From Bacillota bacterium (GTDB taxonomy: Bacteria > Bacillota > Limnochordia > Darwinibacteriales > DTU012), in contig DUVS01000015.1 of assembly GCA_012840925.1 (NCBI GenBank), positions 1 to 64,000 of the forward strand: a stretch of DNA of 64,000 bases, given 5' to 3'. Below, one piece after another: positions 1-64,000 of the stretch. Numbering within the stretch: the stretch's first letter is position 1; each line of letters begins with the position of its first letter. The position numbers and the translations under genes are program-made. The notes under the pieces were generated by a model. The model worked only from the letters and a program-made list of their open reading frames with translations, ran no database searches and was not told the origin of the DNA.

Positions 1-74
1 ACTTTGTCCTGACCAAAAAATCCAGTAACTTCGCTGATGAATTTTTCAACGATTTGTTGTAAAATATTAATCAC
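1..74 (-). CDS. 5' end of an unidentified gene, cut by the window edge
   Basis: Only the first 24 codons are present. A GTG start at 72-74 (minus strand) has a good Shine-Dalgarno (AAGGAG, complement of 84-89) about 9 nt upstream. The visible peptide begins VINILQQIVEKFIS and is amphipathic, with no diagnostic motif. The ribosome site and start codon lie in one arm of a long inverted repeat (73-137), as in many transposase genes protected from outside transcription. An ISLre2/UPF0236-type transposase would fit this N-terminus and arrangement, but that is a guess; the rest of the gene lies outside the window. Confidence 0.5.
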   Translation of the reverse strand, partial: MINILQQIVEKFISEVTGFFGQDK

Positions 75-137
75 AAGAGATCACTCCTTTGGTTAGGATT
101 TCAGCGATTCTATTTTACCAAAAGGATGATCTCTTGT
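73..137 (-). promoter_or_regulatory. Inverted repeat that would sequester the RBS and start of the minus-strand gene
   Basis: ACAAGAGATCA at 73-83 pairs perfectly with TGATCTCTTGT at 127-137. The stem continues TCCTTT/AAAGGA and GG/CC with two single-base bulges, giving about 19 pairs around a 25-nt loop (93-117). In a minus-strand transcript begun upstream of 137, the Shine-Dalgarno and GTG start would be buried in the stem. No T-run follows on either side, so it is not an ordinary terminator. Confidence 0.6.
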
Positions 138-231
138 TTAGTTTTATCCTACAACTACTTTACACTATGATATATCGTAAAAATACACAAATTTTTAACG
201 TATATTTCTGGAAAAATTTGTTAGATATTTC

Positions 232-260
232 TTGACTTAGTAACTATTTTATAGTATCTT
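232..260 (+). promoter_or_regulatory. Sigma-A promoter P1 upstream of codY
   Basis: TTGACT (232-237), a 17-nt spacer, then TATCTT (255-260). It would give a leader of about 190 nt before the codY GTG, passing through the palindrome at 331-360. Confidence 0.5.
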
Positions 261-330
261 GTAGGTGTTCAGGTAAGGAAGTCTAGGTTATCCGAGGTTA
301 TGCGTCTAGTATTGGAATTTTATGTAAAAG

Positions 331-360
331 AACTCATTTTAACTGTGTTAAATATGAGTT
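331..360. promoter_or_regulatory. Bulged palindrome between the two codY promoters
   Basis: AACTCAT/ATGAGTT and TTTAAC/GTTAAA pair with one bulged T (353) around a 3-nt loop. It ends 7 nt before the -35 of P2 and has no T-run. It could be an operator or a weak transcription pause for P1 transcripts. Confidence 0.35.
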
Positions 361-366
361 AATTCA

Positions 367-395
367 TTGACAAAAACATTGTAAATATATATAAT
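367..395 (+). promoter_or_regulatory. Consensus sigma-A promoter P2 for codY
   Basis: A perfect TTGACA (367-372), a 17-nt spacer and a perfect TATAAT (390-395). Transcription should begin near 402, about 55 nt before the codY start. Confidence 0.85.
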
Positions 396-456
396 TTACT
401 TGAGCTGTAAATGTTACTACAAGATATTAAATTCAGAAAAGAGAGGATGAGCTTTC

Positions 457-1212
457 GTGGTCTTGAAGAGACTCAAGCAGTATTTCGACTTGCTCCAGAA
501 CGAAGGAAGTGACGTTGAATACGAGGACCTTTTATCTGCCCTCAAGGAGGCAGCGGTAGAAAACACCAACGTATACCTGATAGACAAGAACGGCAAAATA
601 GCTGCTTACGCAGCAGATACAGAGTTCTCAGCATCGGAGTTTGATGAAGAGTGGATTGTGAATCAAAGGATTCCCGATGATTTGAATAATTCACTGCTGA
701 AAATAGGCGCTGTCACAGTGTATGATGGCCATGAAAAGGCTAACATGCTGGTAGCTCCTATTGTCGGCGGCAGCAGAAGAATCGGTTCACTGCTCTTTGC
801 AGGTGAAAAGAGCAAATTTAACGAAGACGATTTCATTATCGCGGAATTTGCGGCAACCACCATTGGCATGGTTATTGCCAATCGCATCGACATCATGCAA
901 GAAGATGAAGCTCAAGAGATAAAATTGGCTCGGTCTGCCATCAAGAGCCTTTCCTATTCAGAAATCCTGGCGATGCAGCATATATTTGACGAGCTTGATG
1001 GCAACGAAGGATTGTTGGTGGCCAGCCGGATTGCAGACAATGCCGGTATTACCCGCTCTGTAATCGTCAACGCTTTACGGAAACTGGCTTCTGCCGGTGT
1101 TGTTGAGTCAAGATCCTTGGGAATGAAAGGTACCTATTTGCGCATTCTCAACAAAGAGATTCGCAATGAGTTTGAACGGCAGCGCTACCCATACCCGAAA
1201 AAGGATCTGTAA
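457..1212 (+). CDS. codY: CodY, GTP- and branched-chain-amino-acid-sensing repressor
   Basis: CodY is the global nutrient regulator of Firmicutes: it binds isoleucine/valine through an N-terminal GAF domain, senses GTP, and represses stationary-phase genes. At 251 residues it is close to the usual 259. Residues about 1-155 match the GAF half. The winged helix-turn-helix (about 188-227) has the near-invariant ITRSVIVNALRKL helix and SRSLGMKGTY wing. The start is GTG at 457 behind GAGAGGATG. The gene is monocistronic here, with its own consensus promoter and a terminator at 1244-1274; in Bacillus it usually follows xerC-hslVU, which is absent. Regulation by nutrient supply is inferred from the family. 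Confidence 0.97.
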   Translation: MVLKRLKQYFDLLQNEGSDVEYEDLLSALKEAAVENTNVYLIDKNGKIAAYAADTEFSASEFDEEWIVNQRIPDDLNNSLLKIGAVTVYDGHEKANMLVAPIVGGSRRIGSLLFAGEKSKFNEDDFIIAEFAATTIGMVIANRIDIMQEDEAQEIKLARSAIKSLSYSEILAMQHIFDELDGNEGLLVASRIADNAGITRSVIVNALRKLASAGVVESRSLGMKGTYLRILNKEIRNEFERQRYPYPKKDL

Positions 1213-1243
1213 TCCTGTCAGACTAGAAGACTGTGTCAACAAG

Positions 1244-1274
1244 ACCTCCCCTAAAGCTGGGGAGGTTATTTTTT
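1244..1274. terminator. Bidirectional terminator between codY and dinB
   Basis: ACCTCCCC (1244-1251) pairs with GGGGAGGT (1259-1266) around a 7-nt loop, followed by TATTTTTTT. The dinB stop codon (1266-1268, minus) overlaps the stem foot, so the hairpin can serve both convergent genes. Confidence 0.85.
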
Positions 1275-2417
1275 GGGCTTTAATGTCCGGCCTTTGGTAA
1301 TCGCCTTGCCGTATTTTTGATTGATCTGATCGATCACTTGTGCTAGTTTGTTGGTTTCTACCGTATTGTCAAACAGCGACAGCTGTTGATTGTGGACCAG
1401 GTTGTGAGCGCAAATGCCGAGTAAGCGGACGGGTGCTTTCTTTACCGTTTGAAACAGTTTCCAGCCAATACTGAACAGGCTGTCATCATCGCAAATGGCG
1501 TAATCAAGGGTCTGGGACCTGGTGATGGTGCTGAAATCATTGTATCTTACTTTAATCGTTACTGTTCTGGTATACAACTTTTCCCGCCTTAACCGGTAGC
1601 CAACTTTTTCAGCCATGATGGCCAGTTGGCTCCTTAAGAACTCCTGGTCCTCATAATCATGATCGAAAGTGATCTCCTGGCTTATGGATTTTGCTTCCCC
1701 GGCAGGTTCCACATCACGGCTGTCGATACCGCGGGACAGATTATACAGATGGGTACCAAAATTGGCACCCAGATTTTCCTGCAGCCAGTTCAGAGATTTT
1801 CCCCGCAAATCGCGGACTGTGTTGATGCCAAGTTTACGCAGAACTTCTTTGCTTTTGTCACCAACTCCCCAGAGTTTGCCTACAGGTAGATTGAGCAAAA
1901 ACTGATCCACTTGATCGGGGTAGATGATAGTCAAACCATCGGGTTTTTGCCAGTCGGAAGCCAGCTTTGCCAGAAATTTGTTAGGCCCGATGCCCACCGA
2001 GCAGGTAAGGCCGGTTTCCTCCTTGATCCTGTCTTTAATGGCTTGACCCATGGCTTTTAGAGAAGGATAGAAATGTTCGCAGCCGGTCATATCCAGAAAC
2101 GCTTCATCTATGGAAAGAGACTCCACTACCGGTGAAAAGTCTTGAAAGACAGCATGAATTTGCCTTGATACCTCTTGGTATCTGGCCATGCGGCCGGGAA
2201 TAAAGATGCCATGGGGGCAAAGGGCGACAGCCCGTTTGATGGGCATGGCACTGCGCACACCATATTTGCGGGCTTCATAGGAACAAGTCGAAACAACACC
2301 GCGGACGGAGTCTTTGGTTCCACCAATGATCAGGGGTTTGTTACGATACTCGGGATGGTCTAGCTGTTCTACCGCTGCATAGAATGCATCCATATCCACA
2401 TGAAGAATTGTGGCCAT
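1266..2417 (-). CDS. dinB: DNA polymerase IV (Y-family translesion polymerase)
   Basis: Error-prone polymerase that copies damaged templates. The start is the ATG at 2415-2417 behind AAGGGAGG; a longer frame to 2447 lacks a ribosome site. The 383-residue product has the palm carboxylates in HVDMDAF (D8) and SIDEAFLD (D104/E105), the finger segment, two helix-hairpin-helix parts (VGDKSKEVLRKLG) and the little-finger domain. A textbook beta-clamp-binding peptide, QLSLF, sits at about 345-349 near the C-terminus. It stands alone and is convergent with codY. No LexA box was recognised upstream. Confidence 0.96.
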   Translation of the reverse strand: MATILHVDMDAFYAAVEQLDHPEYRNKPLIIGGTKDSVRGVVSTCSYEARKYGVRSAMPIKRAVALCPHGIFIPGRMARYQEVSRQIHAVFQDFSPVVESLSIDEAFLDMTGCEHFYPSLKAMGQAIKDRIKEETGLTCSVGIGPNKFLAKLASDWQKPDGLTIIYPDQVDQFLLNLPVGKLWGVGDKSKEVLRKLGINTVRDLRGKSLNWLQENLGANFGTHLYNLSRGIDSRDVEPAGEAKSISQEITFDHDYEDQEFLRSQLAIMAEKVGYRLRREKLYTRTVTIKVRYNDFSTITRSQTLDYAICDDDSLFSIGWKLFQTVKKAPVRLLGICAHNLVHNQQLSLFDNTVETNKLAQVIDQINQKYGKAITKGRTLKPKK

Positions 2418-2515
2418 GGCAATACCTCCCTTGCGAAATATTTCCACCCTAGGGCAGAAAAAACCTTTTCCCGGTTACACTAGCATTGTTAAGCGATAAG
2501 CAAAGGAGGCTCTCT

Positions 2516-2746
2516 ATGAAACGCAAACATCTAAAATACGGTGGAGTTAGTTTTACTAACAATGTCCCTCCAGAACAGATCAATGATTTTGTCCGCAATC
2601 TCCCTGATGAAGACAAGGATTCACTGTTTGAAGTAGTCACCAAACTTAGAGATGCGGGCTTGATTACATTGTTCGACGGAGATAACACGACTATCGATCG
2701 GGATCAGGAACAATTCCAGATACCAAACAATGGAGATGGGCAGTGA
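2516..2746 (+). CDS. Small hypothetical protein, 76 aa
   Basis: I do not recognise this protein. The ATG at 2516 follows a strong AAAGGAGG at 6-7 nt, and a terminator lies 10 nt after the stop, so it looks like a real single-gene unit. The product is hydrophilic and acidic, with a basic first ten residues (MKRKHLKYGG) and a region (VPPEQINDFVRNLPDEDK) that looks helical. There is no signal peptide, membrane segment or Cys cluster. It is divergent from dinB; a regulatory role is possible but unsupported. Confidence 0.7.
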   Translation: MKRKHLKYGGVSFTNNVPPEQINDFVRNLPDEDKDSLFEVVTKLRDAGLITLFDGDNTTIDRDQEQFQIPNNGDGQ

Positions 2747-2756
2747 TCACCGCAGA

Positions 2757-2782
2757 CCTTGCCGTAAACGGCAGGGTTTTTT
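2757..2782 (+). terminator. Rho-independent terminator
   Basis: CCTTGCCG (2757-2764) pairs with CGGCAGGG (2769-2776, one T-G wobble) around TAAA, then six T. Confidence 0.85.
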
Positions 2783-2831
2783 GCTTGGATCTATAAATAG
2801 ACAAGTGATTTGATTCAAAAAGGTGAGTGAA

Positions 2832-4055
2832 ATGACAAAAGCCGTTTTAGCTACATTGCAATTACCTCATCAGTCGGCTCAGGAAGTCGAAGATAATCTT
2901 ACTGAATTAGTACAGCTGGCGGAAGACGCAGGCTTGACTGTAGTTGCCAAAGTGGTTCAAAACCGGCCAAGGGTGGTTCCGGCAACGTATATCGGCCTTG
3001 GTAAGATAATGGAGATCAAGGAGCTGTTGAGTGACGATGAACATATCGTCATTTTTGATGACGAGCTGACCCCTGCACAGCAGGGGAATCTCTCCGAATT
3101 GTTAGATGCGCCTGTTCTGGACCGCACCCAGCTGATCCTGGACATATTCGCCCGCCGGGCCCGGACTAAGGAAGGTAAGATACAGGTAGAGCTGGCACAG
3201 CTGAAATACTTGTTACCCAGGCTTACCGGACATGGAACGGCTTTGTCCCGGTTAGGTGGAGGTATTGGTACCCGCGGCCCCGGTGAAACCAAGCTGGAGA
3301 CGGACCGGAGAAGGATTCGCAAGCGCATTGCCGATCTTGAAGATGAACTGGAGCTGGTGCGCAAGGTGCGCCAACTACAGATGGCTGGCAGAAAAAAGGC
3401 CGATGTGCCTTTGGTTACGTTGGTTGGTTATACGAATGCGGGCAAATCTTCGTTGTTTTCGGCTCTGACAGCAGAATCAACTTTTGTGGCAGACCAGCTG
3501 TTTGCAACATTGGATCCTTTGATCCGGAAATGGCAGATTGCCGAGGGCGAGTGGGTGTACCTCAGCGACACCGTTGGTTTTATGCGGAAACTACCCCACA
3601 CTTTGATCGCGGCTTTCCGGGCCACCCTTGAAGAAGTCTCAGCGGCTGATCTCCTGCTGCATGTCCTGGATGCCAGCCATCCCTTGGTGGAGCAGCAAAA
3701 AGCTGCAGTTGAAGAGGTTTTGCGAGAAATTGGGTGTGACACACCGATTATTAACGTTTATAATAAGATAGATCAGGTTTTGGGGCCAGTGATCACAGGA
3801 CCCGATGATTTGCAGGTATCAGCTTTGACAAAAGCGAATCTAGAATCAGTGGGGATTGCAGTAAGCCGCTTTTTTGCTTCGCAATTTGTAGTAAGGCGCT
3901 ATTTGCTGCCTTTTGATCAATTAACTTTGCTGTCCGTAATTCATGATCAGGGTGAAGTATTTGCGGAAAAGTATCAGCCTGATGGAGTGTTTTTGGAAGC
4001 AAAAATCAAGAAAGCCTTGGCGAAGCGTTTGGAAGAATTCGAAGTAAAATCATAA
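2832..4055 (+). CDS. hflX: GTPase HflX, ribosome-associated
   Basis: HflX is a ribosome-binding GTPase that splits stalled or heat-damaged 70S ribosomes. The ATG at 2832 follows AAAAAGGTGA; an upstream in-frame GTG at 2823 lies inside that ribosome site. The 407-residue protein has the N-terminal HflX domain with the glycine-rich LGGGIGTRGPGETKLE stretch and a basic coiled linker (RRRIRKRIADLE). The G domain follows, with G1 GYTNAGKSS (about 198), G2/G3 around DTVGF (about 246) and G4 NKID, then a short C-terminal domain. It starts a run of co-directional housekeeping genes with no clear terminator before the next gene. Confidence 0.96.
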   Translation: MTKAVLATLQLPHQSAQEVEDNLTELVQLAEDAGLTVVAKVVQNRPRVVPATYIGLGKIMEIKELLSDDEHIVIFDDELTPAQQGNLSELLDAPVLDRTQLILDIFARRARTKEGKIQVELAQLKYLLPRLTGHGTALSRLGGGIGTRGPGETKLETDRRRIRKRIADLEDELELVRKVRQLQMAGRKKADVPLVTLVGYTNAGKSSLFSALTAESTFVADQLFATLDPLIRKWQIAEGEWVYLSDTVGFMRKLPHTLIAAFRATLEEVSAADLLLHVLDASHPLVEQQKAAVEEVLREIGCDTPIINVYNKIDQVLGPVITGPDDLQVSALTKANLESVGIAVSRFFASQFVVRRYLLPFDQLTLLSVIHDQGEVFAEKYQPDGVFLEAKIKKALAKRLEEFEVKS

Positions 4056-4092
4056 CCCCCACTATATGCTTGATGATGGAGATGTGATCTGC

Positions 4093-4998
4093 TTGACCAA
4101 AGAGAAACGCGTAACCTGGTCAATTCGCTTGATTGTTGTCATGCGAGCCTTTACGGTGGGCTTAGCCTACTTCCTGATTATTGATATGCCGGGCCTGACC
4201 TCATCGTTTGTGGCTATCTTTGTGGCTTTATTGCCATTTGATCTGATCGTGGCTATGCCCAAGTTCTCTCTAAAACCGAAACACTGGCGGGCCCTGTTTA
4301 CTCTGCTGCTGCCTCGGGTAACGGCCACCACCATTACCTTGGCCAGGGGATTGATTATCGGGGCTGTCGTGGGAGTTTTGACTCAACTGGGCTTACCCGT
4401 TTTCTTAGGCGGTGTACTGACAATTGGGCTCGGATACCATGTGGCCTTGAAAGTAAAAGGGAATATTTCCACCTATGTGGGGATGTTGGGCGGGCTTACT
4501 GTATTCGATCAGATTATTCGCATTTCCCAGCTGTCACCAACTCTGCTGATGGATATTGGTGGGACAATCCTGCAGGTTGTCTACACAACCTTTACTGCTT
4601 TGTTTGTTGGCTGGGCTTGCGGAGTCATAACCGGCGTTGCCACCAGGCTGTTGCTGCCAAGGGGTTTTCGGTCTGTTCTCAGCTCTGCTTATGAACAACC
4701 CCTGAAAATGCAGCCGGTAAAGGACGTCTTGCATGCCGATGAAAACCAGGCCCTTTTGAAAATTGTTGTATCGGAAACATCGCCGTTGGCTTACAAAGTG
4801 TTGGCGGAATCAGGATTGCGGGAAAACCATCAAGCAACCGTCTTTGCTATTCATCGCAAAGATCGCGATGTTGTGGCCCCTAAGGGACAGGATCAGATTT
4901 GTCCCGGTGATACACTGGTCTTGATCATGCCCACTGAACAAGCCGATGTTGTTTATAGTCTATTGAGGGGAAGTGAACTGCAAAGTGAGCAATTTTAA
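4093..4998 (+). CDS. Multi-pass membrane protein with C-terminal TrkA-C (RCK_C) domain
   Basis: About five hydrophobic segments occupy the N-terminal 200 residues. The last 80 or so residues (from about ADENQALLKIVVS to DTLVLIMP) look like a TrkA-C domain, which binds small ligands in K+ channels and carriers. The transport substrate cannot be read from sequence. Start choice: the TTG at 4093 has GGAG 11 nt upstream and gives a basic N-terminus before the first membrane helix; the in-frame ATG at 4066 has no ribosome site. The 3' end overlaps the next gene, implying translational coupling with DUF1385. Confidence 0.7.
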   Translation: MTKEKRVTWSIRLIVVMRAFTVGLAYFLIIDMPGLTSSFVAIFVALLPFDLIVAMPKFSLKPKHWRALFTLLLPRVTATTITLARGLIIGAVVGVLTQLGLPVFLGGVLTIGLGYHVALKVKGNISTYVGMLGGLTVFDQIIRISQLSPTLLMDIGGTILQVVYTTFTALFVGWACGVITGVATRLLLPRGFRSVLSSAYEQPLKMQPVKDVLHADENQALLKIVVSETSPLAYKVLAESGLRENHQATVFAIHRKDRDVVAPKGQDQICPGDTLVLIMPTEQADVVYSLLRGSELQSEQF

Positions 4999-5914
4999 CT
5001 ATGGCGGTCAAGCAGTAATCGAGGGTGTCATGATGCGCGGCAAGCGGCACTGGGCTGTAGCTGTCCGTAAAGCTAATAAAGAGATTATCGTCAAGGAAGG
5101 GCCTGTAACTTCACTGGCGCAGAAATATCCTATTTTGGGCAAGCCACTTATCCGCGGTTCGGTGGCGCTGTTCGAGGCGTTGATCTTTGGGATTAAGTGC
5201 CTGACCTTTTCAGCCAATGCCTATGCGGAGGAGGAAACCGGGGCAGAACTTTCGGTGAAAGAGTTGGTCTTTACGTTTGGGCTGGCCATCATTCTGACAG
5301 TGGGGTTTTTCGTGATTCTGCCGGCGTTTATCATCCGTTTAATTCAAGGAGCTATCAGCAATAATGTCCTTTTAAACCTAGTGGAAGGGTTAATTAAAAT
5401 CAGCTTTTTTATTGCCTATATCGCCGGGATTTCTTTGATGAAGGACATTCAGAGAGTGTTTCAATACCATGGGGCCGAACACCGTACTATTAATTGCTAT
5501 GAGGCCGGGGAAGAATTAACTGTAGCCAATGTTCAGAAGCACTCTTCCATCCATCCCCGCTGCGGGACGAATTTCATCCTGATCACATTGTTCATGAGTA
5601 TTCTTGTCTTTTCAGTCTTTGGCAGGCCTCCATTCTTGCTCAGGGTGGTTGCGCATCTGGCAATCCTCCCGATTGTTGCCGGCCTGTCCTATGAAGTAAT
5701 CCGGCAAGCGGGAAAAGAGAACCCGCATCCTGTTTTCAAATGGATCGCCGCGCCCGGAATGGCACTGCAGTATCTGACTACAAGAACTCCTGATGATGAA
5801 CAAGTGGAAGTGGCAATCACGTCCCTTAAAGCAGTCCTCAATAAAGATCATTCTTTCAATGCGAAAAGCAACGTTGCTCAATTTCCAACTGTCAATGATG
5901 GATGTAAGGAATAA
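4985..5914 (+). CDS. DUF1385 family membrane protein (YqhQ-like)
   Basis: DUF1385 proteins are conserved in Firmicutes beside prfA; their function is not established. The conserved opening NYGGQAVIEGVMMRG sets the start. GTG 4985 places it at residue 4, whereas GTG 4973 would add four residues. Two to four hydrophobic stretches lie in the middle (ELVFTFGLAIILTVGFFVIL and a following pair). Between them sit family signatures such as YHGAEHRTINCYEAGE and HPRCGTNFI, whose His/Cys residues suggest metal binding, which is inference. It overlaps the upstream gene by 14 nt and precedes prfA by 12 nt. Confidence 0.9.
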   Translation: MSNFNYGGQAVIEGVMMRGKRHWAVAVRKANKEIIVKEGPVTSLAQKYPILGKPLIRGSVALFEALIFGIKCLTFSANAYAEEETGAELSVKELVFTFGLAIILTVGFFVILPAFIIRLIQGAISNNVLLNLVEGLIKISFFIAYIAGISLMKDIQRVFQYHGAEHRTINCYEAGEELTVANVQKHSSIHPRCGTNFILITLFMSILVFSVFGRPPFLLRVVAHLAILPIVAGLSYEVIRQAGKENPHPVFKWIAAPGMALQYLTTRTPDDEQVEVAITSLKAVLNKDHSFNAKSNVAQFPTVNDGCKE

Positions 5915-5926
5915 GGGGAGATAACC

Positions 5927-6997
5927 ATGCTTGAGAGATTAGCACAGCTGGAAGATAAATACCAGGATTTAACAGAGAAATTAAGCGATCCGGAAATCAT
6001 TGCGGATCATCAGCAGTTTCAAAAACTGGCCAAGGCTCATGCAGAGCTGGAAGAGGTCGTGAACGTTTACAAAGAGTACAAATCTGTGGTTGCTGAGATT
6101 GCAGAAGCGAAGGAATTGCTGGAGGATAAGCTGGAACCAGACTTTAAAGCCATGGTCCAGGAAGAGCTGGAACAGCTTGAAAAAAAACAAGTTGATCTTG
6201 AACAGGAGCTCAAGGTGCTGCTCCTGCCCAAGGACCCTAACGATGAGAAAAACGTCATTGTGGAGATCCGGGCTGGTACAGGCGGTGAAGAGGCTGCTTT
6301 GTTTGCTGGCGACTTGTTTCGGATGTACAGCCGTTATGCTGAAGCCAATCAGTGGCGTGTAGAATTGATGAGCAGCAACCCTACCGAGCTGGGCGGCTTT
6401 AAAGAAGTAATCTTCTCAATTGAAGGGAAAGGTGCCTACAGCCGCTTCAAATTCGAGAGCGGTGTCCATCGGGTGCAGCGTATTCCCACTACTGAATCAG
6501 GAGGCCGGATCCATACTTCCGCAGCGACTGTAGCTGTACTGCCGGAAGCGGAGGATGTGGAAGTGCAGATTGATCCGAATGATCTGCGCATCGATGTTTA
6601 TCGTTCCTCGGGCCCCGGCGGGCAGAGCGTCAACACCACTGACTCAGCGGTGCGGATCACCCACATTCCGACAGGACTGGTCGTGTCGTGCCAAGATGAG
6701 AAATCTCAGCACAAGAATAAAGATAAAGCCATGAAAATCTTGCGGGCCCGCCTTTTTGACATGGCCAAAGAAGAGCAGGAAAAAGAGTTAGCAGCCCAGC
6801 GCAAAAGCCAGGTAGGCACTGGGGATCGCAGTGAGCGGATTCGCACCTACAATTTCCCGCAAGGGCGGGTTACCGATCACCGCATCGGCCTTACCCTGTA
6901 TCGGCTGGATGCTGTTTTGGCAGGCGATCTCAACGAAATTATCGATGGATTGATCACAGCTGATCAAGCTGAACGTCTAAAAGCAATGGAGTCGTAA
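5927..6997 (+). CDS. prfA: Peptide chain release factor 1
   Basis: RF1 reads UAA and UAG stop codons and releases the nascent chain. The 356-residue length is typical. The stop-codon-reading tripeptide region is [13 protein letters not shown] (PTT at about 187-189), and the peptidyl-hydrolysis loop is [10 protein letters not shown] (GGQ about 230-232). N-terminal helices 1-105 form the coiled domain 1. The ATG at 5927 follows AAGGGGAGAT. Its Gln in GGQ is the target of PrmC, encoded 3 nt downstream, so the pair is functionally and translationally coupled. Confidence 0.98.
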
Positions 6998-7000
6998 TCA

Positions 7001-7855
7001 ATGTCCAGACTGTACACGGTCCAAGAACTTATCACCCTGAGTACAACTTATTTAAATGATAAAGGATGCCAAAGCCCGCGGCTCGATGCGGAAGTATTAA
7101 TGGCACATGTGCTGGAAAGTGATCGGGTTCATTTGTACATGAACCTGGATCGGCCTCTGGAAAAAGGTGAAGTCGATGCCTATCGCCGGTTGATAGGATT
7201 AAGGGGCAGAAGGGTTCCCGTAGCTTATTTGACCGGGCGCAAAGAGTTTTACGGCTTGGAATTTGTGGTCTCGGATGCAGTCTTAATTCCCCGCCCGGAA
7301 ACAGAGCTGCTGGTCGATGAAGCTTTGAATTTACTGCAGTCAATCCAGAATCCAGAGGTCCTCGATATTGGTACCGGCAGCGGAGTGATTGCTGTCACCC
7401 TTGCTTTTCATATCAAGCAGGCCTCAGTCCTGGCTGTTGACATTTCTGAGGCGGCCCTGGAGATTGCCAGAACTAACGCTGATCGACTCAAAGTGGCTGA
7501 TCAGCTTTCTTTTTTGCATAGTGATCTGTTCAAAGAGGTTCCTGATCAGAAATTTGACTTGATCTGCGCTAACCTGCCTTATATTCCCAGCCATGACTTG
7601 GAAAACTTGGATCAAGAAGTGCAGCAGGAGCCAAAGCAGGCCTTGGATGGCGGGCGGGACGGGCTGGATTATTACCGGGTATTGATCGAACATGCTCCAG
7701 ACTACTTGGCTGACGAAGGGCATGTCTTGATGGAGATAGGTTATGATCAAAAGCAGATGGTTCTGGATTTGGCAGCTAAGCGGGGCTACAGCAGTTGTTC
7801 AGTTAAGCAGGATTATGCAGGCAAGGATCGGGTGGTGATATTGAGGTGGCAGTAG
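7001..7855 (+). CDS. prmC: Release factor glutamine methyltransferase
   Basis: PrmC methylates the GGQ glutamine of RF1/RF2 using S-adenosylmethionine. The 284-residue protein has an N-terminal helical substrate-binding domain, the SAM motif VLDIGTGSGVIAV (about 120-132) and the substrate loop. That loop reads ANLPYIPS (N191-Y194) where most family members have NPPY; the Asn and Tyr are kept. The ATG at 7001 lies 3 nt after the prfA stop, and the 3' end overlaps the next gene. The function call is firm from motifs and neighbour. Confidence 0.95.
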   Translation: MSRLYTVQELITLSTTYLNDKGCQSPRLDAEVLMAHVLESDRVHLYMNLDRPLEKGEVDAYRRLIGLRGRRVPVAYLTGRKEFYGLEFVVSDAVLIPRPETELLVDEALNLLQSIQNPEVLDIGTGSGVIAVTLAFHIKQASVLAVDISEAALEIARTNADRLKVADQLSFLHSDLFKEVPDQKFDLICANLPYIPSHDLENLDQEVQQEPKQALDGGRDGLDYYRVLIEHAPDYLADEGHVLMEIGYDQKQMVLDLAAKRGYSSCSVKQDYAGKDRVVILRWQ

Positions 7856-8871
7856 AGACAAGAATCATTCAACCAGATCAGCTGGAAGAGGCGGTTACCC
7901 TGTTGAAGCAGGGTGAATGTGTCGCCTTTCCGACGGAAACAGTGTATGGGCTAGGTGCGAATGCTTTAGATGCCAAGGCTGTGGCCGGGATTTTTGCAGC
8001 CAAAGGCCGTCCTGCTGACAATCCACTCATTGTCCATATTTACAGTTTGGATCAAGTCATGGATTTGGTGGGCGATTACCATCCCTTGGCAAATACCTTG
8101 ATGGAACGCTTTTGGCCTGGCCCCTTAAGCCTGGTGCTGCCGAAATCCCACCGGATTCCTGACATTGTTTCTGCCGGATTGGATACCGTAGCCATCAGGA
8201 TGCCTGATCATGATTTGGCTTTGGAACTCTTGCAGAGGGCGAATCTGCCGGTTGCGGCTCCCAGTGCCAACATCTCCGGCAGCCCCAGCCCTACACGGGC
8301 AGAGCATGTGCTGCAGGACCTAAACGGCCGGATTCCGTTAATTGTAGACGGAGGCCCCACTGGATGGGGCGTTGAATCTACCGTATTGGACTGTACCTGC
8401 CTGCCGTTTCGGATCCTGAGGCCTGGTGGTGTAACAGTAGAACAGCTGCAGCAGGTAGCCGAGATAGCAGTCGATCCAAGTGTCTTTCACAATGGAGTTG
8501 TAGAAAAGCCTCGTTCTCCAGGCATGAAATACAAGCATTATGCTCCCAAAGCAGAGGTGGTTTTGGTCCTTGGCGATCGGATCCAGGAGAAAATCAATCT
8601 ATTGGCCCATTCCCCGGAATTTGCAGGCCGCAAGCTCGGTGTATTGGCTGCCAGTGAGCATCTGGAAGCATACTCTGGATTAACCGTTTTTGATATGGGG
8701 CCAGAGCTTGAACCCAAAATAGCCGCATCCCGGCTTTACAATCTACTGCGGACTGTCGACCAACAGGGTTTGGATGTTGTCTTTGTGGAGGGGTTTACCG
8801 AAAACGAGATTGGCATGGCTCTTATGAACCGGCTCCGCAAGGCAGCCGGTAACAGAGTGATCCAGTCTTGA
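7846..8871 (+). CDS. sua5: L-threonylcarbamoyladenylate synthase (Sua5/YwlC)
   Basis: Makes threonylcarbamoyl-AMP from Thr, bicarbonate and ATP, the first step of t6A modification of ANN-decoding tRNAs. The 341 residues comprise the YrdC domain (about 15-200: FPTETVYGLGANA, KGRPADNPL, PSANISG) plus the C-terminal Sua5 domain (from about SPGMKYKHYAPKA). It starts with GTG 7846, overlapping prmC by 10 nt. The order prfA-prmC-sua5-ywlE is the standard Firmicutes arrangement. Confidence 0.96.
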   Translation: MAVETRIIQPDQLEEAVTLLKQGECVAFPTETVYGLGANALDAKAVAGIFAAKGRPADNPLIVHIYSLDQVMDLVGDYHPLANTLMERFWPGPLSLVLPKSHRIPDIVSAGLDTVAIRMPDHDLALELLQRANLPVAAPSANISGSPSPTRAEHVLQDLNGRIPLIVDGGPTGWGVESTVLDCTCLPFRILRPGGVTVEQLQQVAEIAVDPSVFHNGVVEKPRSPGMKYKHYAPKAEVVLVLGDRIQEKINLLAHSPEFAGRKLGVLAASEHLEAYSGLTVFDMGPELEPKIAASRLYNLLRTVDQQGLDVVFVEGFTENEIGMALMNRLRKAAGNRVIQS

Positions 8872-8889
8872 AACGAAAGGAGTAGGTTG

Positions 8890-10046
<1,157 letters not shown>

Positions 10047-10064
10047 TTCCCCTGCAATATATAA

Positions 10065-10104
10065 GGCGCCCTGTATCAAACAGGGTGCCTACCTAGGATT
10101 TTTT
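10065..10104 (+). terminator. Probable terminator after upp
   Basis: GGCGCCCTGT (10065-10074) pairs with ACAGGGTGCC (10080-10089, one G-T pair) around a 5-nt loop. The T6 run (10099-10104) starts 9 nt after the stem, so termination may be inefficient. Confidence 0.6.
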
Positions 10105-10160
10105 ACGCTAATGACGAATTATGTATATATGTACAAATAACCTTATTAGAGGAGAAACCT

Positions 10161-10610
10161 ATGCCTACACGTCCATCATGGGAACAGTACTTCATGGATA
10201 TAGCCAAGCTGGTCAGTACGCGCTCGACATGCCTGCGGCGCAAGGTGGGTGCGGTGTTGGTTAAGGACAAGCATATTATCGCCACCGGATACAATGGTGC
10301 AGCCAGCGGACTGACCCACTGCAGTGTCCGAGGTTGTTTGCGCATGGAGTTGAACATACCTTCTGGCCAGCGCCACGAGATGTGCCGTGGTGTTCATGCT
10401 GAACAGAATGCTATTATCCAAGCAGCTCTGCATGGAGTAAGCACCAGCGGGGCAGTGCTTTTTTGCACTGATCAACCATGTATCTTGTGCAGCAAAATGT
10501 TGATCAATGCCGGAATCACCAAAATCTATTTTCAGGGGGATTACCCCGATGAACTTGCCAGGGCCATGCTTGATGAGGCCAATGTAGCTTTGGTCAAGTG
10601 GGAGAGTTAG
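10161..10610 (+). CDS. comEB: dCMP deaminase (ComEB family)
   Basis: Zinc-dependent deoxycytidylate deaminase that converts dCMP to dUMP for dTMP synthesis. The 149-residue protein has the catalytic HAEQNAI motif (H79, E81) and the second zinc motif PCILCSKML (two Cys at about 107 and 110). ATG 10161 follows TTAGAGGAGA. It is placed, as in many clostridia, between upp and the wecA-like gene, whose ribosome site overlaps the comEB stop. Confidence 0.93.
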
Positions 10611-10621
10611 GAGTGGAGTTA

Positions 10622-11599
10622 ATGGTGGAACAGTTGTTGGTCGGTTTGGGATTGGCGTTGATCTTTACTCCGGCATTAGTTTTTCTATCCGTTCTGCTGA
10701 AGCTTTATGAGCATCCCAATGAACGCCGCATTAATTCAACCCCGGTGCCAACAGCCGGAGGGTTAGGTTTATATGCAGCTTTTTTAATTACTGCTTATTG
10801 GTACAAGCATCCTGATTTGCTGGCTTACTTTGTAGGTGCCACCATCATTGTGTTGACCGGGTTGATCGATGATTACCGGGGTGGTTTGTCTGCCGGCAAG
10901 AAATTCCTCGGCCAAATTGCCGCTGTAATCGCCTTCCTGGCTTTGAGTTCCAGCCCCAACTATGTAATAGCTGCCATATTCATGGTCAGTGTGATCAATA
11001 TTACCAATTTCATTGATGGCTTAGACGGATTGGCCACCGGTATTATTCTGATTGCGTCTGTTGCCTTGTTATTCTGGACTTATACTTTTGGTTTTGTTGA
11101 CATTGCCGGATTGTTGATGATTCTGATTGGCGGCTGCCTGGGATTTCTGGCCTTCAATTTCCATCCCGCTAAGATCTTCCTTGGCGATACTGGTGCCATG
11201 TTTCTGGGATTTACCTTTGCTGCTTTAGCCAATGACAGTGTGTTAAGTGCGGATATGGCTTTCAACCTGCCGCTTTTGGTATTGATCCTTGCTGTTCCGA
11301 CACTGGATACTTTCTGTGCCATTGTGCGGCGGGTTCAAAAAGGTGTTCCTGTCTATCAGGCTGACTGCCAGCACTTTCATCACTGCCTGCTGGAACTGGG
11401 CTTCGGCCAGAGGCAAGTGGCTTTGATAGCCTACATGTTGACCTTGACTGCGTCCACACTAGCTCTCTTCTTGGCCAAATTCCAGAGTTGGAACTTGTTT
11501 CTGGTATTGCCAGTTGTGGCAGTGATTTTTCTTTACGGGGCCAGACGGATTGGCATGATCAAGCCTTTTACGGTAAAACCTGAGCGGAGGGTGTTCTAG
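10622..11599 (+). CDS. wecA: Polyprenyl-phosphate GlcNAc-1-phosphate transferase (WecA/TagO)
   Basis: Integral membrane enzyme that transfers GlcNAc-1-P from UDP-GlcNAc to undecaprenyl phosphate, the first step of teichoic-acid or O-antigen-like polymer synthesis. About ten membrane helices carry the family motifs GLIDDYRG, NFIDGLDGLATG (Mg/nucleotide site), FLGDTGAMFLG and the terminal His motif HFHHCLLELG. ATG 10622 follows TTAGGAGTGG; an in-frame GTG at 10598 lies within comEB. It overlaps wecB by one nucleotide. Which polymer it starts cannot be told here, though an export locus lies at 45-52 kb. Confidence 0.93.
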   Translation: MVEQLLVGLGLALIFTPALVFLSVLLKLYEHPNERRINSTPVPTAGGLGLYAAFLITAYWYKHPDLLAYFVGATIIVLTGLIDDYRGGLSAGKKFLGQIAAVIAFLALSSSPNYVIAAIFMVSVINITNFIDGLDGLATGIILIASVALLFWTYTFGFVDIAGLLMILIGGCLGFLAFNFHPAKIFLGDTGAMFLGFTFAALANDSVLSADMAFNLPLLVLILAVPTLDTFCAIVRRVQKGVPVYQADCQHFHHCLLELGFGQRQVALIAYMLTLTASTLALFLAKFQSWNLFLVLPVVAVIFLYGARRIGMIKPFTVKPERRVF

Positions 11600-12717
11600 T
11601 GGCTAGCATAGGCATCGTGTTTGGGACGAGGCCAGAAGCAATCAAGATGGCACCAGTGGTGAAACAATTCCAAGACAGCAGCTGGGAAACGAAGGTAATT
11701 GTAACCGGCCAGCATCGGGAAATGCTCGACCAGGTTTTGGAGATTTTCAATATTGTCCCCGACCATGATCTGGATGTAATGAGGCCGGGACAGTCATTGT
11801 CAGACATGACCATTGCTGTGCTGCGGGGTATGGATCAACTCCTCCGCCAAACCTCAGTTGATTATTTGTTGGTACATGGTGATACCACATCAGCCTTGTC
11901 AGCAGCCCTGGTTGGGTTTTATCATCGCATTCCCATTGGGCACGTAGAAGCTGGTTTGCGCACTGGCAATATGGATCATCCGTTTCCTGAAGAGGCTAAC
12001 CGGAAACTGGTTGATCATATTACCAGTCTTTTTTTTGCGCCAACAGCCAAGGCTGCCATGAATCTGCGCCAGGAAGGGATTCCTGAAGGGAGGATTTTTG
12101 TAACCGGGAATACCGTCGTTGATGCACTCAGGATCATGATCGATCCCGAATATCAGTTTAAAGACCCTCAGCTGCAGAATTTGGCCTTCAAACGCCCGAC
12201 GGTTGTGGTCACCGCTCACCGGCGCGAAAACTGGGGTCAGCCTCTGGTCAATATCTGTGCCGCAATTGCTGAAGCAGCAGCGGATTTGGCAGTCGACTTC
12301 GTTTTTGTGATGCATAAAAATCCCCAACTGCAAAAAGTGGTTAAAGCACACCTCAGTGGTTTGGCCAATGTGCACCTGATTGATGCCCTGAGCTATGATG
12401 ACTTTACCAATTTACTTAACCGTTGTTATTTCATAGTCACGGATTCAGGCGGCTTACAAGAAGAGGCAGCGGCTCTATCCAAACCGGTACTGGTTATGCG
12501 GGAATTGACTGAGAGGCCGGAGGCCATTGAGAATGGCTTTGTGAGGTTGGTGGGCACGGATCAGCAGCGGATTGCAGCAGCGATTACGGAACTGGCAACC
12601 GATCAGCCGCTCTACGCGAAGATGACCCAGGGTGAGAACCCCTATGGCGATGGCCGGGCAGCCGTCCGGATCAAGCAGATAATGATGGATTATGACCGGC
12701 GTTTGAAGCAGAAATAA
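11599..12717 (+). CDS. wecB: UDP-N-acetylglucosamine 2-epimerase (non-hydrolysing)
   Basis: Interconverts UDP-GlcNAc and UDP-ManNAc, supplying ManNAc for wall or surface polymers. The 372-residue GT-B-fold enzyme shows GTRPEAIKMAPV at the N-terminus, the VHGDTTSAL segment, HVEAGLRTGN and VTAHRRENWG, the C-terminal SDSGGLQEEA nucleotide site and the RELTERPEA motif. The start is GTG 11599, sharing its G with the wecA stop (TAGTG). Context with wecA supports the polymer-precursor role. In many clostridia the ATP synthase operon follows; here it does not. Confidence 0.96.
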   Translation: MASIGIVFGTRPEAIKMAPVVKQFQDSSWETKVIVTGQHREMLDQVLEIFNIVPDHDLDVMRPGQSLSDMTIAVLRGMDQLLRQTSVDYLLVHGDTTSALSAALVGFYHRIPIGHVEAGLRTGNMDHPFPEEANRKLVDHITSLFFAPTAKAAMNLRQEGIPEGRIFVTGNTVVDALRIMIDPEYQFKDPQLQNLAFKRPTVVVTAHRRENWGQPLVNICAAIAEAAADLAVDFVFVMHKNPQLQKVVKAHLSGLANVHLIDALSYDDFTNLLNRCYFIVTDSGGLQEEAAALSKPVLVMRELTERPEAIENGFVRLVGTDQQRIAAAITELATDQPLYAKMTQGENPYGDGRAAVRIKQIMMDYDRRLKQK

Positions 12718-12729
12718 TTACCGGTTTTT

Positions 12730-12759
12730 GTATATCTTGGCATATTCTGTGCATACTAC
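12730..12759 (+). promoter_or_regulatory. Possible SigE promoter upstream of the SpoIIQ-like gene
   Basis: GTATATC (12730-12736), a 15-nt spacer, then CATACTAC (12752-12759). This resembles the mother-cell SigE pattern (ATA-rich -35, CATACA-like -10), though both boxes are imperfect. SpoIIQ is SigF-dependent in Bacillus; no good SigF match was seen. Confidence 0.35.
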
Positions 12760-12776
12760 CACTAGGTGGTGATAGT

Positions 12777-13574
12777 ATGCAGATTAAAATTCTACTGGGC
12801 CGGGTCCGGCAAATATTTGCTGCGGTCGGGCGCTGGCTGGTAAATGCCTTGAGATTTCGCCGAGGGAATCTTTTAGACAGGCTCTTGCGCACTGTAGTCT
12901 TGCTGCTTGTCCTGACATTAGCCAGTGGATGGTTAATTAGAAATTATCTGCTGCCAAACTGGATGGCTCAAGTTCCAACTACTCCAACAGTGGACTGCAA
13001 CCAACTGGCGACAGTGGTCAGACGCGAGCTGCAATCGCTTTTGGAAACGGAATATTCATGGTTGCTTGAAATACCTAAGACGCAGCTGGCGCTGGGCCCA
13101 CAGATAGAGCCGCCCACAGGTCCAAAACCTGAGCCGGACCAAATGCGCCCTGCCGATCAAGAATTGGCGGATGATGTGGTAGAGGCTTGGGCAGTGGCTT
13201 TCGACCAAATTCTCTGGCCGGTTAAGGGTGAGGTTGTTAACGGTTATGGATGGTATCGCCATCCTGCCTACCAGGACTGGCGGTTTCACACAGGCCTGGA
13301 ATTTGCAGCCGCTGGAGCTGAGCAGATTCGCAGTGTGTTAAAAGGCCGTGTCGAGTCAATTACTCCGGTTGCAGACGGCTTTGAAGTTGTGGTTAATCAC
13401 GGCAGCGGTTGGCAGACCGTTTACAGCGGTATCCGTTCTGTAGCAGTCAAAATTGGGGATATAGTTGATCAAAACCAGATGTTGGCGCATGCTGGCGATG
13501 ACGGCAGAATGTTTTTTGCTTTGCTCTACGAAGATGAACCCGTGAATCCGATGCAGTTCATGTCGCTATATTGA
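12777..13574 (+). CDS. spoIIQ: SpoIIQ-like M23/LytM membrane protein, catalytic site degenerate
   Basis: SpoIIQ spans the forespore membrane and joins SpoIIIAH across the intermembrane space during engulfment. The 265-residue protein has one membrane helix (about 38-58), an acidic linker and a C-terminal LytM domain (about 145-262). The LytM motifs are altered. The first zinc motif reads HTGLE instead of HxGxD, and the second, normally HxH, reads MFFALL with no His. It is therefore probably a structural, non-hydrolytic protein. ATG 12777 follows AGGTGGTG. Direct adjacency to spoIIID and mbl supports the SpoIIQ assignment. Confidence 0.82.
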   Translation: MQIKILLGRVRQIFAAVGRWLVNALRFRRGNLLDRLLRTVVLLLVLTLASGWLIRNYLLPNWMAQVPTTPTVDCNQLATVVRRELQSLLETEYSWLLEIPKTQLALGPQIEPPTGPKPEPDQMRPADQELADDVVEAWAVAFDQILWPVKGEVVNGYGWYRHPAYQDWRFHTGLEFAAAGAEQIRSVLKGRVESITPVADGFEVVVNHGSGWQTVYSGIRSVAVKIGDIVDQNQMLAHAGDDGRMFFALLYEDEPVNPMQFMSLY

Positions 13575-13581
13575 TTTACTA

Positions 13582-13610
13582 GCATATTCAATCCCTTCTA
13601 GCATATAAAT
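13582..13610 (+). promoter_or_regulatory. SigE-type promoter for spoIIID
   Basis: GCATATT (13582-13588), a 13-nt spacer, then CATATAAAT (13602-13610), close to the SigE consensus (kmATATT, about 14 nt, CATACAnT). SpoIIID is a SigE-regulon gene in Bacillus, which agrees. Confidence 0.65.
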
Positions 13611-13637
13611 GTAACAAAAAAGCTAGGGGGAGCGAAT

Positions 13638-13898
13638 ATGAGAGACTATATCCGCAAACGGGTGGTGGATGTAAGTTTATATATAATTAAAACCAATGCC
13701 ACTGTACGCCAGGCTGCTACAGTGTTTGGAGTTAGTAAAAGTACTATCCACAAGGATGTTACCGAAAGATTGCCGCGGATTAACCCCGAACTGGCGACCC
13801 AGGTTAAACAAGTTCTGGAACATAACAAAGCTGAACGGCATATTCGCGGTGGAGAAGCTACGAAAAGGAAGTATATCCGAGCTCGCAAAGTATCTTAG
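13638..13898 (+). CDS. spoIIID: Sporulation transcriptional regulator SpoIIID
   Basis: DNA-binding protein that switches mother-cell transcription from early to late SigE and SigK genes. The 86-residue product has the canonical helix-turn-helix TVRQAATVFGVSKSTIHKDV (about 22-41), followed by the LPRIN segment and a basic C-terminal helix (RKYIRARK) that contacts the minor groove. ATG 13638 follows AGCTAGGGGG. The gene is preceded by a SigE-type promoter and followed by mbl, as in other Firmicutes. It is strong evidence that the organism forms, or recently formed, endospores. Confidence 0.97.
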   Translation: MRDYIRKRVVDVSLYIIKTNATVRQAATVFGVSKSTIHKDVTERLPRINPELATQVKQVLEHNKAERHIRGGEATKRKYIRARKVS

Positions 13899-13972
13899 CG
13901 AATCATAAAGGAATTGCCCCGGTTTTGTCGAAATTTGTGGAAGGAATTGGCATGCGAAAGGGGCACTTCTTT

Positions 13973-14986
13973 ATGTTTGGAACAGATATCGGTCTTGATC
14001 TAGGCACTGCAAACATAATTGTTTTCGCGAAGGGTAAGGGTATAGTTCTCCAGGAACCATCGGTTGTGGCAATGGATTTGACCAATAAGAAGGTTTGCGC
14101 GATTGGTGAGGAAGCCCAGCGGATGATTGGGCGGACGCCTGGACATTTGAGGGCAATAAGGCCCCTGAGCGAAGGTGTAATTGCCAACTATGAGATGACT
14201 GAGTGCATTATTAAGTATTTCATCCACAAAGCGGTTGGGCGGCGGCAGCTGTTTAAGCCAAGAATTGTGGTTTGTGTACCTTCCGGGATTACCGAGGTGG
14301 AGAAGCGGGCAGTTCTGGAGGCTACCCTCAAGACTGCCGCCAAAGAAGTATACTTGATTTCCGAACCGATGGCCGCAGCAATCGGTTGTGGATTGGATAT
14401 TTCACAGCCCTGCGCCAATATGGTGATTGACATCGGGGGCGGAACTACAGACATTGCCGTGATTTCTCTCAAAGGCGAAGTGGTCAGCCAGTCACTGCGT
14501 GTAGGCGGTTTGCATTTTGAAGAAGCAATTATGCGCCATGTCAAGCGGACCCACAATATAGCCATTGGGGAACGGACTGCGGAAGAAATAAAGATCAAGA
14601 TCGGAACAGCATACCCCGAAGAGGATAAGTATATGGAGGTGCGGGGCAGAGATCAAGTCACTGGTTTGCCCTGCAATGTAATGATTAGCTCCCGGGATGT
14701 GTACGAGGCTTTGGAGGAGCCCGTATCCAATACTATTGACGCAATCAAGGCTGTGTTGGAGGTGACTCCGCCGGAGTTGGCAGCGGATATTGTTGACAAG
14801 GGAGTTGTCCTCACAGGCGGCGGAGCTTTGCTTGATGGCTTGGATCGACTGATCAGCAAAGAAACCAATATCCCGGTCCACATCGCCCGGGACCCTTTGA
14901 CCTGTGTAGCCAAGGGATGTGGCAAAGTACTGGAAGTGCTTGATAAATTCAGTGGTGTTTTGATTTCTTCCCACGCACATGTATAA
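13973..14986 (+). CDS. mbl: MreB-family actin-like protein (Mbl)
   Basis: Bacterial actin that guides side-wall synthesis. The start at ATG 13973 gives the usual MFGTDIGLDLGTAN opening; a frame from TTG 13925 would add 16 atypical residues. The 337-residue protein has the phosphate-1 motif DIGLDLGTAN, the DIGGGTTDIAV phosphate-2 motif and the TGGGALLDGLD adenosine motif. Position after spoIIID identifies the Mbl/MreBH branch rather than the mreBCD operon copy. A short strong terminator overlaps its stop codon. Confidence 0.95.
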   Translation: MFGTDIGLDLGTANIIVFAKGKGIVLQEPSVVAMDLTNKKVCAIGEEAQRMIGRTPGHLRAIRPLSEGVIANYEMTECIIKYFIHKAVGRRQLFKPRIVVCVPSGITEVEKRAVLEATLKTAAKEVYLISEPMAAAIGCGLDISQPCANMVIDIGGGTTDIAVISLKGEVVSQSLRVGGLHFEEAIMRHVKRTHNIAIGERTAEEIKIKIGTAYPEEDKYMEVRGRDQVTGLPCNVMISSRDVYEALEEPVSNTIDAIKAVLEVTPPELAADIVDKGVVLTGGGALLDGLDRLISKETNIPVHIARDPLTCVAKGCGKVLEVLDKFSGVLISSHAHV

Positions 14987-15007
14987 GGCCGTCAGGCCTT
15001 TTTTTTT
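14985..15007 (+). terminator. Terminator after mbl
   Basis: AAGGCC (14985-14990) pairs with GGCCTT (14995-15000) around GTCA, followed by a run of T to 15007. The stem starts within the mbl stop codon. Confidence 0.8.
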
Positions 15008-15044
15008 GCCTTCTTTCAGATTTGGCCGGCGCAGGATCAAGCAT

Positions 15045-15072
15045 TAAAGTTTGCATGGGGCTGTACCGATAA
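15045..15072 (+). promoter_or_regulatory. SigD (sigma-28) flagellar promoter upstream of flgF
   Basis: TAAA (15045-15048), a 16-nt spacer, then ACCGATAA (15065-15072), close to the motility sigma consensus TAAA-N14-16-GCCGATAT. It lies about 45 nt before the flgF start, after the mbl terminator. In Bacillus the equivalent flhO-flhP operon is SigD-dependent. Confidence 0.7.
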
Positions 15073-15115
15073 TAAAATCAAGAGCAACCAGATCAGAGAT
15101 GAAGGAGGTGGTACA

Positions 15116-15856
15116 TTGCTGCGGGGTATCTATACAGCCGCATCGGGAATGCTGGCTCAGGCGTTACGGACGGATGTTCTGGCAAACAATCTGGCTAATG
15201 TCGACACACCGGGGTATCGCCGTCAAACAACACAAGTAGAGGCATTTCCCACTCAATTTTTGATGCGGGAGGAACAGCGGCGGTATACACCGATTGGCAC
15301 ATTAGGTACGGGATCGCTTGTCACCAGTGTCCATAATTCCTTCCTGCCGGGAAGGATTCATACCACCGGAAATCCACTGGATGTTGCTTTGGCGGGGCAT
15401 GGGTTTTTTGTAATCGATACTCCCGGTCAGCGGAGCTACACCCGTGATGGCAGCTTCACAATCAATGCCGGAGGCTGGCTGGTAACCCAGGATGGTTTCC
15501 GTGTCTTAGGCGAGAACGGGCCAATCTATATTGGGGAAGGTAAAGTGTTCATCGACTCAGAAGGCGTGATCTCAGTCGACGGTGTGGTGCGGGACAAGCT
15601 TTTGATTGTTGAGTTTACGGATCGCACCGGATTGGCCAACCAGGGCGGCAACCGGTATATCGCAACTGCAGCTGCAGGATTGCCGTTTCGTTATCGCAGC
15701 ACTGTAATTCAAGGCAGCTTGGAAATGGCTAACGTGAATACGGTGCGGGAGATGGTCAACCTCATCGAGGTGCAGCGAGCTTACGAAGCCAATCAAAGAG
15801 TGATTCAAGCCTTTGATGAAACTCTGGGCAAGTTGATCAATGAAGTAAGATTGTAG
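15116..15856 (+). CDS. flgF: Flagellar basal-body rod protein FlgF (FlhO)
   Basis: Proximal rod component of the flagellar basal body. The 246-residue protein has the N-terminal rod motif ASGMLAQALRTDVLANNLAN, a central FlgG-like beta domain (GHGFFVIDTPGQRSYTRDG) and the C-terminal helix MANVNTVREMVNLIEVQRAY with EANQRVIQAFD. The start is TTG 15116 with AAGGAGGT 6 nt upstream. SigD control is inferred from the promoter at 15045. Confidence 0.94.
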   Translation: MLRGIYTAASGMLAQALRTDVLANNLANVDTPGYRRQTTQVEAFPTQFLMREEQRRYTPIGTLGTGSLVTSVHNSFLPGRIHTTGNPLDVALAGHGFFVIDTPGQRSYTRDGSFTINAGGWLVTQDGFRVLGENGPIYIGEGKVFIDSEGVISVDGVVRDKLLIVEFTDRTGLANQGGNRYIATAAAGLPFRYRSTVIQGSLEMANVNTVREMVNLIEVQRAYEANQRVIQAFDETLGKLINEVRL

Positions 15857-15903
15857 TTCGGGAACATACAGTTTGATTAAATAACCGTTCAATAACATAA
15901 TAA

Positions 15904-15975
15904 ACGGGGAATAAGAGGCTGGACTGGTTTACAGAGGCCGTACAACTGTTGAACGATGGAGACAGTTTTCCCCGT
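15904..15975 (+). other. Possible structured RNA leader before flgG
   Basis: In the 139-nt gap between flgF and flgG, ACGGGGAA (15904-15911) pairs with TTCCCCGT (15968-15975). Directly inside its 3' arm, AACTGT pairs with ACAGTT around a 12-nt loop. The second arm ends about 20 nt before the flgG start. There is no T-run. It does not match the GEMM c-di-GMP riboswitch consensus as I remember it. It could be an mRNA-stability element or chance. Confidence 0.35.
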
Positions 15976-15995
15976 AATATGGGAGGAATTCTGTT

Positions 15996-16784
15996 ATGAT
16001 GCGCGCGTTGTGGATTGCTGCTTCGGGCATGAACGGTCAGCAGTACAAGATCGACACCACTGCAAACAACCTGGCCAATGTAAACACAACGGGTTTTAAG
16101 AAGAGCAGGGTGGACTTTCAAGATTTGTTGTATCAAACAGTACGGTACGCCGGGACTCCGGTAACCGCCGGTGCTCAGATTCCTACCGGCATTCAGATTG
16201 GCCACGGAGTACGGCCGGTAGCGACTCAGAAACTGTTCACTCAAGGAACGTTTCAACAAACAGACAATCCTTTGGATATGGTAATTGAAGGTGACGGATT
16301 CTTCCAGGTGCTGCTACCGGACGGCAGTGTCAGGTATACCAGAGATGGAGCGTTCAAACGTGATAGTGAAGGCCGCCTGGTTACCAGTGATGGATTCCCG
16401 CTGGAACCGGAAATCATAATTGATGATGACGCTCTGAGTGTCAACATCGGTGCTGACGGTACAGTATCAATCCAAGTACCTGGTCAGGATGAACCAAAAG
16501 AACTACGCCAAATCAAGCTGGCACGTTTTGTCAATCCTGCTGGACTCAAGAGTGACGGACGCAATCTGTACTCAGCTACTGCAGCCAGCGGCCCTCCAAT
16601 TATCGGGGAGCCTGGGTTGGACGGCTTTGGAAACATAGCTCAAGGCTATCTGGAAATGAGCAACGTGCAAGTGGTGGAAGAAATGGTGAGCATGATTGTA
16701 GCCCAGAGAGCCTATGAGACCAATTCCAAGGCTATTCAGGCTGCAGACGAAATGCTGCAAACCGCCAACAACCTGCGCCGATAG
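15996..16784 (+). CDS. flgG: Flagellar distal rod protein FlgG (FlhP)
   Basis: Main distal-rod subunit, inside the P and L rings in diderm cells. The 262-residue length and motifs are typical: [20 protein letters not shown] at the N-terminus, [11 protein letters not shown] (the distal-rod insertion), the GDGFFQV beta domain, and C-terminal [20 protein letters not shown] with [18 protein letters not shown] 15996 follows GGGAGG. The stop overlaps the region where flgA begins. Confidence 0.96.
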
Positions 16785-17690
16785 GTGATGCCGATGCGCA
16801 TGAAGCGGCTTAGCATTGTTTTGTCCCTCATCTTGATCGTGGCAGGATTATGTTTTGGGTTCCAGGTTTCCGGAGCGAGCGGGCCGGGAGCTGATAGCGA
16901 AGCACCTGCCCCGGAACAGGTCAAGCCTATGATTAAGCTGTTAGAGACAGCTGAAGTGGTTGGGCCCGATATATTTCTGGCAGAAGTAGCTGAATTTGAC
17001 AGTGAGGAAACCAAGGCCCAACTAGGCAAAATCTACGTTGGCGCAGCGGCTCTGTCAGGCTCTTCACGACGTCTAGCCTTGGGACAGATTGAAGTAAGGT
17101 TGCGCCAGGCTAAGCTTGATCCCCGTGATTTCCAGTTTACCGGGGCTAAAGAAGTCTGGGTTACAACCAAAGCTCCGGTGCACCAGGCTCCTGTTCAGGC
17201 AGGAGCGCCCGGGAGTCTTTCCGGTGATCAAGAGGGAGTGCAGGCTGGACAAGCACAGGCAGAAACGACTGTGCCCTACGGCAATTCCAACTACCTGATT
17301 TATGAGGTTGTCGTACCGGTCAGAGATATTGCCCGCCATGAAGTAATTGGTTTAGAAGACTTGAGCATCCAGGAGCGGACAGGCCGGACCGTTCCCAGCA
17401 ACCTGGCATCCATTGATGATCTGGTTGGTAAGCGGGCTACACGTTTGTTGGCGGCAGGATCGGTTCTGACAACATCAGCGGCGGAAACGGTGCCTTTGGT
17501 TGAATCGGGGGATATGGTGACCCTGGTTGTAACCAGTGGGCCGGTCACCGTCACTGCCACAGGTAAAGTGCTGCAAAAGGGTTCTTTGGGTGACATTGTG
17601 GCAGTAGAAAATGTTAATACCCGTGTAAAAGTGTATGGAGAAGTTCTTAGCTCGGAATTAGTGAAAATTGAGATTGGAGGCCTGAGATAG
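16785..17690 (+). CDS. flgA: P-ring assembly chaperone FlgA
   Basis: Periplasmic chaperone that helps FlgI build the P ring; found only in diderm flagella. The 301-residue protein has a signal peptide (LSIVLSLILIVAGLCFGFQVSGA), a divergent N-terminal half and the C-terminal SAF/FlgA domain (from about VPVRDIARHEVIGLEDL through SGPVTVTATGKVLQKGSLGDIVAVEN). The start could be GTG 16785 or ATG 16788, 16794 or 16800; all lie just after the flgG stop. A Gly/Gln-rich stretch (about 135-160) separates the halves. Confidence 0.9.
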   Translation: MMPMRMKRLSIVLSLILIVAGLCFGFQVSGASGPGADSEAPAPEQVKPMIKLLETAEVVGPDIFLAEVAEFDSEETKAQLGKIYVGAAALSGSSRRLALGQIEVRLRQAKLDPRDFQFTGAKEVWVTTKAPVHQAPVQAGAPGSLSGDQEGVQAGQAQAETTVPYGNSNYLIYEVVVPVRDIARHEVIGLEDLSIQERTGRTVPSNLASIDDLVGKRATRLLAAGSVLTTSAAETVPLVESGDMVTLVVTSGPVTVTATGKVLQKGSLGDIVAVENVNTRVKVYGEVLSSELVKIEIGGLR

Positions 17691-17691
17691 G

Positions 17692-18282
17692 ATGCTGAAA
17701 TTGCGCAGGTTTGCTCCAATTATGATTGCAATCTGGATCGTGTTGATCTTGTCTGCTGGTGCTGCAGCAAGTTCTCTCTTTGCACCCAGTTCAGGGTCCC
17801 TGTTTTCCGACTACAAAGCCAGACGGATCGGCGATCTGGTGACAGTGCTCATCATTGAACAGGCCCGTGCTACACAATCATCGGATACATCATCCGGGAA
17901 TAACAACACCTTAAGTTTGGGGCCAGGTGGAGGAGCTTTGGCAGACTTGATTCCATTGTTAAGGTTCAGCCACAGCGGCCAGTTCGATGGCAGCGGTTCA
18001 ACTTCCCGGGGAAGCAGTGTGACTGCCAAGATCACCACCAGAGTTGTGGAGATCTATGACAATGCGACCATGAAAATTGAAGGAAAGCAGAAAATCACAG
18101 TCAACGGAGAGGAACAGGAGATCGTCATTTCGGGGATTGTCCGCACTCGGGATATAGGCCCTGACAATACTGTTTTGTCATCGCTGGTGGCAGATGCAGA
18201 GATCCAATTCACCGGTACAGGCATAATTGGCGATAAACAAGAAGGTGGTCTCTTAACACGCTTTTTCGACTGGCTCTTTTAA
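17692..18282 (+). CDS. flgH: Flagellar L-ring protein FlgH, apparently not a lipoprotein
   Basis: Forms the L ring in the outer membrane. The family core is clear: SLFSDYKARRIGDLVTVLI, then the Ser/Gly-rich segment, GSGSTSRGSSVTAKITTRVV and the C-terminal SSLVADAEIQFTGTG. FlgH is normally an outer-membrane lipoprotein with a signal-peptide Cys. Here the signal region (residues 1-27, ending LSAGAAASS) has no Cys at all, so anchoring must be different. ATG 17692 is 1 nt after the flgA stop. The gene shows that the organism has an outer membrane crossed by the flagellum. Confidence 0.93.
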   Translation: MLKLRRFAPIMIAIWIVLILSAGAAASSLFAPSSGSLFSDYKARRIGDLVTVLIIEQARATQSSDTSSGNNNTLSLGPGGGALADLIPLLRFSHSGQFDGSGSTSRGSSVTAKITTRVVEIYDNATMKIEGKQKITVNGEEQEIVISGIVRTRDIGPDNTVLSSLVADAEIQFTGTGIIGDKQEGGLLTRFFDWLF

Positions 18283-18315
18283 TCTGACAGCCGGTTTGGA
18301 AATGGAGGTTCTTTC

Positions 18316-19440
18316 ATGAGACACATTCAGTGCTGGAAGTTTCCAGCGTTAATCATCTGGCTGGTTTTGATACTGGCTGTAAGTACGGTAAACGCAAATG
18401 AGGCTCCGATGGTGCGGGTCAAGGATATTGCCCGTATTCAAGGGGTTCGTGATAATCAGTTATATGGTTTAGGCTTGGTTATAGGGCTCAACGGCACTGG
18501 TGACGGCAGCGGATCATTGGCTAACGTGCAAATGGTAGCCAATATGCTGGAGAAGTTCGGCATTACCGTATCCGCTGATGATCTCAAGGTACGAAATGTG
18601 GCGGCAGTAATGGTTACTGCCATGATATCAAGTTCGGTGCGGGTTGGGGATCAGATCGATGTGGTCGTATCATCCATAGGCGATGCCCGCAGTCTCCAGG
18701 GCGGATATCTGCTTCAGACACCACTACAGGCTGCTAATGGCCAAATCTATGCGGCCGCGCAAGGGCCGTTGTCCATTGGCGGTTTTGCCTCCAGGACTGG
18801 TGGCAGCAGTGGTCAGCAGAACCATCCGACAGTGGCTATGATTCCCAATGGAGCTATTGTCGAACAAGAAATTCCCCACAGCCATAGTAACGGCAGTGAA
18901 ATTCAACTAGTCTTGATGGAGCCCGATTTTGGCACGGCGGCTCGTTTAGTGGAGACTGTTAACCAGGCGTTTGCCCAAAACCTGGCCTGGGCACAGGATC
19001 AATCCACGATTTTGGTAAAGATTCCCACAGAGTATGCCGATAATACTGTTGGAATGATCGCACGCTTGGAGGAACTGCCGATTCGTCCTGAAACTAAGGC
19101 GCGGGTTGTGATTAACGAGCGGACAGGTACGGTAGTGATGGGTGCCGATGTGAGGATCGCCACTGTTGCAGTGTCCCATAATAATTTGAGTGTAAGGGTC
19201 GATTCCTATTGGCAGTTCAATCAGCCACAGGGTTTGCTTGATGAAACTGCCATCGGTATGGATTATAGCATCGGCGCAGAGGCTCCAGAAGGAGGACTCA
19301 TGATCCTATCCGGTGGCAGCAATGTTGAGGATTTGGTAAATGCCCTCAATGCAGTCGGCGCCAGCCCCCGGGACATCATTGCGATTCTGCAGGCAATCAA
19401 AGCAGCTGGAGCGCTTTATGGTGACTTAATCATCATGTAG
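18316..19440 (+). CDS. flgI: Flagellar P-ring protein FlgI
   Basis: Periplasmic protein that forms the P ring around the distal rod in the peptidoglycan layer. The 374-residue length is typical. A signal peptide (about 1-27) precedes VRVKDIARIQGVRDNQLYG and GLVIGLNGTGD. The conserved SIGDARSLQGGYLLQTPL, INERTGTVVMGADVRI and the C-terminal DLVNALNAVGASPRDIIAIL follow. ATG 18316 follows AATGGAGG. It continues directly into flgJ. Confidence 0.97.
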   Translation: MRHIQCWKFPALIIWLVLILAVSTVNANEAPMVRVKDIARIQGVRDNQLYGLGLVIGLNGTGDGSGSLANVQMVANMLEKFGITVSADDLKVRNVAAVMVTAMISSSVRVGDQIDVVVSSIGDARSLQGGYLLQTPLQAANGQIYAAAQGPLSIGGFASRTGGSSGQQNHPTVAMIPNGAIVEQEIPHSHSNGSEIQLVLMEPDFGTAARLVETVNQAFAQNLAWAQDQSTILVKIPTEYADNTVGMIARLEELPIRPETKARVVINERTGTVVMGADVRIATVAVSHNNLSVRVDSYWQFNQPQGLLDETAIGMDYSIGAEAPEGGLMILSGGSNVEDLVNALNAVGASPRDIIAILQAIKAAGALYGDLIIM

Positions 19441-19455
19441 TTGGGAGAGTTTCAG

Positions 19456-19755
19456 ATGAGGATAGCTTGGGATCCAGGCCAGTTAATCACAGATAAGGCA
19501 CGGCAGTTATCCGCTTCGCAAAAAGCCTTAAAAGATGCGGCAGTGCAGTTTGAGTCGCTGTTTCTGCAGCAGATGTTGAAGGCGATGCGGGATACTGTGC
19601 CCGAATCTGAGTTGTTCGGCAAACGCAATGCCGAAAAACTGTTTCAATCAATGCATGATGAACAATTAGCGATCGAAATGGCCCACGCTGGCGGCATCGG
19701 GTTAAGTGATATGATTTACCGGCAAATGGTTATGTATGTTTCTGCTGATGATTAA
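19456..19755 (+). CDS. flgJ: FlgJ-type rod-binding (rod-cap) protein, N-terminal domain only
   Basis: A 99-residue protein equal to the N-terminal rod-binding domain of FlgJ: KDAAVQFESLFLQQMLKAMR and the following AEKLFQSMHDEQLAIEMA. The peptidoglycan-hydrolase domain of enterobacterial FlgJ is missing, so the lytic enzyme must be separate, as in many Firmicutes. ATG 19456 follows TTGGGAGAG; TTG 19441 would overlap the flgI stop. It closes the flagellar operon, ahead of a strong terminator. Confidence 0.92.
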   Translation: MRIAWDPGQLITDKARQLSASQKALKDAAVQFESLFLQQMLKAMRDTVPESELFGKRNAEKLFQSMHDEQLAIEMAHAGGIGLSDMIYRQMVMYVSADD

Positions 19756-20064
19756 AATGACTTAGTCTAACAACGAGCTCCTCATGTGGTTGAGGGTGTA
19801 AGTAATGACACGGCCCACATGAGGAGCTTTTTTATGTCCCGTTATGCTTCGCGGATGGCTTTGGCGGGGATGAGGTTTGCCGCTACGGCAATAAAGCCGA
19901 AGACGCTCAGAAAAACAGTCATACGCATCAGTCATTGGAGTGTTACCACACAGTTTTCCGTTCAACTTTTCCGCAGCGGTTTTCTTTTTGCCAGGGCTTG
20001 ATCAATGCAGGATATTCGGCACTAGATATAGAATTGTTTCTCCATTAGATACTACATTTAGGTT
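19756..20064. other. Intergenic region after the flagellar operon
   Basis: It holds the terminator at 19776-19833 and then about 230 nt without a convincing gene. On the minus strand a 28-codon frame (19842-19928) would encode a hydrophobic peptide ending AANLIPAKAIREA, reminiscent of the tail of MacB/FtsX-type permeases. It has no Shine-Dalgarno, and an in-frame stop lies upstream, so it may be a remnant or chance. A weak promoter for the next gene (TTGCCA, 17 nt, GATATT) is possible near 19988-20016. Confidence 0.4.
19776..19833 (+). terminator. Long-stem terminator after flgJ
   Basis: AGCTCCTCATGTGG (19776-19789) pairs over 14 bp with CCACATGAGGAGCT (19815-19828), with a 25-nt loop, and T6 follows. 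There is no A-run on the 5' side, so it works for the + strand only. Confidence 0.85.
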
Positions 20065-21486
20065 ATGAGGAAAGGATTGGGGACCATAGAACGCTTACGT
20101 TTTGTGTTGATGATGCTCATCTTTTCTCTGATCGTTCTTGGACAGGCAGCCGCAGAAGAGCTCACTTTTTCCGTTGATCAAAGTCAAGCCGTACTGCGGG
20201 TCCATGTCCCTGAAGGCAGTGGCTACCGAGTGTGGCAGAACACCAATCCAATGAAAGTAATCGTCGATCTTGATCATCAGCTTGCCGGGCTGCCCATCAA
20301 CAATACGGTCAATGATGTGGCCCTCAAGGCCGTTCGGGCCAGTAAAGGGCCTGGCACGATCGGTACCAGGGTGGTCATGGAGTTTGCTTTCTTGATGCCC
20401 GATGTGAAATGGGAACTGGATGGCAGCTGGCTGAAGGTGACAGTGAATAAACTCTATGCCGAAAGCACGATCACTACTGTATCCCATGGAGTCAGGTATG
20501 GCCACATGCGCAAGGGTATTGCGGCGGGGCCTTTGATCATTAATTACCTTGAAATCCGCTACGCGGATCCGTTAGTCGAAGTCCGCTCAGTGTTGTCACA
20601 AGATCAGGTATATGGCCGCGAACTGGTCAGTTCCATGGCTAGAAGAAGCAAGGCCATCGCAGCAGCCAATGGACTGTTTTTTGCCAGTGATGGCCGTCCT
20701 TTGGGATTGCTGGCAATTGATGGCAGGATTATCAGTGAGCCATATGCGAACCGCACAGCTATTGGCATCAAACCTGGCCAGATTGTCATTGATCAGGTAA
20801 GCATGAACGGAAAGGCCATCCTCAGTGACGGCCGGGAATTTGCTGTTTCCGGAATCAACCGGCCTCGTCTTGCTGATGAACTGATCATTTACACCCCCGA
20901 TTATGGTGAGACTTCCCGTACTAATGTGTATGGAGTTGACTTGATTGTTGTAGATGATATCGTTGTTGATATAGTAAATGGCGCAGCGGTGATCCCGCCA
21001 AATGGATATGTTCTCTCAGGGCACGGTGCTGCCCGGGATTTCCTCAATCAAGTAGCGGTGGACGATCAGATTACTGTTGAACTGAAATTGAACCCTGATT
21101 GGCTGGAGCAGGGGTTTGTGCATATAATCGGCGGCGGCCCCCGTTTGGTAAAGGACGGAAAGGTATATATTACAGCAGAGGAAGAACGCTTTCAACCGGA
21201 TATTGCTGCCGGCCGGGCACCGCGTACAGCTTTAGGTGTGACAGCTGACCGGAAATTGCTGATAGTTACGGTGAATGGCCGTCAACCTGGTGTAAGTGTT
21301 GGCATGACCCTGACTGAACTGGCTGAACTAATGATTGAACTGGGAGCTGTAGATGCGATGAATCTTGATGGAGGCGGTTCCACAACCATGGTGATTCGTG
21401 ACCGAGTGTTGAATATTCCATCCGACGGGACCGAGCGTTCTGTCAGCAATGCCATTGTCGTCATCACTCCGGAAAGCAGAGAATAA
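20065..21486 (+). CDS. AMIN-domain plus phosphodiester glycosidase (NAGPA) domain protein
   Basis: Exported 473-residue protein. A signal peptide (about 10-31) is followed by an AMIN-like beta domain (about 33-130: SVDQSQAVLRVHVP, NPMKVIVDLD), a fold that often binds peptidoglycan or localises envelope machines. A NAGPA/DUF2233 phosphodiester-glycosidase domain (about 150-470) carries the signature GAVDAMNLDGGGSTTMV and RTALGVTADRKLLIVTV. NAGPA enzymes cleave GlcNAc-phosphodiesters; in bacteria related domains act on cell-wall glycopolymers. ATG 20065 is used; TTG 20080 is an alternative. The downstream ribosome site sits at its stop, coupling it to the S55 peptidase. Confidence 0.85.
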   Translation: MRKGLGTIERLRFVLMMLIFSLIVLGQAAAEELTFSVDQSQAVLRVHVPEGSGYRVWQNTNPMKVIVDLDHQLAGLPINNTVNDVALKAVRASKGPGTIGTRVVMEFAFLMPDVKWELDGSWLKVTVNKLYAESTITTVSHGVRYGHMRKGIAAGPLIINYLEIRYADPLVEVRSVLSQDQVYGRELVSSMARRSKAIAAANGLFFASDGRPLGLLAIDGRIISEPYANRTAIGIKPGQIVIDQVSMNGKAILSDGREFAVSGINRPRLADELIIYTPDYGETSRTNVYGVDLIVVDDIVVDIVNGAAVIPPNGYVLSGHGAARDFLNQVAVDDQITVELKLNPDWLEQGFVHIIGGGPRLVKDGKVYITAEEERFQPDIAAGRAPRTALGVTADRKLLIVTVNGRQPGVSVGMTLTELAELMIELGAVDAMNLDGGGSTTMVIRDRVLNIPSDGTERSVSNAIVVITPESRE

Positions 21487-21499
21487 GGAGTTGGCACTC

Positions 21500-23272
21500 A
21501 TGGTCCGTAAATGCTGTATACTTGTGGGGATTTTTCTATGCTTGTATTCGGCCTTAGCAATGGCCGCAGTTGAGGTCTATCCCCTGGAGGCGGTATATCC
21601 CGGCCTTAAAGGAGTCGGCAAAACAGTTGTGCAGGGAACACTAATCGAAGAATTTGATGTGGAAGTAATCAGTGTGATTCCTCAGCCGGCATCAATTTCT
21701 AACCTGATCATGGTGCGAGTCAGCGGCGATGCCATTGATCGCAGCGGCGGCATTGCTTCCGGCATGAGCGGCAGCCCCGTCTATGTCGACGATAAGCTTT
21801 TGGGTGCCATCAGCTATGCTTATGAGTTTTCTGATCATCGGATCGGCCTGCTGACTCCAGCGGCACCAATGCTGGCACTTATGGACAAATTTATCGTGAC
21901 AGAGTTGGAGATTCCCGATGGATTTAGCGAGATTGCCACGCCTGTAACCGTAAGCGGAATTGGCGGGCGGGCGTTGATGCCTTTAAAAAAAGCCCTCGAT
22001 GCCTATAATGTCCAGGTAATTCCTGGTGTCAGCGGGATCATGCAGCAGATGGACGTTGCCAGGCTGGAGCCCGGATCAGCTTTTGCCGTGCAGCTGCTGC
22101 GGGGTGATTTTCAGGTTGCTGCCTTTGGTACCGTTACCGAGGTAGATGAACAGAATCGTTTTGTTGGTTTTGGCCATTCCTTTTTGCACAAAGGTGATGT
22201 CAACTACTTCGTAGCTCCGGCTGTGATTCATTACACACTGCCCAACCTGGAGGTTCCCTATAAAATTGCCTCTGCCGGCGCAAGTGTTGGGGCGATTTAC
22301 CAGGACCGGTCCGTAGGTGTGGCAGGATTATTAGATGCTGAGGCAGCTTACATTCCGATCAATATTTCCGTTACCGATTTGGAACGTCAGCATCAGGATG
22401 TCTACCGGGTGGAATCGATTGCTGACAGTACCTTGTTGACGGCCTTGGTGATCAGCAGTGCTTATCAGGGAATTGATTCTTCGCTGGATAGAATTGGGTC
22501 CGGGACAGCATACGTAAGATTGGAGTTTCACGCACACAACCTGCCCCAGCCGATTATCCGGGAGAACATGTTCTACAGTGATTCCGATATCGCAGTGTGG
22601 TCTTTGTCTGATTTGAGCGAAGGCCTGGAAGTTCTGGCGGGCAACAATCTACAGCACATCGACTTGAAAGAGATTAATGTCAGCATTACCGTGGACAATT
22701 CCCGGCGTACGGCTGAGATTGAAAAAGCTATTCCCCGCAAATTCCAGGTTGAAGCAGGCAGCAGTGTAGAGGTTGAAGTCAGGATTCGCCCGTATCGCAA
22801 TGCTATGGAAACCCGTGTATTAAGGATCGATATCCCTGAAGATACCATGCCGGGATTGATGACCGTATCAGTCAGGGGCGGCAGCAGTGGATATTACTAT
22901 GCCAAGCCGACCGTCCATACCACATGGGAGTCTTTGCAGGAACAGGACGCAGATGTAATGTGGCGGGAACCTACCCAGGCCGAGAGCCTTGATCTCCTGC
23001 TTAACGGATATATGAATCGTGAACGGAACAATGAAATTGTAGCTGAATTCTATCCTTACATTGACCCGAGTTCTGAGTATGATGACGATGATAGCTACGA
23101 TCAAACCAGCTTTGCTGATGAGGATCGGGTCCCTATCAGTGAGGTGGTCATGCTGGAGAAGGATTTTGGCAGCTCACAGTGGGAGTCAGACAGCAACGAG
23201 CCTGTGAGAGTGCGCTTAACCACTCAGTATGTGATTGAAGGTTCAGCATCCTTTGAGATTGAAGTACTGTAG
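21500..23272 (+). CDS. SpoIVB-type S55 serine peptidase domain protein, exported
   Basis: A 590-residue protein with a signal peptide (about 1-23) and an S55 domain carrying the nucleophile signature GGIASGMSGSPVYVDDKLLG (Ser in GMSGSP) and GFGHSFLHKGDVN, which supplies the likely His. SpoIVB itself is about 425 residues with a PDZ domain and activates SigK processing. This protein has no obvious PDZ and carries instead some 300 extra beta-rich residues ending in an acidic patch (YDDDDSYDQ). It is therefore a relative, not the sporulation protease. ATG 21500 follows AAGGAG. Its neighbours suggest an envelope-assembly or processing role, which is inference. Confidence 0.8.
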   Translation: MVRKCCILVGIFLCLYSALAMAAVEVYPLEAVYPGLKGVGKTVVQGTLIEEFDVEVISVIPQPASISNLIMVRVSGDAIDRSGGIASGMSGSPVYVDDKLLGAISYAYEFSDHRIGLLTPAAPMLALMDKFIVTELEIPDGFSEIATPVTVSGIGGRALMPLKKALDAYNVQVIPGVSGIMQQMDVARLEPGSAFAVQLLRGDFQVAAFGTVTEVDEQNRFVGFGHSFLHKGDVNYFVAPAVIHYTLPNLEVPYKIASAGASVGAIYQDRSVGVAGLLDAEAAYIPINISVTDLERQHQDVYRVESIADSTLLTALVISSAYQGIDSSLDRIGSGTAYVRLEFHAHNLPQPIIRENMFYSDSDIAVWSLSDLSEGLEVLAGNNLQHIDLKEINVSITVDNSRRTAEIEKAIPRKFQVEAGSSVEVEVRIRPYRNAMETRVLRIDIPEDTMPGLMTVSVRGGSSGYYYAKPTVHTTWESLQEQDADVMWREPTQAESLDLLLNGYMNRERNNEIVAEFYPYIDPSSEYDDDDSYDQTSFADEDRVPISEVVMLEKDFGSSQWESDSNEPVRVRLTTQYVIEGSASFEIEVL

Positions 23273-23525
23273 CAGCAGTCACCGTTACCCCCGTTAAGGA
23301 TTGGGGGGATAACGAAACCTATTGTCAATTGAATGCTGTTACGGATGGATATAAGTGGCTTGTTTGGATTCTGGTTTGCACCAGAGGTGTTAAATGCCAG
23401 CTCTAACAGGAAATACTGAGAGGATGGGCGCAGGAAAACATCGACAGGTGTAGAATTTACGAACAGACCGGCGAATAACGATGAATATGGATAGATGTTA
23501 ATGTCAAATGTTAGGAGGCACCTGA
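23273..23525 (+). other. Intergenic region before bamA with a hairpin
   Basis: This 253-nt gap starts with an inverted repeat (23283-23314): CGTTA plus CCCCC pair with GGGGG plus TAACG with one bulge, and no T-run follows. The rest is unremarkable; no clear -35/-10 pair was found. The bamA ribosome site (TTAGGAGG) is at its end. Confidence 0.4.
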
Positions 23526-25262
23526 ATGACATTCCATAAGCAAAGAGGAATCCAAATCGCAGGAACTTTATGCTTGGCTGTACTACTGGTGATGATCTTC
23601 ATCCAGCCAATCTCAGCCCAACGCCTGCAGAATGTACCGATTATCAAAGCGATTGCCGTAAGGGGTAATGTCCTGATTGACACGGCAGTGATCGAGCAGG
23701 CGATTACTAAGACCAAAGTCAATGATCCGTTTATTGACAGCAACATCATCGATGACTGTGAAGCCATTTACAATCTTGGTTATTTTTATGATGCCTATGC
23801 ATACTTTGAACCCGCTGACAATGGCATCAGGGTTATCTTTGAAGTTGTAGAAAATCCTGTTGTCAGCGACGTTGTCTTTGAAGGGGCACAGGTAGTGCCA
23901 ATTAATGAGTTTAAGAGGAATATGAAGGTCAAGCCAGGGGAGGTATTCAACCATAATCTCTTGCTTGAAGATCTGGAGGAGTTTGCCCTGTGGGCCACGG
24001 AACAGCATGGCAAGCCGCTGCGGCCCATTAGCCTTGATCTGTCCGAAACCGGTGTGATCACCATCGAAGTGGCTCAGGCCAAGATTAGCGATATCGTCCT
24101 GGAGGGCAATGAAAAAACCAAAGATCATGTCATTATGCGCGAGTTGACTTTTGGCCCTGGTGATTATCTCGACTTTAGTCAATTGTACAAGGACTTGAAC
24201 AAGGTTTTAATGCTTGGATTCTTTGATGAGATCAATTACAGTATTGAGGAAACTGAGAATGATGATGAAGTCAACTTGGTCATCGAGCTGAAAGAGGTGA
24301 AGACCGGCAGCGCTGACTTTGGTGCCGGATACAGTTCCAAGAATGGACTGTTCGGATATGTTGACATCTCTGACAGCAACTTCCTCGGCAACGGGCAGCG
24401 CGCTAACATTTTCTTTGAGATCGGCAAAGGAACCCGTTCATACCGGCTCGGCTTCTATGAACCATATCTGTTGAAAGACGGCACTTCTTTTGGATTCAAC
24501 ATTTATAATGAACACGACAGCATTGAGAAAGCCTATGCAGATGTGGAGGAAAAGATAACCGGGACAGAGCATGTTCTTGGCGGCGATTTGTCAATCGGCC
24601 GTCCCTTGGGTGAGTATACGCGAGGCAGCCTGACCTTGCGGGCGGAAAGCCATAGTTTCAGTGGCGATATTGATCAGAGAGAGGAACCCTTTAAGCTGTT
24701 GACCATTGGTGGGAACATTAACACCAATACAACCAACCATCCGTTCAAACCGTCACAAGGGTATATCAGCCGCTTTGGATTTGAAACTGGATATACCATT
24801 AACGCTCAGGTTTCCACTTATTCAAAACTTACTTTGGAACACAGCCGGTACTATGAGCTGCTAGGAGATGATCTGGTCCTGGCAGTGCGAGGCTCAGGCG
24901 GAAGGGCATTAAGCGGTACTTTACCTGACTCCGAGATGTTTAGAATCGGCGGCGGTGAGACTCTCAGAGGATATAACTACGGCGAGGAAGGTCTGGTTGG
25001 CGACAAGGTGCTGCTCTTCAATACAGAAGTCCGCTTCCCAATTTGGGATTTCATTTCCGGTGTTGCCTTCGTTGATATCGGCAAGGCCTGGAAACCGAAT
25101 CAGCACATTAATCTCATGGATCTACTTGAAAGCAACGGTTTCGGGGTTGGAGTACGGATTGACACTCCGTTTGGCCTGCTGCGCCTAGATTACGGCTGGG
25201 GGCTCAACGAAGAGTCAAAACGTGAAGGCCAGTTCTACTTCGGCTTAGGCCATACTTTCTAG
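23526..25262 (+). CDS. bamA: Outer membrane protein assembly factor BamA
   Basis: Omp85-family insertase that folds beta-barrels into the outer membrane. The 578-residue protein has a signal peptide (about 1-32), three POTRA domains (about 37-260, fewer than the five of E. coli) and a 16-strand-type barrel. The barrel carries the conserved GGGETLRGYNYGEEG loop-6 motif (RGY) and a C-terminal aromatic (GHTF). ATG 23526 follows TTAGGAGG. The following genes (two Skp/OmpH chaperones, barrels, Lpt) make a coherent outer-membrane module. A terminator follows, so skp has its own promoter. Confidence 0.95.
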   Translation: MTFHKQRGIQIAGTLCLAVLLVMIFIQPISAQRLQNVPIIKAIAVRGNVLIDTAVIEQAITKTKVNDPFIDSNIIDDCEAIYNLGYFYDAYAYFEPADNGIRVIFEVVENPVVSDVVFEGAQVVPINEFKRNMKVKPGEVFNHNLLLEDLEEFALWATEQHGKPLRPISLDLSETGVITIEVAQAKISDIVLEGNEKTKDHVIMRELTFGPGDYLDFSQLYKDLNKVLMLGFFDEINYSIEETENDDEVNLVIELKEVKTGSADFGAGYSSKNGLFGYVDISDSNFLGNGQRANIFFEIGKGTRSYRLGFYEPYLLKDGTSFGFNIYNEHDSIEKAYADVEEKITGTEHVLGGDLSIGRPLGEYTRGSLTLRAESHSFSGDIDQREEPFKLLTIGGNINTNTTNHPFKPSQGYISRFGFETGYTINAQVSTYSKLTLEHSRYYELLGDDLVLAVRGSGGRALSGTLPDSEMFRIGGGETLRGYNYGEEGLVGDKVLLFNTEVRFPIWDFISGVAFVDIGKAWKPNQHINLMDLLESNGFGVGVRIDTPFGLLRLDYGWGLNEESKREGQFYFGLGHTF

Positions 25263-25309
25263 GAGGACTGATCGTTTGCCACTACTTCAGTGACGAAGAA
25301 TATGATAAG

Positions 25310-25353
25310 AACCCAGGAACGACTCCTAAGGGGGGCGTTGCCTGGGTTTTTTT
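25310..25353 (+). terminator. Terminator after bamA
   Basis: AACCCAGG (25310-25317) pairs with CCTGGGTT (25341-25348), extended by AACG/CGTT with one bulged G, and followed by T's to 25353. Confidence 0.85.
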
Positions 25354-25357
25354 GGAT

Positions 25358-25386
25358 TTGCATCGCGATCCTCTGGTTGTTATAAT
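25358..25386 (+). promoter_or_regulatory. Sigma-A promoter for the skp genes
   Basis: TTGCAT (25358-25363), a 17-nt spacer and a perfect TATAAT (25381-25386), about 48 nt before the first skp start and just after the bamA terminator. Confidence 0.75.
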
Positions 25387-25434
25387 AAACGTGTTGCAAA
25401 TAGTAATTATTACAAATAAGAGAGGAGGACGAGT

Positions 25435-25848
25435 ATGCTGAAGCAAAAAGGGTATCTCGGCGGCCTGTTGATCTTAGTAGCAGTGGCTTTATTGATAGTA
25501 TTTTTGTGGGTTAGTTCGGTTCAAGGGCAATCCAATGATAAGATTGGCGTAGTCGATACCCAGGCTTTGTTCACCGAGTATCTTGCAACACCGTTGTATG
25601 AAGCCCGGGATCAACTGCAGGCAGAATACGATGCCAAATCAGAAGGCCTGACCGATGAAGAAGTAGGGAAACTGTTTATGGAGTATCAAGCTAAGCTTGA
25701 AAATATCGAGCTGGAATACAGCAATAAGATTAATGACGCCGTAGCCAAGGTAGCCGGTGAGAAAAATATGCAGATGGTGGTTGACGATTCGGCTGTCCTT
25801 TACGGCGGTGTTGACATTACCCAGGATGTATTGGCGGTCTTGAAGTAA
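25435..25848 (+). CDS. OmpH/Skp-family periplasmic chaperone, copy 1
   Basis: Skp-like chaperones hold unfolded outer-membrane proteins in the periplasm and hand them to BamA. The 137-residue protein has an N-terminal signal/anchor helix (about 8-27), the family opening KIGVVDTQALFTEY, a charged helical arm (about 55-100) and the C-terminal strand VVDDSAVLYGGVDITQDVL. ATG 25435 follows AGAGAGGAGG. A near-identical architecture follows 90 nt downstream, so the pair is a tandem duplication. Confidence 0.88.
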   Translation: MLKQKGYLGGLLILVAVALLIVFLWVSSVQGQSNDKIGVVDTQALFTEYLATPLYEARDQLQAEYDAKSEGLTDEEVGKLFMEYQAKLENIELEYSNKINDAVAKVAGEKNMQMVVDDSAVLYGGVDITQDVLAVLK

Positions 25849-25937
25849 AGGTTATATATGCAATTTCAGGTTGGAAATGCGTAGAGCAGCTGCGGCCAGG
25901 GAATAATAATCACTGATCAAAAGAGGCGGTGATAACG

Positions 25938-26363
25938 ATGAAGTACATTCCTTGGCTGTTAGCTGCTTGTCTTGTATTAGCCCTGATCTGGGTCCTCTCG
26001 AGCCAGGCTGTCACCTTGAGTAATGTCGGGTTGATCGATATGGGCAAAATCCTCAGTGAAAGCCAATATGCCCAGCGGTTAAATGACCAGTTGTCGGAGA
26101 AATATGACCAATTAGTGTCACAGCTTCAGGCTACTGCCGAGTCTGCGGAAATTGATGAAAATGAAAAAGCGGAACAGGATCGGGCGATCTACGCTGAGTA
26201 CCTCCGTTTCAGACAGGAGTTGGAGACTCAGTTTCAAGCGGCATTGGATCGGGCTATTGCCGAAGTGGCAGATGAGGCCAACCTGCAGCTTGTTTTAGAT
26301 TTCGATCTGGTACGGTACGGTGGTAAAGACATCAGTGATGCAATCATAAAACGCCTGGATTAG
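25938..26363 (+). CDS. OmpH/Skp-family periplasmic chaperone, copy 2
   Basis: A 141-residue paralogue of the preceding gene: a signal/anchor helix, NVGLIDMGKILSES at the Skp opening, a long charged helix rich in Glu, Gln and Arg, and a closing LVLDFDLVRYGGKDISDAI that parallels the first copy. Sequence between the copies has diverged well beyond simple recent duplication, suggesting separate clients or hetero-trimers, as is possible for trimeric Skp. ATG 25938 follows AGAGGCGGTG; GTG 25929 is an alternative. Confidence 0.85.
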   Translation: MKYIPWLLAACLVLALIWVLSSQAVTLSNVGLIDMGKILSESQYAQRLNDQLSEKYDQLVSQLQATAESAEIDENEKAEQDRAIYAEYLRFRQELETQFQAALDRAIAEVADEANLQLVLDFDLVRYGGKDISDAIIKRLD

Positions 26364-26395
26364 CGTCATAAAACAGCACTGCCCGGAGAATCAGT

Positions 26396-26429
26396 ATAGA
26401 TGGGAAGCTGTTTCCATCTATCTTTGTTC
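26396..26429 (+). terminator. Possible terminator after the second skp
   Basis: ATAGATGG (26396-26403) pairs with CCATCTAT (26414-26421), extended by a G-T and two A-T pairs. The tail CTTTGTTCC is only moderately T-rich, so it may attenuate rather than stop transcription. Confidence 0.4.
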
Positions 26430-26514
26430 CAGCAAATACCGATTTGGCAAAGGAGGTAAATTCTTAATAAGAATAGAATTGTTATCTCGATCAGGAAGAG
26501 GGAAGGAATGCCAT

Positions 26515-27162
26515 ATGTACCACAAATACGGAAAGCTTAGCTTGTTAATTGTAGTTGTACTTATGTTTGGGTCGATCAGTTCAACAGCGATCGCCCACAA
26601 CGTCTATGGTTCGACAGGATTGATCAACATACCGACGGCATCAGTTGCCCCCAGTGGTTCATTGAGTGCCGCCTACCATTTGTTTGGTGGTGACAGTCAT
26701 TTCTCTGTAGTTTTAGGAGCTTTCCCCGGAGTCGAAGTGGGGCTTGTATCCCGTTTTGATGATTCTGTGCCTCGCTTTTCCGGCAATGTCAAAGTCCAAA
26801 TCCTCCCGGAAGGGGAATATCCTGGCATATCAGTTGGGTTGACGACTGATCATGATCGTAGCAGCGTTTACATCGTGGGAAGCATGCAGCTCGGCCTGCC
26901 GGGAATAAGGGGTCATATTGGCTTTGGCTCAGGTCAGTTTAGTCGAGGGTTTGCTGGTATCAGCAGCGTGCTTAATCCTGTCACCGTCGTCAGTAACGAT
27001 CGAAAAATTTCCATGCCGGTGACTACGGTGATCGTGGAAACCGATGGATGGAGAATCAACACAGGCCTATCGCTGAAGTTCAGTCCAGAACTGTCTGCTA
27101 AAGTTCTGGTTTCAGGTTTTAAGGATTTTGGTTTTGGAGTCAGCTATTCACATCGTTTCTAG
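26515..27162 (+). CDS. Predicted outer-membrane beta-barrel protein (YjbH-like N-terminus), 215 aa
   Basis: I do not assign a function. The protein has a signal peptide (about 5-27) followed by YGSTGLINIPTASVAPSG, which resembles the start of YjbH-type barrels linked to exopolysaccharide. Alternating strands then run to a C-terminal ...SYSHRF, with the terminal Phe typical of BamA substrates. The length would give about ten strands. ATG 26515 follows GGAAGGAATG; a longer frame from TTG 26479 has no ribosome site. It sits between the chaperones and lptF. Confidence 0.7.
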   Translation: MYHKYGKLSLLIVVVLMFGSISSTAIAHNVYGSTGLINIPTASVAPSGSLSAAYHLFGGDSHFSVVLGAFPGVEVGLVSRFDDSVPRFSGNVKVQILPEGEYPGISVGLTTDHDRSSVYIVGSMQLGLPGIRGHIGFGSGQFSRGFAGISSVLNPVTVVSNDRKISMPVTTVIVETDGWRINTGLSLKFSPELSAKVLVSGFKDFGFGVSYSHRF

Positions 27163-27193
27163 ATGATTATTCTCTTGCTATGGAGGGTTTCAG

Positions 27194-27973
27194 GTGAAAA
27201 CAAGGATCGGGTTTGCTGGACTGGTTGTTTTGTTACTGATCGCGTTTGGAAGCAGTAGTTTAGCCTTTAGCCCCAATGTGGCAGTTGGCGGCAATCTAAG
27301 CTATGCCAACCGGAATCCGGCTGGGCTGATGGGATTGGAAACCCCTGAATTTGGCCTCAAGCTGCGAATGGTTTCTCAAGAAAACGATGAGGAACTCGAG
27401 GAAGGAGAGGCTTCGCCGTATTCGCGGGAGTATCAGGTGCTCTATGCCGAGCCTGATTATGGGACTGGGGCTGGACTGTTGCATTTTATCTACAGTGATA
27501 CCCTCAGGCAAATCACCTATTCTGTTGCCGATCAACTTATGGGCTATGTTGATGTCGGCATCGCTTTAAGCTATATGAACCACCCCGCAAGCGAAGCAAA
27601 ATACGTCAGTACAGATCTGGGATTCCAGATTGGGGATTTCTCGCTGATCCAGGTTGGAATTCTGATTGAGAACTTCTGGCATCTCAAAATTGGTGAAACG
27701 GAAGCAGCTTTACCCACAAATATTGTACTTGGGACTGCAGTTGATCTTGGAAATTTCGGCATTGTTTCTTTGGATGTGAATGATGTCTTGAATACAAATT
27801 CCAGCAGAAAGTTCATGGCCGGATTGGAGATCCAGCCTATGCGGTTTTTGTCTGTCCGAGCCAGTTGGAATGAAGGATTAAGTGTTGGGGCTGGGTTGGA
27901 CTATGGCCAGTTGAGCATTGATTATGACTGGGCCTGCGGGCAGCACCTGATGGGTTTCAGTTGGAAATTCTAA
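27194..27973 (+). CDS. Predicted outer-membrane beta-barrel protein, 259 aa
   Basis: Not recognised as a named family. A signal peptide (about 1-24, ending SSLAFS) is followed by an NxxYxNRNPAG-like opening (NLSYANRNPAGL), common in type-F/PorV-like barrels. Amphipathic strands then run to a C-terminal GFSWKF. An acidic loop (EENDEELEEGE region, about 53-66) probably faces outward. The start is GTG 27194 behind ATGGAGGG. It is in line with the upstream barrel gene and lptF; a role in LPS-like lipid or polymer export is conceivable but unsupported. Confidence 0.65.
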   Translation: MKTRIGFAGLVVLLLIAFGSSSLAFSPNVAVGGNLSYANRNPAGLMGLETPEFGLKLRMVSQENDEELEEGEASPYSREYQVLYAEPDYGTGAGLLHFIYSDTLRQITYSVADQLMGYVDVGIALSYMNHPASEAKYVSTDLGFQIGDFSLIQVGILIENFWHLKIGETEAALPTNIVLGTAVDLGNFGIVSLDVNDVLNTNSSRKFMAGLEIQPMRFLSVRASWNEGLSVGAGLDYGQLSIDYDWACGQHLMGFSWKF

Positions 27974-28038
27974 CGCTATTCGTCAAGCCATAAGCTCGTT
28001 TTTGTTGATTAGAGATGGGAGCGAAAAGGAGACCGAGG

Positions 28039-29157
28039 ATGATTCAAACCAAGCAATACCGAGCCGTGGTTTTGCGCGGTTCATCGATCTTGGATAGATA
28101 TACTTTACGAGAGTTTTTCTGGCCCTTTGTCTTTTGTGTCATTGGGTTTACAGTGATCTTACTCAGCGGTGTTCTTTTCGAGCTGATTGATCTGTTTTTG
28201 GTCAAAAAGGTGCCCATCAAAACTGTAATCAAAATGCTGATTTATTATCTGCCGGGGATAGTGGTGATGACGCTGCCGGTAGCAGCCTTGTTTTCCACTT
28301 TGATAGGGTTGGGCCGCATGAACGAGGACAGCGAGATGATCATCATGTGCAGCAGCGGTCTACCGTACTGGCGGATTATGATTCCCGTGGTGATTGCCGG
28401 GTTGATTATCAGCGGGGTCACCTATGTTGTCAATGAAGAGATTGTTCCCTGGACAAATCATGAGTTTCACAAGCTGTTTAGAGAATTGGTCTATCAGGAA
28501 GACGCACCCCTGATTGAGGAGAACATCTTCTTTTTAGGGGGCGAAAACCGGTATTTTTATATCAATGAAGTGAACAAACAGCTGCGCCAACTGAAGAACG
28601 TCCTGGTATATGAAACAGGACCGGATCAGTTTCCCCGCATGATTACCGCTACATCTGGAACTTATAAAGACCACCACTGGATCTTGCATGACGGGATCGT
28701 GCAGAACTTTGACGAAGATGGATATGTGAGTTATCAGACCCGGTTTGAGACAATGCAGATCATCACCCCCGACACCTCCGATCTCTATTTCGGCAATCAG
28801 AAAACCAGTGATGAAATGAGCCGCAAAGAGTTGAAAGAGCATATTGACCGGTTTCAGCGCAGCGGTTTGAAAGTATTGTCTTTTGTTGTAGATTATCATT
28901 TGAAGCTGGCACTGCCCATGGCCTCATTCATCTTCGTGCTTTTTGCCGCTCCCTTAAGCTTATTCAGCAAGAGCAGCAAGTCTTTTGGAGTTGCTGTCAG
29001 TCTGGTTGTCACATTGCTGTATTATGTGGCAACGCCGGTTTGCCGTTCACTAGCCATCAACGAAGTCTTTCCTCCCTTGTTTGCAGCCTGGCTCACCAAT
29101 GGGGTGTTTGCACTGATAGGGATTGTCCTGCTAATCCGTGCTGACCGGTTACATTGA
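28039..29157 (+). CDS. lptF: LPS export permease LptF/LptG (YjgP/YjgQ family)
   Basis: Inner-membrane subunit of the LptB2FG transporter that extracts lipopolysaccharide from the inner membrane. The 372-residue protein has six membrane helices, three before and three after a periplasmic beta-jellyroll (about 125-270). The first helix begins after LDRYTLREFFWPF, a typical LptF/G opening. ATG 28039 follows AAAAGGAGACCGAGG. Only one LptF/G gene is visible here, so a homodimer is possible unless a second lies elsewhere. Its 3' end overlaps the upstream part of the lptD frame. Confidence 0.93.
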   Translation: MIQTKQYRAVVLRGSSILDRYTLREFFWPFVFCVIGFTVILLSGVLFELIDLFLVKKVPIKTVIKMLIYYLPGIVVMTLPVAALFSTLIGLGRMNEDSEMIIMCSSGLPYWRIMIPVVIAGLIISGVTYVVNEEIVPWTNHEFHKLFRELVYQEDAPLIEENIFFLGGENRYFYINEVNKQLRQLKNVLVYETGPDQFPRMITATSGTYKDHHWILHDGIVQNFDEDGYVSYQTRFETMQIITPDTSDLYFGNQKTSDEMSRKELKEHIDRFQRSGLKVLSFVVDYHLKLALPMASFIFVLFAAPLSLFSKSSKSFGVAVSLVVTLLYYVATPVCRSLAINEVFPPLFAAWLTNGVFALIGIVLLIRADRLH

Positions 29158-29173
29158 GATGAAGGTGGTACCA

Positions 29174-31390
29174 TTGCGTACGAGAAAAATTCAAAAACCG
29201 ATAGTGCCGCTGATGGTGCTGGCTGTCTTTCTGATGCCTGGTTTGATTCTCGCAGGCTTTATTAATCTGAATCATACTGTGTATGCAGCTGAAGCAGAAG
29301 CTTCAGCTGCGGAAGAGCCGGTTACAATTAAGGGCTCCGAATTTCTCCGGTGGGATCCGGATCAGAAGTTGTTCTATGGATCGGGTGACATAGTGATCAC
29401 TTTCGATGATTTGTACTTGACAGGTGACCAGTTTTTCTGGGATCAGCAGAAAAATGAATTATATTTGGAAGGCAATGTCACACTCTCCCAGGGCGACGCA
29501 TACATGGAGGGAGAAAGCCTGGTTTACAACATAGCCAATGAGCAGGGAGAGTTTGGAAAACCGAGGACCCAGTTGGTGTCTGAAAAAATTAACGGTCCTA
29601 TATTTGTTTTCGGGGACCAGATGCAAATATCTTCCGGGGACTATTTTCTCCACGATGGAATTGTCTCTACCTGTGATTTGAGCGAGCCCCACTATCATTT
29701 GGCGGTCAACAAAATTGAAGTCTATCCGGGCCAGAAAATGGTCATCTATGGTGTACGGTTCTATGAGGGAAAGCTTCCCTTGTTTTATTGGCCCTACCTG
29801 GTCATTCCCTTGGATGAGCGTTATGAGGATTTGGATTTCAGCCTGCCGGAAATTGGGTATAACCCTACTGATGGTTACTACATTAAAAACCGGTATAATT
29901 ACCACCTGAGCCCGAATGCATATGGATCGCTGCTCTATGATTATTACACCCGTAAGGGTTTGGGTTTGGGAGTGGATCATCATTACCGCCATGACGAATT
30001 TGGTGACGGAGCTGTTGCCTTTTACCTGCTGCCCTTTGCTGCCAGCAAATATCTTCTGGCCCAAATCGCCCATGAGTATAAGTCGGACAATATCAGCTTC
30101 AGCACCACAAACTCTTATCTAAGGCAGTATGAAGAGGCAGTGTTGACTCAGGATACAGTCAGCTCCACCAGTTTTGCTTATCAGACTGGGACTACCCGTG
30201 TGACTGCCGACTTGAATTACGTCCTGGAACGAAAGGCTTCCGAGAACAGCAAGGCTTGGAGCGCATCTGGTAGCCTGCATCAGCAGATTTTGCCTGCCTG
30301 GTATTTAGAGCTCAGCTCAAAGGTCGTGGCCAAAGATGAGACCAGAACGTATGATCATTTGGCCGAAACCACTTACACCTACGATAATCACAGGTTCAAC
30401 CTGGCCTTTCAGCAGAAATACAATCCCGATGTCTTGAGCGGGAGTGCTGCACCAACGTGGAAAAGCATGAACCGTCTGCCCGAACTGACATGGCAGTGGT
30501 CGAATCCCAGTTTGCCCGGGTTGTCTTTTCCCGGTAGATTTCAGCTGTCGGTGGGAAGGTTCAAAGAGTATCCAGTGAACGTAACCAGTTGGCGTTTGGC
30601 ATCCTCGTTAGAGCTGTTTTCCCGCAGTTGGCGTTCGGATTTTGGCACAACTATTACCTACAGCGGCAATGTTTCCGCCAGTTTCTATGACAGTGGCCAG
30701 AGCTTGAGGGCTGCCTATGGGCGTGTCGGGGTGACTCAAAAACTGACAGACACCACCAGCCTGACAGCTAATTACTACAAACGGCTGGTGTGGGGCGAAA
30801 CACCCTTCAGATTTGATCAGCAAAATCCTCAGGATCTGCTGAGGGGTACGTTCAGATTCACAAAGCGCCCATGGACGATCACCATCAATACAGGATATGA
30901 CTTTTTGCGGGACAGGTATGAGACGTTACGGACGCAGGTTAACTTCAACAGTGCAGCACAACCGGTTACAGCCAGGATGACTCTTAATTACGATCTTAAC
31001 AACCGGCGCTTCGGCGATTGGAGTGGAAATGTCACTTATCGCCCCCAAAGCGATTGGACCTTTAACCTTGGTGTTGTTTACAACATCAAAGATCAGAAAC
31101 TGAAGCGGATTAATGGCAAGATCCTTTTTGATCTGACTGAGACGATCAAATTAAGCTACGATTTAAATTATGAACCTGCTAAAACACCCAAGCTCAGGCA
31201 GGGTAAGCTGGTCCTTACTTTTGATCTGCATTGCCGCAAACTTGAGATGAGTTACGATCAGGTCCGGGAAGAATTCAGAGTGCAATATTCCATTAATGCG
31301 TTTCCCAAATTGCCCATTGGGTACAGCACCCAGGAAGGGATCCGTTTCTTCAAGCTCGAAGATTTACAGGACCTCATAGAGATGGACTAA
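29174..31390 (+). CDS. lptD: LPS assembly protein LptD (OstA/Imp)
   Basis: Outer-membrane translocon for LPS. After a signal anchor (about 14-35), the first 150 residues form an OstA-type jellyroll (ITFDDLYLTGDQFFWDQQ, YLEGNVTLSQGDAYMEGESL). The LptD barrel follows, opening with the conserved KLPLFYWPYLVIPLDER. The long beta-barrel runs to about residue 730. TTG 29174 is preferred because AAGGTGG lies 5 nt upstream; ATG 29159 has none. Four-Cys disulfide pairing as in E. coli LptD is absent (only scattered Cys). It is co-transcribed with lptC and lptA. Confidence 0.93.
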   Translation: MRTRKIQKPIVPLMVLAVFLMPGLILAGFINLNHTVYAAEAEASAAEEPVTIKGSEFLRWDPDQKLFYGSGDIVITFDDLYLTGDQFFWDQQKNELYLEGNVTLSQGDAYMEGESLVYNIANEQGEFGKPRTQLVSEKINGPIFVFGDQMQISSGDYFLHDGIVSTCDLSEPHYHLAVNKIEVYPGQKMVIYGVRFYEGKLPLFYWPYLVIPLDERYEDLDFSLPEIGYNPTDGYYIKNRYNYHLSPNAYGSLLYDYYTRKGLGLGVDHHYRHDEFGDGAVAFYLLPFAASKYLLAQIAHEYKSDNISFSTTNSYLRQYEEAVLTQDTVSSTSFAYQTGTTRVTADLNYVLERKASENSKAWSASGSLHQQILPAWYLELSSKVVAKDETRTYDHLAETTYTYDNHRFNLAFQQKYNPDVLSGSAAPTWKSMNRLPELTWQWSNPSLPGLSFPGRFQLSVGRFKEYPVNVTSWRLASSLELFSRSWRSDFGTTITYSGNVSASFYDSGQSLRAAYGRVGVTQKLTDTTSLTANYYKRLVWGETPFRFDQQNPQDLLRGTFRFTKRPWTITINTGYDFLRDRYETLRTQVNFNSAAQPVTARMTLNYDLNNRRFGDWSGNVTYRPQSDWTFNLGVVYNIKDQKLKRINGKILFDLTETIKLSYDLNYEPAKTPKLRQGKLVLTFDLHCRKLEMSYDQVREEFRVQYSINAFPKLPIGYSTQEGIRFFKLEDLQDLIEMD

Positions 31391-31411
31391 CCTGGCGGTG
31401 GAGGTGAAATT

Positions 31412-31879
31412 ATGGGCCCACTACGATCTAAAGCCGTAATCACTGCGGCGATCGTGATCATTACCATTGCCGGAGTGATGTTGTTGATCCGCCCGGGAAG
31501 TGACGGGCAGGAAGTTGAGAAATCCAAACCAGGCGTGGTTTTAGAGAAGGTGGCTTTGGTAGGGAACGATAAAGGTGCCCGCCGCTGGGAACTGCTCGCC
31601 GGGACTCTCCGTCAGGAACATGAATTGGTCCATTTGGATCAGGTTGATCAATTGGTGCTGCTGGAACAAGGCCAGCCCAAGTACTATATCTATGCTGATA
31701 ATGGTGTGTGGTCGCCCCGGGAAAATCAACTGCAGCTGCATTCTAACGTTATAGTTGAAGATGGTGCAGGTTTCCACTTAACTACCGAACAGTTGATTTG
31801 GGATGGCGATAGTGACTTGCTGGAATTCATGGGCAATACCTCAGTGATCATTGGTAAAGGTGGGGAAGCAGATGAATAA
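31412..31879 (+). CDS. lptC: LPS transport protein LptC
   Basis: A bitopic protein that passes LPS from LptB2FG to LptA. The 155-residue product has a single N-terminal helix (about 8-28) and an OstA-like jellyroll ending VIVEDGAGFHLTTEQLIWD. This is the usual LptC layout, although sequence identity in the family is low. ATG 31412 follows GGTGGAGG. It overlaps lptA by 8 nt. Confidence 0.87.
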   Translation: MGPLRSKAVITAAIVIITIAGVMLLIRPGSDGQEVEKSKPGVVLEKVALVGNDKGARRWELLAGTLRQEHELVHLDQVDQLVLLEQGQPKYYIYADNGVWSPRENQLQLHSNVIVEDGAGFHLTTEQLIWDGDSDLLEFMGNTSVIIGKGGEADE

Positions 31880-32525
31880 AATGATTACATTGTCTTTGAT
31901 CATTACCTTGCTGGTTGTATTCAGTGCCTGTGCCATGGCTCAGGAAACAGTGACTCAGCAACCGGCAAAAGCAGGGACAGCAGCCGAGCTAGACTCTGGT
32001 ATCGTATTGCGCATTATTGGTGCGCCGAAGGAAGAACCAACAGGCAGCTACGACTTGAAGACTGGCAACTTCAGTGCTGATGTTTCCAAATTTGATGGCG
32101 CTTATATATGGATCGCCTATGATGATATCGTTGTGACAGGCAAAGCGGTGGTGTACAACAAACAGGACAAATATCTGCTTGTCACCGGAGATGTCCGGGT
32201 TGAGCAGGAAGACTTCATCCTCACCGGTGATAAAGTTGAATATTATACTGAATTAGAGAAGATGATCGGCAGCGGCAATCTTGAAGCTAAGACCAATGAT
32301 GCTGTTGTGTGGGCAAACCAGATGATCTATCTCAAGAAAGAAGAACGGGTTGACTTCATAGAGAATGTGACTGTGGAAACCGCCGATGCCAAGCTGTCTG
32401 GCGAACATCTCATGATGTTCAGGGCAACAAACATGGTAGAGTTTAAAGGCTCGTATGATGTCAGTTTAGAGGTAGGCGGATCAGAACCAGAGGCGAGTGA
32501 ACCTGAATCACAAGCAACCGAATAG
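31872..32525 (+). CDS. lptA: LPS periplasmic bridge protein LptA (OstA-like)
   Basis: Forms the beta-jellyroll bridge between LptC and LptD. The 217-residue protein has a signal peptide (about 3-25) and OstA repeats (VVTGKAVVYNKQDKYLLVTG, VRVEQEDFILTGDKVEYY, TVETADAKLSGEHLMMF). The signal region includes a Cys (SACAMA), but a lipobox is not convincing. The acidic Ser/Glu-rich tail after about residue 200 is unusual. ATG 31872 follows AAAGGTGGGG; it overlaps lptC and ends the Lpt run before a promoter/hairpin region. Confidence 0.9.
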   Translation: MNKMITLSLIITLLVVFSACAMAQETVTQQPAKAGTAAELDSGIVLRIIGAPKEEPTGSYDLKTGNFSADVSKFDGAYIWIAYDDIVVTGKAVVYNKQDKYLLVTGDVRVEQEDFILTGDKVEYYTELEKMIGSGNLEAKTNDAVVWANQMIYLKKEERVDFIENVTVETADAKLSGEHLMMFRATNMVEFKGSYDVSLEVGGSEPEASEPESQATE

Positions 32526-32560
32526 GCAGGAGTTGCCGATATTAGCTACTATTACCGGTT

Positions 32561-32614
32561 AAACCCTCTCTAGCGCTGTGTTATAATGAAAACACCAGGT
32601 GGGGAGGGTTTTTT
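32561..32614 (+). terminator. Hairpin with T-run overlapping a -10 box and the next RBS
   Basis: AAACCCTC (32561-32568) pairs with GAGGGTTT (32604-32611), followed by T's to 32614, two bases before the next ATG. The 35-nt loop contains a perfect TATAAT (32582-32587; only a poor -35, TTAAAC). The 3' arm is also the Shine-Dalgarno (GGGGAGGG) of the ABC permease. Read-through transcripts would form the hairpin and hide that site, whereas transcripts begun at the internal -10 would lack the 5' arm. Confidence 0.55.
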
Positions 32615-32615
32615 C

Positions 32616-34763
32616 ATGTTCAGATTCTTTCGAGACGGACTTTATCGCGATTATATAATATTAATCTTAGTTACCATAATCGTCGGGGCCGCAGTCTCCT
32701 CAGGAGTAGCCTGGGCCGTTGATGCCTATTTTGGCGATACGATTCAAGAGATGATCGGTGACAACGGTGAATACGATTTGATTTTGCATATCCGGGAAGC
32801 TTCTGAAGAAGCAGCTTACCGCGAACTGGAAAGAATAGCCCAACAACAGTACCCTGGCGCTGTCATTTCTAAGACAATTTCCTTGGCCGGCCAGGTCAAT
32901 TACCTCTTTGGGTTTCCCCAAGAAGCTAAAACTGTTGAAACCTTCTCACGCTTACCCTCTATTTTCAATGCTGTACCTGGTTTAAACGCTTATACCGTGA
33001 TCGTGGAGCCTAGTGTGCTTGTCAGAGGAGTTCATCCCAGTGTCAGCGAGGTCCTTCAGCAGCGCTTCAACGAGATCGACGGCGTCAGCTTTGCATTCAA
33101 TGATGGAAAGAACATGCTGATCGTGCTGGAATCGGCTGAACACTCAAAAACAGTAATGAATGAAGCAAGGCGGATCATCAAAGAGTATCAAGTCCTTGAG
33201 ATTCGTTTTCCAATGGGGTTTGATGTCGATGTGCAAACAACCGGCAACGAAGTCATGCAGTTGTTGAGTCAAGAGTATCCAGGAACCAGATTGGCCAATG
33301 TGTCTTCCGCAGAATATGGTGAAGAGCTGGATGCTCTGATGAAGACCCTGGTTGAGATGCGGCATTTCTTGTTAAGTTACGCTTCCAAGGTTAAGATTAA
33401 ACTCGAACCCCAATCCAGGCTGGTGGTAGGGGAACAGATCCTGGTGCAAGGTGTCAGTGAACAGGTACCCGTTACAGGCCAGGATGCCGCCCCGGATCAT
33501 GTCATGATTGAGATTCTTGAGATTACTGGAGATCAAGCCCAAGGCATGATTGTTTCCGGATCGGTTGCGGCAAACGGAGGTATCTTGACTCAACCGGGAT
33601 ATAAATATATGAGTGAGAATAAAGTGGGCCAGCTTGTAGGAGAAGTTCAAATCGAGAATGAGCGCTACCGGCTTAACTATGCGATTAATGAGAGCCTGCG
33701 TTTGCTGAGAGAACTTGATGATCTGTCGGTTGAAGCGGCAACTGCCGTAGAGCGTGCTGATAAAGTTCTAACCACATTTCAAGAAGCCCTGATGCAGCTG
33801 GAAGTTCTCCAAGTGCAGATGCAGCAGCTGAACAAAGGGCTTGCAGAGAACGGTGTCCAGTCCACCAGCGAACAGCTGATCATCTCCCTGTTTCTCAACG
33901 GGCTGTTGAAAAATATAGCCAAGAGTGGTTCCGAGGCAGCAGCGGAATTTGACTTGGGAGAGCTGGAAAACCTCGATGTTGCCTCGATGCGTTCCAGTCT
34001 CAGCAACCTGGCAGAGCAGATCGGCAGTATTCAGGAGATAGATGTCCAGGCAATCATTGATCAGATTACTGATATCCGCGACAGTCTTCCTGAACTGGAC
34101 GATGAAGAGATCGGAAAATCCGTGCATTTAGTGGACAACTACATCGCGGGGCAAGTCATTCCTGGTGAGAGAATTCAGATTCTGGTGGAAAACGGGTCGA
34201 TTGATGAAGAAAAAGTGGAGCCCTTGATCCGTGATCAGCTGCAGAATCAGTATTTAAATATTTACTCCATTGCTGTGGGCACTGTCAATCCTGATACCCG
34301 TACCGAGGTGTTTCGCATCTTAAAAGAGGTGCGGGCGACAATTGCCGGGATTCTCTCCATTGTGCTTGTAGGTGTATTCTTAATGCTCGACCATGCCACG
34401 ATCTTCAGCACCCTCAAATGGTTCAGGGCAAATCAAAAGCAGCCCAAGCATCGTTTGGCGAGATTTCTAAACCCGATTGTCATCTTCGGTGCAGTTGTGG
34501 GCATGACGATTCTGGTGACGACGTATTCGCTGAGCAATGCATCGATTCCCTATGTCTCCATGCCGATGGTTGCTGTAATTGGAACCGGATTAGGTGTGAT
34601 GATCGGGATGTTCTCGGAGAAGTTCAGCCCGGTTCGGGCCGATGAAATCATGGCTGGCCTGGCACTGGGCCTGAGCAATGCCCAAATCATGCACGAGATT
34701 GTGATCCCTGATGGCAGGCCAGGGCTGTTGAACTTGTTGAATCGCACCAAACAGAAGTTTTAA
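32616..34763 (+). CDS. Novel ABC permease: TM + large extracytoplasmic coiled-coil domain + 3 TM + EAA-like loop
   Basis: No family is recognised for this 715-residue protein. One helix (about 12-36) leads into an extracytoplasmic region (about 37-570) containing a long coiled coil (about 353-413). Three helices follow (about 572-594, 620-640, 647-666). The loop after helix 2 is very basic (KWFRANQKQPKHRLAR), so it should be cytoplasmic, placing the C-terminus inside. The last 42 residues, EIMAGLALGLSNAQ then MHEIVIPDGRPGLLN, resemble the EAA coupling motif of binding-protein-dependent permeases (EAA...G...I.LP). The next gene, 14 nt on, is a matching ATPase. ATG 32616 follows GGTGGGGAGGG. 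The substrate is unknown; the location suggests an envelope lipid or polymer. Confidence 0.75.
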   Translation: MFRFFRDGLYRDYIILILVTIIVGAAVSSGVAWAVDAYFGDTIQEMIGDNGEYDLILHIREASEEAAYRELERIAQQQYPGAVISKTISLAGQVNYLFGFPQEAKTVETFSRLPSIFNAVPGLNAYTVIVEPSVLVRGVHPSVSEVLQQRFNEIDGVSFAFNDGKNMLIVLESAEHSKTVMNEARRIIKEYQVLEIRFPMGFDVDVQTTGNEVMQLLSQEYPGTRLANVSSAEYGEELDALMKTLVEMRHFLLSYASKVKIKLEPQSRLVVGEQILVQGVSEQVPVTGQDAAPDHVMIEILEITGDQAQGMIVSGSVAANGGILTQPGYKYMSENKVGQLVGEVQIENERYRLNYAINESLRLLRELDDLSVEAATAVERADKVLTTFQEALMQLEVLQVQMQQLNKGLAENGVQSTSEQLIISLFLNGLLKNIAKSGSEAAAEFDLGELENLDVASMRSSLSNLAEQIGSIQEIDVQAIIDQITDIRDSLPELDDEEIGKSVHLVDNYIAGQVIPGERIQILVENGSIDEEKVEPLIRDQLQNQYLNIYSIAVGTVNPDTRTEVFRILKEVRATIAGILSIVLVGVFLMLDHATIFSTLKWFRANQKQPKHRLARFLNPIVIFGAVVGMTILVTTYSLSNASIPYVSMPMVAVIGTGLGVMIGMFSEKFSPVRADEIMAGLALGLSNAQIMHEIVIPDGRPGLLNLLNRTKQKF

Positions 34764-34777
34764 AGGGGGAGATGCAG

Positions 34778-35506
34778 GTGCTGAAAATCAGGGGATTACG
34801 GAAACAATACGGCAAACAAATTGCCGTTGATGGTGTTGATTTGGATGTAGACCGGGGTGAGACCGTGGTAATCATGGGCCCCAGCGGCTGCGGCAAATCG
34901 ACATTGATCCGCTGTATCAATCGTCTGACAGAACCGGATGCAGGAGATATCCTGCTTGATGGCCAATCAATTCTGAGCCTGGACGACCAGAGTTTACGGG
35001 CTTTCCGCCGCACTGTAGGTTTCGTGTTTCAGCAGTTCAACCTCATTGCCCGCTTAAGTGTTCTGGACAATGTCATGTTTCACCTGGTACTGGCGGGAGT
35101 CCCTCGTGTGCAGGCTGAAACACGGGCGAAACAAGCCTTGGCCAGAGTCGGGTTGTCTGGAGCTGAAAACAAAAATCCGGCCAACCTCAGCGGGGGCGAA
35201 CAACAGCGGGTAGGGATTGCCCGTGCCCTTGCTTCCAATCCCCAGCTGATGCTGTGGGATGAACCCACTGCATCACTGGATCCAATCCTGATCGGTGAAG
35301 TTCTGGACGTAATGGAGGAACTGGTGCGGACGACGAATACAACTTCAGTTATTGTCACCCACGAAGTCGGTTTTGCCCTGAAGGTTGCGGACCGGATTAT
35401 CTTGATGGATAAAGGTAAAATAGTTGAGGAAGGATCACCCAGGGCAATCTTTGCCGATCCTCAGTCGGATGTTGGCAAGAAGTACCAACGCTTGATCGCC
35501 AGTTAA
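34778..35506 (+). CDS. ABC transporter ATPase, polar-amino-acid (GlnQ) type
   Basis: A 242-residue ATPase: Walker A GPSGCGKST, Q-loop VFQQFNL, signature NLSGGEQQRVGIARAL, Walker B LMLWDEP, D-loop ASLDP and switch His VTHEV. The family details (LIRCINRLTEPDAGDILLDG) place it with GlnQ/ArtP/MetN-type importers, yet no solute-binding protein or ordinary permease lies nearby. It follows the unusual permease above and should energise it through that protein's EAA-like loop. GTG 34778 has AAAGGGGAG 6 nt upstream; ATG 34772 abuts it too closely. A terminator follows. Confidence 0.9.
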   Translation: MLKIRGLRKQYGKQIAVDGVDLDVDRGETVVIMGPSGCGKSTLIRCINRLTEPDAGDILLDGQSILSLDDQSLRAFRRTVGFVFQQFNLIARLSVLDNVMFHLVLAGVPRVQAETRAKQALARVGLSGAENKNPANLSGGEQQRVGIARALASNPQLMLWDEPTASLDPILIGEVLDVMEELVRTTNTTSVIVTHEVGFALKVADRIILMDKGKIVEEGSPRAIFADPQSDVGKKYQRLIAS

Positions 35507-35547
35507 ACCACAGCAGGAAAACAGCTTTTTCTGCCGAATTACTAACA

Positions 35548-35575
35548 AGGCCGAGGAGAGTCTCGGCCTATTTTC
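35548..35575 (+). terminator. Terminator after the ABC ATPase
   Basis: AGGCCGAG (35548-35555) pairs with CTCGGCCT (35562-35569) around 6 nt, with an ATTTTCT tail. Confidence 0.75.
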
Positions 35576-35621
35576 TAAATGCCGTTAAGAAATTATCATC
35601 AAACAAGAAGGTGACTACCTG

Positions 35622-36068
35622 GTGGATATAGACCAAATATTGGCGCGGTTACCCCATCGTTATCCATTCTTGATGGTGGATAAAGTGATCAAAGTGGATA
35701 AAGGAAAAAGGGTTGTGGCAGTCAAGAATGTAACTATTAACGAGCCCTATTTTCAAGGTCATTACCCCAATTTTCCCGTTATGCCCGGGGTAATGATTAT
35801 TGAGGCAATGGCTCAAACAGGCGGTTTGGCAGTGGCCAGTGATCAGGCACAGGAGGATGAACCCGATGTGGTTCCGCTTTTGGTTACTGTTGACAAGGCC
35901 AAGTTCCGAAAAATGGTGCGCCCCGGCGATCAGTTGGTGATCGATGTTCAAGTGCTGAGAGCCAGCACCCGCTTGGCTAAGGTTGCCGCTAAAGCACTGG
36001 TGGAAGATGAACTGGCGGCTGAAGGTGAGTTGACGTTTGTGCTTGCGAGGAGAGGAGCCAGTTTATAG
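35622..36068 (+). CDS. fabZ: 3-hydroxyacyl-ACP dehydratase FabZ
   Basis: Dehydrates beta-hydroxyacyl-ACP in fatty-acid elongation. The 148-residue hot-dog protein has LPHRYPFLMVDKV, the catalytic His in GHYPNFPVMPGV and the catalytic Glu in IIEAMAQTGG. The start is GTG 35622 behind AAGAAGGTGA. In LPS-making bacteria fabZ sits among lpx genes and shares its substrate pool with LpxA. Here it precedes the LpxB-like gene, but lpxA, lpxC and lpxD are not in the window. In Bacillus, fabZ lies close to flhP. Confidence 0.96.
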   Translation: MDIDQILARLPHRYPFLMVDKVIKVDKGKRVVAVKNVTINEPYFQGHYPNFPVMPGVMIIEAMAQTGGLAVASDQAQEDEPDVVPLLVTVDKAKFRKMVRPGDQLVIDVQVLRASTRLAKVAAKALVEDELAAEGELTFVLARRGASL

Positions 36069-36070
36069 CC

Positions 36071-37201
36071 ATGGCACAAAAAAGGATTATGATCATCAGC
36101 AGCGACAGTTCAAGTGATCTTTACGGGGCTCAATTGGCCAAGGCCTTGGAATCCATAGCCCCGGATGCAGCACTGTTCGGTGTTGGTGGATCATTGATGG
36201 AAGAAAGCAACGTTCGTTTGCTCTATAATGTATCCGACCTGGAGAACTTAGGTGGGCTGGAAGCGTTGAAAACGCCCCATGTAATCAAAAGATTGGTTCA
36301 GCGGATTGCCCGGTCCATGGACAAGTTCCAGCCTGAACTGGTGGTTCAGATCGGCTTGCCCGTCTTCAGCCTGAAGCTGATTGAGCTTGCCAAGACAAAA
36401 GGGCTGCCGGTGGTTTACTACAATTCCCCTTTGAATTGGGGAACTGAACCAGTCAAGCTTTCCAGGCTGGCCAAAGTGGTGGATAAAATTATTACCGTAT
36501 CCCGATACGAAAGCCGCTTGTGTGAGAAGCACGGGATCGACGTGGAGTTTGCCGGGCATCCTTTGGTTGATCTTGCTTCGGTTACAGCAGGCCAGGAATT
36601 AAGGGGCCAGTTGGAGTTGGCCACAAATCTTCCCGTAGCCGCTTTGCTCCCTGGTGGCCGGGAAGCGGATGTAAAAATGTATCTTCCCACATTACTCAAG
36701 GCTGTCAAGCGAATCAATATGGAGCAGCACCGGGTGCAGACAGTGATTGCAGTCCCGCAATCGATCAGGCCGGAGTGCTGCGAAGCCATGATCGAAAAAA
36801 GCGGCCTCGAGGCAGTGAAAATTACAGACGATGTGTCCGGTATACTTACCGTGGCTGATGTTGCTGTGGTTACCAGCAGGTCAGAAAGCATTATGGCTGC
36901 GTTGGCCAGAGTTCCGGCGGTAGCTGTACATAAAGTGGCCACCACGGCTTACTTTGTGGATAAAATGCTGTTACGTAAAGCCAATTTTGCTATGATCAAT
37001 TTCTTGATGCAGGAAGAAGTCTTGCCGGAGTTGGTCCAAACCGATTTCACTGAAAAAAAGACAGCAGAGGCCATGCTGAGATTTTTACAGGATTCCAAGG
37101 CGCGCACTGAGTATTTTCAGAAGCTGGAGCGCCTGCCTGAGGAACTTGGCACCACCGGGGCGATTGCCAGAGCTGCCCAGATTATTGCTAACATGCTGTA
37201 G
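36071..37201 (+). CDS. lpxB: LpxB-like (lipid-A-disaccharide synthase family) protein with divergent active site
   Basis: LpxB joins UDP-diacyl-GlcN and lipid X to form the lipid A disaccharide. The 376-residue protein matches the family along its length: SSDLYGAQLAKAL, GVGGSLME, EFAGHPLVDLA, LLPGGREADVKMYLP (keeping the Arg) and VLPELVQTDF. Several motifs have changed. The ID-P-D-F-N segment that holds the catalytic Asp reads IGLPVFS, the GEASGD opening reads SDSSSD, and the SGT-TLE region reads SRSESIM. It may act on a different glycolipid or have another mechanism. The start codon at 36071 lies 2 nt after the fabZ stop. Confidence 0.8.
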   Translation: MAQKRIMIISSDSSSDLYGAQLAKALESIAPDAALFGVGGSLMEESNVRLLYNVSDLENLGGLEALKTPHVIKRLVQRIARSMDKFQPELVVQIGLPVFSLKLIELAKTKGLPVVYYNSPLNWGTEPVKLSRLAKVVDKIITVSRYESRLCEKHGIDVEFAGHPLVDLASVTAGQELRGQLELATNLPVAALLPGGREADVKMYLPTLLKAVKRINMEQHRVQTVIAVPQSIRPECCEAMIEKSGLEAVKITDDVSGILTVADVAVVTSRSESIMAALARVPAVAVHKVATTAYFVDKMLLRKANFAMINFLMQEEVLPELVQTDFTEKKTAEAMLRFLQDSKARTEYFQKLERLPEELGTTGAIARAAQIIANML

Positions 37202-37227
37202 GTAGGTTTGAAGGAGCGGTCGGACTT

Positions 37228-37947
37228 GTGAGTATTATAGCGACGAACTTGGTAAAACGCTTTGGAAGGCGTACCGTGGTTAACAAGGTATCCATCGAGG
37301 TTAATCGCGGTGAAATTGTTGGTTTGTTAGGTTCAAACGGCGCAGGCAAAACTACAACATTCGCCCTTATCGTAGGTATGGAGCGTGCTGAAGCAGGTGT
37401 GATCACTCTGGATCAACATGATATTACGCGTTTACCCATATATCGCCGGGGCCAATTGGGTATTGCCTACTTGCCCCAGGAACCATCGGTGTTTAGGAAA
37501 CTTACAGTGAGTGAGAATATCCTGGCAGTATTGGGCCTGACCCGTCTCAGTCCCGAGCAGTGTAAACAGCGCTTGAACAGTCTGCTGGCCGAGTTTCACC
37601 TTGAGCATGTGCGGGATCAGAAAGGTTATCAGATCTCCGGTGGCGAAAGGAGAAGAACAGAAATAGCCAGAGCTTTGGCTGGAAACCCTTCCTTCCTGCT
37701 GCTGGATGAACCTTTTGCGGGCGTTGATCCCATAGCAGTCAGTGAAATTCAACAAATCATAGCTTCGTTGAAGCAGAAGCAGCTTGGAATTTTGATTACT
37801 GATCACAACGTGCGGGAGACTCTGAAGATTACAGACCGGGCTTACATCATGCACGAAGGCAAGATCCTGGTTTCAGGAAGCGCGTTCGATATATCCAAGA
37901 ATCAGTTGGCACGCCAGTTCTATCTGGGCAATGAATTCCAGATCTAG
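37228..37947 (+). CDS. lptB: LPS export ATPase LptB
   Basis: Drives LPS extraction with LptF/G. The 239-residue ATPase has Walker A GSNGAGKTTTF, the Q-loop region AYLPQEPSVFRKLTV, signature ISGGERRRTEIARAL and Walker B LLLDEP. It carries the LptB hallmark FAGVDPIAVSEIQ, switch His ITDHNVRETL, and a C-terminal tail FYLGNEF that contributes to activity in LptB. GTG 37228 follows AAGGAG at 11 nt. It lies apart from lptF within the same module, between lpxB-like and DUF3084. Confidence 0.96.
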   Translation: MSIIATNLVKRFGRRTVVNKVSIEVNRGEIVGLLGSNGAGKTTTFALIVGMERAEAGVITLDQHDITRLPIYRRGQLGIAYLPQEPSVFRKLTVSENILAVLGLTRLSPEQCKQRLNSLLAEFHLEHVRDQKGYQISGGERRRTEIARALAGNPSFLLLDEPFAGVDPIAVSEIQQIIASLKQKQLGILITDHNVRETLKITDRAYIMHEGKILVSGSAFDISKNQLARQFYLGNEFQI

Positions 37948-37980
37948 TCCAGCTGGCTTATGAAAATGAGGTGAGCTTTG

Positions 37981-39111
37981 ATGTATGGTTTTACCCTTAT
38001 CTTTATCCTGGCTTTCATTGGAGGCGTAATCGCATATATCGGTGATAAGATCGGCATGAAGATTGGCCGGAAAAGGCTCACTTTATTTGGGCTGCGCCCG
38101 AAATACACCGGCATTGTGATCACGATTTTTACTGGCATTTTCATCTCATTGGCCTCAATCGTGATCTTAACCATAGCATCTGATGATGTCAGGACCGCGC
38201 TGTTCGAGATGAAGGAAATTCAGGCAACCCTAGCCAACAACCAGCAGCAGTTGGAGCTGAGCATGGCTGCTATGACAGAGATGGAATCAAACCTGGACAG
38301 GCTGGTTGCAGAGCGGGACTTGGCAGTGACAGAACTGGCGGACACTCAGTCCCAGCTTGAGCAGGCAAGGCAGCAATATGAAGAGTTGGCTTTAAAACGC
38401 GATGAACTGACTGCCAACGTTGCAGATTTGGAAGAACGTATTGCTGAACTGGTCATCGATTATGTCAGGTTTGCCAATTTCATGCGTACTGGCAACGTGG
38501 TTTTCCGCGCTGATGAGATTATTTATGCCCAGGTGGTGGAGGCTAGTCATGATATCAATGAGATCTATCTACAGCTGGAGTCCGTTCTAAATAAGGCAGA
38601 TCAGAAAGCCTATGCGTTGGGGGCCAAGGCTAGTGATCATTCTCAATCAGCAATCATGGCCAGCCAAGAGCAGATAGATGTTGTAGCATATATGATCCTG
38701 CAGGGGCAAGGCTTATTTGTCGTGCGAGTCTTGTCCGAGGAGAACACCGTTGTGGGAGAGTCCGTCCCGGTAACTCTACAAATCATCCCAAATGACATTA
38801 TTTTCCAGGAAGGGGCAGTTCTTGAGGAAATCACAGTGGATCTTAACCAGACGGTTGAGGTGGACAAGCAGATTTTGAACCTGTTGGAACAGGCCAACGC
38901 AGTTGCAGTGATCAGGGGTATGATTACCTCCGACAACGGAGGTGCGGTGGTAGTAGACGGGAATGAATTCTTCAAGGCGATGGACACGGTAAGAGAACTT
39001 GCTAAAGCTGAAAATAGGCCTGATAAAATCAAAATCCAAGCTAAAGCCATGGAAGATACTTTTGCTGTCACAGGCCCCGTTAAAATCAGGCTGGAAATCG
39101 TTAATGAATGA
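37981..39111 (+). CDS. DUF3084 membrane protein with coiled coil
   Basis: DUF3084 proteins occur in cyanobacteria and diderm Firmicutes; I know of no established function. The 376-residue product has two membrane helices (about 3-22 and 40-62) joined by the family loop GDKIGMKIGRKRLTLFGLRP. A long coiled coil (about 72-160, rich in Gln, Glu and Leu) is followed by an extracytoplasmic alpha/beta domain to the C-terminus. ATG 37981 follows ATGAGGTGAG. Immediate linkage to lptB and co-occurrence with outer-membrane lineages suggest a role in envelope lipid transport or periplasm spanning; this is inference. Confidence 0.85.
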   Translation: MYGFTLIFILAFIGGVIAYIGDKIGMKIGRKRLTLFGLRPKYTGIVITIFTGIFISLASIVILTIASDDVRTALFEMKEIQATLANNQQQLELSMAAMTEMESNLDRLVAERDLAVTELADTQSQLEQARQQYEELALKRDELTANVADLEERIAELVIDYVRFANFMRTGNVVFRADEIIYAQVVEASHDINEIYLQLESVLNKADQKAYALGAKASDHSQSAIMASQEQIDVVAYMILQGQGLFVVRVLSEENTVVGESVPVTLQIIPNDIIFQEGAVLEEITVDLNQTVEVDKQILNLLEQANAVAVIRGMITSDNGGAVVVDGNEFFKAMDTVRELAKAENRPDKIKIQAKAMEDTFAVTGPVKIRLEIVNE

Positions 39112-39115
39112 GTCT

Positions 39116-39130
39116 AATTTTCAGTAATAT
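39116..39130. promoter_or_regulatory. CodY-box-like sequence
   Basis: AATTTTCAGTAATAT matches 12 of 15 positions of the CodY consensus AATTTTCWGAAAATT. It lies directly after the DUF3084 stop and about 375 nt upstream of ompM. CodY is encoded in this window, so the site is plausible, but a chance match in AT-rich DNA is possible. Confidence 0.3.
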
Positions 39131-39393
39131 GCAGATTCATGGGAAGGAAAAAGCAATTTATAATTGAATAGATACAGCAGACCGCAATAGGCTTAAGCAG
39201 GCAGCTACCCCCAAAAAAAATAATTCTAATAGAAGGAATATATTCAGGACGTGTAGAAGTAGGGTATAAGATGCTGTTACGTATCCGGTCTTTTTTTCTA
39301 TTTTTCCGTTCTTAAAACTGGAAAAGGGGGGAATCGGGTTCTAATACATATAGTATTTTTACAGCGATTTGCAGTGAAAACTGGGGTATCAGT

Positions 39394-39465
39394 AGTAAAG
39401 GCGTAACCGAGGAAACAAAGGGAAACTCGCGTACGGCTTTACTTAACTGACTAAGAGGGTTCAGT
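39394..39465 (+). other. Two-hairpin structured leader of ompM
   Basis: Hairpin 1 is made of three nested paired blocks: AGTAAAG/CTTTACT, CGTA/TACG and CGAG/CTCG. They are separated by a 1x1 and a 2x2 internal loop, with a purine-rich 14-nt apical loop (GAAACAAAGGGAAA), at 39394-39443. Hairpin 2 pairs ACTGA (39446-39450) with TCAGT (39461-39465). The porin Shine-Dalgarno GGGAGG follows about 12 nt later. It resembles a cis-acting RNA element (stability, RBS control or riboswitch) but matches no class I know. Confidence 0.5.
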
Positions 39466-39491
39466 AAAATTTATTCGGGAGGTTATTGCTG

Positions 39492-42107
39492 ATGAAAAGA
39501 ATTTCACTAGTTTTAGTCGCAGTACTCATCATGGCCATGTCTACATCAGTATTAGCATCTAGCAATCCATTCTCAGATGTACCAGCACATCACTGGGCTT
39601 ATGATTCCGTAACCAAACTTGCAGCAGTCGGTTTGGTAGAGGGGTATCCGGATGGTACATTTGGTGGAACCAGAACAATGACCAGATATGAAGCAGCCAT
39701 GGTCTTTGCTCGTGCTCTGGCCAGACTCGAGGCTCTTGTTGAGAGTCAGGTCATTGAGAATACTGCTGGAGTGCAAGAGCAGATTACAGCTGATGTTCTG
39801 GCTGAAATGGATGCTGCCATTGATGAACTCGTAGGATTGATTGAAGCTGAGTTTGCCAAGCTGGATGTTGCAATTGACGACACCGTGCAAGAGAAAGTAG
39901 CAATCCAACTGCAAGCTGCAGGGCCTGAGCTTCTAGTGACTGAGGAGGCTCAAGCAGTTCTCACTCAATTGGTTGGCGACTTGATGAAAGACTACTTGGC
40001 CGAAGCAAAAGAACTGGCCACTGAAACCATTGTTGAGACCGGTGTAATTGAAAGAGTAGTAGTGGAAGACGTTGACGAAGCAGTAGTCAAAGCCATTGCT
40101 GAAGAAGTATTGGCCAACAGCCTGTGGGCAATCAGCGAGCAGGTTGAAGCTGATGCTGACTATGTTGAAATGGTTGTTTCCAAGATTAACGACCGGTTAG
40201 GCCGCTTGACTACCAGAGTAGACCAGATTCAGGCCTCCTATGTCAGTCAAGAACAGTTAGCCGGCGAAGTGGAAGCAATTGATGACAGGTTGTTTGACAT
40301 TGAAGAACAGATTGCAGCCAATACTGATTATGTTGAAATGGTTACCTCCAAAACCAATGATCGTTTAGGCCGGGTAACCAGGAATGTAGATCTGTTGACT
40401 GCTGATGTGGCCGCTGTTAACGGCTTGATTGGCGCACTTGAAGGCGATGTCGCAGCTCTGCAACAAGCACTGACTGTTGAGACTGCAGATTTGGCTGCTA
40501 CTTTAGCCGACCTGCGCAATGAGTTCTCTGCAGAATTAGCTCTGTTGGGTGTACGCGTCGCTTATCTGGAGAGGTTCTATAAAGATCTGGATGGCCGTGT
40601 GGCCGCTGTTGAAGGTGCTGTAGCTGATCTTGATGCCGGACTTGCTGAGGTTGACGCTGCTGTAGCTGATGTTGACGCTGCTGTAGCTGATCTCGATGCT
40701 AAATTGGCTGAAGCTACCAAAGCACAGCTGAGCGGTTCGGTTAAGGTTGGCGCTGAATCCACAAGAATCTGGTATCTAGAGGACGAGGAAAAGCAAGACC
40801 TTGACGAAACTAATGGTCTTTTGAGCAACACATACACAAAGAAAGATCTAGCTTTCGACACAGCATTTGAAAGCACACTTGTTGCCAGAATCAACGAAGG
40901 TACCAATGTCAGCGTGATTCTGGGCGGCAAAGTCGATTTGCCAACACCAACCTTTGACAAGTATGTGTTAGAGATAACCAGCGATACTCCTGTTAACCTG
41001 CTGGCTTTGGGTACTGTAGGCAATTACCTCAGCTCGAGATTCGACGGTAATGCCTTAGCCGTGAAACCTGCCAAAGGTGCAGTTGCCGACTTAGCATTAG
41101 GCGGCCTGAAGCTGTCCGCACTGGCTGGTTTGAGAAGTGGCGATGGCATGCTGGCACTAGGTGCAAAATATGTAGTTGGCCCAGCTTTCGGCTTTAAGTT
41201 GACTGGTGCCGCATTGATCGATACAAATCTCCGTTATCAGGATGAAAACGCAGTTGCCGCCGGTATATTCGGCGAAGTATTAGGCATTGATTATGACCTG
41301 AAAGTAGCCATGGATCGTGTTAAAGATGCTGAATCCCAGGCTGACGGCGACGAAGAAGGCAGCTTGACCGACAACATGCTCTTTGATGTCAATTTGGGCA
41401 CAGAGATCGGTGCTCTTAAGGTATCTGCCAGATGGACCAAGGCCGGCTCAACATTCGGCGAGGGTACACTGACCGGCAGAGGATTCATTAATTCCGATGC
41501 TGCTACCAGACTGCGCCTGGATGCAGGAGCTGAGCTGTTAGGCGTCAATCTGAACGCTGGTACTTACAGCGAGAAAGATGACGAAGGCGAGCAGCTGATC
41601 AACTCTGCTATGTTCGATGCCGGGTATGAACTCAATATCTTCCTCCCAATCAACCTCTCCGGTGCATATGGTTGGAAGCTTGGCACAGGAGAAGAGAAGG
41701 ATGTTCACACCCAACTCAAGGTTGGCACAGGATTTACACTGTTCGGTATTGATGTCGACGGCAGTTTCACCTATGCCAAGAACGTCCTGAAAGGCGATTG
41801 GCGTGATCCGAGCAAATGGTCAGGTCAAGACATTAACTTCGTAAATGTTGGCCTTGGTTATGCTAAGGACGACTTAGGCGGAGCTAAACTTGATTTGGGC
41901 TATGACTTCGAATTGGCCATGCCAAGAGAAGATACCGCCGATCAGTTTGGTAACCAAATGACTCATGTATTGAGTGCCGGTTACACCTTCGGCCCTGGCT
42001 TGAAGTTGAACATGTCAGCCAAGAGAATCAACATCGGTCATGTTGATGAGAATCAACCTGCCGATAACGTAGATGTAGTTTCTGCTGGCCTAGAGTTCTC
42101 CTTCTAG
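39492..42107 (+). CDS. ompM: OmpM-type porin: SLH domain, periplasmic coiled coil, outer-membrane barrel
   Basis: OmpM proteins are the main outer-membrane tethers of diderm Firmicutes: the SLH domain binds wall polymer and the barrel sits in the outer membrane. The 871-residue protein has a signal peptide (about 1-23), one SLH domain (about 24-80: NPFSDVPAHHWAYDSV, GYPDGTF, MTRYEAA), about 330 residues of alanine/valine-rich coiled coil and a C-terminal barrel of about 450 residues ending ...SAGLEFSF. The coil contains repeated DYVEMV..K.NDRLGR units and DNA-level heptad repeats. ATG 39492 follows GGGAGG. A long structured leader and strong terminator suggest high expression. Confidence 0.93.
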   Translation: MKRISLVLVAVLIMAMSTSVLASSNPFSDVPAHHWAYDSVTKLAAVGLVEGYPDGTFGGTRTMTRYEAAMVFARALARLEALVESQVIENTAGVQEQITADVLAEMDAAIDELVGLIEAEFAKLDVAIDDTVQEKVAIQLQAAGPELLVTEEAQAVLTQLVGDLMKDYLAEAKELATETIVETGVIERVVVEDVDEAVVKAIAEEVLANSLWAISEQVEADADYVEMVVSKINDRLGRLTTRVDQIQASYVSQEQLAGEVEAIDDRLFDIEEQIAANTDYVEMVTSKTNDRLGRVTRNVDLLTADVAAVNGLIGALEGDVAALQQALTVETADLAATLADLRNEFSAELALLGVRVAYLERFYKDLDGRVAAVEGAVADLDAGLAEVDAAVADVDAAVADLDAKLAEATKAQLSGSVKVGAESTRIWYLEDEEKQDLDETNGLLSNTYTKKDLAFDTAFESTLVARINEGTNVSVILGGKVDLPTPTFDKYVLEITSDTPVNLLALGTVGNYLSSRFDGNALAVKPAKGAVADLALGGLKLSALAGLRSGDGMLALGAKYVVGPAFGFKLTGAALIDTNLRYQDENAVAAGIFGEVLGIDYDLKVAMDRVKDAESQADGDEEGSLTDNMLFDVNLGTEIGALKVSARWTKAGSTFGEGTLTGRGFINSDAATRLRLDAGAELLGVNLNAGTYSEKDDEGEQLINSAMFDAGYELNIFLPINLSGAYGWKLGTGEEKDVHTQLKVGTGFTLFGIDVDGSFTYAKNVLKGDWRDPSKWSGQDINFVNVGLGYAKDDLGGAKLDLGYDFELAMPREDTADQFGNQMTHVLSAGYTFGPGLKLNMSAKRINIGHVDENQPADNVDVVSAGLEFSF
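40650..40691 (+). repeat. Perfect 21-bp tandem repeat in ompM
   Basis: Two identical 21-nt units (40650-40670 and 40671-40691), each encoding VDAAVAD, inside a degenerate run (about 40617-40713) encoding further D-A-x-L/V-A heptads. Such repeats allow slippage that lengthens or shortens the periplasmic coil by whole heptads. Confidence 0.8.
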
Positions 42108-42122
42108 CTGGTACAAAATGAT

Positions 42123-42157
42123 AAAAAATACCCACACGTGACGTGTGGGTATTTTTT
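42123..42157. terminator. Strong terminator after ompM
   Basis: A 16-bp perfect stem: 42123-42138 (A6, then TACCCACACG) pairs with 42142-42157 (CGTGTGGGTA, then T6) around TGA. The symmetric A and T runs make it effective in both directions. Confidence 0.92.
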
Positions 42158-42207
42158 ACGATCAAAAAGGCAGACGGTAATGCGAATTAATAGAATAGGG
42201 AGGAGTT

Positions 42208-42615
42208 ATGGCAAAAGAAAAACGGCCAATTATGGCGATCGACCCCGGAAATGAAAAATGCGGCTTAGCCATTGTTTACCAGGACCAGGTTTTGCTCCAG
42301 GAGATTGTGGCTCGCAATAAAATTGTGGACAGACTTGTTGCCGTTTTGCCGCAAGCCGGGCCGATTGTGGTGGGCGACGGAACAGGAAGCAAGTCCTTTG
42401 TTCAAGAGTTAAGTCAAGCGATGCCTGATGTGGCGAACCGGATTGTAACCATTGATGAGAAGCTGTCCAGCGTGGAAGCGCGAGCACTATATTGGCGCCA
42501 GAATCCACCGAAAGGGTGGCGGCGCCTGTTCCCAGTGTCTTTGCAGACTCCGCCTGTACCAATTGATGATTATGTAGCGGTTATTTTGGCGAAACGATAT
42601 CTAGCTGGTAAATAG
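42208..42615 (+). CDS. RuvC/RuvX-like RNase H-fold protein
   Basis: A 135-residue protein with the opening MAIDPGNEKCGLAIV (first Asp), a TIDEKLSSVEARALYW segment (Glu) and PIDDYVAVILAKRYL (last Asp). These resemble the acidic triad of RuvC-like nucleases such as pre-16S rRNA nuclease YqgF/RuvX. It is shorter and more divergent than the true YqgF, with a Pro/Arg-rich loop (NPPKGWRRLFP). Whether it cuts Holliday junctions, rRNA precursor or nothing cannot be told. ATG 42208 follows ATAGGGAGGAG. It stands between two porin-like genes without obvious partners. Confidence 0.7.
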   Translation: MAKEKRPIMAIDPGNEKCGLAIVYQDQVLLQEIVARNKIVDRLVAVLPQAGPIVVGDGTGSKSFVQELSQAMPDVANRIVTIDEKLSSVEARALYWRQNPPKGWRRLFPVSLQTPPVPIDDYVAVILAKRYLAGK

Positions 42616-42650
42616 AGGGAATCAAAGAAAGATCTTGAATAAGGAAGGTT

Positions 42651-42678
42651 TTGACCCTGTTGTGGCGAATTTTAGATT
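42651..42678 (+). promoter_or_regulatory. Possible sigma-A promoter
   Basis: TTGACC (42651-42656), a 16-nt spacer, TAGATT (42673-42678), about 70 nt before the barrel gene at 42748. Confidence 0.45.
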
Positions 42679-42747
42679 TACAGAGCAGAATAATAGAATA
42701 GTCAGGCGAACCGATAAAAGCTGTGAGTAGATCGGAGGTGGGTTGTT

Positions 42748-43989
42748 GTGAACAAGCGCATAATCGTCTTTTTTTTCCCCTTTATCATTTTGCTGCTGGC
42801 AACAACCTGCGCTGCTCAGGTACAAGAGACAGAGCAGTGGGTCTATGATGCTATCGATTATCTGAACCAAACGGATTTTGGGGAATTATTTGCTGATGTT
42901 AATCCGGAAAACCGCTACCAAGTATCGCTGGCTATTGCCAACACTATCCAGAAGTTAGAACTTAACGACAACACTCGGGTACAACGCTTTGGCCTCAGCC
43001 GCAGGATCAGTCTCAGGGATCTGTTTGACAACTACAATCAGCATGTCTCTGAACAGCAGCAGTTACCGGAAACGGCAATGTCGGTCCTTGCATTACTGGT
43101 CGATGAGTACCATAATGAATTGAACGTATTGGGATACTGGATCGAGGACATTCCTAGTAGCACTTTGACTTTAAAGCCGAATCAGGCGAAGACACCGGTT
43201 ACCTTCGGGGGCCATGTTCCCGGATCAGAACCGTTGACTCCCTTGTTAGACCAGGATGATCAAGAAGGTATCTTTAAGAATGAGATTGTAAAGAACCTTA
43301 ACAAAAGCAGTGTTTTAAGCAAGTACTTCAGCGATGATGAAGCAGATGATACAAGAATTCTGATTAACAGCCTGATTCCACTCTGGTCTTCAGACTGGTT
43401 TATTGGTGCCGGGTTGTCCCTGCCGGCCCTGCCGCAGGATGGAAGAGAGACATCAGAAGATGCGGGATATGCCGGGATCATAGGTGAATATTTGATCAAC
43501 CAGGATCTGGTCCTGGAAGGCCAGTACTTGCATAATCTGGCCCAGCCGTTGAATGCAGGTGTTCTGCAATTTGGTGCCAGAGGGCGGCTGGGTAATGTGA
43601 CTTTGCGGGGATTGGTCCAGACAGCAGAAGCCGATGCCGAAGGGGCCAAGGCAAGTTTAGACATTACTTATGCCACACCGAATTCCATTCTCATCAGGGC
43701 AGGTTATAATGCCAACCTGAAGACAGTCTCTCAGTTGGGATTTTCAGCCAGCACCAGCATTGACGTGGATATCCCGATTCAGCAAGGCCGGATTGCCCTG
43801 GGACTGGTGCAGAGATGGAATCAAGAAGGCGCGGACGATGAAGAAAACAATCAACTGACAGATCAGACCAGAGCCTCCATTGAATTTAGCTATGATCTTA
43901 CCAATGAGGTTTCCTTCAAGTTGGATTACCGCTTAATTGACTTCAGTGATGTGAATAAGGCGTTAGCAGAGTTTTCCATTAGATTCTAA
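42748..43989 (+). CDS. Predicted outer-membrane barrel protein, possibly with a degenerate SLH-like N-terminus
   Basis: A 413-residue exported protein with a signal peptide of about 23 residues. The next 45 residues (WVYDAIDYLNQTDFGELF, NRYQVSLAIANTIQKLE) recall an SLH domain, in which WAYDAI and TRYE are the usual anchors, but the motif is incomplete. After a linker, amphipathic strands from about residue 205 run to a terminal Phe (ALAEFSIRF), as expected for a barrel. The start is GTG 42748 behind TCGGAGGTGG. Together with ompM it suggests more than one outer-membrane/wall linker. Specific function unknown. Confidence 0.65.
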   Translation: MNKRIIVFFFPFIILLLATTCAAQVQETEQWVYDAIDYLNQTDFGELFADVNPENRYQVSLAIANTIQKLELNDNTRVQRFGLSRRISLRDLFDNYNQHVSEQQQLPETAMSVLALLVDEYHNELNVLGYWIEDIPSSTLTLKPNQAKTPVTFGGHVPGSEPLTPLLDQDDQEGIFKNEIVKNLNKSSVLSKYFSDDEADDTRILINSLIPLWSSDWFIGAGLSLPALPQDGRETSEDAGYAGIIGEYLINQDLVLEGQYLHNLAQPLNAGVLQFGARGRLGNVTLRGLVQTAEADAEGAKASLDITYATPNSILIRAGYNANLKTVSQLGFSASTSIDVDIPIQQGRIALGLVQRWNQEGADDEENNQLTDQTRASIEFSYDLTNEVSFKLDYRLIDFSDVNKALAEFSIRF

Positions 43990-44003
43990 TAAGGAGGAAC
44001 AAC

Positions 44004-44930
44004 ATGAAACTGAAAGCTGTTAGCTGCATTTTAGCTGTAGTTCTGCTGGTAAGTCCTTTTACAGTTGCCGCCCAGTCTACTACCTCGCCTTTGGCTGTCT
44101 TAAGCGAACTGGAACGAGTGTTGTTTGGACAGGAACAGCCGGGAGCATTGTTGGCACGGGTGGAGGCGATTGAAGTTGAGATCTTTGGGACTGCGCAATC
44201 TGGTCCGGTTATGACCAGAATAGATCGGATCGATGAATATCTTTCAGGCGATCTGAAAGGTTCAGGACTGAAATTACAGCTAAATTTGGTTGAGTGGGGC
44301 TTCCTTGAAAAGTTGACTGCTAACGAACCACTGGTGAGAAGGTTGGAACGGATTGAGATGGAGTTTATCGGTGAACCTCAATCCGGCTCGATTGTCGATC
44401 GAGTTGATCAGCTGATGATGTATATCTGGGGTACGACTAAACTAGATGCAGTTTCGATCAAGGTACCAGCGGAGACTTTGGTCGAGATCCAGATTCTAAC
44501 AAGTGTGGATTCAGCATTGAACAAGGTTGGAGACCTGGTGAAATACCAAGTGGCCTCCGATGTAGCTGTTGATGGCCGGATTGTCATTCCCAGGGGATCG
44601 CAGGGAGTTGGCAAGATCACCGAAGTCGTAAAAGCCGGTGGACTTGGTAAAAGCGGCAGAGTAGTAATTGATTTCGGATCAGTTTCCGCTTTTGATGGTA
44701 AGAATATCCGGCTGCGGGTTGCAGAAAAAGCTCTTGAACGAAACAGCCGCCTGGAGTTGGCTGCCGGCGCCAGCATGGCCGGGGTACTGCTTTTAGGTGG
44801 GCCGATTGGTTTGGTAAGCGGGTACTTTATTAAAGGCGAAGATGTGCAGATTGAGGCTGGATCGAAGTTCTTTGTTGAAACCGAAATTGAGTATCAGACA
44901 CTCGGGTTTCGCCTAGTTCCAGCCAACTAG
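44004..44930 (+). CDS. Exported protein with tandem FGxxQxG repeats and a C-terminal beta domain
   Basis: I do not recognise a named family. After a signal peptide (about 1-24) come repeats of the type E-(L/I)FGxxQ(P/S)Gx(L/V)xxR(V/I)xxI(D/E): LFGQEQPGALLARVEAIE, IFGTAQSGPVMTRIDRID, a weaker SGDLKGS copy, and FIGEPQSGSIVDRVDQLM. A beta-rich domain follows (about 150-305) with VDGRIVIPRGSQGVGKITEV, DGKNIRLR and a glycine-rich hydrophobic stretch (about 252-275), which resembles surface or periplasmic adaptor domains. ATG 44004 follows AAGGAGG. It sits 14 nt after the barrel gene, so the two probably form an operon closed by the terminator at 44961. Confidence 0.65.
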   Translation: MKLKAVSCILAVVLLVSPFTVAAQSTTSPLAVLSELERVLFGQEQPGALLARVEAIEVEIFGTAQSGPVMTRIDRIDEYLSGDLKGSGLKLQLNLVEWGFLEKLTANEPLVRRLERIEMEFIGEPQSGSIVDRVDQLMMYIWGTTKLDAVSIKVPAETLVEIQILTSVDSALNKVGDLVKYQVASDVAVDGRIVIPRGSQGVGKITEVVKAGGLGKSGRVVIDFGSVSAFDGKNIRLRVAEKALERNSRLELAAGASMAGVLLLGGPIGLVSGYFIKGEDVQIEAGSKFFVETEIEYQTLGFRLVPAN

Positions 44931-44960
44931 AAATCAGAGGGCGCAGACTTTAATTGCCGG

Positions 44961-44985
44961 AAAAACCGCTGGTTTGGCGGTTTTT
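44961..44985. terminator. Terminator after the repeat-protein gene
   Basis: AAAAACCGC (44961-44969) pairs with GCGGTTTTT (44977-44985) around TGGTTTG. It is symmetric and could act in either direction. Confidence 0.85.
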
Positions 44986-45079
44986 CTTATATCAGATGGT
45001 TTCGTGCAGGATTATGGAATTGTGAAAACGAAGAAATAGTTAAGATCTATGCAGAATTTACAGCTGGGGAGGTTGTTTA

Positions 45080-48000
45080 ATGAATGGTTCAAGGACAGCA
45101 AGAAAGAGATTAAGATTTATCTTGCCCTTTTCTCTTTTTCTTTCCTTATTCATATTCTCTACATCTGTTCTAACCAACACTGTGATTGGCAGCAACTATC
45201 TCCTGGGCGTTGGCGATGTCCTGGAAATAACGGTTTGGGGGCACCCCGAGCTGAAAACGACAGTCCAAGTGCGCCCTGATGGATATATCACTTTCCCTCT
45301 GGTGGGGGATCAGTTTGCCGACGGTAAGACAGCCAGCCAGCTGGCTGAAGAGATTCAGCAGCAATTATCCGCCTATGTGGTGGCTCCAAGTGTAACGATT
45401 ATTGTGGTTCAATTCCGCACTATCCGGGTACAGGTGTTGGGGGAAATCCACAAGCCCGGTTATTACCGCATAAGTGCGGGGGATCGGCTGCTGGATGCTA
45501 TCGGCCTTGCCGGCGGGCCGACAAACGAAGCAAACTTGTCTGAAGTTACCGTGACCAGAATGAGCGGTGGGACCGCGGATTTGTTCAAAGTAGATGTAAC
45601 CAGCTACATAGCTGAAGGCAATATTGCACATAACCCTCCCCTGCACGATGGTGATGTTATATATCTGCCTGCAGCTGGCAATGCTCTGGTTTTAGGAGCA
45701 GTACAGCGCCCAGGCAGTCACAGGGTACATCAGGATATGGATATTCTTGACTTATTGGCTGCTGGAGGAGGCGCATTGTCCGCAAGCGATTTGTCCCATG
45801 CGGTTTTAACCCGCAAGATCGGAGACTCTTCCACAGAGATGATTGTTGATCTTAATGCTATTATCCAATCTGGTAAAGGCAAAATACAGGTGCAAGCTGA
45901 TGACGTGTTATTCATCCCCCACAAGCAGCTTGCTGTACTTTTTGGCGAAGTAAAAGCTCCCGGCAGCTATGCTATCGAGCCGGAAATGACCCTGGCAGAG
46001 TTAATCGGTGCTGCCGGTGGGCTGACAGACATGGGTGATCCCGGCCAAGTAAGGATTGTCCGGGAGATTGATGGTGTGCGCCAGTCTTTGACGGTAGATC
46101 TTAGTGATACACTTACAGGTAAATCGGGAGCCAACCCACAAGTAGTCGGTGGCGATATCATTTTTGTCCCTGAGATCATGAACACTGTACTGGTCCTTGG
46201 TGAAGTGCGTCAACCGGGGGCCTTTACCTTGAAAGAACAGATGGGGATCCTGGATCTGATTGCAAAGGCAGGCAGTACAACTGCTAATGCGGCTTTAGAC
46301 CGGGTTACCTTGACCCGCCAAAGCGGCGACGTGGTACTGGTGCAGGAAATCAATCTTGCTCAGCTGCAGGGAACAGGCACCGGTAGAGATATTGAGCTTC
46401 TGCCGGGCGATGTCATTTTCGTTCCGGAAGGAGCACCTCAGGCGCTGGTCTTGGGACGGATTGCCAGGCCAGGCAGCTACCGGGTCAGTGAGAACATGAA
46501 TCTCTTGGATCTTCTGGCTTTAGCCGGAGGGCCCTTGGAAAGTGCTGGAGACCGGGTGTTGATCACCCGCAGCAATGAAACTACAGAGGTTAACTTAGGG
46601 GCGCTGACCCGATTAGGAATCGGTAATCAAAAAATCACGGCCGGCGATGTGATCTATGTAACAGAAGGCAGGCATCAGGTTCTGGTCTTGGGAGAAGTGC
46701 GTAATCCCGGTTACTACCGCCTGGAATTTGGCGATCGGGTACTTGATGGGATCGCCAAAGCAGGAGGCCTTCTGGACAGTGCAGCAGCAGATCTGGTCAG
46801 CATAACCAGACAAACAGAGGACCTCACCGACGTTTTCGCGGTAAACCTCGAGCTTTTGGAGCAAAACCGCTTCCTCGACAGTAATTTCCTGTTGGAGGGC
46901 GGCGATGTGATTATTGTTCCAGAAGCAAAACGTGATGTCATGGTTATTGGCGAGGTTGGCAAGCCTGGATCTTACCTGCTCGGTAAAGAACAACGCCTGC
47001 TGGATGTGATTGCGCAAGCCGGCGGCATGACTGACAATGCTGCCGTCGATGCTGTCCAGATCACAAGGATTGGACAGGACAACAGTTTACATACGGCCGT
47101 ATACGATTTAGACGCTGTGATTAAAGGTTTAAGCAGCGATAATCCATTGGTCGAACCGGGCGATATTGTCTATGTGCCAGAAACTAAGACTTCAGTACTG
47201 GTGTTTGGTGAAGTTACTGCACCTGGGTACTATCGAGCCACAGCTACCACAACCTTGCTTGATGTGATTGGACAAGCTAGAGGCTTAACCGACCAGGCAG
47301 ATGCCAAATCAGTGAGCCTGACACGGATCGTGGATGGAGAGACTGTCATCGAGACGATTGACCTGGATCTGATTATGCATACCGGCGAAGGCGACATACG
47401 CCTCACAGGCGGGGAAATGATTTTGATTCCCAAACTGGATCTGGAAGTTACGATTATCGGGGAAGTCAGGGTTCCGGGTCGTTACCGGATTCGCCAAGGC
47501 GAACGTTTGCTGGAGGTACTGGCTAAGGCTGGCGGCTTGACTGATGACGCCGATCCTTGGCTGACCATGACCAGATGGACTGATAATGAACAAGAAGTTT
47601 TGACGATCAACTATCGGGATTTGGTGCAGTCCAACTCGCCGGAGCTCAACCTGACTATTGTCGGAGGAGATATTATCTACATTCCAAGCATGAACCGGCG
47701 GATTCTGGTGTTTGGAGAGGTGGCCAGGCCCGGCGCATACCTTGTTGATCAGTTTACCACCTTGCTGGATGTGATCGCCCTCGCTGGGGGCCCGACCGCC
47801 AGAGCCAAACTTGATGAGGTCATGATTGCATCAGATTCATCTGGTGAACTGGTCCAATATTTGGATCTGAATGCAATCATCAACCAGGAACAGCCTAATC
47901 CGCTGCTGTTAGGTGGAGAGGTGATCCATATACCTGAGGCACGGCAGATTCTGGTCATGGGCGAAGTGGCCAGGCCGGGCGCCTTTAACCTTCCTGCTGG

Positions 48001-48544
48001 CGGCCGGGTTCTTGACTTGCTGGCATTGGCCGGTGGCCTGCGGAGCAGCTTGATGGATCAAGAGGTTATTGTCACCAGACAAGGGCCCGAAGGCGATCAG
48101 GTATGGATTGCTGATTACCGTTCATTGCTCAACAGTCCCAACGATCATAATCTGCTGCTTGCTGGAGGAGACGTAGTCTTTGTACCTGAGGTAAGTCGTC
48201 AGGTTGTGGTTTTAGGTGAAGTTGCCAGACCGGGAGTCTATTCGGTTTATGAAGGAGCCCGGCTGCTGGATGCCATTGCCATGGCTGGCGGATCTACAGA
48301 AAAGGCAGAACTTGGATCCGTGGGTATTTACCGCGGTGGCGATCTGACAGATCCGGCCACATTCTCCATGGGACAAGATCGGATCCTGTTCCAGGGTGAT
48401 GCCAGTGAAAATCCTGTAATTCGCGGTGGGGACGTTATCTACGTTCCAAAGACTACAAAGCCGGATTGGAATACAATCTTAGGCATCATGAGCGGTGTGC
48501 GTACGTTCCAGCAGATCATTGAATGGTTCATACCAGATAAATAG
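45080..48544 (+). CDS. Giant Wza-like polysaccharide export protein with twelve SLBB repeats
   Basis: The 1154-residue protein begins with a signal/anchor (about 12-35) lacking a lipobox Cys. A Poly_export domain follows (about 40-115: LGVGDVLEITVWGHPELK, VRPDGYITFPLVGD). Then come twelve SLBB units spaced about 85-95 residues, each opening like VLVLGEVRxPGxYR and ending in GGDVIYVPE. Wza has two or three. The C-terminal 30 residues (ILGIMSGVRTFQQIIEWF) could form an amphipathic helix like the Wza outer-membrane crown. ATG 45080 follows GGGGAGG. It heads an operon with Wzz, BY-kinase and PHP phosphatase, so polymer export is the likely role; the stacked SLBB rings may span the periplasm. Confidence 0.88.
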   Translation: MNGSRTARKRLRFILPFSLFLSLFIFSTSVLTNTVIGSNYLLGVGDVLEITVWGHPELKTTVQVRPDGYITFPLVGDQFADGKTASQLAEEIQQQLSAYVVAPSVTIIVVQFRTIRVQVLGEIHKPGYYRISAGDRLLDAIGLAGGPTNEANLSEVTVTRMSGGTADLFKVDVTSYIAEGNIAHNPPLHDGDVIYLPAAGNALVLGAVQRPGSHRVHQDMDILDLLAAGGGALSASDLSHAVLTRKIGDSSTEMIVDLNAIIQSGKGKIQVQADDVLFIPHKQLAVLFGEVKAPGSYAIEPEMTLAELIGAAGGLTDMGDPGQVRIVREIDGVRQSLTVDLSDTLTGKSGANPQVVGGDIIFVPEIMNTVLVLGEVRQPGAFTLKEQMGILDLIAKAGSTTANAALDRVTLTRQSGDVVLVQEINLAQLQGTGTGRDIELLPGDVIFVPEGAPQALVLGRIARPGSYRVSENMNLLDLLALAGGPLESAGDRVLITRSNETTEVNLGALTRLGIGNQKITAGDVIYVTEGRHQVLVLGEVRNPGYYRLEFGDRVLDGIAKAGGLLDSAAADLVSITRQTEDLTDVFAVNLELLEQNRFLDSNFLLEGGDVIIVPEAKRDVMVIGEVGKPGSYLLGKEQRLLDVIAQAGGMTDNAAVDAVQITRIGQDNSLHTAVYDLDAVIKGLSSDNPLVEPGDIVYVPETKTSVLVFGEVTAPGYYRATATTTLLDVIGQARGLTDQADAKSVSLTRIVDGETVIETIDLDLIMHTGEGDIRLTGGEMILIPKLDLEVTIIGEVRVPGRYRIRQGERLLEVLAKAGGLTDDADPWLTMTRWTDNEQEVLTINYRDLVQSNSPELNLTIVGGDIIYIPSMNRRILVFGEVARPGAYLVDQFTTLLDVIALAGGPTARAKLDEVMIASDSSGELVQYLDLNAIINQEQPNPLLLGGEVIHIPEARQILVMGEVARPGAFNLPAGGRVLDLLALAGGLRSSLMDQEVIVTRQGPEGDQVWIADYRSLLNSPNDHNLLLAGGDVVFVPEVSRQVVVLGEVARPGVYSVYEGARLLDAIAMAGGSTEKAELGSVGIYRGGDLTDPATFSMGQDRILFQGDASENPVIRGGDVIYVPKTTKPDWNTILGIMSGVRTFQQIIEWFIPDK

Positions 48545-48562
48545 GCAAGGAGGTGGGCAGCA

Positions 48563-50011
48563 GTGAACATGGAAGAGATGGATCTGTTAGAGTTATGGCA
48601 GATACTGATGAAGCGCAAAATCCAAATTGTTTTGTTTTTTATCCTGGCAGTTGTGGCCGCTGGGGTCGTGAGCATTTATACAGAGCCAGTGTTTCAAGCC
48701 AAGACAACTTTGATGTTTAAAAATGAACAATCCAATGCGTTGACTGCGTTTAACCCCTTGAGTTCGATAACCGGGTCTTCAGTCAATGTGATGCTGCAAA
48801 ACTATATCTATATGCTCAAAAGCCGGTCGATGCTGACTAAAGTTTTAACAGAGCTGGGTTGGGATGAGATTACGAGCGAAAATCTCAGGAATATTGATCT
48901 GAATCTCAAGGTGCAGCTGGTTTCCGGCACTGAGATTCTCGAGATCAGTTTTGAGTCAGAAGACAAGGAGTTTGCCACTGAGTTTGTCAATACCCTCAGC
49001 CAAGTCTTTGCTGATTCGATCCGGGATGCAAATAGATCTGATTTGCGGACTACCGGCGACTATCTCATGGAACAGATTGAGATTGTAGCTGCTCAACTGC
49101 GGGAGGCGGAAGAGAGCCTCAGGATGTTCCGGGAAACCGAACGGGTGATTCAGCCTATGCAGGACTCATCCATGCTGGTGCAGCAGTATATGCAGTGGGA
49201 CAATCAGCTGGCTCAGGCAAAAATTGCCAGGATTGAGGCTGAACAGCGCTTACAGCAGATCCAGGACAAACTGGCTGCCCAAGAGGAGTTCATCATCTCG
49301 TCAACCACAATTCAGAATAACCCCCTGGTTCAATCATATCAGCAGCGTTTGGCTGATCTAGAGATTTCCTTATCCGGGGCGCTCCAGTTATATACTGATC
49401 GCCATCCTGAAGTCTTGAGCCTGCAGGCAGAAATTGCAGAAACCCGTACCAAGCTGGCAAGTGAGGTGCAGCGGATTACAGCCACTGAAACAATGTCCAT
49501 CAATCCGATCCACAGTGAACTGCTTACCCAGCTCATATTTGCTCAAGTGGAACTGGTTGCTCTGGACGCCAGGGAACAAGCAATCCATCAAATGAGGGAC
49601 GAGTTGGACCAGGAGTACAGCCATATACCCCAGAAAGAGCTGGAGCTGATGCGGTTAATGCGCACAGTATCAGTTCATGAAGATATATATTTGATGCTCA
49701 TGACTCGCTATGAGGAAATCCGTATCAATGAACAAATGCATTCCGGCTATCTTCAGATTGTCGATCCGGCGATTGTTCCAGAAAAACCGGTTAAACCTCG
49801 CATTAAGCTCAATATGGCTATTGGTGGTGTGCTGGGGTTGTTCCTCGGCATTGGGACTGCATTTCTGATGGAGTTTCTGGACAACACGATCAAGACCAAA
49901 GAAGATGTGGAGAAGTTCTTGTCACTTCCCGTTATTGGCCAGATTCCTCAGATCAACAACAATCAGCGGTTGAGCCCGAGTTCCAGGTTTAAACAGAGTA
50001 TAAGGATGTGA
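48563..50011 (+). CDS. Polysaccharide chain-length/co-polymerase protein (Wzz/GNVR family)
   Basis: Inner-membrane polysaccharide co-polymerase that sets chain length and works with the tyrosine kinase. The 482-residue protein has an N-terminal Wzz domain with the first helix at about 20-40, a long periplasmic coiled coil (about 150-385) and a second helix (about 410-432) followed by EFLDNTIKTKEDVEKFLSLP and VIGQIP at the cytoplasmic end. GTG 48563 follows AGGAGGTG. The kinase gene begins 3 nt after its stop; in Gram-negative Wzc these are fused, here they are split as in Firmicutes. Confidence 0.93.
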   Translation: MNMEEMDLLELWQILMKRKIQIVLFFILAVVAAGVVSIYTEPVFQAKTTLMFKNEQSNALTAFNPLSSITGSSVNVMLQNYIYMLKSRSMLTKVLTELGWDEITSENLRNIDLNLKVQLVSGTEILEISFESEDKEFATEFVNTLSQVFADSIRDANRSDLRTTGDYLMEQIEIVAAQLREAEESLRMFRETERVIQPMQDSSMLVQQYMQWDNQLAQAKIARIEAEQRLQQIQDKLAAQEEFIISSTTIQNNPLVQSYQQRLADLEISLSGALQLYTDRHPEVLSLQAEIAETRTKLASEVQRITATETMSINPIHSELLTQLIFAQVELVALDAREQAIHQMRDELDQEYSHIPQKELELMRLMRTVSVHEDIYLMLMTRYEEIRINEQMHSGYLQIVDPAIVPEKPVKPRIKLNMAIGGVLGLFLGIGTAFLMEFLDNTIKTKEDVEKFLSLPVIGQIPQINNNQRLSPSSRFKQSIRM

Positions 50012-50014
50012 TTC

Positions 50015-50716
50015 TTGGTGGTGAGGAATTATACAGGACAATTGATTGTGCAAGATGACCCAAAAGCAATCGGCTCAGAGGCATTTCGCACTTTACGGAC
50101 TAATCTGCAGTTTGCATCGTTGAATGAAGAACTGGTAACGATTTCATTGACCAGTACCGGCCTCTCTGAAGGCAAGTCGGTGGTTTGCTCGAATCTGGCT
50201 GTATCGATCGCCCAGACCGGCAGCAGAGTGATTCTGGTTGACTGCGACTTGAGGAAACCTGTCATCCATAGAATCTTCGGGCTCAGAAACAGCGTTGGCT
50301 TAACAACCGTGTTGACCGGTCAGAGTGATATTGAATCGGCATTGCAGAAAACTGGCTCTGAAAATTTGCGAGTACTAACTGCCGGGCCGATACCACCAAA
50401 CCCTGCCGAATTACTGCAGTCGAAGAGTATGCAGCAAACGCTGGAGGAGATTAAGGGCCTGGCTGACAAAATTTTGATTGACGCTCCTCCGGTTCTGCCG
50501 GTGGCAGATGCTATGATTTTGGCCTCCTATGTAGATGGCGTTATTTTCGTCGTTGGGGTACATCAAGCCCCCAGGGAGATGGTTCGCCGGGCCAAGGAAC
50601 AGTTGGAAAGCACCAACGTCAGGATTTTGGGAGTAGTTTTGAACAAGGTCAAGTATAACAGCAGAAGTGAACACTACTACTATGACTATTACAGATCAAG
50701 TGAGCATGATGGATAA
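50015..50716 (+). CDS. cpsD: Bacterial tyrosine (BY) kinase, CpsD/CapB type
   Basis: Autophosphorylating tyrosine kinase that controls polysaccharide polymerisation and export. The 233-residue protein has Walker A in TGLSEGKSVV, Walker A' VILVDCDLRKP, Walker B ILIDAPPVLPVADA and a C-terminal Tyr cluster (HYYYDYYRS) for autophosphorylation. The residue before the Walker A glycine region is Leu where Pro is usual. TTG 50015 lies 3 nt after wzz. The phosphatase gene overlaps its 3' end. Confidence 0.94.
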   Translation: MVVRNYTGQLIVQDDPKAIGSEAFRTLRTNLQFASLNEELVTISLTSTGLSEGKSVVCSNLAVSIAQTGSRVILVDCDLRKPVIHRIFGLRNSVGLTTVLTGQSDIESALQKTGSENLRVLTAGPIPPNPAELLQSKSMQQTLEEIKGLADKILIDAPPVLPVADAMILASYVDGVIFVVGVHQAPREMVRRAKEQLESTNVRILGVVLNKVKYNSRSEHYYYDYYRSSEHDG

Positions 50717-51494
50717 GATGATCGACCTGCATACACATATTTTACCAGGCATCGATGATGGTGCCAGGGATGCAGCCATGGCGCTGCGGATGGCGCAGCA
50801 AGCCGTTGGGCGTGGAATCGAAATTGTGGCTGCCACTCCCCACTTTATTAATCTGACGTGGGATCAGGTTAGAGCTGAAACAGAAAAACTGCGGAAGCTT
50901 CTAGCAGATCATCGGATCAGTCTGACAGTTGTCGCTGGCGCTGAGTTATTCGTTGATCCTGGTCTGATGGACCTGGCAAAGGACAACATACCTACTTATA
51001 ATGATGCCGGCAAATACTGTCTGATTGAATTTCCCATGTTGGAGCTCCCCTCCTACATTGACCAGGTGCTTTTTTCTCTGCAAGTCAAGGGCATAACTCC
51101 GGTTATAGCTCATCCAGAGCGTAATCGGGTGGTAATCAGGGATCCAAATCTGGTTGCTCACTGGATTGGGTCAGGTTGTTTAATCCAGATCAATGCCAAC
51201 AGTCTCTTAGGGAATTTCGGTGCAGATGTGCAGCGGATAGCGGAAATCATGCTCCAGCACCAAATGGTGCACTTTATTGCCAGCGATGCCCATTCCGTTA
51301 ACAACCGCGGCTTTTATCTCGATCGCAGTGTGGAATCGGCACGGCGGCTGGTAACACGAGAAACCGCAGCACTATTGGTCTCCGGCAATCCTGCACGAGT
51401 AATCGCCGGAGAACAGGTTGAAGTGCCGGAAGTTATTTCGTATCGCCCGCAGCGGCGCTTTTGGAATTTCTGGAAGCAAAGGAGGGATTACTAA
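50706..51494 (+). CDS. cpsB: PHP-type protein-tyrosine phosphatase (CpsB/YwqE)
   Basis: Metal-dependent phosphatase that dephosphorylates the BY-kinase. The PHP motifs are all present: MIDLHTHILPGIDDGA, VAATPHFI, AGAELFVDP, IAHPERNR and the final SDAHSV. Several in-frame ATGs (50706, 50709, 50718) compete, none with a strong ribosome site. I use 50706, which overlaps cpsD by 11 nt and implies translational coupling. The next gene overlaps by 1 nt. Confidence 0.93.
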   Translation: MMDKMIDLHTHILPGIDDGARDAAMALRMAQQAVGRGIEIVAATPHFINLTWDQVRAETEKLRKLLADHRISLTVVAGAELFVDPGLMDLAKDNIPTYNDAGKYCLIEFPMLELPSYIDQVLFSLQVKGITPVIAHPERNRVVIRDPNLVAHWIGSGCLIQINANSLLGNFGADVQRIAEIMLQHQMVHFIASDAHSVNNRGFYLDRSVESARRLVTRETAALLVSGNPARVIAGEQVEVPEVISYRPQRRFWNFWKQRRDY

Positions 51495-52390
51495 TGACTT
51501 TGGTGCAAGTTCCCATTGATCAGATCGAGGTTGCTGCTGATCATTTACGTTCAACGCTGGATCAACAGAAGCTTGTCGATTTGATCAATTCTGTCGCCGA
51601 AGTCGGTTTACTGCATCCGATCCTGGTTATAGAGACCGAAGAGGGTTATCGGCTGATCGCAGGATACCGCCGCCTGATGGCCTGCAAAGAACTGGGATTT
51701 GATACCATCACCGCCTTTGTTTTGAGTAAAGATGCGTCATTGAGGCAAATCCAGATCGTTGAAAACATTCAGCGTGAAGACTTGAACCCGATCGATCGCG
51801 CCATGGCTGTCCAGCTGTTTATCCAGGAAAACAAGCTATCTGTACTGCAGGCGAGCAAACAGCTGGGCATACCGCGGACAACGATTAATGACTGGCTGAC
51901 TGTCCTGGATTTACCCCAGCAGTACCAGAATGCTGTTCTCAACAACTACTACGGGGGAAGCTCACCTTTGACATTATCACATGTGGGGCTGGCCAAACGT
52001 TTCGCCAATAAAATAGGCAGCGAAAAGATGCTGAATGTGGTTTTGGACGCAGTGCTGTATTATAACCTCAGCCGTGCTGAAACCCGCACGATCCTGAAAT
52101 TGGTGGCAGGCGCCAAGGATTTGAGTATTGATCAGGCTGTACGTAAAGTCCGCTTGATGCCTCAAGAACGGGATCGGAAAGACGGAAGCCCGGCTTGGAG
52201 TGTCGAACAGCTGATGGCCTCTCTGACCAAATCCGGTGATTACTTGGTCAAGACCGATTTCGAAAGTCTGCAGACCTTAAGTGATAAGCAGAAGCAGGAA
52301 GTGATTCGGCGGGCAAGGGCGCTGAAATTGCTTTTGGACGATGTAATCGAGAAGATCAGCCAACACTCACCATTCACAAAATCGGGATAG
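51494..52390 (+). CDS. ParB/Noc-like DNA-binding protein in the polysaccharide operon
   Basis: A 298-residue protein with the ParB N-terminal domain: VPIDQIEVAADHLR, HPILVIE, and the CTP-binding-type motif RLIAGYRRLMACKELG (the family norm is GERRYRA) with VENIQREDLNPID. The central helix-turn-helix is SVLQASKQLGIPRTTINDWL, and a helical C-terminal region follows. The ATG at 51494 overlaps the cpsB stop (TAATG) and follows AAGGAGG, so it belongs to the export operon. True ParB sits by ParA at the origin; this paralogue may be a local regulator or link export sites to the nucleoid. No parS-like palindrome was seen in the window. Confidence 0.85.
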   Translation: MTLVQVPIDQIEVAADHLRSTLDQQKLVDLINSVAEVGLLHPILVIETEEGYRLIAGYRRLMACKELGFDTITAFVLSKDASLRQIQIVENIQREDLNPIDRAMAVQLFIQENKLSVLQASKQLGIPRTTINDWLTVLDLPQQYQNAVLNNYYGGSSPLTLSHVGLAKRFANKIGSEKMLNVVLDAVLYYNLSRAETRTILKLVAGAKDLSIDQAVRKVRLMPQERDRKDGSPAWSVEQLMASLTKSGDYLVKTDFESLQTLSDKQKQEVIRRARALKLLLDDVIEKISQHSPFTKSG

Positions 52391-52472
52391 CGGCATATGT
52401 TATCTAGGTGTATAGAAAAGTCTCCGTAACAGATAATAAGCTTATACGCTTAACGGAGGTGCGGTGAGGGCG

Positions 52473-52631
52473 ATGACTATATGCAGCCATGCCAGGGCCC
52501 AGGTGGATACCGATGGGGCTGTTGAGTATTTTTGCGAAAAACTAATCTGGCGGATGGGCCTTGATGGGCTTGAACACTGCAGGCAGTGTACATATTACAC
52601 CACTGAAAAAAAACAAGCCGGGACTAAGTGA
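52473..52631 (+). CDS. Small Cys-rich protein, 52 aa, possible zinc ribbon
   Basis: An open frame in the 270-nt gap after the ParB-like gene. It starts at ATG 52473, or at the in-frame GTG 52464, which has GGAGGT 4-5 nt upstream. The product begins MTICSHARAQVD and ends with EHCRQCTYYTTEKK. Cys4/His6, Cys21 and the C-terminal HCRQC (Cys36, Cys39) could hold one zinc ion. The Cys spacing and clean ribosome site argue for a real gene, but there is no homologue I recognise. Confidence 0.55.
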   Translation: MTICSHARAQVDTDGAVEYFCEKLIWRMGLDGLEHCRQCTYYTTEKKQAGTK

Positions 52632-52637
52632 CCGGCT
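52616..52637 (-). terminator. Minus-strand terminator-like hairpin
   Basis: AGCCGG (52616-52621) and CCGGCT (52632-52637) form a 6-bp stem. On the minus strand it is followed by TTG then T8 (complement of 52604-52615). It overlaps the end of the 52-aa gene and could stop antisense read-through. Confidence 0.4.
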
Positions 52638-52658
52638 GCCCGGGAATGGGGAACAAGC

Positions 52659-53096
52659 TTGGTTATTATACGTTGGATGATAGTACTGCTTTATGCACTT
52701 TTTATATTTGTTTTTACCCAAAACTCTGCATCTAGCGCAAGCGCCATGATTGCAAGGTTAGGGGCTTGGTTACCATATCTCAGCCACAATGATATTGTGG
52801 CCATTGTCTGGTACTTGCGCAAGCTGATTCACATAGGGGGCTATTTCCTAGCTCTGATTATGATCTACTCTGCAGTGCTCGCTACACCTCGTCTAAACCG
52901 ATTCCCCTATTCAGTTTCTGTAATCCTTGCATTAGCCCTGGCTGCTTCCGATGAATGGTATCAGACGAAATTCTCTCATCGCAGCGGCAATCTCGGAGAT
53001 GTCATGGTTGATCTAATTGGAATTGTGTTGGCCGTCGCTGCCGTCAAAGCCTTCAACAGCATTAGAAACAAAAGCCAAAAAGCTTCCAGCAACTAG
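52659..53096 (+). CDS. VanZ-like membrane protein
   Basis: A 145-residue protein with about four membrane helices and the VanZ signatures: FTQNSASSASA after helix 1, YLRKLIHIGGYFLLA-like second helix (K, H conserved) and SDEWYQTKFSHRSGNLGDVMVD before the last helix. VanZ proteins give low-level teicoplanin resistance in enterococci; most homologues are of unknown role in the envelope. TTG 52659 follows GGGGAA. Its stop codon shares a CTAG palindrome with the convergent gene. Confidence 0.85.
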   Translation: MVIIRWMIVLLYALFIFVFTQNSASSASAMIARLGAWLPYLSHNDIVAIVWYLRKLIHIGGYFLALIMIYSAVLATPRLNRFPYSVSVILALALAASDEWYQTKFSHRSGNLGDVMVDLIGIVLAVAAVKAFNSIRNKSQKASSN

Positions 53097-53114
53097 TGTG
53101 CGGGAAGCTTTTTT
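53077..53114. terminator. Bidirectional terminator overlapping two convergent stop codons
   Basis: A 11-bp stem, AAAAAGCTTCC (53077-53087) with GGAAGCTTTTT (53103-53113), loop of 15 nt. The loop contains CTAG (53093-53096), which is at once the stop of the VanZ-like gene (+) and of the coiled-coil gene (-). Confidence 0.85.
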
Positions 53115-53278
53115 CCTAACAGGACACTGCGTTCCGGTAAAGTCAGCGAAACATTTTCCAATTCACGGATATATGCCTGCTGTTTACCCAATTCCTTGCG
53201 GAGCATGGCATTTTCTTTTCTTAGGGCCGCAATCTCGTTTTCTAAGCGGGCAATCTCACGCTCAGTCACTGTTGACAT
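53093..53278 (-). CDS. Small coiled-coil protein, 61 aa
   Basis: The protein begins MSTVTEREIARLENEIAAL and continues with heptads of Leu, Ile, Glu and Lys to about residue 45, so it is almost entirely a coiled coil, somewhat like SlyX or short septum-type proteins. The tail is basic. The ATG at 53276-53278 has GGAG 8 nt upstream; an ATG 9 nt further out overlaps that site. No membrane segment. It is convergent with the VanZ-like gene and lies between it and thiI. Function unknown. Confidence 0.65.
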   Translation of the reverse strand: MSTVTEREIARLENEIAALRKENAMLRKELGKQQAYIRELENVSLTLPERSVLLGKKLPAH

Positions 53279-53352
53279 CCGGCTCACTCCTATAACTCCG
53301 TTTAATGCAACGTTTCGCTGTTGTTCTTGAGAATCCTGCTTTTTGCCCTAAA

Positions 53353-54534
53353 TTATGAGAATATCTTAATCGTGTCGGATACGGTGATACATTTGGTCCT
53401 GGCGATTGCTTCCTCCACCAGGGCGTCGATGTCGTATTGGGCTTCCGCTGTCAGCACCTGCTCAAGATGGGGTTTTGTAGCTGGGTTTTTGGGTATAAAG
53501 ACAGTACAGCAATCCTCATAGGGTAGGATCGATGTTTGATAGGTACCGATTTCTCTAGCCAGATCTATGATTTCTTGTTTATCAAGGCCGATTAGGGGCC
53601 GCAGAACTGGCATGGTGGTAACAGCATTAATCGCGTAAATGCTCTCCATCGTCTGGCTGGCCACCTGGCCCAGACTGTCACCGGTGATCAAGGCCAGGGC
53701 GCCTTCCCTCTGGGCCAGCGTGGTACCAATCCGCAGCATCATACGCCGCATCAAGGTGATGTTCAGATCAGGATATCTGCTTTTCTGGAGTGCTTTTTGG
53801 ATCTCGGTGAAGTAGGCGATCCATAGAAGCATCTGGCTTTGACCGGTGTAACCAGTCAAGATCCGAGCCAGATCAATCACCTTTTGTTTGGATCGTTCAC
53901 TGGTAAAGGGATAAGAATGGAAGTGCAGCCCTTCAACGGTGACTCCTCGTTTGAGGGATAAGTAGCCGGCTACCGGACTGTCGATACCGCCGGAGAGCAG
54001 CAGTAAGCCTTTGCCCCCACAGCCGACAGGAAGGCCGCCCAGTCCAGAAATGAATGTATGGTAAAGATACGCACCTTCATTGCGAATCTCAATGTTGAGT
54101 TCGGTTTCAGGTTGATGGACATCTACCGAAAGGCCGGGAAAACTGCGCAGCAGATATCCGCCCACTTCCTGATTCACCGTCATGCTGTCTATGGGAAAAT
54201 GCTTATTGGGCCTTCGAGCTTTTACTTTGAAGGTTGTATTTGGCCGGCCTTCCATGAGCTCGAATGCGGCTTCCTTGATAGCATCCATATTCAGCTCAGT
54301 TTTAAGGGCCGGAGAAACGGAGACGATTCCAAAGACCCGTTTGAGAGCTTCAACAATTGCTTCCCAGTTGTGATCGGATTCAATATAAATGCGCCCATAG
54401 GCTTTGCTGATCTTCTGGTAATCAAGTCCCTTCAAGGCATGGGATATATTCTTGATCAAAAGATCTTCAAACTGGGAACGATTTCTGCCTTTGAGGCTGA
54501 TTTCGCCGTATCTGACCAGGATGATTTGATACAT
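53353..54534 (-). CDS. thiI: tRNA 4-thiouridine sulfurtransferase ThiI
   Basis: Makes 4-thiouridine at tRNA position 8 and, in some bacteria, supplies sulfur for thiamine. The 393-residue protein has an N-terminal ferredoxin-like and THUMP region (about 1-165), the PP-loop LLLSGGIDSPVAGYL (about 180) and a C-terminal adenylation domain with TGDSLGQVASQT and PYEDCCTVF. It lacks the C-terminal rhodanese domain of E. coli ThiI, as is usual in Firmicutes. ATG 54534 follows GGGAGG. iscS lies immediately upstream, providing the sulfur. Confidence 0.96.
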   Translation of the reverse strand: MYQIILVRYGEISLKGRNRSQFEDLLIKNISHALKGLDYQKISKAYGRIYIESDHNWEAIVEALKRVFGIVSVSPALKTELNMDAIKEAAFELMEGRPNTTFKVKARRPNKHFPIDSMTVNQEVGGYLLRSFPGLSVDVHQPETELNIEIRNEGAYLYHTFISGLGGLPVGCGGKGLLLLSGGIDSPVAGYLSLKRGVTVEGLHFHSYPFTSERSKQKVIDLARILTGYTGQSQMLLWIAYFTEIQKALQKSRYPDLNITLMRRMMLRIGTTLAQREGALALITGDSLGQVASQTMESIYAINAVTTMPVLRPLIGLDKQEIIDLAREIGTYQTSILPYEDCCTVFIPKNPATKPHLEQVLTAEAQYDIDALVEEAIARTKCITVSDTIKIFS

Positions 54535-54583
54535 GATTTCCTCCCATCTTCTAGCGCGGTATTTGCAGTATTAGTACCGGCTG

Positions 54584-55741
54584 CTATCCATAAATCTGCC
54601 GTACTTCCCTCACGCTGGCCTCTATTGCATCACAGGCGTAGTCGATCTGTTCCAGGGTTAGTTTGGGCGACAGGCCAATCCGGATGGTGGAGCTTGCCTG
54701 TTCAGGGCTGAGCCCAATGGCTTGCAGCACATGGGAGGCCTTTTGTTTCCGCGAGCTGCAGGCGGCTCCCATTGACAGATAGACTCCTTTTTGCTCCAGA
54801 TAGTGTACCAGGACTTCTGCTCTGATTCCCTCAAACCGGATACTGATGATATGGGGAGCTCCATCGGGAGGGCTGTTGCAGATACTACCGGGAATCTGCC
54901 GCAGCCTGGCAAGGAGATGCGATCTCAACTTGGCCAGTGTGGCGACATGGGCGTCAAACCCGTCCATGGCTAACTGCACTGCCTTAGCCAAGCCAACGAT
55001 TGCCGGTACGTTTTCTGTTCCGGGACGCAGTCCTCCTTCTTGGCCGCCGCCAAACATCAGCGGCTGCAGATGAATCCCGGATTTAATGTACAAAAGGCCA
55101 ATTCCCTTGGGGCCAAAGATCTTGTGGCCGCTGATACTGAGCAGATCGATTTTTAACCTGGTAATATCGAACGGTACAGAACCGAAGGCTTGACACGCAT
55201 CGACATGAAAAACGATTTTTTGCCTGCGGCCTTGATTGGCTTCAGCAATGACCTTGCTGATCTCAGTCATTTCCTGGATTGAACCGATTTCATTGTTGAC
55301 CAGCATAATGCTGATCAAGCTTGTTTTGGGGCGGATGGCTCGAGCTAAATCAGCAGCGTCGATTTTGCCGTGGCTGCCAACCGGCAGCTGTGTTACCTGC
55401 CATCCCATGTTAGCCCTCAAATAGCTGATGGGATTGAGTACTGACGGATGTTCAACAGCAGTGGTGATAATCTGTCCCGGTTTGTGCTGAGCTCGGGCGT
55501 ATCCCAGGATAGCGAGATTATTTGATTCAGTACCGCCGCTGGTAAAACATAGCTCATTAGGATTGACATGCAGTGCTTGGGCAATAAACCTGCGGCACTG
55601 GGTTAAGACTGACTCCGCTTCCACCCCTAACAGGTGGGGTGAGGATGGATTGCCGTATTGCTGGTGCCAATAAGGAGCCATGGCTTCCAGCACCTCTAGA
55701 TCTGCCGGTGTGGTGGCGCTGTGATCTAAGTAGACTTCCAA
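54584..55741 (-). CDS. iscS: Cysteine desulfurase (NifS/IscS type)
   Basis: PLP enzyme that takes sulfur from cysteine; here it most likely feeds ThiI. The 385-residue protein has YLDHSATTP at the N-terminus, SGGTESNNLAI, the PLP lysine in SISGHKIFGPKG and the catalytic cysteine in MGAACSSRKQKASHVL. The start is TTG 55741 behind AAGAGGGG. It is preceded by an extended -10 promoter and followed 49 nt later by thiI, the common iscS-thiI pair. Confidence 0.96.
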   Translation of the reverse strand: MEVYLDHSATTPADLEVLEAMAPYWHQQYGNPSSPHLLGVEAESVLTQCRRFIAQALHVNPNELCFTSGGTESNNLAILGYARAQHKPGQIITTAVEHPSVLNPISYLRANMGWQVTQLPVGSHGKIDAADLARAIRPKTSLISIMLVNNEIGSIQEMTEISKVIAEANQGRRQKIVFHVDACQAFGSVPFDITRLKIDLLSISGHKIFGPKGIGLLYIKSGIHLQPLMFGGGQEGGLRPGTENVPAIVGLAKAVQLAMDGFDAHVATLAKLRSHLLARLRQIPGSICNSPPDGAPHIISIRFEGIRAEVLVHYLEQKGVYLSMGAACSSRKQKASHVLQAIGLSPEQASSTIRIGLSPKLTLEQIDYACDAIEASVREVRQIYG

Positions 55742-55765
55742 GAAAATCCCCTCTTTGTTTAGTTT

Positions 55766-55794
55766 ATTCTAGCATATGTCAGTTGCGGCGTCAC
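55766..55794 (-). promoter_or_regulatory. Promoter for iscS-thiI
   Basis: On the minus strand, GTGACG (55794-55789), a 17-nt spacer and TAGAAT (55771-55766), preceded by TGC, giving an extended -10. Confidence 0.55.
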
Positions 55795-55907
55795 GGACAC
55801 TTTCGGCATTTGGCAGCGGGATTCCTCTCGATCGCTCACCTCATGCCTATAATGTGGATGCCGACAAATTTTATGCTCGGGTTGAACGGGGCAGGTTATG
55901 TGATAGC

Positions 55908-55937
55908 AAAAAAAGGGAGCCGACAAACCCAGCTCCC
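55908..55937 (-). terminator. Terminator after the tldD-pmbA operon
   Basis: On the minus strand GGGAGC and GCTCCC (55937-55932 with 55920-55915) form a stem followed by T7 (55914-55908). It lies 27 nt past the pmbA stop. Confidence 0.8.
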
Positions 55938-55963
55938 CTGGTCCAACTGCTGCAGGTTTATGG

Positions 55964-57259
55964 CTATCTGCCGGAAATGGTCACTCCGGAGAAGGCGATC
56001 CAGGGATAGATACCAGATCCGAAATCAACCCGTTCTCTGGAAATATCAATGATGTTCTTGAGCATGTTGATTAAATTACCAGATATCATCGTTTCACTGA
56101 TAGGATACTGGATTTTACCATTTTCGATATAGTAGCTGTTCTTGGCCACACCGGAGAAGTCGCCGTTTTGGCTTGGGTAGCCGCCGGAATAGCGGGCAAC
56201 CATGATTCCCCGGTCAATCTGACTGACGATTTCGTCCAGTGACTTTTCACCTGGCTCAACCACATAACAACCACCGTTGTTGACAGCCCGTTTGAGGCCG
56301 GTTTTATTGGCACCGTACAAAGTCAACAGGAAAGTCTTGAGAATGCCATGGTCGATAATGGTGCAGTTTTCCGCCTGGTATCCATCGCCAGTGATGAAGT
56401 AACCATCGACAATCTCAGGAGAGACAGGCCGGGAATGGATTACCAGCCGGGGATCGGCCACCTGCTGTCCCAGCTTATCTTTGTAGACACTGGTGCCGGA
56501 GATTAGTGCTCCGTCATAGATGGTAATCCCAAATACATAGCTGAGGAAATCCGACAGACAGTCAGGAGTAATGATTACATCACCGACAAATTTCCCGGAA
56601 AGAGTTTGAGTGGTAATCTGTTCACAGGACTGCTGCAAAAGCGTGTCAAGGCTGCCGTAGGCCAAGAGCTCCCGATCCAGTTCTTGGGTAGCATAGCCGG
56701 TGTAATTAAAGGACGAGCTTCGCTCGCCATCGTGGCCGGAAAACATGCTGGAAAACCGATAGATGCCCTTCTCAGTTGTAAAATCGGTTCCATTGCTGTT
56801 GGCAATATAGCGTACCCGATGGGTGAAATCAAAGTAGGCATTATCCAGCATAATCTTGGGATACTTGTTTTTTACCTGCTCCAGGAATTCTTCAAGCCGG
56901 TTATACATTGATTCCTGATTGGGCTTGTTGGGTCCGGTGCGAAACTCGGCCGGTGGCTGATATTCCGCTATGGCATGGGCCGGATCGGGTTCACTGGATT
57001 CGGCGATCTCAATGACCGTGGCAATAGCTTGATCAATTGTTTCCTGGTCCAGTTTATTTACATTATAGCTGCCGCTTTTGTTATCCTTGATGGCGTACAG
57101 ACTGAGGCCATTATTGAACACTGTGCGGATCAAGGTGATTTTGCCAGTCTCCACATTCATTTCATACTTAGTGCTCTGTTCCAGTGAGCAGCTGGCATGG
57201 TCCATGCCATTGGCCTTCAGCTTTTCCAGGGTATAATTGATAATGTCTCGTTCCATCAT
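55964..57259 (-). CDS. pmbA: TldE/PmbA-family metalloprotease subunit
   Basis: Inactive-looking partner of TldD; the TldD/E pair cleaves short unfolded peptides and matures some RiPPs. Residues of this 431-aa protein match PmbA/TldE across the length (DYxxxKG-like beta core, GISGTSVYKDKLGQ, ISGRPVSPE-type strands, NGDFSGVAKNSYYIENG). It lacks the HExxxH found in TldD. The ATG at 57257-57259 has GGGGGCGG upstream; the frame extends to 57289 without a ribosome site. It overlaps the end of tldD by a few nucleotides and is co-transcribed. Confidence 0.92.
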   Translation of the reverse strand: MMERDIINYTLEKLKANGMDHASCSLEQSTKYEMNVETGKITLIRTVFNNGLSLYAIKDNKSGSYNVNKLDQETIDQAIATVIEIAESSEPDPAHAIAEYQPPAEFRTGPNKPNQESMYNRLEEFLEQVKNKYPKIMLDNAYFDFTHRVRYIANSNGTDFTTEKGIYRFSSMFSGHDGERSSSFNYTGYATQELDRELLAYGSLDTLLQQSCEQITTQTLSGKFVGDVIITPDCLSDFLSYVFGITIYDGALISGTSVYKDKLGQQVADPRLVIHSRPVSPEIVDGYFITGDGYQAENCTIIDHGILKTFLLTLYGANKTGLKRAVNNGGCYVVEPGEKSLDEIVSQIDRGIMVARYSGGYPSQNGDFSGVAKNSYYIENGKIQYPISETMISGNLINMLKNIIDISRERVDFGSGIYPWIAFSGVTISGR

Positions 57260-57261
57260 CT

Positions 57262-58641
57262 TTACCGCCCCCCAATATTTACTCGACATTTAATTGCCGG
57301 GCCACCCATACCTACAGGCATAGGTTGCTTCTTGCCGCACATTCCCGATACCGACCAACTCATTTCATTGGAAACCATGGACACAGTCTGGAGCACATCA
57401 AAGGCTACTCCGGAGATAGTGGTATCGAAGATGGCCCGTCCTAGCTTGCCATTCTTGATTTCATAGCCAAGGACGACACCAAACATGAACTCGCTGGTGG
57501 TATCAGCTTGGCCGTTGCTGGGCCGAATCAAGTAATAGCCATCATCGATAGAAGCGATCATATCATCCAGGCTGTCTTTGCCAGGCAGGATTGCTGTATT
57601 GCGCATCCGGATCAACGGCTCATCGGAAAAGGCCCAGGCACGGGCATTGCCCGTAGGTTCGACTCGGAAATGCAACGCGCTTTCCTTATTGTGCAGATAG
57701 CTCTTGAGAATCCCCTGATCGATGATCACTGCGTCTTGAGCCTCAGTTCCCTCATCATCCACGTAGAGGGGAATGGGACAAGTTTTGCCCAGGGCATGAT
57801 GGGCGAAATCCACCAGGCTGATTAAGGGGCTGGCCACCTGTTTGTTCATGTACTTGGCTGCAATTGATCCGCCCAGGACAAGATCGGCTTCGGTGGTGTG
57901 GCCAATAGCCTCGTGAGCCAGAATGCCGCCGAGATCCGCGTCGAGGATGCAATCCTTTACACCCGGTTCGGCATAGACCCCTTCCACCTTGTGGCGCAGC
58001 TGTTCATACAGCTGGTCAATCCCTGGATAAAGCTCGGCAGGATCACCAAAGACATCCTCAAACTGGCCCTGTCTGCCAAAAATATCATAGAGCTCGATGG
58101 GATTGCCGTCTTTTTCCATGGTGAAACCGACAGAGATTAATGATCGGGGATGGAGCGAATACGAGTATGAACCGTCAGAAGTCAACAGGAGCTTTTCCAT
58201 GTCGAGGCAATTCAAACCCACTGAGCGGCTGGTCAGATCCGGATATTTGCCGGCGATATAATGATCAATCTGCTTGACGAAATCAATCAGTTGTTTCTGG
58301 GTTAACCGTGGTTTATTGGTGGAATAATCATGTTCTGCTTTGATGGGTTTAGCTGGCAGGGCTGGCTTGCCCTTGTTTTGCTTGCTGTCCAGAAACGCAG
58401 CATTGGCGGAAGCGGCCTTGATGACCTGCCGGATACTGTTATCGGTGAAATCCGGGCTGGAGGCAAAACCCCAAGAACCGTGCTGGTAAACCCGGGCGGA
58501 GATGCCGCTGGTCGTGGACTTGACATTGCGGACATTATTACCTTTAAGGAATCCAATCGTTACGCTGTGATTTTTATGTGCTCTCAATTCTGTATAACCT
58601 GCAAGTAAAGGTGCATACTTCTCCAAACCAAGTTGTTGCAA
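57262..58641 (-). CDS. tldD: Metalloprotease TldD
   Basis: Catalytic half of the TldD/E heterodimer. The 459-residue protein has the metal-binding HEAIGHTTEAD (HExxxH), the third ligand Cys expected in SGMCGKKQP near the C-terminus, and the DTTSEFMFGVVLGY strand that forms the substrate groove. TTG 58641 follows GGAGGG. The order tldD-pmbA is the usual one. No RiPP precursor, leader peptide or modifying enzyme is visible next to it, so a general peptide-turnover role is more likely here. Confidence 0.95.
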   Translation of the reverse strand: MQQLGLEKYAPLLAGYTELRAHKNHSVTIGFLKGNNVRNVKSTTSGISARVYQHGSWGFASSPDFTDNSIRQVIKAASANAAFLDSKQNKGKPALPAKPIKAEHDYSTNKPRLTQKQLIDFVKQIDHYIAGKYPDLTSRSVGLNCLDMEKLLLTSDGSYSYSLHPRSLISVGFTMEKDGNPIELYDIFGRQGQFEDVFGDPAELYPGIDQLYEQLRHKVEGVYAEPGVKDCILDADLGGILAHEAIGHTTEADLVLGGSIAAKYMNKQVASPLISLVDFAHHALGKTCPIPLYVDDEGTEAQDAVIIDQGILKSYLHNKESALHFRVEPTGNARAWAFSDEPLIRMRNTAILPGKDSLDDMIASIDDGYYLIRPSNGQADTTSEFMFGVVLGYEIKNGKLGRAIFDTTISGVAFDVLQTVSMVSNEMSWSVSGMCGKKQPMPVGMGGPAIKCRVNIGGR

Positions 58642-58732
58642 GTCTATCCCTCCTTGTTTCGTAGCATTACTATTAGTTTAGTCATAGATCGGGGACGTTC
58701 CTTCCATAAATTTCCCGGACAAGCAAAAAGTG

Positions 58733-58761
58733 TTGTCAGTGCTGGTAGATTAGGATATAAT
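58733..58761 (+). promoter_or_regulatory. Sigma-A promoter for aroA-aroB
   Basis: TTGTCA (58733-58738), a 17-nt spacer, perfect TATAAT (58756-58761), 30 nt before the aroA start and divergent from tldD. Confidence 0.85.
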
Positions 58762-58790
58762 CATGGCAAAGTAAACACGGGGGAACGACG

Positions 58791-60104
58791 ATGACAGTAT
58801 TGACTATAGGGTCAACAAAACGACTCCATGGCAAGGTTCGGGTGCCTGGAGACAAGTCTATTTCGCACCGGGCTATCATGCTGGCAGCGCTGGCTACTGG
58901 CAGATCATTAATCGGCAATTTCCTGGTCAGCGAAGACTGCCTGCGCACGGTGGCTTGCATCAGGAATTTGGGCATAAACGTCGAAGTGGAAAATGACACG
59001 GTTTCGGTCTGTGGCAGGGGATTGGACGGATTAACCGAACCGGAAGATGTCCTTGATGCAGGCAATTCTGGAACCACAATGCGCCTTATAGCCGGGATCC
59101 TGGCCGGGCAAAACTTCAGCACAGTGTTGACGGGAGATGCTTCACTGCGCCGCCGCCCCATGGGGCGGATCACCAAACCCTTGCAGTTAATGGGCGCGAA
59201 GATCATCGGGCGGCAATCTGGCAGTTTGGCCCCTTTGGCGATCGAGGGCGGCAAGCTCAAGCCGATTGACTATCAGACTGAAGTGGCCAGCGCACAGCTG
59301 AAATCGGCTATCCTGTTGGCCGGCCTGTTCTGCGAAGGTTGGACCGAGGTTGTCGAACCAGCCAAATCCCGTGACCATACGGAACTAATGCTGAAGGCTT
59401 TCGGCGCTCCAGTTGAGATTGATGGGTTAAAGGTGAGAGTTAGAGGCAGGCATGAGCTGCGGGCTTGCGAGCTTGCTGTTCCGGGAGACTTGTCTTCGGC
59501 AGCGTTTATAATGGTGGCCGCCTGTATTGTACCGGAGGCCAGAGTTGTGATCGAATCCGTCGGGTTAAACCCCACCAGGAGTGGAATTGTTGATATTCTC
59601 AGTCTAATGGGCGCCAACATTACCATTGTCAATCAGCGGGAGAGCATGGGTGAACTGGTTGGCGATCTGATCGTGGAATCGAGCCGGCTTTCCGGTGTGA
59701 CAATCAGTGGTGAGCTTGTGGTCCGGGCAATCGATGAGATTCCGGTGGTGGCAGCAGCGGCAGCTGTGGCCGAGGGGACCACTGAAATCCGGGATGCAGC
59801 GGAACTGAAGGTCAAGGAAAGCAACCGGATTGCTGCCATCACCGGCGAACTGCGCAAGCTGGGGGCAGAGGCCTATGAACTGGCGGATGGGCTGAAAATT
59901 GTGGGAGGAAAGCCGTTGACAGGCACCGTAGTCGACAGCCATCAGGATCATCGCATTGCTCTGGCCCTTGCGGTGATGGCTTTGGCAGCCAAAGGCACCA
60001 CCCAGATTATGGGGGCGGAGTGCCTGGCGGTCTCATATCCAGGCTTTCCACAGACCCTGGCAGAGTTGGGAGGCGTAGTCATTGAATCGGGATCAGAAGT
60101 GTGA
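58791..60104 (+). CDS. aroA: 3-phosphoshikimate 1-carboxyvinyltransferase (EPSP synthase)
   Basis: Sixth step of the shikimate pathway: shikimate-3-phosphate plus PEP gives EPSP. The 437-residue protein has PGDKSISHRAIMLAALA, the DAGNSGTTMRLIAG motif, RRRPMGRI (substrate-binding Arg), QLKSAILLAGLF, the PGDLSSAAF segment and the late ELKVKESNR motif. ATG 58791 follows CGGGGGAA. It overlaps aroB by 23 nt, so the two are translationally coupled; the other aro genes are elsewhere. Confidence 0.97.
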   Translation: MTVLTIGSTKRLHGKVRVPGDKSISHRAIMLAALATGRSLIGNFLVSEDCLRTVACIRNLGINVEVENDTVSVCGRGLDGLTEPEDVLDAGNSGTTMRLIAGILAGQNFSTVLTGDASLRRRPMGRITKPLQLMGAKIIGRQSGSLAPLAIEGGKLKPIDYQTEVASAQLKSAILLAGLFCEGWTEVVEPAKSRDHTELMLKAFGAPVEIDGLKVRVRGRHELRACELAVPGDLSSAAFIMVAACIVPEARVVIESVGLNPTRSGIVDILSLMGANITIVNQRESMGELVGDLIVESSRLSGVTISGELVVRAIDEIPVVAAAAAVAEGTTEIRDAAELKVKESNRIAAITGELRKLGAEAYELADGLKIVGGKPLTGTVVDSHQDHRIALALAVMALAAKGTTQIMGAECLAVSYPGFPQTLAELGGVVIESGSEV

Positions 60105-61215
60105 AAGTGCTGTAACAGAACTGAAGATAACAACTGCCACATCCAGTTATCCGATTTACATAGGTGCGGATCTGCTGCCCCGGATCGATCATTACCTGAG
60201 TCAAATCGCTGCCACGAACGGGATCAAGGATCTATTGCTGATCAGCAATGAAACGGTCTACCCTCTCTATGGCGAGCTGGTGGAGCGTAAGCTGGTGCAG
60301 AGCGGCAAAAACGTCGCCCGGTTTTTGATGCCCGATGGTGAGCAGTACAAGACATGGGACATGGCAGAGCAAATCCTCAGCTTTGCCCTGCAACAGCGCC
60401 TGTCCCGGCAGACGGTGGTAGCCGCTCTTGGGGGAGGGGTTGTAGGCGACCTGGCAGGGTTTGTAGCAGCCGTCTATTTGCGGGGAGTACCTCTGGTGCA
60501 GATCCCCACCACTTTGCTGGCTCAGGTCGACAGCAGTATTGGTGGCAAAGTGGCAGTCAACCACCCCTTGGGTAAGAACATGATCGGTGCCTTTTACCAT
60601 CCCCGGCTGGTCCTTGCTGATTCCAGCACTCTGGCGACCCTGCCCCGGCGGGAGTTGACCGCCGGTTTGGCTGAAGTGATCAAATATGGTATTATCGGGG
60701 ATGAGCAGCTGTTTAATTTCCTGGAAGTCAATACCGGCCATATGTTAGCATGTGATCCCCACTATCTGGAGACGGTCATTCACCGCTGCTGCGAGATCAA
60801 AGCGGAGGTTGTGGCTGACGATGAACGGGATCAGGGCCTCCGGGCTATATTGAACTTCGGGCACACCGTTGGCCATGCCCTGGAGAATGTGACAGGGTAT
60901 ACTGCTTACCGCCATGGTGAAGCTGTGGCTGTTGGGATGGCCGCTGCCTGCAGGCTTGGCGTGTTGATTGGCAGTTTCAGTAACAGTGAAGCTGAGCGAG
61001 TGATCAACCTGCTCGCACAGTATCAACTGCCTACAACGTTGCCGGCACAAGCCCGTCCGAGTATCACTGCTGCCATGATGCATGATAAGAAAGCAGTGGG
61101 CAACCAGCTTTGGTTTGTGATCCCGAAACGGATTGGGGAAGTGGCACTGGCCAATTTTGGAGAAGAGTATAGTTGGGATCTGCTGGAACAGGCTTTGGAT
61201 TCAATTACTGATTAG
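60082..61215 (+). CDS. aroB: 3-dehydroquinate synthase
   Basis: Second shikimate step: DAHP to 3-dehydroquinate, NAD- and metal-dependent. The 377-residue protein has PDGEQYKTWD, the NAD loop GGGVVGDLAGFVAA, TTLLAQVDSSIGGKVAVNHPLGKN, the metal ligands in AEVIKYG, LNFGHTVGHALE and HGEAVAVGM. The start is TTG 60082, inside the end of aroA with TTGGGAGG upstream; no later in-frame start fits. Tandem aroA-aroB is common. Confidence 0.97.
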   Translation: MNRDQKCESAVTELKITTATSSYPIYIGADLLPRIDHYLSQIAATNGIKDLLLISNETVYPLYGELVERKLVQSGKNVARFLMPDGEQYKTWDMAEQILSFALQQRLSRQTVVAALGGGVVGDLAGFVAAVYLRGVPLVQIPTTLLAQVDSSIGGKVAVNHPLGKNMIGAFYHPRLVLADSSTLATLPRRELTAGLAEVIKYGIIGDEQLFNFLEVNTGHMLACDPHYLETVIHRCCEIKAEVVADDERDQGLRAILNFGHTVGHALENVTGYTAYRHGEAVAVGMAAACRLGVLIGSFSNSEAERVINLLAQYQLPTTLPAQARPSITAAMMHDKKAVGNQLWFVIPKRIGEVALANFGEEYSWDLLEQALDSITD

Positions 61216-61236
61216 TATCTCAGGGAAAGGAGCATT

Positions 61237-63480
61237 ATGATGCGCAGTGTGATTAATCTCAAGCAAGGTTGGTATTACTGTGACAGCTTTTCTGATGATT
61301 TTTTACGGCATGATTTTGCGGGTTATGCATGGCAAGAAGTGACGCTGCCCCATGCTAACAAGGAAATTCCCTACAATTATTTCGATGAACGGGATTATCA
61401 GTTTGTATCCACGTACAAAAGAAATCTATCCATTGATCCGGCACATCGAAACAAACGGCTCTTTTTGGATTTTGACGGTGTGATGGCTGCAGCCGAAGTT
61501 TATCTTAATCAGGTTCTCGTGGGGACTCATCGCGGCGGCTACACACCATTTTCATGTGAGATCACCGATGCGGTTAACTTCGGGGGAGACAATCAGCTGG
61601 TGGTTGTGGTCGATTCCACTGAGCGCCCCGATATTCCCCCTTTTGGCAATGTCATGGACTATCTTTGCTATGGTGGGATTTACCGGGAAGTCTACCTGCG
61701 GGCGGTTGATCCGGTTTTCATTGAAAATGCCTTTGCCAAACCAAAAAACGTGCTTGCCGAGTCAAGAGAGGTTGAAGTGGACGTCTATATCAATAATCCT
61801 CCTTCCCGGGCTGCAGCGGGACAGTTGTGTGTAAGCTTGAGCCGGGATGATCAAGTTATTGCCCAAACTTCTCAAGCTGTGGAGCTTGATCAGGGTGGCA
61901 TTCAAGTAAGAACTCTGTACTTAACCAATCTATCTGAGGTGGAATTGTGGGATCTTGACACCCCAAATTTGTATCAGCTTAATGTTGAACTGAAAACTGA
62001 TCTGCCAACTGAGGACTGCTTTACAACCAAAATCGGATTCCGGGAGGCAGTTGTCAGACCTGATGGATTCTATCTAAATGGGCGCAGGGTGAAAATCCGG
62101 GGATTGAACCGTCACCAAGCTTGGCCTTATGTGGGTTATGCCATGCCAAAGAGAGCCCAGCAGCATGATGCTGACATCTTGAAATATGAGCTGCATCTGA
62201 ATACCGTCAGGACCAGCCATTATCCCCAGTCTAGGCATTTTTTGGATCGCTGTGATGAGATTGGTTTACTGGTAATTGAGGAGATTCCCGGCTGGCAGCA
62301 CATTGGTGATGATCAGTGGAAGCAGCTGGCCTGCCAGCATGTGCGGGAAATGATCCAAAGAGACTGGAACCATCCCGCGATTTTCCTCTGGGGTGTGAGG
62401 ATTAATGAATCCCGGGATGACCATGATTTTTACACAGAAACAAACCGGATTGCCCGGGAACTGGATCCGACGCGTCAGACCTGTGGAATCCGTTTCCATG
62501 CCCGCAGTGAATTTCTGGAGGATGTCTATACCATGAATGACTTCACCCATTCCGGCGGTGATCTGGTGCTGCGGGATCAAAGGCAGGTTACTGGTTTGGA
62601 TTACTATGTGCCCTACATTGTGACGGAGTATAACGGGCACATGTATCCTACAAAGCGTTTTGACCAAGAAGAACGGCTGATGGAGCATGGGCTCCGCCAT
62701 ATGCGGGTCTTAAGTGCAGCTGGATTGGATCCTCATATCGCCGGGACTGTAGGCTGGTGTGCCTTTGACTATAACACCCACTACCAGTTTGGCTCCGGTG
62801 ACCGGATTTGTTATCACGGGGTCATGGATATGTTCCGAATTCCCAAATTTGCCGCCGATGCCTACCGCAGCCAGGTCGATCCCAAAAAGGATCCTGTCTT
62901 GTCCCCAGTGACTATATGGGCCAGAGGAGAGCGGAGTATCGGCGGAGTGTTCCCGCTGGTGATTTTCACCAATTGTGATAGTGTTGAGATCAAGGTAGAC
63001 GGCCAAAACAGCGGCAAGTTTTACCCCAATCGGCTCCAGTTTCCCGGTGTGGAGTACCCGCCGATTGTGATTCGCCATGCCCCGCCGGTATTCGGCCAAT
63101 GGGGCAGCCAGTGGTATGACGGGGAGTTCGTCGGTTATGTTGACGGACAGCCGGTGATCGTCAAGAAATTCATCAAGAACCCGGTTGCCACCACACTGGA
63201 GATCGAGGCAGACCACAATCACCTGGATGCTGATGGCTGTGATGTCACCAGAGTGGTCTTCCGCATGGTCGATCAGGTTGGGAACCTTGTCCCCTATATC
63301 AATGACTTCATCACCATCGAGGTGGAAGGCCCCGGCGAAGTTGTCGGCCCGAAACAGGTAGCACTAATCGGCGGCTGTATTGCCGCTTGGATCAAGACCA
63401 AACCAACACCGGGCGTCATCAGGGTCCGGGCCGTATCCTCGCGCTTAACCAGTGAGCAGATCGAGATCACAGCCCGATAG
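61237..63480 (+). CDS. Glycoside hydrolase family 2 protein (beta-galactosidase/glucuronidase type)
   Basis: Cytoplasmic: no signal peptide. The 747-residue protein has the sugar-binding jellyroll (about 1-170), an immunoglobulin-like domain (about 170-275) and a TIM barrel (about 280-550) with the acid/base Glu in WGVRINES and the nucleophile Glu in VTEYNGHMYP. C-terminal beta domains run to the end (DPVLSPVTIWA, DGQPVIVKKF). The NRHQAWPYVGYAMPKRAQ opening is typical of GH2 beta-galactosidases/glucuronidases. Substrate specificity cannot be read reliably. ATG 61237 follows AAAGGAGC. The next gene, convergent and partial, may act on the same sugar. Confidence 0.92.
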   Translation: MMRSVINLKQGWYYCDSFSDDFLRHDFAGYAWQEVTLPHANKEIPYNYFDERDYQFVSTYKRNLSIDPAHRNKRLFLDFDGVMAAAEVYLNQVLVGTHRGGYTPFSCEITDAVNFGGDNQLVVVVDSTERPDIPPFGNVMDYLCYGGIYREVYLRAVDPVFIENAFAKPKNVLAESREVEVDVYINNPPSRAAAGQLCVSLSRDDQVIAQTSQAVELDQGGIQVRTLYLTNLSEVELWDLDTPNLYQLNVELKTDLPTEDCFTTKIGFREAVVRPDGFYLNGRRVKIRGLNRHQAWPYVGYAMPKRAQQHDADILKYELHLNTVRTSHYPQSRHFLDRCDEIGLLVIEEIPGWQHIGDDQWKQLACQHVREMIQRDWNHPAIFLWGVRINESRDDHDFYTETNRIARELDPTRQTCGIRFHARSEFLEDVYTMNDFTHSGGDLVLRDQRQVTGLDYYVPYIVTEYNGHMYPTKRFDQEERLMEHGLRHMRVLSAAGLDPHIAGTVGWCAFDYNTHYQFGSGDRICYHGVMDMFRIPKFAADAYRSQVDPKKDPVLSPVTIWARGERSIGGVFPLVIFTNCDSVEIKVDGQNSGKFYPNRLQFPGVEYPPIVIRHAPPVFGQWGSQWYDGEFVGYVDGQPVIVKKFIKNPVATTLEIEADHNHLDADGCDVTRVVFRMVDQVGNLVPYINDFITIEVEGPGEVVGPKQVALIGGCIAAWIKTKPTPGVIRVRAVSSRLTSEQIEITAR

Positions 63481-63524
63481 CCCAGCAAACTACTGATCCG
63501 AGCTTGCTGGGCGGGCTTGTTTTT
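63480..63524. terminator. Terminator between GH2 gene and the convergent partial gene
   Basis: GCCCAGCAA (63480-63488) pairs perfectly with TTGCTGGGC (63504-63512), loop of 15 nt. A GGGCTTGTTTTT tail follows, whose T-run ends at the stop codon of the minus-strand gene. Confidence 0.7.
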
Positions 63525-64000
63525 CAGCTTTGGATTTGGCTGTTCAGCTTGGCAACTTTGGCCATCAATGCGGGCATTCTCACGCCAATGCGCAGGGATT
63601 GGGTCATGGTTTTACCGTCCTGGTCAAGTTGGCCATAGCGGTTGGTGAAGGCTGTTACTGCTTTTTCCCACAGCTCTGGGTCACCGCTGTATAAGTAGGC
63701 ATAGCCCACACCTGGTGAAACCATGCGGTCATTTTTAGGAACATGATATTTTTGGGGACGCTGGATCGAGTCTGGTTTGGGGTATTCCCATACACCAAGC
63801 TCGGCAATCCAATTGATTCTGGCCAGCCTTTTGGCAATAGCAACAATGACAGAGCGGACCTGTTCTTCGGGGAACATTTGCTCATACATCACCAGTGATT
63901 CCAGGACAGGAGAACCAATCAAAAAGACCTGCCAGTATGAAGGCGGGTAATTCTGCCGCTTCATACTGCCCTCAAAATGGCCCAGCTCATGATTGAACAA
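63524..64000 (-). CDS. C-terminal 158 residues of an unidentified protein, cut by the window end
   Basis: The frame is open to the window edge, so the true start lies beyond 64000. The visible part has no signal peptide. It is rich in Trp, Tyr and Pro with helical segments (WQVFLIGSPVLESLVMYEQM, VIVAIAKRLARINWIAELG) and repeated aromatic/Gly turns (VSPGVGYAYLYSGDPELW), as seen in (alpha/alpha)-toroid carbohydrate-active enzymes. That, and the neighbouring GH2 gene, suggest a sugar-acting protein; I cannot name the family. Confidence 0.6.
   Translation of the reverse strand: MFNHELGHFEGSMKRQNYPPSYWQVFLIGSPVLESLVMYEQMFPEEQVRSVIVAIAKRLARINWIAELGVWEYPKPDSIQRPQKYHVPKNDRMVSPGVGYAYLYSGDPELWEKAVTAFTNRYGQLDQDGKTMTQSLRIGVRMPALMAKVAKLNSQIQS

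Follow-up and report, generated by a model that had tools for sequence, protein, structure and literature searches.

A conserved two-gene ABC system in the outer-membrane gene cluster of apparently diderm Firmicutes, with a possible role in Mla-like lipid trafficking

We analyzed a 64,000-nucleotide stretch of DNA from a Bacillota bacterium (contig DUVS01000015.1; hereafter "the window"), in which a 715-residue ABC permease-like protein, here called P715, and an ABC ATPase are encoded side by side within a bam/lpt/lpx cluster, between lptA and fabZ/lpxB. The P715 open reading frame runs from 32616 to 34763 on the forward strand, with GGGGAGGG at 32601-32608, 7 nt upstream of its ATG; a further in-frame ATG lies at 32586, and in the homologue alignment the starts of homologues match position 32616 instead. 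The ATPase gene begins 8 bp beyond the P715 stop codon. A stem-loop between the ATPase gene and fabZ is a weak terminator candidate, as the region holds three terminator-like sites against 5.0 in shuffled sequence. The window P715 has no Pfam or NCBIfam family above cut-off, and as far as the literature was searched, the pair is undescribed and without a family name. The features of the locus are as follows:

32616..34763, + strand: P715, ABC permease-like protein, 715 aa, not assigned to any Pfam or NCBIfam family at cut-off
32652..32717, + strand: transmembrane helix 1, about residues 13-34 (hydropathy, 86 homologues)
32721..34325, + strand: predicted extracytoplasmic domain, about residues 36-570 (hydropathy and charge topology)
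32775..33212, + strand: two tandem ferredoxin-like units, about residues 54-199 (AF2, PDB profile match, fold searches)
34335..34397, + strand: transmembrane helix 2, carrying Asp592, which is invariant (86/86)
34413..34475, + strand: positive loop on the cytoplasmic side, linking helices 2 and 3, residues 600-620 (mean K/R versus D/E)
34473..34535, + strand: transmembrane helix 3, about residues 620-640 (hydropathy, 86 homologues)
34557..34619, + strand: transmembrane helix 4, about residues 648-668 (hydropathy, 86 homologues)
34644..34724, + strand: EAA-like coupling loop, residues 677-703, 12 residues before the C-terminus (profiles, conservation)
34772..35506, + strand: cognate ABC ATPase, 244 aa, closest to GlnQ/TcyN-type models (NCBIfam, pairing, tree)
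35548..35569, + strand: terminator-like stem-loop of 9 pairs, between the ATPase gene and fabZ (weak)

Merging identical sequences among 105 full-length matches, and excluding one partial P715 (L086), gave a set of 86 distinct homologues. A single-protein scan of genome contigs returned two close relatives only, and a search of viral contigs returned none. Across the 86 homologues, hydrophobic peaks are centered near residues 22, 583, 630 and 657, with none beyond residue 662, and the loop at 600-620 carries a mean of 5.8 K/R versus 1.1 D/E, a cytoplasmic signature. From these peaks and this charge, we predict that the N-terminus lies inside, about 535 residues lie outside, and the C-terminal tail with its EAA-like loop lies inside. 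Both the layout proposed in the original prediction (a helix, about 530 outside residues, then three helices) and its positive loop between helices 2 and 3 agree with these data. The giant coiled coil also claimed for the outside domain went unconfirmed: the only model with a helix-rich middle region is a full-length AF2 model of very low confidence (three input sequences; mean pLDDT 37.5), which we left out of the docking and topology assessment. For residues 38-215, AF2 gave a mean pLDDT of 62.6, and the ferredoxin-like region matches the designed ferredoxin-like protein OR280 in a PDB profile search (E 2.3e-4). Fold matches of this model, among the matches listed, are to general ferredoxin-like folds, including RND pump domains, and carry no information on function.

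The most distinctive part of P715 is its C-terminus, which reads exactly as quoted in the original prediction (E-IMAGLALG...MHEIVIPDGRPG). Residues 684-710 are the best-conserved 27-column window of the whole protein, and all 86 homologues carry a Gly and a Pro spaced 13 residues apart (Gly685 and Pro698 in the window P715), which is the canonical spacing for EAA loops. An Ala at G-5 is found in 85 of 86, and the acidic E at G-6, the literal EAA motif residue, in only 16. We discarded a PROSITE-like EAA pattern, which matched 12 of the 86 homologues, twice at a site far outside the loop. In hhalign, the P715 C-terminal profile matched 28 BPD permeases (from 30 loci) with a score of 51.4 (93.6%). 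The 40 block shuffles reached no more than 22.9, and LptF/G, MlaE, BamA, DUF3084 and LpxB no more than 23.6. Compared with the PDB, this profile has type I importer permeases as its five best matches (E 0.0088-0.051): PotC, an Art-type permease and MetI. Pfam scans of the homologue alignments, which listed the 25 commonest families, placed BPD_transp_1 at E<=1 in 54 of 86 homologues (best 2e-5 among the matches listed), with zero matches at E<=1 in the window P715 itself. Together, the loop profile, the PDB and BPD_transp_1 matches and the conservation bear out the idea of an ABC permease-like protein ending in an EAA-like loop. As in type I importer permeases (MetI, PotC, Art/GlnP type), this loop aligns along with its preceding helix. 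Unlike in those permeases, it sits at the extreme C-terminus with no further helices after it, and the protein has a large outside domain. In line with the original prediction, Pfam and NCBIfam scans recognized no binding-protein gene among the scanned window neighbors.

The order of parts in P715 also fits the MacB/FtsX/LolCE (type VII) class of permeases, which consist of one helix, a large outside domain and three helices. Residues 560-715 scored 32.1 (29%) in hhalign against 21 FtsX-family permeases (from 29 loci), exceeding the maximum of 24.6 from 40 block shuffles and the 23.6 or less of the decoys LptF/G, MlaE, BamA, DUF3084 and LpxB; percentages against the FtsX family range from 29 to 42%. 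Because of this weaker profile resemblance of helices 2-4, P715 could instead work by mechanotransmission, in the manner of FtsEX or MacB/LolCDE: ATP would move the outside domain with no cargo passing through the membrane, and P715 would switch on a cell-wall enzyme, an outer-membrane tether or a partner protein. We consider this unlikely, since the EAA-like loop following helix 4 sets P715 apart from type VII permeases and favors type I importers at the higher score of 51.4, and Pfam FtsX appears in only 2 of 86 homologues, non-significantly (best E 0.7 among the matches listed). The FtsX extracellular domain (PF18075) gave no match at E<=1 in the window P715. With a full-length profile, a reversed control reached 46.1 (versus DUF3084), as high as the FtsX match at 43.2, which leaves the C-terminal comparison as the only informative one.

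We counted FtsX_ECD, MlaE and LpxC in 80 of the 100 genomes with P715 or LptF/G; the 20 omitted all carry P715, and all 22 genomes lacking P715 were kept. Of the 58 genomes with P715, 37 have FtsX_ECD, as do 17 of the 22 lacking P715. Given these 37 genomes, we rejected P715 as a replacement or stand-in for FtsX.

The ATPase had been described as GlnQ-like, and its best NCBIfam scores fit that description: TcyN (257.9 bits) and GlnQ (249.1 bits) head 191 matches, both below the curated cut-offs of those models (406 and 379 bits, respectively). A partner ATPase closest to GlnQ/TcyN models is a further likeness to type I importers. Among 88 distinct P715 genes, 84 have a same-strand ATPase 8-376 bp past the end of the P715 match, and at the other four the sequence ends within 210 nt; at L088, the cognate ATPase was located by tblastn. 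In one single-contig genome (G039), P715 and the ATPase are fused into a protein of 967 aa. Where a P715-free cluster is readable across the site, the ATPase is absent too, at 8 of 8 loci (L105, L106, L108, L109, L115/L116 and L218-L220; L107 and L117, on short contigs with an unclear site, were excluded). L115/L116 do encode ATPases, namely MlaF and a long MsbA-like ORF.

In a tree of ATPases, a 100/99 branch separates all 75 cognates from the 36 other usable rows; MlaF and LptB each lie in a different part of the tree. One row, L188, was left uncounted as an artefact (branch of about 9-10, under half of its columns filled). The L188 site carries a cognate ATPase. The nearest tree group to the cognates includes ATPases beside importer permeases of 222-227 aa. 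Distances for P715 and its ATPase correlate across 58 loci (r 0.92), and shared descent alone would likewise yield a high r. The adjacency, the separate ATPase group, the joint absence and the fusion argue for the two-gene permease/ATPase system that had been proposed; homologues commonly lacking a neighboring ABC ATPase, named beforehand as counter-evidence, were not seen.

We then consider where the pair occurs. In a sample of 398 genomes from the phylum, 76 of 78 genomes with P715 have LptF/G, and P715 is found in 31 of 35 LptF/G-bearing families and restricted to such families; it is absent from 22 of 98 LptF/G-positive genomes. The predicted co-occurrence with outer-membrane genes is supported by these counts, although having those genes does not require the pair. 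Neighboring genes were named through similarity to window proteins and nine Pfam scans, with unmatched neighbors left nameless; by this measure, all 48 P715 loci of at least 12 kb contain a bam, lpt, lpx or fabZ gene. At locus L111, the outer-membrane-cluster gene is fabZ in the locus count and lpxC in the LpxC count. Lpt-bearing genomes of families f44 and f74, which we take to be Negativicutes-like, and of f5 lack P715, and three f5 genomes (same order) retain the cluster without it.

This distribution bears on two further explanations. An ordinary amino acid or peptide importer, with its binding protein absorbed into the permease and its place in the cluster due to chance, would account for the importer-like loop and for the tree group nearest to the cognate ATPases. 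We regard it as very improbable given that P715 lies beside outer-membrane genes at 48/48 loci, is confined to LptF/G families in the phylum sample and lacks the post-loop helices of importers. A second possibility, that the pair assists LPS or lipid A export at the Lpt bridge or in flipping, would fit its position between lptA and fabZ/lpxB, the 48/48 linkage and the presence of LptF/G in almost all P715 genomes. Like LptB2FG, the pair would be an ABC system of the outer membrane, and it lies in the same gene cluster. LpxC, however, is missing from 8 of 58 genomes with P715, the window genome included, and no LpxA was found in 10 P715-bearing genomes (14 genomes tested), which led us to reject lipid A as the sole cargo. 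Moreover, the Lpt-bearing f44, f74 and f5 genomes manage without P715, and P715 has no profile similarity to LptF/G (hhalign 3.5%), nor does the window protein match the LptF/LptG domain (PF03739) at E<=1. A role in LPS export thus appears distinctly unlikely.

MlaE shows a different distribution. P715 is rarer in genomes with MlaE, which is found in 8 of 58 genomes with P715 versus 13 of 22 without (Fisher p 1e-4, kinship ignored), so that 50 of the 58 tested P715 genomes are without MlaE; the contrast is mostly that of one family block (f44 and f74) versus the remainder. Nine LptF/G-positive genomes of the 80 have neither P715 nor MlaE (G094, G138, G212, G279, G302, G305, G346, G387 and G409; G212 and G305 are fragmentary assemblies). 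Since P715 and MlaE coexist in eight genomes, any replacement of Mla is not strict, and a strict form was rejected. One published survey describes Mla as absent from Halanaerobiales and present in few Limnochordia only (PMC10665443). The pair may take over where the Mla lipid transporter is missing.

On this evidence, we tentatively propose, at a little under even confidence, that P715 and its ATPase form a new, dedicated two-gene inner-membrane ABC transporter of apparently diderm Firmicutes, likely engaged in Mla-like lipid trafficking. At the level of sequence, this is a conserved pair with a type I-like EAA loop, a separate ATPase group and linkage to outer-membrane genes; of possible functions, Mla-like lipid trafficking is the most likely. 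In the proposed mechanism, two P715 chains, with eight helices in total, would sit on two ATPases, with a C-terminal EAA loop held in the coupling groove of each. The ATP cycle would move the large outside domain, whose two ferredoxin-like units and long helical part would replace a solute-binding protein. The cargo would most likely be a membrane lipid (a phospholipid or another outer-membrane lipid) passed between the outer and inner membranes; because the pair is akin to importers, we favor recovery from the outer to the inner membrane.

The pair would thereby act like MlaFED without being homologous to it. MlaFED, especially in the three-gene form of Veillonella parvula (PMC10665443), is likewise a few-gene ABC system that occurs with outer-membrane genes. 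Both systems have a long outside part, and the pair, like Mla in V. parvula, is dispensable for the outer membrane: some lineages retain bam/lpt genes without it. Mutants of mla in V. parvula are reported to form more vesicles and to carry surplus phospholipid in the outer membrane (PMC10665443). Unlike MlaFED, P715 shows no MlaE similarity (hhalign against 8 MlaE sequences, 0.1%, from sequence profiles only), and the window protein has no MCE domain (PF02470) at E<=1.

A mover of lipoproteins, or of another wall or outer-membrane polymer, along a Lol-like or capsule-like path is a further explanation, to which we give a slim chance. No lipoprotein-sorting partner was recognized among the scanned cluster neighbors. 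We take genomes G369 and G231 to be possibly Halanaerobiales. If they are, P715 would coexist with a Lol-like cluster, which is reported for most Halanaerobiales (PMC5007114). In favor of this explanation, LolA and LolB are described as absent from Negativicutes (PMC5007114) and the Lol system as absent from Terrabacteria generally (PMC10665443), so that a carrier may be lacking.

Returning to Mla-like lipid trafficking, a bolder form of this reading is possible but doubtful: the pair could represent a lipid-carrying transenvelope ABC machine of a third, independent type, substituting for Mla in most diderm Firmicutes and combining, in a single chain, a type VII-like layout, an importer-type C-terminal loop and an outside domain spanning much of the periplasm. 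Overall, an unnamed two-gene ABC machine of the outer-membrane cluster is found in 31 of 35 LptF/G families, usually without MlaE (50/58), and its coupling loop is placed differently from that of the importer permeases it resembles. Diderm Firmicutes are a test case for the retention or loss of outer membranes, and the pair makes outer-membrane lipid handling in these bacteria a directly testable question.

The gene for P715, a 715-aa ABC permease-like protein, and that for its cognate GlnQ-type ATPase lie among outer-membrane (OM) genes of the bam/lpt/lpx/fabZ cluster. Two ompH-like genes near P715, like bamA, fabZ and lptB, were named from their translations.

Features of the window (start only where a single position is given)
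23526, bamA
28015, lptF/G
29138, lptD-like gene
31412, lptC
31851, lptA
32616-34763, P715 (715 codons)
34772-35506, ABC ATPase (244 codons, 8 bp past the P715 ORF)
35622, fabZ
36071, lpxB
37228, lptB
37978, DUF3084
39486, SLH-domain porin-like gene

Between ompH and lptF/G (26479-27973) lie a YjbH-like gene (227 aa), seen again in 21 of the 48 P715 loci of at least 12 kb, and a second gene (259 aa) that very weakly resembles FadL. Further along, at 45080-48544, a 1154-aa ORF reads by eye as many repeated polysaccharide-export-like units.

P715 had no NCBIfam match at E ≤ 0.01, its only six Pfam matches (E 0.05-0.26) fell far under cut-off, and as a single query against PDB sequences it gave nothing significant. 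Averaged over 86 distinct homologues, hydrophobicity peaks near residues 22, 583, 630 and 657. The loop past helix 2 carries a strong positive charge (5.8 K/R vs 1.1 D/E), which argues that the N-terminus and C-tail are cytoplasmic and that residues 36-570 lie outside. All 86 homologues share Asp592 (helix 2) and Gly629 (helix 3). We assign residues 54-199, with moderate confidence, to two tandem ferredoxin-like units, and a structure model of very low confidence predicts much helix in the middle region. Hydropathy and charge bear out the large outside domain of the original prediction; its coiled coil was not recovered beyond this predicted helix richness.

The original prediction also placed a loop resembling EAA, the coupling loop of importer permeases, at the C-terminus. 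Residues 677-710 are the most conserved stretch of P715: all 86 homologues hold a glycine followed 13 positions later by a proline, the canonical distance for an EAA loop, and 85 have alanine at the expected position. The literal acidic residue occurs in 16 of 86, and the loops of two genomes (G039 and G056) read E-A-A literally. In a profile comparison with 28 type I importer permeases (BPD_transp_1), P715 scored 51.4 (93.6%), with 40 block-shuffled control profiles reaching at most 22.9 and reversed controls at most 17.1; MlaE, LptF/G, BamA and LpxB gave only 0.1-3.5%. A PDB search with a profile of 86 C-terminal sequences returned, as its five best chains, PotC (E 0.0088 and 0.01), an Art-type amino-acid permease (E 0.014) and MetI (E 0.043 and 0.051), all aligning from helix 3 or 4 through the loop. 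Pfam BPD_transp_1 matches 54 of the 86 members (best E 2e-5). Because loop conservation, profile, PDB and Pfam results agree, this key reading holds. One rival explanation is a plain importer; P715 differs from importers in that its chain stops 12 residues past the loop. A second rival, a mechanotransmitter of the MacB/FtsX class, has the same layout as P715, and helices 2-4 weakly resemble FtsX (profile score 32.1 vs at most 24.6 for shuffles). FtsX_ECD is found in 37/58 genomes with P715 and 17/22 without, so the pair is no replacement for FtsX.

Of 88 distinct P715 genes, 84 are followed by a same-strand ATPase whose start lies 8-376 bp past the point where the P715 match ends; for the remaining four, the available sequence runs on for no more than 210 nt. 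In the single-contig genome G039, the two proteins form one 967-aa ORF. A tree of 112 ATPases (disregarding one faulty row, L188) places 75 cognate ATPases, including this fusion, on one side of a 100/99 branch and 36 others (25 unlabelled, 8 LptB and 3 MlaF) on the opposite side. The group nearest to the cognate ATPases has seven members, four of which (L189, L193, L195, L199) adjoin importer permeases of 222-227 aa, suggesting that the cognate ATPase is of amino-acid type. In all eight P715-free clusters readable across the site (G279, G094, G138, G409, G299 and three genomes of family f5), the cognate ATPase is also missing; in the f5 genomes, fabZ comes after lptA. Overall, adjacency, fusion, tree and joint loss support a two-gene unit.

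P715 is present in 55 of 60 genomes, counting the window's own. The misses are G009 (86% complete, LptF/G likewise not found), the three f5 genomes, which carry LptF/G, and G041, which carries it in two pieces. All 48 P715 loci of at least 12 kb contain OM-cluster genes. Among 398 genomes sampled across the phylum (P715 E < 1e-10; LptF/G E ≤ 1e-10), 78 have P715, 98 have LptF/G and 76 have both (p 1e-58 in a 2 x 2 test that ignores kinship). Two genomes with P715, G277 (250 contigs) and G323 (480 contigs), are without LptF/G; both are members of family f76, in which the other P715 carriers do have it. At family level, 31 of the 35 families with LptF/G contain P715 (the exceptions being f44, f51, f74 and f122), and no family without LptF/G does; in family f77, P715 is present in one genome of four. 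Weaker matches elsewhere in this sample (E about 1e-3 to 1e-6) fall, among the matches listed, on the loop, in 223-264-aa proteins that look like ordinary importer permeases. Family f23 (L078, L113) has divergent P715 proteins of 617 and 658 aa; L113 carries a class III aminotransferase gene immediately upstream, and L078 has an ORF of equal size in that position.

At nine loci, LptF/G, the inner-membrane permease, and the LptD-like OM protein form a single ORF of 1034-1137 aa. The C-terminal ~700 aa mostly match a profile built from 26 unfused LptD-like ORFs (E 4e-96 to 1.8e-179), and the L119 fusion has Pfam LptF_LptG at its N-terminus. The window counterparts are two genes, 28015-29157 and 29138-31390, with a 20-nt overlap. 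Unless cleaved, such a fusion would be a remarkable single chain joining both membranes.

LptF/G-LptD-like fusion ORFs (locus:coordinates)
L087:4258-7536
L088:5058-8162
L094:12792-15977
L106:4044-7283
L107:2806-6042
L112:12384-15542
L118:9555-12842
L119:11477-14890
L120:3303-6635

The pair can be lost in lineages whose bam/lpt cluster stays intact, which suits a role in OM upkeep rather than basic assembly. Two further rivals are an Lpt accessory and a lipoprotein transport system. MlaE occurs in 8/58 genomes with P715 vs 13/22 without, a contrast that is suggestive rather than proof because it comes mostly from one block of families. In a published survey (PMC10665443), Negativicutes and a few Limnochordia are reported to have Mla and Halanaerobiales to lack it. 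Two P715-bearing genomes, G008 (L124) and G245 (L123), have elsewhere mlaE, an mlaF-like gene and, in the mlaD position, a long ORF (716 and 449 aa, respectively). LpxC is missing from 8/58 P715-bearing genomes, including the window's own (G000), and LpxA did not turn up in any of the six f1 genomes searched (G000-G004 and G008) or in four genomes of f76 and f86; lipid A alone thus does not account for the cargo. In G000 and G008, neither enzyme was found. G000 and its relatives, which may have an OM lipid other than standard lipid A, retain LptF/G, LptB, FabZ and an LpxB-like gene (window 36071-37201; TIGR00215 160 bits, under cut-off).

At the level of sequence, pairing, loop similarity, topology and OM linkage are all shown. 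The function is probably lipid-related. In our proposed mechanism, two P715 chains and two ATPases would form the complex, with the C-terminal loops coupling to the ATPases; the outside domain would stand in for a binding protein and pass lipid between the membranes. A 2016 survey of the OM gene cluster of diderm Firmicutes (PMC5007114) names, in the portion consulted, three new OM-related proteins, the pair not among them. We conclude that the pair is a real, unnamed ABC system of diderm Firmicutes, in architecture a novel variation on known ABC transporters, and that it occurs more broadly than the window sequence alone could reveal.

Follow-up and report, generated by a model that had tools for sequence, protein, structure and literature searches.

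SLBB unit number of a Wza-family exporter follows the coil of an outer-membrane tether, suggesting an export tube matched in length to the cell envelope

The window analyzed here is a stretch of 64,000 nucleotides from a member of the Bacillota (GCA_012840925.1 DUVS01000015.1:1-64000). It contains a gene for a Wza-family outer-membrane polysaccharide export (OPX) protein, flanked by genes for a co-polymerase, a kinase and a phosphatase on one side and by genes for a tether, a putative beta-barrel protein and a secreted protein on the other. The relevant features are as follows.

39486–42107, + strand: OmpM-type tether with SLH domain, coil and beta-barrel-like part, four genes upstream of the exporter; used as the ruler
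about 39768–40721, + strand: OmpM coil, 318 residues
about 40722–42104, + strand: OmpM beta-barrel-like part
42748–43989, + strand: 413-aa putative outer-membrane beta-barrel protein, candidate exit partner (weak profile matches, synteny)
44004–44930, + strand: 308-aa secreted protein with a weak TrbI-like match and conserved synteny
45080–48544, + strand: multi-SLBB OPX (Wza-family) gene, 1154 aa, one ORF with ATG start
45080–45181, + strand: signal sequence region without lipobox cysteine (sequence; helix at residues 10–33 in the full-length AF2 model)
45191–45406, + strand: Poly_export domain (PF02563), equivalent of Wza D1 (Pfam, model superposition)
45428–45931, + strand: SLBB units 1 and 2, equivalents of Wza D2 and D3, kept across the order
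45932–47947, + strand: SLBB units 3–10, middle section, variable among relatives (unit starts 45932, 46187, 46442, 46679, 46937, 47195, 47447 and 47702)
47948–48442, + strand: SLBB units 11 and 12 (starts 47948 and 48203), distal end, conserved
48464–48541, + strand: C-terminal amphipathic stretch, DWNTILGIMSGVRTFQQIIEWFIPDK, without Wza_C match
48563–50011, + strand: polysaccharide co-polymerase (Wzz + GNVR), constant in length among relatives
50015–50716, + strand: tyrosine autokinase (BY-kinase)
50667–51494, + strand: CpsB/CapC-type phosphatase

The window also contains lpxB, fabZ, lptB, lptF/G, an LptD-like gene, ompH and an Omp85 gene. These genes mark the host as an LPS-type diderm; it is a member of the Bacillota, class Limnochordia. 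Cultured Limnochordia have an outer membrane that is visible by electron microscopy (PMC11456536). A RuvX/YqgF-like gene (42208–42615) sits within the envelope operon between the genes for the tether and the putative barrel.

The exporter begins with a hydrophobic signal sequence, in which the sequence offers no cysteine for lipidation. By Pfam analysis this N-terminus is followed by a single Poly_export domain (PF02563, residues 38–109, E 1.1e-24, above the cut-off) and by SLBB stretches, of which PF10531 detects exactly 12 (E 1.3e-129 for the protein as a whole) and PF22461 likewise 12. A motif scan placed the unit starts at residues 117, 202, 285, 370, 455, 534, 620, 706, 790, 875, 957 and 1042, which corresponds to a spacing of 79–86 residues. 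The units are 23–48% identical in pairwise comparison (mean 36%), and the twelve-unit array is both far beyond chance and conserved. The domain-by-domain HMM counting that had been proposed as a check, together with the motif scan, thus bears out the initial reading of one Poly_export domain with twelve SLBB-like units. The accompanying statement that Wza-type exporters carry two or three rings was off, because a published survey already tabulates OPX proteins with 1–14 SLBB domains (PMC9603273). Having more than three units is therefore not new in itself, and twelve is no record. The tail after the last unit measures 26 residues, and NCBIfam assigns the protein to the EpsE / XrtA-system export family. 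As a yardstick for the length of the exporter we used the published median for class 1 OPX proteins, 378 aa.

Comparison with known systems places this protein as follows. Wza from E. coli (class 1 OPX; PDB 2j58 and 2w8i; Wza–Wzc complex, PMC12881504) also consists of a Poly_export domain followed by SLBB layers, and its locus also contains co-polymerase, tyrosine kinase and phosphatase functions adjoining the exporter. In contrast to Wza with its 2 SLBB domains, the exporter described here contains 12, lacks a lipoprotein cysteine and a Wza_C match, and ends in a much shorter helix; its co-polymerase and kinase are encoded by separate genes. Class 3 OPX proteins such as Myxococcus WzaB (PDB 9n9a; PMC9603273, PMC9601211) share the Poly_export–SLBB plan without Wza_C or GfcC and also have a putative beta-barrel gene nearby, but only 1–7 SLBB domains are tabulated for them (PMC9603273). 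In that class an extended co-polymerase offsets a short OPX protein, whereas here the OPX protein is extended and the co-polymerase is constant. GfcC and KpsD (PDB 3p42) resemble the exporter in their SLBB-like folds and short (21-residue) C-terminal amphipathic helix, but GfcC has neither a Poly_export domain nor a long SLBB array, and the exporter showed no match to Caps_synth_GfcC (PF06251, class 2, KpsD-like) at E 0.001. In architecture it agrees with multi-SLBB OPX proteins in general (1–14 units, PMC9603273). A link between SLBB number and envelope dimensions was not found in the literature we searched.

We then consider how these domains may be arranged. An AF2 model of the full-length protein based on 9 sequences (pLDDT 62.6, pTM 0.27) contains the same beta-grasp pattern in twelve copies, with poorly determined domain orientations. 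The apparent misfit of this model to Wza (14.9 Å) was disregarded in favor of a model based on 47 sequences. This second prediction, covering Poly_export and SLBB units 1–3 (pLDDT 93.2, pTM 0.70), superposes with its first 248 residues onto domains D1-D2-D3 of Wza with 4.4 Å over 243 residues (Z 19.1). Layers one to three are thus predicted to lie as in the ring stack of Wza, and not as loose, bead-like units, the outcome that the preliminary description had set against its tube. Both models are of a single chain; the exporter would form an oligomer and a closed tube.

At its distal end this tube was initially thought to insert a C-terminal helix into the outer membrane. An amphipathic C-terminal stretch of about 20 residues is indeed conserved in relatives, and to this extent the idea stands. 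The terminal 113 residues of the exporter gave no match to Wza_C (PF18412) up to E 10, and the helix is shorter than the 35 residues found in Wza. Both observations would also fit an SLBB tube that ends short of the outer membrane, docked to a beta-barrel such as the 413-aa protein, an arrangement that has been suggested for class 3 OPX proteins; the short helix would then be peripheral or serve for docking. The putative barrel gene is kept two genes upstream of the exporter with conserved synteny, and OPX/beta-barrel pairs are common (PMC9603273, PMC9601211), which makes a composite translocon possible (compare PMC9601211). However, the barrel call rests on weak profile matches (OMP_b-brl, E 0.034; Porin_4, E 0.064) and a C-terminal Phe, and a 20-residue amphipathic helix, which occurs in all relatives including exporters with 1–2 SLBB units, could form a pore. 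Exit by way of a partner is thus a serious possibility that falls short of probable. As a rival reading it concerns the outer-membrane step only and is compatible with a long tube; the way out through the outer membrane may be formed by the exporter or by a partner. The 413-aa protein itself combines a degenerate SLH-like start with a barrel-like C-terminus.

The cargo is presumably a polysaccharide. The host genome (G000) contains exporter, co-polymerase, kinase and phosphatase, yet neither the initiating transferase (PF02397) nor the polymerase (PF04932) was detectable in it. PF02397 is present in only 5 of 37 genomes of the order. A Wzx/Wzy locus was not found in the genome, where the two PF01943 matches belong to a 602-aa protein and a MATE-like protein.

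Multi-SLBB exporters are widespread in the class. To count units outside the window we used an HMM built from the window's own units; most of the genomes compared are MAGs. A Poly_export domain occurs in 42 of 73 Limnochordia genomes, and the complete genes among them encode 7 to 16 SLBB units, apart from one divergent gene with 6. In the genus of the host, the complete genes from three further genomes encode 12, 12 and 13 units. Exporters from other Bacillota lineages contain 1–13 units, and those from one lineage contain 19. Three counts (G039, G012, G011) were inferred from split genes. In G039, one contig edge carries Poly_export with 9 SLBB units and a second contig edge carries 19 SLBB units, with edge fragments of 43 and 39 aa that together amount to about one unit. 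Since this genome has only one Poly_export match, the two pieces probably represent one gene, which would encode about 28 units. An array of 19 units lies beyond the surveyed range of 1–14 (PMC9603273), as does the probable one of 28. Several adjacent units in the split G039 exporter (L088 in G039:C17 and L087 in G039:C61) are 68–79% identical.

Matching every unit of every relative to the twelve units in the window located the changes in unit number. Among relatives in the order, units 1–2 and 11–12 are in place, and units in the middle have been gained, lost or duplicated. The thirteenth unit in G001, from the same genus, is an in-frame insertion beside unit 8, and the two neighbors are 63% identical. 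Two exporters from one genus (L089 in G040, L097 in G067) are encoded in two overlapping frames broken at a similar place, either because both carry the same frameshift or because sequencing of the GC-rich DNA was faulty. Two contigs labeled as Verrucomicrobiota (L136 and L137; JAKQKQ010000058.1 and JAKQKQ010000225.1) carry fragments of multi-SLBB exporters. As the C-terminus of one fragment is near-identical to that from Firmicutes bacterium UBA5389, these contigs are probably mis-binned.

If unit number sets the length of a tube, it should be compared with a second measure of the envelope, and the OmpM-type protein encoded upstream may provide one. Its N-terminus is an SLH domain (E 2.9e-12), the coil has a helical hydrophobic periodicity (z 3–4) and one Pro in 318 residues, and the C-terminal part has a strand-like periodicity (z 4.9) and a C-terminal Phe but no barrel profile match. 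With this putative barrel, its plan would be the SLH-coil-barrel one of the OmpM and SlpA tethers (PMC10628300, PMC9388160). In Deinococcus SlpA, the coil of 28 nm equals the distance between wall and outer membrane, measured as 30 ± 3 nm (PMC9388160). By analogy, the OmpM coil would measure the wall-to-outer-membrane gap. With one and the same measuring method, the coil has 318 residues here compared to 22–24 in Negativicutes-like genomes.

That OmpM is longer where the exporter contains more SLBB units was first noticed in ten loci. For quantification, everything between the SLH domain and the first barrel strand was counted as coil, with barrel starts assigned by eye from the sequence; a composition change-point for the barrel start performed poorly in several proteins, and the first strand was used instead. 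For OmpM we took either the gene beside the exporter or the genome's best match, averaging the lengths where two copies exist. Genomes with uncertain SLBB counts (G002, G015, G018, G019, G023, G072, G222 and G290) were left out of the final correlation.

In 23 Limnochordia genomes, coil length and SLBB number correlate with rho 0.85, a slope of 22.6 residues per SLBB unit (calculated without G039) and an intercept near zero. With n = 24 the values are rho 0.88 and, without the 28-unit genome, 22.3 residues per unit. Because some of the class data had prompted the hypothesis, the cleaner test is a set of 20 genomes from other classes. This set gave a slope of 22.8 ± 2.6 and rho 0.78, and its coils deviated from the class line by a median of 11 residues. 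In three Negativicutes-like genomes, whose exporters have a single SLBB unit, the coils measure 22–24 residues, against 25 predicted, and in family f64 the coils in 5 of 6 genomes are within 11 residues of prediction. All 44 genomes, from 20 families, correlate with rho 0.87, and the family means (n = 20) with rho 0.88 (p 3.7e-7). This test of the tube idea, SLBB number against tether coil over 44 genomes, is new.

Shared ancestry could produce such a relation as a by-product, as could a general tendency to long proteins, while SLBB number merely drifts by unequal crossing-over and has no length function. The recent in-frame gain in G001 left the coil unchanged, as drift would allow, and MlaD, which is thought to be trans-envelope and was tried as an additional ruler, scales weakly (n = 8, rho 0.62, not significant). 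TamB was dropped for the same purpose because it is present in too few OPX-bearing genomes. Independent contrasts computed on the OPX gene tree argue against drift, with r 0.92, a slope of 20.8 and agreeing signs in 30 of 32 cases; r is 0.63 after removal of the 8 largest contrasts. Furthermore, the slope is equal inside and outside the class, the co-polymerase is constant (471–496 aa) across 7–28 SLBB units, and the OmpM barrel is nearly constant, growing by about 5 residues per unit. Drift without function is therefore already disfavored, and we consider it highly improbable.

Other SLH-coil proteins follow the same trend. A second one, encoded elsewhere in the same genomes (344–474 aa; G000:C20:51935-52810 and equivalents), gained 20 residues per SLBB unit (n = 19, rho 0.90). 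In family f23 (L288–L292), OmpM is replaced by SLH-coil proteins with a terminal transmembrane stretch, encoded near multi-SLBB exporters. The five genomes, with 6, 8, 10, 11 and 13 SLBB units, have coils of 137, 151, 161, 190 and 259 residues, in perfect rank order. Outliers with regard to SLBB number and coil residues are G238 (1, 225), G138 (7, 243), G385 (10, 303) and G084 (2, 121), and one-unit steps (9 vs 10, 12 vs 13) leave the coil unchanged and are not resolved. The OmpM coil in the 19-SLBB genome (L282, G216) is a series of repeats, each about 39 residues long and almost identical in sequence (ALLEQKAELTMAFYDSIQALRDENEQKFAAI...), which gives the impression of lengthening by duplication. 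The coil of 664 residues in G039 is the longest in any exporter-bearing genome seen. G053 and G056, which have no Poly_export match, encode OmpM-like SLH proteins (L232 and L233) that are 1837 and 1878 aa long and whose coils are estimated at more than 1100 residues.

The rise per residue in a coiled coil is 1.485 Å, so that 22 residues correspond to about 33 Å per SLBB unit; the slopes together give 31–36 Å. Stacked D1–D4 of Wza has a length of 140 Å (PMC12881504), and division by four domains gives 35 Å per layer, close to this value. SLBB number thus scales with an independent envelope ruler, which supports the long periplasmic tube of the preliminary description. On balance, we favor the view that SLBB number and SLH-tether coil length are co-evolving rulers of the same distance, with about 22 coil residues for each ring.

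A rod of similar length might give the same numbers. In this case the SLBB array would be a monomeric or thin, non-ring tether between co-polymerase and outer membrane, with the sugar handled otherwise. Its length would still follow the gap, and its rise per unit would be so similar to that of a ring that this value cannot separate the two; moreover, SLBB is a beta-grasp domain that is also used outside rings (ComEA, NuoF matches). In contrast, Poly_export, SLBB1 and SLBB2 are predicted to be arranged as in Wza, and in such an operon context Wza and its relatives are octamers. We therefore regard the rod as unlikely, and a long OPX tube with a modular length set by SLBB number as likely.

Such a tube may work as follows. 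The Poly_export domain would form the inner ring seated on the co-polymerase (48563–50011), and twelve SLBB rings atop this ring would extend it into a hollow tube, about 40 nm long, that spans the distance from the wall to the outer membrane. Co-polymerase and Poly_export ring would occupy the space between inner membrane and wall, leaving the SLBB rings to fill the space between wall and outer membrane; the near-zero intercept fits this division. SLBB number would act as a modular length setting, with fixed units at the co-polymerase and outer-membrane ends; through in-frame gain or loss of middle units, the tube would keep to the spacing that the OmpM tether imposes.

The preliminary description had the tube cross a thick-walled periplasm, and in this form the idea finds no support. 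There is good support for a long tube, but the quantity that scales with it is the OmpM coil, that is, the gap between wall and outer membrane. We found no evidence from the host organism for a thick peptidoglycan as the cause of tube length, and the one statement on wall thickness in other diderm Bacillota that our literature search yielded describes the peptidoglycan layer of Negativicutes and Halanaerobiia as thin (PMC11448272). This explanation, very unlikely in our estimation, was rejected as unsupported. For the host, the relation predicts a wall-to-outer-membrane gap of about 40–47 nm; the whole periplasm of the Negativicute Veillonella measures 24.2 nm (PMC10665443).

The question of how trans-envelope machines match periplasmic width has mainly been studied by changing Lpp length in E. 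coli. The present data suggest that the length of the exporter, as a tube, is adapted to the depth of the envelope: across about 20 families, an export tube has apparently gained rings in proportion to the length of the tether that holds the outer membrane at a distance. If true, the envelope depth of lineages that nobody can grow would be readable from sequence. Outer-periplasm gaps would then range from about 3 nm (1 SLBB unit) to nearly 100 nm (28 SLBB units, 664-residue coil), and unusually wide envelopes would be predicted in early-branching diderm Bacillota.
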